The position numbers were made by a program, and so were the translations under genes. A stretch of 64,000 bases of DNA, from contig NC_056544.1 of assembly GCF_910596095.1 (NCBI RefSeq), positions 12,757,155 to 12,821,154 of the forward strand, in the 5' to 3' direction. A model generated the notes under the pieces. That model searched no databases. It was not told the origin of the DNA and saw only the letters and a list, made by a program, of their open reading frames with translations. Origin of the DNA: Thunnus maccoyii. Taxonomy: Eukaryota > Chordata > Actinopteri > Scombriformes > Scombridae. Shown here piece after piece: positions 1 through 64,000 of the stretch (position 1 is its first letter; each line of letters begins with the position of its first letter).

Positions 1-132
1 GTGTTTTTTATCGGCACTACAAGCAGCTCTCTTAGGATGTGGAGAGCAACTTTCCCTCGTTCATGTAGTATTTAAAGGATATCTTTTATTTATTTATTTC
101 AAGGCTGGCGATTTTCCATGTTTGTTATTGTC

Positions 133-780
133 AGCAAGTGGTGGAAGAAGTATTCAGATCCCTTAGTTAAGTAAAAGTACCAATGCAGCAATGTAAAAAT
201 ACTCCATTACAAGTAAAAGTCATGCATGAAAAAACCCACTTAAGTAAAAATACATATATTAGCAGCAAAATGCACTTAAAGTATTAAAGTGAAAGTACTA
301 ATTTCGTCCCTCTGACTGATATATTATTATATATGACATCATTATATCATTAATACTGAAGCATCAGTACTGAATCATTTGAACATTTATTGAAATTAAA
401 TCATGTGAAAGTTTAGAGGGAAAAATCACTATTTGGTGGAGCTGTTAACAACTCATAGACATCTGAAATGTGACCCTGATGACACACTGCTTATTGTTAG
501 ATGTCAAAAGCCAAAAAGGTTGGAAACCACTGGTTTCATCTTTAACAATGTGTTGTATTTTAAAAGCTTGTTATATTATCCATTGTGCCGAATCTGACAA
601 GTAACTAAAGTTGTCACATAAATGTAGTGGAGTAGAAAGTACAATATATATTTTTTAAATGTAGTGGAGTGGAAGTATAAAGTAGCATAAAATGGAAATA
701 CTCAAGTAAAGTACAAGTACCTCAAATTTGTACTTAAGTATTTGAGTAACAGCATCTAGTTACTTTCCTCCATTGTTGTC
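133..780 (+). repeat. Interspersed teleost repeat (AAGTA-rich, hAT-like MITE candidate)
   Basis: The stretch opens with GTGGTGGAAGAAGTATTC and closes with TAGTTACTTTCCTCCATTG, imperfect inverted ends. Its body is full of short AAGTA/TACTT motifs (GGAAATACTCAAGTAAAGT, GTACTTAAGTATTTGAGT). The same motifs recur in reverse orientation at 56755-56890, showing this is dispersed rather than unique sequence. No transposase frame is present. I recognise the style as a very common fish repeat; class assignment is inference. Confidence 0.6.
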
Positions 781-2369
781 AACAAATCGTCATTGCCATA
801 GATTATCCTTGAATGTACGGCAAATGCACTCCTAGACATCTGTTTATGATTTATCATAACTAAAATGCAGATTTTTGAGGGTACCAGCTGATCAGCTAGT
901 GAAGAAAGTAAGTAAATTTGTTTATTTCACCACTGTTACAAATTTATATCAGTGTGAAAAACATGTAGCCTACAAAATAATTCGAAAAAAATCACTTGAA
1001 AAACACAATAGGCATTTAAGTCCAGATAGTGTTTAGTGCCCATATCCCCCCAGAGCCATGTTTGTGCTTTTTTACTATCTCAAGTCAAAATGTCTGCAGT
1101 GAAAGGAACCTATTCTGTCTTCATCTGCCTCAACCATTGTTTGTGTTTCATCTCAACATTCCGCTTTGCAGCCAAAGACTCTCCGTATAATTCTTTGGAA
1201 TTGAGTTTCCTTTGGTTTATGATTCTACATCATATCTCCACTCTTTTTTGTCATCCTCTGACAGACTCAGCACTTATGGGATTCATATTTCCCAGCTCCC
1301 ATCCCTCAGGAGAGCCCAGCTTTTTTTCTCCATATCACATGTCTTTCTTTCTTTTTGTCAGTTTGACACCAAAATATGCTCTTATTTCCCACATACCTAC
1401 TGACACATTGCCTGTTGTGGGACATGTTCATCATGAATATTGGTTATTGGGAGGCTCACAATTGTGTCAATGTGAATTTGTATGTATTACAGTGACAGAT
1501 ATGAATACAATGGATAGATCAGTTATGCTCCATAGACATTAATTAATTATTTCAGTGGTTCCCAACCTTTACGACTTGCGACCCCTTAAAATAAAACAAC
1601 ATCTGACCCCCTAATCACAGTTTGTGGTCTTAGTCTGGACATATTATTGTGAGCAGTTCAACCAAACAGCGATGTCTCCATCACATATTGTTTCATTTTA
1701 AGTATTTTTACAGGCATGAACAGGTATACATATTGAGCATTTCATAAGGAAGAATCCTTTTCTCTTTCTTATTTTCAATGAATCATCTGATGATGAGATT
1801 TCACTCCCAGTAGGGAGCCACTGAAGTAGCCTATGATTTACACAGCACACTATGGATGGCAGCTTCATTAGCCTATATTTTGCCCAGAGACCTAAATATC
1901 AATCAGTATTCATATGGAATACTACCTGGCGCCAGGTGGTATAGATGAAATACATTTTTTTCTTTCTTTTTTGTAAACTGTAGGCAATTTAGGATAATGC
2001 GCCATGTGAGCACTATGTAAACTAAAATAATGAGGCTGTTTGACACAAAACCCTTTTACAAGAAATGGCCAATAATGCAGGAGCCGGTTAATGTTTCAAT
2101 TTCTCAAAGTAAAAGTCATCAAATTACCAAAAAAGAAAAACACAGGGAACCTTTTTAGGGGCCCTGGACAGGTGCCCACCTTACCTGGTTGTCAGCCTAA
2201 TCAAGTCTTGCATATAAACTAATCTTAAAGAAAAAAAATATAAAATGCTTTGTAACTGGAAACGATGAATGAAATTCCTCGTCGTCATATTGTTCATTGA
2301 GTGCATTACAGCGGCCAGGACGATATTAATCAGCCCCATCCCGTCTCCCTCTCCTCCGTTCACCTCTCC
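781..2369. other. Upstream intergenic sequence without a recognisable gene
   Basis: No exon-like or RNA gene signal was found. The frame at 1036-1542 has no recognisable protein similarity and low-complexity hydrophobic composition, so I treat it as chance. Around 1553-1615 the text CAGTGGTTCCCAACCTTTACGACTTGCGACCCC resembles the terminus of hAT-type repeats, but no matching opposite end is visible. Confidence 0.45.
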
Positions 2370-2748
2370 TCCTGCTACTCATCAACCGTGACGTCAGGGC
2401 GGCGCGGCGCGGCGCGGCGGGTGCTGCTGCTGCTGCTGCTGAAACAAGATGGCTGTGCGCGCAGGAGGAGCAGCGGAGGAGAGCTGAGGCAATGCAGAGG
2501 AGGAAGAAAAGGGGGGGCGAGGAATTCACTCCTGTGTGTGTGTGTTGTCCTGCCAAAAGAGCAACAGCTCCGGAGAGCGAGAGACGAGCGCTTTTGAGAT
2601 AATGCTGATGTGTTTCCGTTACCGTTAAAGGTAACGGTGTGAGTTTTTTTTTTTAGTAACCAAGAGACAAACGGACCAAACAAATCACGGAGCATCCAGG
2701 CGGGCGCTCAGTAGAGGACAGCCGGGGACGCTCACACCGCTATCAGAG
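2370..2748 (+). promoter_or_regulatory. unc13a: unc13a CG-rich promoter and 5'UTR region
   Basis: A CG-rich stretch directly upstream of the start codon. It contains a perfect palindromic CRE, TGACGTCA, at 2389-2396, a GCGGC-type tandem at 2399-2420, a CTG/GCT run at 2422-2441, and an ACAAGATGGCTG motif at about 2445-2456 resembling a YY1 site. A perfect 8-bp hairpin (CCGTTACC/GGTAACGG, 6-nt loop) lies at 2616-2637. If transcription starts upstream of 2449, ATG 2449-2451 would open a 12-codon upstream ORF ending at 2487. The exact start site cannot be read from sequence. Confidence 0.55.
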
Positions 2749-32587
<29,839 letters not shown>

Positions 32588-34808
32588 AGGAGCAAGGAAG
32601 AGGAGCGCATATGTGCACAAAAACACCAGACGTACCTGATAGACATAGTATTATGCACACATATAGTTCTCCCACCTTCATAGATAAGACAACCATGTGC
32701 AATACACAAGCACACACATGAAAATGCTCTATTGTACATATATCTGCATACATTATGCAACATTTACATTGCAACGTTATCAATGCAAACATGGAGGAAT
32801 ATGTTTATACAAAAAAAAATCATATTTAATTTTGAATATTTCGACAGCTGCCCTACTCAGACCTCTCGGTTTCGGGTTAGCCACACATTAGCGAGCACTT
32901 GTCAATCCCTCACTCAGCCTTTCCTATAACACATCACACCTTTTATATGCTGTACATTTAGATGTGAAATAATGCAACGCAGACAAACAAAACCATGTGA
33001 ATAGTTTGAGAACGACCACTTTGCACTTTTGCTTCTCTGTGTCTTCAGGAGAGCAGTCCTCGCCCAGCTACGCTCTGTCCGTCTGTCCGCTTGCCTGCCT
33101 GACTGTGTGTCGTTCTTCCAGTCTGTCGTCCCCCCCTCCAATCCCCTCCTCGCCCTCGTTTGCTCTGCGTAGTCTTTCCATGGTGTGATGTGTCGTGTAA
33201 GTTTGAGTTCAGGCACAGATCTAAGATCAGCTTCCTAATGCCCAAAAACCCAAATAGAGAAAAACCACAACACTGACCTTAGATCAGTGTCCAGGGGCAA
33301 CGTCACTGCTAGTCTGTCCTGTAATGTACTAACGTCCTGCATGTTGACCCCCCAGGAACACTGTGATTCACTTTCCTGTAACCATGGCAACTGTTCCCTT
33401 CCTCCCATCAGAGATGGGTGCCTCCAATATTTTACCTGTGTGAGCATGGTGCATATAACCCCGGTACAATAAGGTTTTATAATTACGATCTGACTCACCT
33501 TCCTCATCATGAAGAAAAACACGCCAACAGTGGAAGAAAAAACGCTGAGTCTGATATGCGATGTGTCGGAAGAGGCAGAAGTCGCGGCCACTTTTTCTCA
33601 CTTCACATCACGACAACGGAGCAATACCCCAGCATCTAACACATCCACACCCCTAGAGTGCACATTAACTCCAAAAAGGGCTACGGGATCAGTGGACTGG
33701 GACGTCAGTTTACGCACTAACACATACTGCCCATGCTTCTTGTTTCCCCCACGTGCCCCAACCAACCACCCACCCTCCTACCTGCTCTGCCATAAAAATA
33801 AAAAAAAAACACGGCCACACTGCAGACACGCTAGGATTCAGAAAGTCTTTCATGAGTGACACTGTGGAGGAACTTTGAACAAATCCACGTGAAGTCCAGA
33901 GGACACACGACGATGCTCAGCGGAACACTCGTCCTCCTGAACGCCCGCACACGTATCCAAACTCATCTCTTAAAGGCAATAGTGGTTTGTTTGTATGTTC
34001 ACTGAACCTCGTGGATTTTATGAAGAACAAACCCTCTGTGAACACTGCTGTGTCTTTTTGTTATTGTGTGCCTGCATGTGTGTGAAGGTGTGTGTGTGTG
34101 TGTGTGTGTGAGTGTGTGTGTGAGCTGCAAAATGGGCTATGAGATTGTGAGCAATATATTGTATCTACACACCCAAAATGTATGCGCTGTCAATATAACT
34201 ACAGGAGAACCAACCGCAATATCCAGATCCAAGGAATGGGAGACTTATGATTCTTTTTGGGGGTATTTTTTGTATATCGCTGAGATATTTTCTTTACGGA
34301 CTCATAAAAATGCCCGTTCCTGTTGGAAGTGTGCACGCTTTTTCTCTGAAGCACCAGACATATTTTATGGATAAGAGAGAGGGAATGTGTTTTGTCCTTA
34401 AATTACTATTTGCCTTTAGTAGGACCAAATTTGCACGAAGCAGAGCTCATGTTTGTTTGTTTGTTTTTTCAAAGAAAGAAGCCATCAGAGTCACCACCAA
34501 GAATTTTATGGTGTTCAAGTATTAGTTTCAGTCTTGTCACGTGTGTTGATGAACCCTTTTACCTTTCACTGCAAAAAGGTGAGCAAACACTCACGATCGT
34601 AGTCCAGCTTGTCTTGTGGTCTCTTTGTGAAACTTAATGATGTCAGTGACAGCGAGTAAAAACGCTGCAGGAGCTTTTCCTGTTGCTGTGTGGAGACATC
34701 ACTGCTGGCCTGTCACGTGTTGTCTTTTAATGATTACTGTTGAATTCTTACCAAATACAAATCCTCTGAATGTTATTTATCCTCCAGCAGAGCCTTCTGT
34801 CTGCCATC

Positions 34809-34924
34809 AAAGGGATAGTTCAATCCAGAGCCGCCTCATGCCTTTTCGATTTAGGCCTCCAAATTTCACTCAACACATACAAACATTGAATAATGCGTTA
34901 AATTTTTGGGTGAACTAGCCCTTT
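34809..34924. repeat. Short MITE with AAAGGGATAGTTCA termini
   Basis: Left end AAAGGGATAGTTCA and right end TGGGTGAACTAGCCCTTT form inverted termini (AAAGGG-TAGTTCA shared) 116 bp apart. This terminal sequence is one I recognise from abundant fish non-autonomous DNA transposons. It lies in the unc13a 3' region. Confidence 0.55.
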
Positions 34925-35104
34925 TAAAAAGGAGCTTGCCGTGCAGTTACATTGTTTTAATATGTTGTCGTCTAAGCAATCCCAGGTTACAGCCGAAAAA
35001 GCAACAAAAAAAAAAAGAAAAAAGAATTGATCGTCCGGTTCGGGGGCTTGTTGGTTGCCTGCTTCATGTGCGTACACACACACGCACTGACGACACCTAC
35101 ACAC

Positions 35105-35152
<48 letters not shown>

Positions 35153-36204
35153 CTACACACCAATCTATGCTCAAGCACAAAGGGGCACATGTAAGATGAC
35201 ACACATGCATGCATGCACGCCGACACAACTCTTGTGGAGACCAATGATGCCCACCCTGTGAATAGAATCAACTACAATTGCATGATGGGAAACTTTATTG
35301 TGCCAGCACGTGTCTCTTTGATGTTTTATTTTCTCCGTTTTTAATTTCCAAACCTGTGTAATGATAAATCATCAATGTGTTTTTGTTTTTGTTTTTTTTC
35401 TTTTCCAAAAGGCTTGTGAATATGTCATCTGTAACCAATATGAATGTAGTGTGAACACAGAATTCGCATGAGAGAATTATTTTCTACTGAGGATGTTTCT
35501 AATTTGTTTCTTATCATTATTGATCGTTCTTTAATGAGGATGAAGTGGAACTGGAATGCAGCCCGATTGTGATCTGCTTCCTATTAAAAGGACATTTGTG
35601 TCACAATCTAACCTTTTGCTTTATTTTTCCTTCTTGTACTTGAGAATCATGTTATTGCAGCTTGATTTGTGAGTGGGAAATATGTTTTCATTTAGTTATT
35701 GTATCCAAAAAACATAAATTATCCAATTTAAGAATGTTTAATTGGAGTTTTTATGCAACAAGTTAAGAACAATTTCAATCTTCACCTCTGGAAAAAAAAA
35801 AGCCAGACTCAGACAGTGTTTTTTAACAGATGCTGCAGATGGGGACAGCAGGGTGTTATTGACACAAACCTTCAGCTGGAACAACCGGCTTCCACTTCAG
35901 TGAGCACTCAGTCTGTTCTCAGCGTGGCCTCTGACCTCCCTGTGGAGGAGGGAGGGAGATATCACACATCACCACTTTACACAAGTTGAAACAGATGCTT
36001 TAGCTCCTTCTCATTAGTGGAGAAAAGGAGAGGCTAATTTTTTTTTTAGTTTTGGCAAATCTAGAGCAAATGTCTGCAGGAATTTTGAACTCATAAATTA
36101 GTGTGAAAAAGTATTTTTCTTATTCTGGCTGAAATGTTTAAACTTCCTGTAGATCAAAGAAGAGTGTAACCCTGGTGAACAGTTTGTGCTTGTCACGCTA
36201 CTTT

Positions 36205-36487
36205 TCGTGATTGGTTAATTTGTCAGTTATTTTCCTCAATTAATCAATTCATTATTTGGTCTATAAAACATCTGAAAATGTATTAATATTCATCCAACAA
36301 CAGTCCAAAACCTCAAAATGTTTAATTTACTATGATGTAAGATGAGGAAAAGCAGCAAATCCTCACATTATTGAAGCTGGAAGTTTCCATTATTTTGAAT
36401 TTTCACTTGAAAAAAATGACTAAATGAGTAATCAATTAAAATAGTTGCCAATTCATTTAGTCTAATCAATTAATCATATCAGCTCTA
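36205..36487. repeat. hAT-like MITE copy (AGCTCTA terminus)
   Basis: Contains the family words TTTGGTCTATAAAACATCTGA, AATCAATTAAAATAGTTGCCA and a right end ATCATATCAGCTCTA, parallel to the elements at 47306-47626 and 50142-50473. The left terminus is eroded. Confidence 0.5.
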
Positions 36488-37004
36488 GTTCAGTTTATTA
36501 AAGGTCAGAAAAGTTTTTAAAAATGCCACTCATGATTTAAATATTAAATTTGCAATGAGATAAAACAGAGAAAACCCTGCACAAAGACCCAGCAAAGCTT
36601 TCAGAATCTTGAACGCTGACGTTCTTGCCTGATAAATGACTGTTATTAAAATTGATTCATTTTCTGTCAATCAACTGACCAAAGATCGATGAATCTTTTC
36701 AGCATTACTTCTAATCGTAGACTGTACACATACTCAGCCTGTGCTTCTGACAATATAATGCATTTCATTGCCTACTCAAATCCATTTAAATGTTAGATTT
36801 AGGCCAAACTGACTGTAGAAATAAAACTCTTCTGGACTTGGATGTAAACATGTAAGAACTTCAGGATGCCTTCATCTGCTGCTGCTGCTGCTGCTGCTGC
36901 TGCGTCTATGCTGCCATCCTGTGGCAAAAATGCAGCCGCTGCACATTTCCACTCTGCACTGGGCAGAAATAAAGACACAAGACTCAAAAGATCATTTTAC
37001 AGTA

Positions 37005-40000
37005 AAAAAATGAAACCAAAAACAAGACTTTATTAAAGAAGCATAAAAAATAAAACTCTTGATACATTTCTCATAACCGTCAAGTCAGCTCAAATTATAT
37101 GATTATACAATTCTCCCGGCTCACGGTTAAAAGGTCCATAAACTTTCAAATAAAATATATTTCAATTTTAAAATTTCTTCAATAATTTTCTCATTTTGTT
37201 ATAAATTGCCTATATGTAGTACACAGGAAATAAGGAAAATAAAAAAATGGAAAATAAAAATAAATTTGAAGTAATAAAAAGGGTCACATTATTGTCTGGG
37301 ATATTTAGGTAAGCAAATAAATTGTAAAAAATAAAATGTGTAAAAAGTCTTTTTTTTTTTATCTTAAAAATTATTAGCTAATGCCAGGTGGCTTGAAGAC
37401 ATGCAGATGGTTAACTTACAAATAATGATACATGTTCTTTAGAAACTACACTTATCTTCAATTAAGTCATTTTGCTTGTGAAAACAAGATCCCAATGATT
37501 GTATTCAGGATATTTACACACAGGTCAGGCCTGAAACCTAGTTTGCTGACGTTTACATTTTGGTTCTGCATACAAAGAGAATTAAAGCAAAAATAGGAGA
37601 GCGGAGGCTTGAGGGGTGTCTGTCACCCCTTATTGGCATGGCTCTCTTCGCATCCCCCCCTCTAATCACAAAAAAGGTCAGAGGTCACTGGCTAGCATGC
37701 CTCAGGAAACCCTGTTTTCAAACCTTTAGGAAGGAAATGGGGGAGGGGAATACGTTTGGCTAAAAGAAATTAAAAAAAAAAAATCAGCAGTCTATCTGAA
37801 AAAACTTGTACCTTTTTAACAATTAAACTACTGTACATGAACCCTAACATTCTCTCATTGGCCAGAAGCATCCTGGTGCAACGCCAGGATTTACATTAGA
37901 CCCATCTGGCAAAGAAAAAATGACACATTTTATTTCCTCAACACGTCGACTTGGACAGTTTTAAGAAGGGCTACAGTTTTAAGGTTGGCCTCAACAGACT
38001 CACACAAACAGTCATGACCGATCTGTCCGTTCAGACACATTCGCCGCCCTGCATCTGTTCCGAGTGAACACGGGAAGAGACGAAAAGCGACGTTTGACAT
38101 CGGAGCCCAACGAGGGGATGGGTTGCCGGTTTGGACGCAGCGAGGAGAATGAGATCAGGGTTGTCAGGTCTACAGTGCACTGAAGAGTCTGAGAACTAAA
38201 CGGCCTCCAACTAGGGCTGGGCAATATACAGATACATCAATATCGTGAAATGAGACCGTATATCGTCTTAGATTTTGGATATCGTAATATGGCATTGTTG
38301 CAAGTGTCGTCTATTCCTGTTCTATTATTTGCATTTACTCACTTAGTCATTATATCCACATTACTGATGATTATCAAAAATCTTTTGTGAAAGCACCAAC
38401 AGTCATCCCTACAATACTGTCTCAATATCGATATTGAGGTATTTGATCAAAAATATATGCATTTGATTTTGTCCATATCACCCAGCCCTACTACCAACCA
38501 GCTTTTGTTCATCACCGTGTTTCAGTAGAGAGTTGCACCAAAGCACCATGAGTTAGTCTTCACAAAGACTACCGGTTCGGCTCCTGGTTTAGAGTTTTCC
38601 TACACGTATGGACACATGAATCAGTGCACTGCTGCGCTCAACCAGGACAGCGGCTTATTAGTTAAGATTCCTCTGTGGAGCGACTGCCCTTCGTCACCTC
38701 AAGTAGCTAACGAACAGTCAGACAGCAAATAAGTTCAACATTATACTGACTGGAGCACCAAAGCACAGCAGCAACTGCACATTTTTTTTTTTTTTATCTG
38801 TGTGGCTTTGCCAATTATTTACTCAAGCAAGAGTTACCCTTTTTTCCTTAATATTAAAAACCCACAACCCTTCCTGACGTCCACACTGCAGCGTCCTACA
38901 CTACACTAAGAGTATGCGATTTGAGGACCAGGTGATGACAGACCAATTAGAGAGAGAGAGAGAGAAAAAAAATCATTAACAACAAGAAGCAAAACATTCT
39001 GCAGCTGCTGGGATTTGAACACAAAGCGTGTCTGGAAGCCCTGGATGACCTAGCTACTAGCTGCCATAAAGGACAAGTTAATTCTTCTTCTACTGTGTGA
39101 GCCTGAAAACGTGATCATGTCTGTGCAGTCAGAGGAAGCCCTTAAGAATTAGGTGTGTCGCTTTAATTCAGTTGTCATGGCTTGTCTCATTCTATGAGCT
39201 GATTCCCAGTATGTTCAGAAGGGCCGCTAACGGCAACCGTGTACCATCACGTCGACATCGCCCAAATCACACATACAGTATTAACACTATAAAGGAGGCA
39301 GTTACTGCAAACTCACTGGATCAAAAAACAAAAACACAAAACACAAAACAGGATGCGACCGCCTCATCAGGAGTTACTGAGTAATGCTATGAAACACAGG
39401 ACAAATCTCAAACAACTATCCATATAGTGCACTACATTTGGCCAGGAGTACGGCGCTATACGGGTACGACAGTGTGTCATTTGAGAGAGTGCCATACAGC
39501 TTTGCTGTGAGAGTGGGGTGGAAGACCAAAACTTAACAAAACAGTAAGAGCTGTTTCTTTTTTTTTTTCCTTTTTTTTTTTTTTAGAGGGGAGTTTTACA
39601 GTGCATGAAAAAAACAAACGGTTTAATCGAGCCCCTTATTATTGTTTCATGTGGGAGGAGACGTCTCTCCCTAACCAAGACCCCTTATTGGACAAAACAT
39701 TCACGTGTGACATCAGAAAAGCCCTATCTCATCCTAGAGTTCAAAATATGTCTGTTAGCCACACACTTGACAGTCAAGAGTCAAAAAAAAAAAAAAAAAA
39801 AACTAGTAGAAAACACTAAATAAGCCGATCTAGATGTAACAGACAGAGGATGTGAAGGGGAGAGAATGTCCTGGTGTGGATGGATCGGAGCGACGCTTTC
39901 CTATAAGACTGTGAGGGAAGTTGAAGGAGAGGGGCGGTGGGACAGAAACCTTCTCATGGTGATGACACACAATGATGCCAATGTGAAGAATAGCATGAGT

Positions 40001-40042
40001 GGGCGCAACCACCCAGAAACACACACATGCAAACACACACAC

Positions 40043-40078
<36 letters not shown>

Positions 40079-41100
40079 TGTAAAGGGATTGTCAGGCAGC
40101 CCAAACGTACAGAAAACTGACCTCAGTCACATTCCTTCAGTATCATTAATGGTACGTTTCTACGTTGTTGTTTTTTTGTTTTTTTTAAAAAAAGGATCAT
40201 TAATGTGAATCAATGCGGGAACCACATTTGAAATGTGGGGCAGACTCATCCAAATCCATGTTATTGAATTTGATCATGTTTGCTTCTATTAACAGCATTC
40301 ATTTGGCATTACTGATGGCTAATTTCTATTATGTGGCAATGAGAAACTGGAATTCATCCTCAAGAGGTCTCTTGGGTGTATTGTTCTGCTAGGTGCCTGA
40401 CTACATGCCGACCTTTAAAAAAGTTCCAAGCGTACGGAAAAATAGCGACCCCCCCGCCGCTTAATGTCACAAACAGCATGAGTGAGAGCAGAGGAGAGAG
40501 AGAAAGCAAGGGATTGTTGGAACAGTTTTGCGTCCTGTCGAGAACGTTAAAATAAGGAGTAGAAAAGTGCAGGCCTCGTTGACAGCTTCATCGAAAAATA
40601 TCTGTTAAGTACAAAAGTGTCAAAAGGAAAGGCTGTGAGAGAGAAAGCAGGCAGAGATCTGAATAAGCCAGAATGAAGAAAATGTCGAGACAGACCGACG
40701 GCCGGCAGCCCGAAGCGACGTCGAGCTGAGCGGGCTGCTCCGGGTCAAAATGAAGGCCTGAAGAGAGATAAGACACTAGTTTCCTTCCATAAGTTCACCG
40801 CCGAGAGACTGTCTGAGCCCCAACTGTCTGCAGACCAGTTTCAATTAACTTCACTCTGAAAATAAGTCATTGTCATTATTATTATTGTTATTATTAATCT
40901 TGACAGTTATCAGCAATAAATCAACATCCGTATAGTATCATCATCTCTATTAATGCATTTATTATGGTCCATCGTGTGTGTGAAGGTTATTAGTGTGAAT
41001 CCTTCCATCGCCGCCGCTGCCGCCACAGCTGGTGCCCCACTCCAGTCTTCTTCCTGCCCCCCCACCCTTCAATATGTCCCCCCTCCCCCTCCCCCTGCCA
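37005..41100 (-). other. mex3d: mex3d long 3'UTR with polyadenylation signal
   Basis: From the mex3d stop (TAA, 41103-41101) about 4 kb of AT-rich non-coding sequence runs to a minus-strand AATAAA at 37034-37029, with cleavage probably near 37005-37015. Long 3'UTRs are usual for MEX3 genes. A MITE sits at 38212-38490, an AG repeat at 40043-40078 and several A/T homopolymers throughout. All frames here look spurious. Confidence 0.6.
38212..38490. mobile_element. 279-bp hAT-like MITE inside the mex3d 3'UTR
   Basis: Ends are TAGGGCTGGGCAATAT at 38212 and its near-perfect inverse ATATCACCCAGCCCTA ending 38490. Flanks CCTCCAAC (38204-38211) and CTACCAAC (38491-38498) match at 6 of 8 positions, fitting an old 8-bp target-site duplication as made by hAT transposases. 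The body is rich in ATATCG words and has no coding frame. Confidence 0.75.
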
Positions 41101-44100
41101 TTAGGAGAAGATGCGGATGCACTGTGTGGTGGGGGTGTGGCAGACGGGGCACTCTGGCTCAGCTGACTGGCAGATTTGCCCAGCGCACTCCATGCAGAAC
41201 AGGTTGTGGCCACAAGGCACCAGGGCTGCTGTCACCTCACTCTCGAAACACACAAAGCAGTCCCTGTTGACCCCGGGGCTAACGCCAACCAGGCCCACGA
41301 CCCCGGGGCCGGAGCCGCCTTTCAGCCGGCTCAGCATCCCAGAGCTGAGGCCCACTCCGCTGCTGCCTCCCTCGGAGTCAGTGGGCGAGCCGCCAGGCAG
41401 GGAGGAGGCCGAGCAGGAGGAGTACCCGGTTGATGAGCCGCCGGAGCTGGAGCTGGACGCTCCGGAGAAGGAGCCGCCTCCTGCACTGCCAGACTGTAGC
41501 CAGGAGAGAGTGCTGAGGGGGTCGCTCTGGGCACGACGGGCTAACGGATGATCCAGGGGGCCCACACCCGTGTCCTGAGGCAGAGTTGGAGACAATCGTG
41601 GAGTGATGGCGCCACCACTGAGGCCGCTGCTGTTGCGACGTAGAGGCTGCTGCTGCTGGGAGGAGCCGGCCGTCTTATTGCCTGCTCCTCCGTTAACAAA
41701 AGGTGCCCAGATGTTGGAAGCACTGAACTCAAAGCCCAGTTCATCTGAGGAGGGCAGCCCTGGGGTGGAGTCGCCCCCGAAAGTGAAACCTCCTCCAGCA
41801 CTGCTGGAGCCTGTGCTAAAAGGGCTGGTGGGGCTGCCTCCCTCGTTGGTCTTGCGGGTGTTGCTGAAGCTGTCTGAGCTCATCCCGCCGTTGTGCGAGT
41901 GATAGGCGACTGAGGAAGACACCTTCCGGCCGGAGGAGTGGTGCATGGACATGGGAATAGGAGGAGGTGGGGAGGGTGGAGGAGGAGGGGGCGCAGAATG
42001 ATGGTTGGCAGCCCTGGACCACAGAGATGCCCCCAGCCCTCCGCTCAGGGCGCCTAAGCCTTCTAGACTGACGTCAGTGCCGTTAGTGTGGAAGTCGTTG
42101 TCTCCCTGCAGGTCTACAAAGGTTCCAGTTCGCAGGGTGATGTGGGTCTCGATCTCCTCTCTTGCTCGGTCCACGTTCTCGGGCATGCCGGTCACCTCAA
42201 ACACCGGGTCCTTCTCTCGACTGGGTGTCACAATGTAGGTGTGAGTCTGCTGCTGGATGCGCTTGATAGTTGCTCCCTTTGGTCCAACAACCAAACCAAC
42301 TACTCTGTAGGGAACCCTCACCTGGATCGACAACAAGAGAAATATTTTAACATCTGAAAAAACTGAACTGTAGTTTTATGAGACATTAATAAAACTAACG
42401 TTGAGAAAAACAGCATGATGACTGAGCTACAGAAGCTTAAGTACCTGTATGGTGGTCTGTCCGGGTAGGTGTGGTGGTCCAGGGAGAGAGCCTCCTCCTC
42501 CAGGTCCTCCAGCTTTGCACCGGGACGCCCGGATCATAGAGAAATGCTCCGCCGCAGAGACTATTTCACGTTTGGCCATCTCCACGTCCTCCCTACGTCC
42601 AGTCACAATGAATACTGGTTCCTCGCCTCTCACTGGAGTCTTTATATAGGTGTTTGTCTTGGCACGCAAGGCCTTGATCTTACAACCTGGAAGACGTACA
42701 AGCACACAAACATCACTTAAGATATTCAACAAAGTGCCAAAAAACTATACACACACCTAAAGATTTCCAAACACATTTACTTAAAAAACAAACACAGATC
42801 GGTGTGATTATGTCACGGACACAAACAGGAAGTGTTTTAACTGCTTTAAAGATGTACTGATTTGATGTATATAATTTTGATGTTGGTTTGGTTATTTATT
42901 TTTTGTGCAGGATGCTTTGTGCGTACTCGGGGAGGCATGCCATCTTAAACATGGCTTCTCATTGTGATCCATTGCTGTCACCCACCTGTGTTCACTCATC
43001 AATCAGGATTGGGTTACACCCGCTGCCAAGTTTATAAAATGTTAGCTTGATGTTTGTTCATCCTTTTGTACCCTGATGAAGACCTTTATGGTCGAAACTG
43101 GTCGGTTTTTTATTGCAAGTAGCCATGATTGAATAAAGGCTTTTTATCTCAATCCCAGTGTTTTTTGTTCCTGCTCCACACATGAGTGCCTGAAGTTTGT
43201 TTTTCCCTTCCATGCTTTAAAGATGTGAGGAAAACTGAATCAACACCTCTTTAAAACTGCTTCAACGACTGAGCATTACTAACCTTCATGACGAAGGGAT
43301 TTATCGCAAGGATGTTGCATTATTAGACTGTATCAGTTTTAGCTGGGCAGACCAAATAAACTGGCAACTCAGTGTTTATATAATTAAAGTGTGTTTTGAT
43401 TTGTTTACACATATGAAAAAGATACAAATTGATATACACAGAAACAACAAAAAGATGTAATGAGGTGCAAAAAACCCTTAAGGGGCTTGATCAGGGCGCT
43501 CTGATGCATTACACAATTAAAAAAAAGTAAAAAAAACATTATAAGGATGGAAAAGGTGATTGTTATATAAACAAACAGAAAACAGTTCCTATACATTTCT
43601 GAATATGCAGTTTATCACTGCTAATAAATCAGCATGCTCATGTCCAGTGTGCGCAGCTGTGTTGAATCCTCAAAAACAAAAATATACACTTCTTTTTAAA
43701 TATGGTGACTGACCATCTTAAAATAACATATCAGAAAAAAAACAAAGGGAGGATAAACGAGGAGCCTGTCTGCTTAAATATACTTGTCAGTGGCTGATGC
43801 ACTGCTCATGTTGTCAACTCATGATGCTCCAGCAGCATCGACCGAGCGGCGCTGTGTCTTTAAATATGGACGCTTCATTCCCGGCGACCAATAGGACGCG
43901 CGGAGTGTGATGTCATCCTGAGAAGCAGAAAGCATGGCTTTTTCAAACAAAGAGAACAATGCCGTATAACGCTGCCGCGGCCGCGACCACCGGAGCAAAC
44001 CCACAACACGAGTCGGTGCAAAGCGTTTAGTGTTAAAATGATAGAAAATTGGGGGAAATAAAAATGACACGTGTAACGCGGAGCGGCTACATCCGCGAGC

Positions 44101-45177
44101 ATCTGCAGACAGACAGGCAGAGCTGGGTGCAGGGCGTATCACCGCCCAGTCCCGTGTTTGTGCGCCTGCTGCCCCGTTTCAAGCCTTAAAAATCTCCTCC
44201 GCACAGCCGATAATCCTCCACTGTTATCACATATATAACTTAAGATTGTGAGTACGGTGTTTAAAGTGGCCGTTCTGCATCTGTGACACACAAAATCTGC
44301 ATATTTCGGTTCATTTCCTTTGTTTGGTGCAGGCTGCTAGACATGTCCAGACTCCCGACAATCTGCCGCTTTGTCTGACCCTCTCCCACCCCTCCCCCTC
44401 CCTCCTACTTCAACCAACACACTTTCAGTCTAAATACTGTTTTTAAAAAAAATAGATCAAGATGATGAAAATAAAGCAGGTGTGTTATTTTCAGGGAGAA
44501 GCCGCATTATGCTGGCATTAAAAAAAGATCCAAACACTGAGGAGCAGGGCACCAAGCAGCAGGCTGTGAAAGTTCAGCAGCCAGCCACCCAAACAAAGAA
44601 CAACCAGGCGGCATGCTGCCTGTGTAAGCTGGCCAAAAAAACATAAACACACAAATAAATCCTCACACACACACACACACGCACTCCAGCTCTTACCTTG
44701 TCTCCCAACTATCTCCGCCACATGTTCAGAGCTGGGGACAGGCACACACTCCGTCATGTTGACGCTTCTTTTCCTGCTGCAGAGGACGGAGCTTTGTTCC
44801 CCGTGGAGCATGGGGTGCGAGCCGGCCATGTGGTACCCGCCCGAGCCGTAGTACTCCGGGGATGGAGAGCAAGACGTCGGCGAGTCCCTGGACCCGCTGG
44901 GATGCTCCAGCATCTGTAGATCCACGTAGCCGCCTCCACTCACACCGTTACAACCCTCGGAGCCCGGAGCCGGGGTCCCGTCCAGAGGGTCCGCCACACA
45001 GTCCGCCTTCTCCAGGGCCATGAGTGACAGCTGGTCCAGGGCGAAGCGGAGCGCCTCTTGGTGGTCCTCTTCCCGGGACTCCTGGTCCGTTTCTCGGGGC
45101 AGACCGACCCCGCTGTGCTGGCTGCTGATCACCACGTCGTGGTCCATAATCTCGGGGTGGAATAAAGGGCTCGGCAT
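41101..45177 (-). CDS. mex3d: MEX-3 family RNA-binding protein, KH-KH-RING (mex3d-like, 647 aa)
   Basis: MEX-3 proteins bind mRNA 3'UTRs through two KH domains and act as RING E3 ligases in mRNA decay and translational control. Coding exons on the minus strand are 45177-44697, 42686-42445 and 42321-41101 (1944 nt, frame closed). KH1 spans residues about 145-208 with the GxxG loop GRQG (158-161). KH2 begins at residue 242 with [20 protein letters not shown] (loop GPKG). A C3HC4 RING occupies about 594-647 ([24 protein letters not shown], ending CIRIFS). The middle is Ser/Gly/Pro-rich with SPTSPFSTG, and [11 protein letters not shown] is the family's 14-3-3-type site. The start MPSPLF matches the MPSxLF start of relatives. 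The mex3d assignment over mex3b/c rests on adjacency to mbd3 and uqcr11, as in human 19p13.3, and on length (human MEX3D 651 aa). Confidence 0.92.
43040..43165 (+). repeat. SINE/LINE-like 3' tail in mex3d intron 1
   Basis: Contains CCCTGATGAAGACCTTTATG, then GGTCGAAACTGG, then GAATAAAGGCTTTTTATC. This phrase (CTGATGAAG...CGAAAC...AATAAAGG) I recognise from widely dispersed vertebrate retroposon tails. The boundaries are uncertain. Confidence 0.4.
43815..44170 (-). promoter_or_regulatory. Candidate intronic promoter of mex3d
   Basis: Read on the minus strand, a CG-rich block (including GCGGCCGC at 43977-43984) is followed by a CRE-like TGACATCA (43915-43908), a CCAAT-family box in reverse form ATTGG (43892-43888) and a TATA-like CCATATTTAAAG (43869-43858). 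The arrangement and order are those of a promoter firing toward mex3d exon 2. No start site can be proven from sequence alone. Confidence 0.35.
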
Positions 45178-46200
45178 AGTCTCTCCGTGGATCTCACATC
45201 AGATCACGGATGCCTGTTTGCTGGGAGTGAGGCTCACCCTCTTCTGAAAGGGAAAAAAATGAGTTAATACACCAAATTCAGATAGTTGTTTATGATTAAA
45301 AGAGTGGAGATGAGCAGCGATCACTCATAAACAATATCTTGCATGAACAGTGTCGGTTTGGGCGCTTTGCTTTGTCTGTTGTTGCTTCTTGTCTGACATC
45401 TGAAACCATCCGACAGGCTGCTTGTTTTGTCGGGATAAAGCTGCTTCTAAACGCCGGTCAAACACAGCATCTCCCTCCACACATAAGAAACACATTAGCG
45501 GCACTAACTTCAGTCACTCTTGTACGTGCTGGTTGAATTAGGAAAATCTGCCGGCTTTGGAAAAAAGTGGGATATACGCTGTTGTTAGCTTCAGCGAGCT
45601 AACAGGCGGCTCTCAGTCACGTTGTCGACCCCTTTGTTTGGGAGCAGCGCGGCTAGCTGCTAGCTCCGCTCCGACACTGGAGCCGGTGCTCGTTCTCAAA
45701 GCCGGCCGTGTTGATTTTTAAAATTAAACAAGCACTGAAACCACACGAACTTACTTTATGTTGCCTTTGTGTCGACGAGGTCCTCTCTCTTCGCTTGCCG
45801 CCCAGCTCTTGAGGGGGAAAAGATGAGGAGGTGGACGAGGAGGAGGAGGAGGAGGAGGAGGCAGCGCTAGTAGGAGCTAGTGAGCTAACTAGCAGGCTAA
45901 GTGGGGGGCGGAGGAGAAAAACGTTTAAAAAAGCGAAAAGAGGACACTGTTGTTTTTTTTTTTTCCTGTTTCTGGAGAGTCAACGCATGTTCCTGGGAGT
46001 GTCACTGGGTCTTCATTCTGCGCACCGTCAGGAGACCGCAGCTGAAATCCAAGACGAGCAGTTCCCTTTTTAGTTAAAAAACACACAGTGGCTGTTCTCG
46101 GCTCTGTGCTGCTGCCTGACCCCGCTCGGTCCGCCGCCTTTGTCTCGCCGAGCTCACGCCGCTCCGTCTCCCGCACACGGCACTGACGTCACCCGCGACA
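45178..46200 (-). promoter_or_regulatory. mex3d: mex3d 5'UTR, leader intron and CpG-rich promoter
   Basis: Upstream of the start codon the minus strand shows an acceptor TTCCCTTTCAG near 45244 and, about 500 nt further upstream, a donor AAA|GTAAGT near 45755. A non-coding first exon spliced to the coding exon is therefore likely. Beyond it lies a CG-rich zone with a GAG-rich run at 45837-45861 and a perfect CRE, TGACGTCA, at 46184-46191. A plus-strand frame at 45831-46073 overlaps this but is composed of the GAG run and 5'UTR. Confidence 0.5.
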
Positions 46201-46420
46201 CAACAATGGGTTCAAAGGCCACATGCAGCAAAAGGGGTGGAGGGGTGGGGGGGTGGGAGGGGGAGAGCGGCCACCGCTGCTGTCACTGCCATTGTGTCTG
46301 TCAGTCTGCAGGGCGAAGCTTTATTTCACCTTTATGTCTTATTGCGTCCTGATATGAGTGTCAATGCAATGATACATGTGTTAAAAAATAAATAAATAAA
46401 AATAAATGTGATCATAGTTA

Positions 46421-46725
46421 TGGAGCACAAAAAATGACATAAGCATAAATGTAGACATACAGAAATAAAATAAATACATAAATGTAGAAATGCATAAATA
46501 AATTAATCAATAAATGCAGAGATACAGGAATAAATAAATGGCAGAAATGCATAAATAAATATATGAATAAATGTAGAAACCTGCCTAAATAAAAGATTCT
46601 TTATGGAAATGTAGAAAATAAATCCCAAGATATTGATTTAATTGTCCCTTTTCATCATTTATTTATGTTTTCAATTATTTATTTCTGCATTTATTTATTT
46701 TTTTGTTGTCATTTTTTGTGCTCCA
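46421..46725. mobile_element. 305-bp TA-flanked MITE with AATAAA-rich body
   Basis: Inverted ends TGGAGCACAAAAAATGACA start at 46421 and end at 46725, each flanked by TA (46419-46420, 46726-46727), as expected of Tc1/mariner-type insertion. The body iterates a GAAATGCATAAATAAAT-like word several times. It lies between the mex3d promoter and the mbd3 3' end. Confidence 0.7.
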
Positions 46726-46873
46726 TACATGGCAGGGTGTGTTCATCATGGCTACCAATGAGACGTTCGGGATGCTCCAACTGAACTACTGATGCACACG
46801 CGGGCTGTGTGTCTGCATTTATTTGTTTGCTTGGTTAACAATGAAAAGATAAGCTGGAGGGCAATAGGTATAT

Positions 46874-46875
<2 letters not shown>

Positions 46876-46901
<26 letters not shown>
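46876..46901 (+). repeat. Poly(T) run
   Basis: Twenty-six consecutive T bases. No LINE or SINE body was recognised next to it. Confidence 0.9.
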
Positions 46902-46907
<6 letters not shown>

Positions 46908-47305
46908 CATGTAAATACTTTAATTAAAAATAATCAAGGCACCACCAAGAAATCATTTGGAGGAGGGTCACATTTTTTCAAGTTTAATAGGGGAGATGCC
47001 CCCCTTAAGAACATTATTAATTTACTGAAAAGACACAAAGTGTTTGAATGTGATTCCAGTGTGTACAGTATCATTATGCATAAGCCAACACAGTCTGTGG
47101 GCTAATATGTTGATAGAGTATTAAATGTAGTTCTTATAGCAAATACAAAACAAAACAAAAAGCTGGAGGGGTATCTTACCCCACTATCTGGGGTTAAGAT
47201 GAGTAATTTTAATGTTAGGTATCTACAGACTTTGTAATTAACAAAGCGCATATTATCTCATCAAGAGCATTTGCTTTTATACCCATATGTACATTGAAAG
47301 GACAG

Positions 47306-47626
47306 TAGGGTTGTTATTTTTCGATTAATTGATTAGTTGTTTGCTCTATAAAATGTCAGAAAATGGTGAAACATGTCGATCACAGCATCCTGAAGCCCAA
47401 GATAACATCCTCAAATGTCTTGTTTAGTTCCGACCATCAGTCTACAACCCAAAGATATTCAGTTTACTGTCATAGAAACCAGGAAATATTCACATTTGAG
47501 AAACTGGAATCAAATATTTTGGACATTTTTTTCTTTAAAAATGACTATAAACAATTCATCGATTATCAAAATAGTTGGCGATTTATCTAATAGTTGACAA
47601 CTACTTGATTAATCGTTGCAGCTCTA
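47306..47626. mobile_element. 321-bp hAT MITE with perfect 8-bp target-site duplication
   Basis: The element begins TAGGGTTGTTATTTTTCG and ends AATCGTTGCAGCTCTA. It is flanked on both sides by identical AAGGACAG (47298-47305 and 47627-47634). The body (CTATAAAATGTCAGAAAATGG, CTAATAGTTGACAACTACTT) is shared with the copies near 12163, 36205 and 50142. The overlapping frame at 47363-47590 is part of the element and encodes nothing recognisable. Confidence 0.85.
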
Positions 47627-47829
47627 AAGGACAGGCTTTAAATTCAGAACATATGCCCACTTGATTTAACAAAATGACTGCTGAAGCCTCATAGTAGTTT
47701 CGGCTGAACAAAGACGAGTATTCTGTGTGTTTTCAGACAGACTTGAAAATATATGAATGTTTGCCTTCCACAGCCTCCTAAATCTAAGAACATACAAAGA
47801 AACTCTACACACACCAGTGAAAAAAGAGC

Positions 47830-48733
47830 TGCATTTATTTGACAAATAATGAGTCTTGTAATGAGGTACAGTACATCAGGTTGTGAGGTACATCAGCGTT
47901 GTATTTGTTTTTATATTTTCTGAGGGTTTACATCTTTTCTGTTACTGTCTTCAGTCAAATGTAGTTGGCAAAACAATACTGACAATTCTTTTGTCAATAA
48001 AAAAATAACATGACCTAAACTTCACAACCATGTAAACTCAGGTTTTTGTAAGAAATAACACTACTTTGAACTGTTAAACCTTTGATCAAACCTTTGTTTG
48101 ATTATTCACAGACACAAGAGTACTGTGTGCATGTAAACATACTGCAACCTTTTCTATGCTTCTGGGCATAAAACACTACCTACAGTGCCAGAGAGGGATA
48201 TAAAAGAGGAAACATGTTCTCTTCGAACAGTAGGAAAAACAAAAAAAAACTTTTCAACATTAGCTGACATTACAACAGACACACACATTTACATACATAA
48301 TTTCTCATTCACATACATCAGGTTTTTAAACTTGAGCTTCAACAACATACAACACTGCATTGTATAGAGCACCATACACAACTGCCATATATTAGTAGAG
48401 GTAAAAAATGAACTGAAAACTGAAACTGAAAGCACCTTTTCAGGATTAAACCGTCATATGTTAAAAAAAACAACAAAAAAATCAAGAAACAGTCTTTGTT
48501 TAGGTTTTCAAAATCTGTAGAATGTCCGCATTTAAGGTCTATTTCAGATAAAAGTGTGAAAAAATCCTCATGAAGCCGATTTAAAATGAGTCTTCTGTAT
48601 GAAAGGAGTTAACTAACAATATTGATGTCAAACGAGCCTGTGGGAGACAAGAGGAGACATGTTATATATGAATCGACAAATAGAGACGGAGTCAGCAGTA
48701 CTGGAATCATCGCTGCATTTTTGTGTACCTTGG
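47830..48733 (-). other. mbd3: mbd3 3'UTR with polyadenylation signal
   Basis: About 0.9 kb of AT-rich non-coding sequence follows the mbd3 stop codon. A minus-strand AATAAA is at 47840-47835, placing cleavage near 47815. Confidence 0.5.
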
Positions 48734-51700
48734 CTATAATTCCTCCTTGTCCACCTGCTCAACCTTCTCCTCTACTTTGTTGGCTGCTGCGTCTGCAGCG
48801 GTGTCTTCTATATGAGCCAACATATCGGCCATAAGGGCTTCCTCGAGCCGCCTCCTCACATTCTGCACCAGGTCCTCCTGCTTCCTGCAAGACACACACA
48901 AGGAAAAAAAGTTTAGAGCTCAGGAGTTGAAAAAGAGTCGGAATAACATCTTCATAGAGAGAAATGGGTTGAACATCACATGTATAACTATAACATGTAG
49001 GGCTGTAGTCTGCTGGTCGACTGGTCGATTAGTTGGTCGATAAGCTCTCGTCCGACTAAATTCTCATTGGTCGAACAATCTCCGTGTTATTTTCATAAGG
49101 AGAAAAGTGCTACATCAACAGCTTTCCAGGAGTAATCCATTATTTCCTGCAGCGGGAGGGACAGACTAACAAATTACCTGTGAAAACAGGGGTGTAATCA
49201 CAACTTTGAACTCACCCAACTTAATGGAGACCGCTGGGTTTAACTGTACTCAAAGTTTACTGAACATACTGAACGTTTACTGAATCTGTGTTTCTCCATA
49301 ATGACACAACGAGAACCCCCGCCAGGCCAAAAAAATATTTTTTAACATTTGATTTCCGAATGAATATCCATTCATTCGGAAATCGATAGCGTTTGGGTTT
49401 CTCTGTGCAGCGCTGTTCCGGTACGTGAGTCAACCTCTGTCGTTGCCTGGGAAACCACTGGTAGTGTGGCTCCATTAAGGAGTATGGTTGCGTAGCGAGT
49501 GGGAAAGAGCGAGGGGCAGAGAGGTGACGGTGGATGTGAGCGGGGCAGAGGAAAAGGTTAGTAGTAAGTTGTCAGTCTGGCAGTAAATTTACAGCACAGA
49601 CTACAGTGTGTCAGTTAATAAATGCTAAAAAGTCATGTCTGTTGCTTCCCCAAATGCTGGAAAAGTAAAGCGGGTTAGCTCCAAAGTTAGCAACAATGGG
49701 TTAGCCTAACCTGAAGACACAAAACAGAGAAATACAGAACAGAGAAATGTGTGGCTGCCGAGTTTACTGTACACTCTGTCCCGTTACATACCGCCCGCCC
49801 GCCCCCGCGCGCGACTAATCGATTAGTTGAAGATTATGTGCGATTTTAGTTGACCATGATTTTCTTTGGTTGACTACAGCCCTAATAACATGTTCAGCTT
49901 ACTTTACTTAGTTGTTACAAATCATATATAATTTGAAAAGCACCATGTAGTACAATTTAAGCCTGTGCAGTTTGACCCCAGTGACAGTGTCTCTGCTCTT
50001 TTATCTTACTGAGCTCAACATGTTCATAGTAGCGACACAGGACGTCAGTTCAGTGGGGTTTATATGATGTGTCAGAATCTGCCACGACTCTGTTTAGTCA
50101 AACTATACAGACAATGGATGGTTAGCTAAAATTGTTAAATATAGAGCTGCAATGATTAGTCGATCGATCAACAGAAAAGTAATCATCAACTATTTTGATA
50201 ATCATTGAAGTTGTTTTTCAAGCAAAAATCCTCAATTTGATGAAGAATTGATGAAGAGTTTCTTTTCCTTGTCTTACATTATAGTACATTAAATATTTGG
50301 GGAGTTTGGACTGCTGCCCAGAAAAACACAAGACATGTAAAGACTTCACCTTGAGCTCTAGACATTTTTTTCACTGTCATTTTTCAGTGTTTTCTGATGT
50401 TTTAACTCAATTCATTAATTTAGAAAGTTATCAGATTAATCAATAATGAAAATAACTGTTAGTTGCAGCTCTAATACGGTATAAGATGTTGTGAGCAGTA
50501 ACACACACTGAACATCAGTTTGGTGTCTGACTTAAAGGAACCTCGATCCTCCGAAACAACAGTGGATAAATAATCATTCAAAACATTTTATGAGTGAATG
50601 CATTTGTTTAGTGTCCCTATAAAAACAGTACAGTTCACTGCTGGATCATAAAGTCATTTAAACAATGTAACTGCAATTGATGATGTATTAGAAACCACAG
50701 CAAATCACCGCAACACAATTTATAAAGTAAGTTTGGTGTCATTTGTATCACTAGTGCAGTGCCTGTTGAACATGTGCCTGTTCAGAACAGGCCAATTACT
50801 TTGCTGCTTCAATGTATAGAAAAATGAATACAGTTGATGTGAGGTGTGAATGAGTTTATACACCAACATGAAAGAAACTAACATCAATTATACACAGATG
50901 ATATGAACAATAAGTACTCTAATAGTAAATACATGTTCTTTTCTCATTTCAAGGAAAATAAAGGCTGCATTTAAAAATAAAGTAATGTGCATCCTAAAAT
51001 AAAGTGGATCGATCATTTTGGGTTCTTAGATCGTTCCTGTTTTCTGTGCCTTCAGTTTGGATTTGAGTGAGAATGTTTACTCAAAAGATTTGTGCTTTGT
51101 CTGTAGTGGCATTTCACAATCGCCACAGTCTCAGAGCATATGAGACAAACTGGTTTTGAACTGCCCGTGTAAGTATTTCCTCCATTTTATGTGCGTCCAT
51201 AACTTTGTATTAGTCTCTGAGCGCTTCCTGTGGAGTCACTCGTTGCTGATCTCCTAAACATGCTGCTAACGCTACGCTTTCTGTCTAGACACGGGGTCAG
51301 AGTGTCCGTTCTTGATTAAAAGCTCTGTTTTCGCTGTCTACTTTTCTCTTTTTGGAGCCCTTATCTCTGACTCGTGTCAGGTCTCAGACATGCAGGAATC
51401 ATTCAGCGGAGTCCTGAAGCTCCGCCCTGCCCCTGCCCAGAGTGTAGCAGCTCATTGAGCACTGGTTTATTCAAAGTTTATTAATATTAAACGTATCGCG
51501 TATCCAAATTGCACCAAATTCGACACTGCGCTCCTTTTGCTCCCCAGCCATACTCCTGCCAAGTGTAGAGTCGATCTGATGAACAGTTCAAGAGATACGT
51601 GAAGGACATACAGACATACAGACAGATTCCTTTAGTAGACAGATGTAGCCGAGACTGCAACTGAAATATCAGCGGAAAGAGACTGAAACTGATGTTTACT

Positions 51701-54700
51701 TTAAAAGCGCCCTGGAAATAATTGTGTTGACAAATGCTACACAGTAATGGAAAAGAGTAGGAAGTCATCAGATGTAGAAAACAGGGACTCTTCACTCTAC
51801 TCCAACTAAAACACATACAGTAGAAGCAGTGAAAACACATATACAAACTCCAAACAGATACTCAAGTTGACACATTTCAAGCTTTTTACTCTCTCAGGCA
51901 GCAGACACCTGTACACTCGATGTCCGTCTATACCAGCAACAACATTTTCAGTAGTTCAGTAACTTTAACATGATTACTTAAAAAGTATGTGCCATGTTGA
52001 ACTGCACTTTTACAATGCTATGGCTTCACATTTGACACCTTTCATTTCTTAGGAAGCATTAGTTAAAATCTCAGATAAAGCACCATATAATCAGCAAAAC
52101 ATGACTTAAAAAAGCTAAAGGCAAAAGATTTATACTATTGTTCATTCATGGCACTGTACTGTACGTGCTGTACGGCGAAGAAACTGTGAAGACAGTTGTG
52201 CATGTCTGAACGTCTCACCTGATATCATCATCCGTCACCACAAAGGCTTTGCAGAGAGGCTGTGCTGTGTTGAGCCAGACTCCGGGATTTTTCTCCACTG
52301 CAGCTGTAAGCTGTCCGGTGACAGGTGCTGGGCTGGTGTGCAGGGCGCTGGCGATGGCGGAGAGCAGTGTTTTGTCTGAACATGCAGGCCCAACACCTAA
52401 GGAGGGGAAAAACAAGGGAGGCACAGGTCAAGCTCGTAGAAAATCCTCACTTTTAAAATCATAAATGGCTGTTACATTTACGTTACGCTCACCCTGTAAG
52501 CCTTTGGGAAGATCCATGGTTTTCACCAGCTCCTCTGCAATATCAAATGCACTTAACCCGCTCAGCTTCCTCTCCCAGAACAGCTGCAGCAAAAAACAAA
52601 GAAGATGATCTTAAATAAGTTTTGAACACATTTTTCCCTAAACTGACTATGTGCATCATCATCTTATTTATAGGATATTGAACTAGGATTGAATAAAGCC
52701 TTCAGCACAAAAATTACAACAACTTGCAGGTACAGTAATTTCCTTTGACCTTCTTGCCTCAGTATAGTATTAACAATAAACTGTTTCCTATAACGCTAAA
52801 AGACATTAAAAGAGTTTAAAGAAAAAGTTTTAAAATATGAAATGTGCATTGTGGAAAATCCCCTCCCACCCTAATCTTCCTCTACCTGCCTCACTGCTTC
52901 CTGGATGGGCGGAGCCTCAGAATATATACAGGCCAGCTCACCTGTGGCAAACTTTTGAGAACAAAGAAGATGGCTGGCCTCATGTGGATTCCTCATCCCT
53001 CCAATAGTTTGTTCCGTGTATATGATATGTAAGTGTCCTTTGGTTTAAAATGCATTTATAGCAGCTTTAACAGGTTATGATTTATTTGCTGATTAGGTTT
53101 CAGTAGTGGTAAAGTTATTTCTTCATTTTCAGGTTTCTAGGTAGTAACTTTGAAGTTAAACCTGCAGTGCAGAACTTTTACATATAAATGAACGTCCGTT
53201 ACATTGAAGCCCATGCAAACGAGTTCACACAATAGTGATTAAGCCTATCACTGCCAGATAAATCCCTCTGTAATTCACAGAATATGGAGTTTTTAAATCT
53301 CATGTCAGGGGAGACATTCCCGTGCTGGCCATTTGGCCGGAATCGTGCGGCTCTTCTAGACTTTCCAAACGTCATCGGACTGAACGGATCAAATTCTGAC
53401 AGTGAAACGAGTCATTTCGTGGGGGTTGCTGAAAGAATTTATCCACCGTTTTACGGCTGCAACATTAGGATATGGCCAGTGGTGTACTGGCCGTCAGGCA
53501 TACTGGGACAAATACCAGTGGACCATCAACACATCCGTTTTTACCGGCCCTCTGTGAGCCTGTCATTCGGGGTGCACATGAAAGCTGCATGCTTGTGTCA
53601 ATCACAGCGGAGCGCCCCCCCTTCACTCTCACTGCCAGAAGGGGGAGACGCATTCCATCTTTAAATTACCTTTGCTGGATTAATATTATTGAAATTAGGA
53701 ATTATGATGTCTAGATTAATATTCTGTTATCAGATAAACCAGTTGCAGCTATTCTATAATAAAAGATTGGACTGGAACTCCTGCCTTTGCTCATCTGTCC
53801 TCACAGACAAGCCATTGAGTTGGTGATATTCCTGGAACCAGACTATCCTTAAGAGACACCAGTATTCCTTCAGGCTAAATATTCTTCATGCATGCTCTCT
53901 GCCCTGACTCACCTGTTTTGGTTGGTCCACGGCCTTCTGCGGATCTGCCTTCACCTTGTTGTTGGGGTGATTCGTTACCTTGGTCACTGGCTGCTTGAAG
54001 ATGGATGCCGTCTGTCGAACTGGTAGTGTTGTGTTTAAGTCAGGCTTGGCCTTTACAAAGGAGACAACAGCATCATTGTCTACTGCACCAAAATAAGAAA
54101 CTTTTTAGAAAATTAAATTTGTGAGAAATATTTGTACAAGTCGATACTGTTGTGCGACTCCTTTATTGTTAGTGTTGTCAGTACCAAAAAATGTACTGTT
54201 GAATCACTTAATTAATTCTATGGAAGGTGAAAGGACCAGGTAAACATAATGAACTGGAATGATTCTTGTGAGCCATGAATAATTTAAGAGAACAGTCTCA
54301 CACTGAGCCGAACAGCAGAGATAAAAAGCTGTAATTATGTCACATTTCCAAGGCAATGAATATTCCTCAGAGTACAATCAACAGTCAATCATTAAGGAAT
54401 ATCTAGGTGAGAGGTTTACCAGTGAGGAAGACATCAGGAGGCCTCTGGCAACTCTGAAGTAGCTACAGATCTCCATGATACTAGATGTGTCCGAAATCAC
54501 CTCCTATTGCTACATATTGATACTTTGTCATTTTGAGTATTTGAATTCTACGAAGAGTTTATGCATCTGCTGACCTCAAAATTCCCAAACTAGGAAATGT
54601 AGTCTTCATAACATAAACTAATTTGCTAAAAAATACAGCAATGCTTCCTGACTGTCAGTGCAAAATGTGATTACACAATGTATGACAACTCCTAAATGGC

Positions 54701-56447
54701 AGAAACCTCAATTTACTACTTTCTGGAGTAAACTATTAAGTCTTTATTATGAAGGGAATAGTGAAAGAGTAGTCAACGTGATTCACCAGGTTCAACTTTG
54801 TAGCAGAGAGGCAAAGAAGACCGTAAAAAAAAAAACCTCACATGACATCTCAGCTACTTCTTGCCACTTTTTGTTATGTGGGTGACATAAAGTGACCTAT
54901 TTGGCCTAACTTATAATACTAAACAATACTGTTAATGTATCCTGAAGTGGGTATGTCAGAGTCCAGAACTCAGTACATCCAAATTTGTTGCTGCTTGACA
55001 GAATTTGAGCAGGTTTGTAAAGATAACTATGTGAAAAATGATACAGACCTATCAACATACACAGACCTGAGGCTGTAATTACTGCCTTACGTGTCTCTAT
55101 GACATATTGACCTGAAGGGGGTAAATATTTATGCAAGCAGGAACTGTAGCTCTGTTACTCAGTGTCCAAAAAAAGCATTCATTCATTCATTCATTGTAGT
55201 CAAACAATAAAAAGATGAGGGTAGAGGTAACAGGTAGCATAGTGCTTTTTATAGACACTGTAAACTGACTTTATACTGCCCACAATCACTGGAATAACAC
55301 ATCGACAACGCCTCTTTAAAATGAATTTTTCCCTTCAAGTAGCACTCAACATTCACCAGCCTCATAAAGACCAGAACCGAGCTCAGTCTCACCCTGATTT
55401 GATGGTTGATGTCATGGGGATGCTTGTGCCTGCTGCGCTGCACTTTGGTCAGGAGCAACCGTCCAGGCCGAGAGTGGCTGGCATTCACATCTGTGTGAAG
55501 ATTGCTGCCCAAGCCACGGACTATCTGAGGCTTGTTGAGGAAGCGCTTAACAGGTACACTAGAGAGCGAGAGAGAGGGGGAAAAAAAGGACATTATCACC
55601 ACAAGATTGACCACTCCAATACCAAATGGATTCACATGGATCACATATAACTAGACCTCTTTTTGGGGGAGTCCTGAGGTCACATAACTGCATATAATCT
55701 TGAAACAAAGGATCAAAAGGTGTAGCTTGACTTGTCCCGCCCTGACAGGTGTAATGACAGGGAGTCAGGAGGTGTCAATCCAGCACCTGTACACGCCCAC
55801 ACTGTCTTTAAACAACAGGTCCAATCTACTAAATGATGTGTGAGCACCTGAGTGGATGATCCCTGTGAGCAGGAGGAGCTTTCAGGTAGATTTGTTCACT
55901 GATACAGCTTCCTGATTGCAACCCAACAGACCGGCTGTCTGTCACAGCTCGTCATTGTCCTCACAGTGAAACTCTCAGGGACCCACAATTAGATAAATCA
56001 GCTGTGAGCTACACGAGAAGAAGCATGCAGAGTTTTAACGAGATAACTGTGTTGTAGCTGTTTGTTTTTACACCAGTGTGTCTCAGCTCTGGTTTGACTG
56101 TGAAGGGCCCGACGCACCGCAAGTCAAGCGTGTGTAAACAATGAAACTTAGCTAGCTAATCAAGCTAGCAGCGATGGGACCCGTCAGTGTATCAGCGTGC
56201 CAATTAAGTGGTGCTCAAAGTTGTTATTTTCCAGTTTACGTGACAAACTCAAAACTCTCTATAGTCTACGTTCAACTAAACTTACTGTGCCTGCTGCTAG
56301 AAAGTCAACATTAGCGTAGAGCTGCTCATTTGCTGATGTCCTAACTGCAAAACGCGTGTATTCATGCGTGCGTTTCCTGCAGGGAAACTTTCATTTTAAC
56401 AACTGCTTCGACTGTAAGATTATTGAGTCCCACCTTTTCCTTTCCAT
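48734..56447 (-). CDS. mbd3: MBD3-like NuRD subunit lacking the N-terminal half of the MBD (245 aa)
   Basis: MBD3 is the methyl-CpG-binding-domain family scaffold of the NuRD remodelling/deacetylase complex. Minus-strand coding exons are 56447-56434, 55558-55393, 54050-53913, 52583-52493, 52396-52219 and 48884-48734 (738 nt, frame closed at TAG 48736-48734). Residues 61-196 match MBD2/3 closely: KPDLNTTLPVRQTASIFKQP, KVTNHPNNKVK, LFWERKLSGLSAFDIAEELV, ALHTSPAPVTGQLTAAVEKN and WLNTAQPLCKAF. Residues 197-220 form the coiled coil (KQEDLVQNVRRRLEEALMAD) that binds GATAD2. The acidic tail is short. Residues 1-60 are odd: MERK is joined directly to SVPVKRFLNKPQIVRGLG, so the first 40 or so MBD residues (the WECPALPQGW...FYYSPSG part in human) are absent and the remainder is diverged. 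It could be a paralogue rather than the sole mbd3. Confidence 0.9.
48998..49884. mobile_element. 887-bp non-autonomous hAT element with perfect 8-bp target-site duplication
   Basis: Ends TAGGGCTGTAGTC and GACTACAGCCCTA are exact inverses, flanked by identical ATAACATG (48990-48997 and 49885-49892). Subterminal GTCGACTGGTCGATTAG/CTAATCGATTAGTTGA words add further inverted symmetry. The body has no intact transposase. It contains an internal perfect 14-bp-arm hairpin at about 49353-49384. The element occupies the last intron of mbd3. Confidence 0.88.
50142..50473. repeat. 332-bp hAT-like MITE, same family as 47306-47626
   Basis: Ends TAGAGCTGCAATGATTAG and GTTAGTTGCAGCTCTA are inverted. No clear 8-bp duplication was found in the flanks, so this copy may be older or rearranged. 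It lies in the last mbd3 intron. Confidence 0.65.
51471..51631 (+). repeat. RTE-like LINE/SINE 3' tail in mbd3 intron
   Basis: Contains AAATTGCACCAAATTCGACAC, TGCTCCCCAGCCATACTCC, GATGAACAGTTCAAGAGATA and a terminal CATACAGACATACAGACAG repeat. This wording recurs at the 3' ends of teleost RTE-type retroposons in my experience; classification is inference. Confidence 0.45.
52600..53912 (-). other. mbd3 intron containing probable interspersed repeat and a 126-codon open frame
   Basis: Roughly 52840-53690 does not look like ordinary intron. It includes a plus-strand frame at 53284-53664 and a phrase (GGTGTACTGGCCGTCAGGCA, ACAAATACCAGTGG) reminiscent of dispersed fish repeats. I could not find paired termini or a known protein motif, so I record it as probable repeat without function. 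Confidence 0.35.
54051..56433 (-). other. mbd3: mbd3 introns 2 and 1 (around exon 2)
   Basis: Apart from exon 2 (55558-55393), nothing recognisable. I searched the minus strand of 55559-56433 for a missing MBD exon (a GW followed by YYSPSG-like codons) and found no candidate. The plus-strand frame 55321-55650 is the antisense shadow of exon 2. Confidence 0.5.
56434..56447 (-). CDS. mbd3: mbd3 exon 1: 14-nt coding exon (MERK + 2 nt)
   Basis: ATGGAAAGGAAAAG ends at a donor GTGGGA. Read through without splicing, the codons continue as Arg-Trp (the family's MERKRW start) but then diverge and reach TGA within about ten codons. The donor thus lies inside the ancestral AGG-TGG codons. Phase 2 here joins the single leading T of exon 2 (55558) to make a Ser codon and an unbroken frame. 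The short size makes the junction an inference, but start sequence, phase and donor all agree. Confidence 0.65.
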
Positions 56448-58345
56448 GGTCCACGGTGTCTTGGTTGGTTTAGCTTTAAGTCTGGCTTATAACATGTGTA
56501 AAAAGCCAGCGAGCTGTCTATTATTGAGCTCATGAATTTCCACCGTGTCTGGTTTGTTATCGATCCCCGAGAGGTCCCCCGTCAGGACCTTTACAACCGT
56601 AGATCACTCCGCCAGCCTCGCAGCGTCATGAGCGCCGTAATCCATCCGCTGTACACTCATGCGAACTAGTGCGAGCGTGATGCGCCAGTCCAGATCTACA
56701 CAGGGGTCCGCAGTGAAGACAGCGTGTTAGCGGAGCAGCTTCAGTCAAATATACATTTACTCAAGTGCTACATTTAAGTACAATGTTCAGGTACTTTTTA
56801 ACCTTACTTGAGTATTTCCATTTTGTGTAATTGTACTTCGCAACATTTTAAAGGAAAACATTCTACTTTTCACTCCACTAACATCAACATGACATCAACA
56901 ATTGCAACAGGACTAGATATATCATTAAATGTTGCTTATAGGTTCATTTATCATAACCTATAACACCCTCAAAGTGCCATTCTACATGAGTGATTGTGAT
57001 AATTGAAGCCCCTTCCCCTCCTTCCTTTACCCTCACTGTGCAGAGTTTGACACTAGAAGGCTGTTTTCACACTCATCTGCTGAATGTGGAAAGTGTCTCT
57101 GTTCTCACCTTAAATGTAAGTTTAGGAGGTCTACCTACAAGCACGATTTGTGACATCATAACTAGTTTGGAGCCAGTTGCTGTCCAGTACCCAACAAGTT
57201 TCATATGGGAATTTGAAGCCTCTTGTGCACATACACTGGCTTTTTAGTGAAGTGAGACATCTGGTATCCAGGAGTTAAACTTTTGAAACAAACAATATTT
57301 GCATATTCATAGATTCTGGATTTTTCAATGAGAGAAAAGGTGTAGATGTAACTAAGAATATTTCTGATATTCACAGTATATACATGTAGTATAATTTTGA
57401 CTTCAGGATAGGGGTCAGTGTAAAGTACTTTAAATTGCTTTTTGGTTGAAAGGTTATATACAAATAAACTTGCCTTGACACTGTTGCATTGCTACTTTTA
57501 CTAATTAATAACTCCAAGTTAACCTTTAGTTGCAGTTGGAAAGGTATGATGAGACTTCAGTACAAAAACATCTTTTGTGCAGAAACACAATACAAAAAAA
57601 GTAAACCTACCATTTAAAATGAAATCAAAGGACTGGAAACTGCCATCACTCCCAAACTGGTTGACTGGACTGGTGTTGAAACTCAGTGTGTTATGTTTTT
57701 AAGAATTTGTTAATATCAGTATTGTCGGTCAACACAGGAATAAAACAGCTTATAATTTTTAATGATGATATGTTGGGGCCTTTAGGGACATGCAAACAAA
57801 TCAGTAGCACAATTTTAATTTTAATTTTTTATTTTTTAAACTATGACTTAAGTGAGCTGATCCAGTGTTAAGTGAAAACAAACGGTAGCCAAACTCTGAT
57901 GTTGCTGCATACAGGATGAACACACACTTCAGTTCAACTTGACCCAATCTTGAGAGCAGGAAGACAAAACAATTGAAATTGAAATAATTACACATGACCA
58001 CAGTATAGGATAAATCTCATACTTTACTTCTCTTCAAAACAATTACAGGATGACATTAAGGACAGATTTATCCACTTGTGAATCAAGTTTGATTCACAGC
58101 ACACAGGAGACTGATGATTAAAATAAATACCTGACCTCAAACTAAGCAGGAAATGAAAACAAAAGTCCATCCTTTGTTCTCACATTCCTTCCCTTCACGT
58201 TGTCACTGGTTGAGGACATATGAAATGCCAAACCGCAGTGCACTTCAGAGGATGTTGATGGTGAACAGTTCAATAATGTCGACTGAGCTGCAGGATGAAG
58301 ATGACGGGCTCCGGCGGCCTGGCATGCAGTTGGACCACAGTGCAA
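56448..58345. other. mbd3 5' region and spacer to uqcr11
   Basis: Sequence immediately upstream of mbd3 (to about 56700) is moderately CG-bearing and presumably contains its promoter, but no single motif is decisive. Beyond it lie the repeat at 56755-56890 and a possible further repeat at about 56900-57290. The remainder, to the uqcr11 3' end, is AT-rich with nothing recognisable. Confidence 0.4.
56755..56890 (-). repeat. Partial copy of the 133-780 repeat family, inverted
   Basis: On the minus strand it reads TAGTGGAGTG, GAAGTA-like words, AAAATGGAAATACTCAAGTA and AAGTACCTGAAC, in the same order as 640-780. It lies just upstream of mbd3. Confidence 0.6.
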
Positions 58346-58349
58346 AGTA

Positions 58350-60063
58350 CCGGCTGCAGTAGTTCTGGTTTATTATTTCAGTGTTTGTTCAAAAATAATC
58401 CAACACCGCCCTGACGGGAGGAAACAAAAAGTCATCACATTGTGCAACAGTGGAGGAAAACATAGATAAGATTGTAAAGTTAACTTTAAGAGACATGAGT
58501 GACTCAGTTGTAACGGAATATTTGTTCATTTCTTATTTTAACTGTAGACCTTTGATAAGCACTATCAAAAGTTAAACCCCAAATAAAAACACTTCTCAGA
58601 AGCCCAAAACTGATTTGTGACTTAAAAAGTCTCATGTTAAATAACTGCAGAGTGGTTCAAGGCTTTTCAGGCATTTCTGTCTTATGAGAAGCTCATACAT
58701 ATAGCTTTAAAATACACCACTGTCCTGGATTCTGGTCTCCTGACGCCTCTAAACTGCCTGGTTTATTGTCTCTGAATCTCACTCTGTTTATCCTTTCATG
58801 TCCAGTCAGTTTTCCTCCTCGCTGCACATTAAGTGTTACCATCACGCTTCACTAAAAGAACGGTATTATCCAGGTGATGTTGTGCACCTTTTTTGCCAGA
58901 ACTGGTGCGTGGCATTCAAATAAAAGCATTTAATTTTTGTGTCAGACCAAATGATCTTAACATTTTCACACTGATGGTGAATGATGAGATTCTAGAAATG
59001 TTCAGTGTTATTCTGTTACACAGATCAGTGTTTACACACCTAACCTGAATAAGGCAAAATGACCAGTTTGTAATGTTTTATCAGAGGATATCTTACAGTT
59101 TCCATACAGTGAGTACACTCAAATGTGATAGAGACACAGGGTGTCACACTACAAGACAATTTACACATGGATGATACATGCTTTGGGAATTTTACATTTC
59201 ATTTCATTACAGTGATGCGCGTCATAACTGTGGAGGTGGTTACTCTGGTAAATGTCCTGCTTGGGAAATTAGTAATATTCACACATCTTTTCTTCATTAC
59301 AATTGCATTTTACACAGAAGTAGCAACACAAAGAGAAGAGCATACACAAGGTTATCACTTTCTTTGACTCTCAGCAAAACATCTAATGAAGAACTATATA
59401 ATCAGAATAAATGACCTTGGCCACGTTGATGGAAATAAAGGAATATGTCACCTAATGCAACAACGTGGCTGTTTTATGTGTTTTCAATTATTTTTGGACA
59501 ACAGTGGATTTCTATGGGATGGAGGCATTAGCTAGTGTATCAGGCTGTGGCTACACAGACAATACTTGTTACTGTTGAGGGATAAATAGCTCCACCCGCT
59601 GATACCTGTTGTCGCCATTTGAGCAGAAGAAATATACACATATGCACAATTAACTGCAAAATAAGTTTTGAAAACCCGTTGTGTAGAAAATCTATGTAAG
59701 AATGCTGCTCTTCATTCATGTTCTCATTTTAGTACTCGCCTCCAGTGCTGCCACCATAGTTGGCAGGAAAAAAATGATACCTATGTCCAACAATCCTGTT
59801 GTATGATAACAAACAACATGGATTTTTTTTATGTCTTCTGTTTAATTAGTTAAATTCACCGACTTACACACCCAGCAATGCTGCAGACTGCATGTCTGAA
59901 AAAAACAAAACAAAACTGTAGGCTCGTGTGTAGTTTTCTATGTCATGTTCAACCCTGTGAATTTGCCATGTTGACTTCAGTCAGGTTGTACAAACATGTC
60001 AAGGTGAGTAAAGTGAGGCACGATAACCATGTTTGTGTATAAAAGTTTGCTTTTAATGCACGA

Positions 60064-60119
<56 letters not shown>

Positions 60120-60520
60120 TACACACACACACACTCAGTTCCGAGTACACTGTAGATTGATATAAACATATAGATAACTAGACTATTTTTGAATTAAGAC
60201 AAGTGGGAAACACAAAGGAGTTTTATCAGTTTTAAAAAGCCTCTTAAAGTCAACATAAATGTAAAAGCTGGAGCAGAGTAGCACCACATTTTAGTTCTGT
60301 TCAGTTGTGCTACATCTTTCTGGCTTTAAAAGATCCAGTAGGTGCAGAATTACTGATGCTGAGGTATTGGTATCCCAAAGAAAGCTGTGATGACGCTATA
60401 ATTATCAAGTGTCATTCTCTGTATTAATCATGTGCTAGAGCAAAAACACACAGTCACACCTCCTCCACTTTTATTTCTGTAGTTATCTCTTTGCCACTCC
60501 TTGGACTCACCTGACTGCCA
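58350..60520 (-). other. uqcr11: uqcr11 3'UTR with a probable intron and terminal non-coding exon
   Basis: Ten nucleotides after the uqcr11 stop codon the minus strand has a consensus donor CAG|GTGAGT (junction at 60511/60510). A matching acceptor, TTTCCTCCCGTCAG, occurs at 58411 with AATAAA 36 bases into the following sequence (58374-58369). This predicts a terminal exon of about 60 nt (58410 to about 58350) and a 2.1 kb intron. The stop lies close enough to the junction not to invite nonsense-mediated decay. The intervening sequence is AT-rich; the frames at 59125-59414 look spurious. Confidence 0.5.
60067..60134 (+). repeat. Compound (TA)n(CA)n microsatellite
   Basis: About 33 bases of AT alternation pass directly into a CA run with one interruption. 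Confidence 0.95.
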
Positions 60521-61619
60521 TTATTCGTCCTTCTTGAATTTGCCGCTGATGTAGGGAACGTAATCCAAAACCAATCGCCAGTCTGTGAAGTGGACCAGAG
60601 CTACACCTCCGACTGTGCCCCAGACAGCCATGGTTGGGACCCTGAGAAGTAGAACACGTTCAAGATTTACCAGGTTTTCTTCCATTTAAAGCGGAAGAAA
60701 GAAAAACACAAACCTTGAAACTAGTCAGGGTCAAGCTAATAAGGTTTTTTGTTTGATACAGTTTCAGTTGTTTAGTCTGTGGCTGAAAATGATTCTCATT
60801 GGTATTATAAATATTATACACTTAAGCAACAAACATTAAGCCCCTATTGAGTAGCACAAAAGAAAGGTGATCAATCTGTTGAGTAATAACTAACAAAAAT
60901 GAGCAGTAGTTGATTTACTAATCTATTGTGTAAAAATGATTGCTTTTATTCAATTTCTTATCTATCAACCTGTCTGACTAAGTACACATTTAAAACACAT
61001 TAATATGACATACCTGACTCTTGTTGTCTAAATGGGTGCATTAATTTATGTGTGTAAATGCGACAAAGTTTATCTATCATGTTTGTTGTGTGTCTGTACG
61101 TTTGTGTGTGGGGTATGAAAACAATCCACCCTTTGGGACAATAAAGACTATCTAAATGATTAATAGAGTAATCTAATTATTTATTTGTCAAAATTGTTAA
61201 AAAATCGACAGTTCCAATCCCACAACTAAGATCAGTCACCTTTATTGATTAGGCTAAATATGTCCTCCACAAACTGGGTGATAGAAGGTATAAAAATCAC
61301 ACTTTAGCTGCGGTAACGGGAGAAAAGACATCGCAAAACAGTTGTCATAGAATACGTTAAAGAAAATCATATTTTTACTCAAAAAATGACATTTTAGTCA
61401 TGTTTTGACCCGAGTTTAGCTGTTAGGTAAAGGCAGCATGTCCCCACAGCAATGACCTCAGTTAAGCTAAAAGCTAACGTTAGCTAAAGACACATCAAGG
61501 TTTTGAATATCAAAGTATTGACTTCTTTCTGTTTTTTTCCCACTTCTACAATACGAAAAAACGTCTTACCATGACTTGACAATGGCCACATACTTCTGGC
61601 CGATCACTTTACTTATCAT
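60521..61619 (-). CDS. uqcr11: Cytochrome b-c1 complex subunit 10 (UQCR11), 56 aa
   Basis: UQCR11 is a small single-span subunit of mitochondrial complex III (ubiquinol-cytochrome c reductase) in the inner membrane. Two coding exons on the minus strand, 61619-61570 and 60641-60521, give 171 nt and 56 residues, the same length as human. The N-terminus is MISKVIGQKYVAIVKSW; exon 2 gives a hydrophobic span (TMAVWGTVGGVALV), then the hallmark TDWRLVLDYVPYISGKFKKDE. The intron splits the Trp codon (TG/G) as a clean GT-AG. It lies upstream of mbd3 on the same strand, as in human MEX3D-MBD3-UQCR11. Confidence 0.96.
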
Positions 61620-61675
61620 TTTGGCTGATTTGTGTCCTCTTGACGCCGGACGAGCCGCTTTTTAAGCTGAGAAGA

Positions 61676-61727
61676 ACTTCCGATTCTCGCTTGCTGCCTA
61701 GTGCGCATGTGCAAGGAGTACTTCCGC
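61676..61727 (-). promoter_or_regulatory. uqcr11: uqcr11 promoter: NRF-1 and tandem ETS/GABP sites
   Basis: Within about 110 bp upstream of the start codon, the minus strand carries GCGGAAGT (61727-61720) and CGGAAGT (61682-61676), both GABP/ETS cores. Between them is GCACATGCGCAC (61712-61701), a good NRF-1 site. This pair of factors is the usual control for nuclear genes of oxidative phosphorylation. Confidence 0.65.
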
Positions 61728-61739
61728 TTTCACCAGCGT

Positions 61740-64000
61740 CCTAAAAACAATAAAAGCATAGAGCTGCATTCCTGAAGAGCATTATTACTGCCTTTTTCTT
61801 TTCAGTATTTTAGTTTACGCAGGGCTTACATTGTGCATATTCCTAAATAAATGCGTTTTTAATCAAATTACCAAAAATTAATGGCACACCTGGAGACAGG
61901 TAGACTTTGTCTCTGAAGCTCTGGCAACACATATGAACATCTAATGAAGCTGCTGAGTGTAAATTACCGCGCACACTTTACCTGATGGGCTACAGTACAG
62001 CTCATTTCTGCCCCCTAGCGTTTTATTCGAGCTATAGTGAGCTGAGATGTTAATCACAGTGGGGGTCACAGAGCTGGGCAGGGAGCAGCAAACACATAAC
62101 TGCATCTAATGGGATCACAAGTATAAATACATGTGTGGGACAGTGAGACACTTTTATTTTCCGTTGTCGACTTATATTATGTTAGAAGTGTTTGGCAGAA
62201 ACTGGTTGCCTAACAACAAGCAGCTGTTGTATTTTCTTTGAATTTTGAACATTACTTTGTATCATTTATGTGATTATACATGGATTTGCCAAACCAGTTT
62301 GTATCTTGTCACCAAATGCTCTTACTGGTATTGCAGTGTTGGTTTCAGCCAGATTAGCCACAGTTATGTAGGTACATTTGTGCTAACGCTGCACAGATGT
62401 CTGTGTTGTGGTGGATGCCTGGAAAATGTAAAGTAACCGCATGTTTTCTTGTGGGTTTTTCACTCATAAAAAGCTCAACTATTAAAACATGACTCATAAG
62501 CAAAAGCTCTTGAAAAAGCCATATTGTTGGTTTGTCTATGAAATCATCTCCACCTGCTTGGTCTTTCCAGTTGTTCAGGGGCAAATTACAGCTGGATAAC
62601 CTATATTTCACAAAAATACAGGTATATTGAGTTGTTTCTCTTCCATCAATCTGCATTGCAGAAAAGAAAATGTAATAATGTGTTTTACCTTTTTCACATT
62701 TGAGTTAAAAAAAAAGACAGATAAAGGTGAATTTTGTTATTAAAAATGGCACATTTATTGCTACATTACTGTTATATACACAACAGTTCTCAATATCTAC
62801 TTTATATATAAAAAATAGGAAACTGGAGGCACTTTGAGGACATAGCCTACATAGATATTGTCCCCAAACATGAGTGAAGACAGTGAGATCTGTAGCACAT
62901 CGTTTGTTATGGAGGAAAGAAAGCATCTGCTGACAAAGAAAATCCGGTGCATGTTTTCATACTTGGATACTGTAGACATATCTTTCATGTAAAGAAATAA
63001 AAGTCTTTAGTAGTGATTTTCTATATCACACCAAGACCACGTTTTTTTTTGCCGAAAGATAACTGACAAAGAAAATAATGTTTGGGGCTTGTCCATGGGG
63101 CAAGGTAAACCAAATACTGTTACTTATCAGCTGATAAGGACATATCATACAGCTGTACATACATATCAATGCACATGCCAGTCAAGGACAAAAATATATT
63201 TAAAAAAAAAAAAATCAGTAAATAAAAAAAAGTTTTAAGTAGTTTTCAGTGTCAAAGTTGTAGACCAGGTTATTAGTCAGCTTACATGTAATAACACACT
63301 GAAGCAGTCAATGAGTGTAATTCTTCATCCAGATGTTTTGAGACACTGTCAGATGTTACTGAAGTATATATTTGTTTATACGTCTGTATTATAAAAAGGT
63401 ACAACCTATAAATCCTCAAATGCAACATCATCCACCATGTAGCAGAGAAGTATTCAGGCACTGGTGAGTAACCATTATCAAAACTCCCAAAGTCAGGAAA
63501 ATGACTAAGGCCACCCTTTTTGATTCATTTTATGCTTTATATCATAATGAAACTGAATTATGTTGCGGATTGTGCAGACCGCCCCTTCTGCCCCGACCTC
63601 AAACTAATCAATAAGCTCATCAGAGAGCAGGTATTGGGGAGAAGAGAGGGGGGTGCACCGAAGAAAGAATATTGTTTCATTATAAGAAAAACTGAAGCAA
63701 ACACCAGAACAATCCAATTACAACTGGCCTGACAAGTTTGTGTTGAAACAGGTATTGTTTTTTTTGTTTTTCTTTTGTTTTGTTTTTTTTTTTTAAAAAA
63801 AGGGCAATATCACAACATGTGATGTTACAGCCAGGCAGTTTGTCATTTCTAACATTTCCAAGCACCTGGCACAACAGAAAACACCTCACTTTGTTCCTGG
63901 AATCTAAATTGAGAGTTGTCTTACATTTAAACAATGTAAACGAAAAAAGAAAGAGCATTCCAAATGGAAAAAAAAAACTAACTCATACAACTATCTTACA
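61740..64000. other. AT-rich sequence beyond uqcr11, possibly the 3'UTR of the next minus-strand gene
   Basis: No protein or RNA gene was recognised. A minus-strand AATAAA is at 62759-62754, and the sequence above it is AT-rich and free of long convincing frames, as in a long 3'UTR. If synteny with human 19p13.3 continues, the next gene is TCF3 on the same strand. Nothing here reads as TCF3 coding sequence, so this stays an inference. Confidence 0.3.

Follow-up and report, generated by a model that had tools for sequence, protein, structure and literature searches.

A Thunnus maccoyii mbd3 duplicate with a truncated methyl-CpG-binding domain as a candidate methyl-blind NuRD linker

An mbd3 gene in a 64,000-nucleotide stretch of the Thunnus maccoyii genome (the window, on contig C12) carries coding sequence for only a part of its methyl-CpG-binding domain (MBD), which raises the questions of how that domain was lost and what such a protein could still do in NuRD. 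The gene lies on the minus strand at 56447-48734. The rebuilt gene model, known here from the genomic sequence of this one species, comprises six exons with every intron GT-AG and one open frame of 245 aa. It confirmed a proposal of the first-pass annotation, that a 14-nt exon 1 (MERK) joins in phase to exon 2, and gives the predicted N terminus MERK/SVPVKRF (the slash marks the exon junction). The start of exon 2 had to be corrected: 55558 is its first base, and 55560-55559 is the acceptor AG. The features of the locus are as follows.

56434..56447, minus strand: coding part of exon 1, ATGGAAAGGAAAAG, giving MERK plus 2 nt, with a Kozak-like ACCATGG
56427..56433, minus strand: first 7 nt of intron 1, GTGGGAC, now the donor and once R-W-D codons of the MBD (coding GTGGGAT on C7)
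55559..56433, minus strand: intron 1, in which an MBD-coding exon was not found by tblastn, read-through or shuffles
55393..55558, minus strand: exon 2, decayed second MBD half (aa 5-46) and diverged link (aa 47-60) into MBDa
53913..54050, minus strand: exon 3, MBDa, the p55-binding region (profile match)
52493..52583, minus strand: exon 4, with the site equivalent to the HDAC-core contact (MBD2 R286/L287 = K112/L113)
52219..52396, minus strand: exon 5, MBD_C (profile match)
48734..48884, minus strand: exon 6, GATAD2-binding coiled coil (PDB 2l2l match), C-terminal tail and stop
56100..56699, no strand: CpG-rich stretch round exon 1, putative promoter (CpG observed/expected)
60524..60685, minus strand: stop-to-stop segment with a uqcr11 exon, in the duplicated synteny block (PF08997, 73.1 bits)

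Exon 1 falls inside two CpG-rich bins (observed/expected 0.94 and 0.96 at 56100-56699). No other of the 17 bins that span 54000-59099 exceeds 0.55 (window mean, 0.45), which is the pattern expected for a putative promoter. Scored with a rough matrix, the exon 1 donor was the lowest of the gene's five (4.16), near those of exon 2 (4.40) and exon 4 (4.50); the next four GTs scored -7 to -9.

In alignment with human MBD3 (residues 1-71 verified against PDB chains), S5 of the window protein corresponds to S37, and human residues 5-36 are absent. Loss of the first part of the MBD, as originally described, was therefore upheld, although its size is 32 residues and not about 40. The MBD profile PF01429 did not match the complete 245-aa protein at E up to 10, nor aa 1-60 at E up to 1, whereas human MBD3 37-112 and a predicted short form of the C7 gene described below scored 26.8 and 31.8, respectively (cut-off, 21). 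The remnant in exon 2 was detectable by pairwise comparison only, scoring 26.2 bits against human MBD3, a value reached by 0 of 100 random windows. Both CpG-contact arginines of the MBD are gone: one falls in the missing stretch, and the other, at the MBD2 R188 position, is a leucine (L12) in the window protein.

As for membership of the MBD2/MBD3 family, MBD_C (114.7 bits) and MBDa (96.4 bits) were present (cut-offs, 27), the GATAD2-binding coiled coil was present by sequence (PDB 2l2l_B, E 5.8e-10; 25 of 34 residues shared with MBD2), and the MBD was absent. These matches agree with the earlier view that the NuRD-docking parts are intact. At the HDAC-core contact, the residue corresponding to MBD2 R286 is a lysine. 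Published MBD2 changes R286E and L287A were without effect singly, and only the double change had an effect; the replacement by lysine is probably harmless.

An intact duplicate partner had also been suggested, and the check for a second mbd3 locus found one. Scoring of five candidates with the MBD_C profile in the fish's own genome (782 Mb) gave three matches: exon 5 of the window gene, an intact mbd3 on contig C7, and mbd2 on contig C19. The MBD of the C7 gene is complete (79.2 bits). Because unc13-like, mbd3 and uqcr11 occur in identical order and orientation on C12 and C7 (uqcr11 counterpart at 12337268-12337381 on C7), the two segments are duplicates, and the underlying event is most likely the teleost genome duplication. 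Exons 3, 4 and 5 share 42/46, 26/30 and 53/60 aa with the C7 paralogue (121/136 together), and tblastn sets them closer to C7 mbd3 than to C19 mbd2. From this identity, the tblastn result and the common neighbors, the window gene is mbd3 rather than mbd2. In exon 6, aa 197-222 are identical at 21 of 26 positions and the tail at 6 of 22 aligned positions. C7 mbd3 carries K30 and Y34, and its product is predicted to be methyl binding, of the K30/Y34 type. No relative was found in viral contigs.

Judged indirectly, from its neighborhood, the window gene is most likely mbd3a. According to a table in PMC3276181, tilapia "MBD3b" lies on LG23 between QCR10 and MYO5b-UNC13A. On C7, unc13 and mbd3 are separated by myosin-V-like exons (with two IQ motifs by pattern, a P-loop by eye); no window segment matched this stretch (12309139-12328828), in whose place the window has a mex3-like gene. 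Since these exons are present on C7 and none was matched in the window, C7 fits tilapia MBD3b, and the remaining duplicate would be the counterpart of the window gene. A motif scan of the window also detected no myosin motif, with a P-loop pattern that would miss the C7 gene too. A zebrafish morpholino target quoted in PMC6759317 is matched by the window at 17 of 18 bases, which is not decisive because the C7 start also differs at one base by eye.

The C7 MBD exon contains the donor AAAAG/GTGGGA in the same phase as the exon 1 donor of the window gene. The seven nucleotides GTGGGAC in the window and GTGGGAT in C7 coding sequence are identical at six positions and represent the same codons. At the sequence level, the window donor lies within Arg-Trp codons (phase 2) and connects to the exon 2 serine codon; the intact codons seen in C7 substantiate the initial proposal that it arose inside ancestral AGG-TGG codons. 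With the same rough matrix, the internal donor of C7 scored 4.16 and its distal donor -2.02, and use of the former would yield MEKK/SPSGKKF. The distal donor appears to be gone from the window gene, leaving the internal donor alone.

The first-pass annotation had overlooked this donor in the C7 duplicate, as well as the resemblance of the layout to the mammalian isoform MBD3B. In MBD3B, as in the window gene, MERK runs directly into the serine that precedes the second MBD half, and MBDa, MBD_C and the coiled coil are kept. The short form predicted for C7 would have this layout too. Human and mouse MBD3B presumably lack exactly residues 5-36. The difference is that the short form is the only product the window sequence appears able to encode and that its remaining MBD half has decayed, with loss of the second CpG-contact arginine. 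MBD3B is described in the literature as having a truncated MBD, as a "short form," and as the most abundant MBD3 isoform in mouse ES cells.

We consider it probable (roughly 0.74) that the window gene is a duplicate that, after the genome duplication, was confined to an MBD3B-like product, a NuRD linker blind to DNA. Exon 1 of the ancestor probably offered two usable donors, both still present in C7: use of the distal one includes the MBD, and use of the internal one, within the Arg-Trp codons, skips it. The window gene would then have lost the distal donor together with the coding sequence preceding it, which leaves the short form as its sole possible product. If spliced and expressed as predicted, its protein should bind the HDAC/RbAp core via MBDa and GATAD2-CHD4 via the coiled coil, should not read CpG, and would serve as a methyl-blind linker in NuRD alongside intact Mbd3 from C7. 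A competing role, also put forward in the first-pass annotation, is likewise a prediction.

A similar set of parts retained and lost is seen in mammalian MBD3L2, and the window protein could be an antagonist of that kind, displacing MBD2 or Mbd3 in NuRD and drawing the complex off methylated targets, thereby relieving silencing. This appears unlikely, as Mbd3-null mouse ES cells can differentiate again when given MBD3 without the entire MBD (PMC10310694). Furthermore, the 121/136 identity to the intact paralogue is more consistent with a working linker. We take the MBD3L family to be defined by a locus apart from the MBD3 neighborhood and by absence of an MBD remnant; the window gene shares its mbd3 neighborhood with C7 and has such a remnant. 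Like the window protein, mammalian MBD3L1-5 have no MBD, and they can enter NuRD (PMC5849414). Unlike them, the window gene retains the exon structure and neighbors of intact mbd3 and a recognizable remnant, and the two would be of separate origin.

Sequence change in the MBD remnant is one-sided. In aa 5-46, 16 changes fall on the window branch and 1 on the C7 branch (p 0.0003), in keeping with the divergence noted previously for the remaining MBD half, while exons 3-5 have 5 and 4, respectively. As a point against the proposed reading, rapid change extends beyond the MBD: the aa 47-60 link was also altered mainly on the window branch (6 versus 1, p 0.125; dN 0.39), and divergence is seen in the C-terminal tail too. 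Between the duplicates, dN was 0.58 in the remnant and 0.06-0.07 in aa 61-222, and dS was saturated (2.0-2.7), which makes dN/dS rough. Also against the proposal, dN/dS in the remnant was ~0.3 (dS saturated) and not 1, so the remnant may retain some function.

It is very improbable that the MBD is supplied by an unrecognized exon or is absent through an assembly fault. The window contains no N, and an assembly fault would not produce the decay seen in the remnant. The check for an MBD-encoding exon elsewhere in the gene found none in intron 1: tblastn gave short stretches only (best 15.4 bits, MERKRWD itself aside), and translation continued beyond the exon 1 donor hits a stop at codon 19, and an MBD exon there was rejected. 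A leftover of the lost exon past the first 7 nt was rejected as well, since local alignment of intron 1 with the C7 exon 1 portion that the window gene lost was at chance level (205 of 500 shuffles equally good). The best similarity in the window, at 62030-61977 (20.4 bits), was equaled by 10 of 100 random windows and lies outside the exon 1-2 interval. Genome-wide, the MBD profile gave 11 matches from 17 candidates scored, 0 of them on C12. Just as improbable is a decaying duplicate becoming a pseudogene: the MBD is gone and its remnant degraded, but every splice site and the frame are intact, dN/dS is ~0.02-0.03 over aa 61-222 (dS beyond 2), and exon 1 lies in a CpG-rich stretch.

The coexistence of methyl-blind and methyl-reading NuRD linkers, as proposed for the C12/C7 pair, is known from human MBD3 and MBD2. 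In mammalian MBD3, selectivity was lost via the substitutions K30H and Y34F (PMC6759317), whereas in the fish the loss would have come via truncation of one mbd3 duplicate, the other retaining K30 and Y34. Drosophila MBD2/3 is reported not to bind DNA and belongs to a family that retains the coiled coil (PMC5240623); it has a 20-residue insertion in the MBD, in an animal without DNMT1/DNMT3. In contrast, the window gene has a truncated exon, in a vertebrate with an intact duplicate.

In the open-licence literature sampled, a fish mbd3 without an MBD was not found described, and one may be known elsewhere (subscription papers, sequence databases). The pair may, tentatively, represent a splice isoform turned gene, in which one mbd3 copy fixed the methyl-blind short form and the other the methyl-reading form, such that truncation rebuilt the division that mammals reached by point substitution. 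It is a clean candidate for the partition of isoforms between duplicates. Engineered mouse cells have served to test how much DNA binding by MBD3 itself matters for NuRD; the window mbd3 and its intact duplicate in one genome would constitute a natural experiment on the need for it.

No match to the Pfam MBD profile was found in the protein encoded by the window mbd3 gene, which scored well over the Pfam cut-offs for MBDa and MBD_C; likewise, residues 1 to 60 gave no match to the MBD profile at E values up to 1. By the same profile, human MBD3 from S37, the part that a protein like MBD3B (the short mammalian splice isoform) retains, passed the cut-off (26.8 versus 21), as did the short form of the intact mbd3 duplicate on contig C7 (31.8 versus 21). 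A remnant of the second MBD half (aa 5 to 46) is clearly present, because its pairwise match to human MBD3 (26.2 bits) was equalled in 0 of 100 random windows. The remnant was identical to MBD2 at 14 of 40 residues, where human MBD3 37-76 has 32 of 40. Beyond it, identity to MBD2 was 2/14 over the next 14 residues and 46/58, 48/66, and 26/38 over the remainder. The CpG-contact arginines, which we take to be R166 and R188 of MBD2, are both absent: the first falls inside the stretch missing from the window protein and the second is a leucine. Two conserved arginines are described as the basis of CpG recognition by MBDs in PMC5240623. The observation of the first-pass annotation, an mbd3 gene whose MBD is partly missing and otherwise diverged, was confirmed and strengthened.

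The rebuilt gene model has six exons and 245 codons on the minus strand, with GT-AG splice sites. The coding part of exon 1 is 14 nt (MERK plus two bases), joined to exon 2 in phase 2; the exon 2 coordinate annotated earlier was wrong by one. Exon lengths were 14, 166, 138, 91, 178, and 151 in the window and 110, 160, 138, 91, 178, and 148 on C7. The ATG has Kozak-like surroundings, and the mbd3 start lies in the only 2 CpG-rich bins of 17 neighboring ones (CpG observed/expected, 0.94 and 0.96; window, 0.45). An upstream ATG at 56533 (frame MSSIIDSSLAFYTCY...) overlaps the start in a different frame and could reduce mbd3 translation if within the 5' UTR. An MBD-restoring exon between exons 1 and 2 was sought by tblastn with the MBD as query and by read-through, and none was found: apart from MERKRWD, the tblastn matches in intron 1 were short and scored ≤15.4 bits, and translation continued beyond the exon 1 donor ends in a stop at codon 19. 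Within the first 60 nt there are four further GTs, all scoring far lower than the donor used (rough donor matrix). Elsewhere in the window, the best match to the missing MBD half (20.4 bits) was equalled by 10 of 100 random windows.

Profile searches covered the species' own genome (782,140,779 bases, 54 contigs; window, C12:12757155-12821154); counts are lower bounds, and only the best candidates were scored. MBD_C (PF14048) gave at least three matches, on C7, C12 (exon 5 of window mbd3), and C19. MBD (PF01429) gave at least 11, including C7 and C19, where the MBD is spread over two exons and the break falls at one shared position of the profile; none of the matches listed was on C12. The C19 gene is mbd2-like. 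The C7 gene is mbd3 in intact form, encoding 274 aa (MBD, 79.2 bits). Its protein carries K30 and Y34, which lower-vertebrate Mbd3, binding methylated DNA, is reported to keep (PMC6759317).

Window segments were also searched against 120 kb of C7. Unc13-like exons (plus strand; labeled from a C1 domain and the tilapia map), mbd3 (minus), and uqcr11 (minus) had equal order and orientation in both. The segments differ between unc13 and mbd3, where the window has the following gene:

41101-45198, mex3-like gene, with KH and RING domains in the 41101-42375 frame

This gene was unmatched in the 120 kb around C7 mbd3. In its place C7 has myosin-V-like exons, and the tilapia LG23 table places a myosin-V gene there, as on C7 (PMC3276181). 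The C12 and C7 segments are duplicates that underwent different losses, and the duplication behind them was presumably the teleost one. Two further stretches shared with C7 were also observed. The first, a piece of about 320 bp that lies upstream of mbd3 (window 57033-57348), is 74.5% identical to C7 12335611-12335920, inverted, and 61 bp of it are 87% identical to sequence in the mbd2 region on C19; a dispersed repeat is the more probable identity, not a conserved regulatory element. The second, window 62723-62817, is 87.6% identical over about 97 bp to C7 12339969-12340065, upstream of uqcr11 in both segments, and is a candidate conserved noncoding element or unrecognized exon retained by both duplicates.

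At the internal donor, a GT inside the Arg-Trp codons, exon 1 reads ATGGAGAAGAAAAG|GTGGGATTGC on C7 and ATGGAAAGGAAAAG|GTGGGACTCA in the window, with identical donor hexamer and phase. Its use on C7 would join the exons in frame as MEKKSPSGKKF. At this offset mbd2 has GAAGACGGA, with no GT. Beyond 7 nt, the window intron resembled the C7 exon sequence that the window gene has lost no more than expected by chance. By a rough donor matrix, the internal donor scored 4.16 and the C7 distal donor, which includes the MBD, -2.02. The distal donors of intact mbd3 (GTACTA; exon L011 6119-6228) and mbd2 (GTACTC; exon L009 3356-3465) are both weak by this matrix, so short-form splicing of the C7 MBD exon may be frequent too. 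In the simplest history, the internal donor would have arisen as an alternative site before the distal donor was lost from the window gene, an order that we infer. Judged from its sequence, window mbd3 is a duplicate fixed in a known splice-isoform layout.

Branch-specific changes, with C19 mbd2 as the outgroup, numbered 16 window-only versus 1 C7-only in aa 5 to 46 (P = 0.0003), 6 versus 1 in aa 47 to 60 (P = 0.125), and 5 versus 4 in exons 3 to 5. Between window and C7, dN was 0.58 for the remnant, 0.39 for aa 47 to 60, and 0.06 to 0.07 for aa 61 to 222; dS, where computable, was saturated at 2.0 to 2.7. As window-side changes and high dN mark the remnant and dN is low in aa 61 to 222, the gene is maintained and its MBD is not. 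With a dN/dS near 0.3, at saturated dS, the remnant may still be of some use. The C-terminal tail (aa 223 to 245; window 48734-48805) has diverged from C7, with 6 of 22 aligned residues identical.

The window protein is identical at 10 of the 11 MBD2 residues reported in PMC4381075 as tested for HDAC-core binding, R286 being replaced by K. The main rival reading is that it would act as an antagonist like the MBD3L2 described in PMC5849414. In mouse, MBD3B is reported as the most abundant isoform in embryonic stem cells (PMC4082719, PMC4260518), and differentiation as rescued by MBD3 without its MBD (PMC10310694). Because of this precedent, the window protein most likely serves as a working, methyl-blind NuRD linker.
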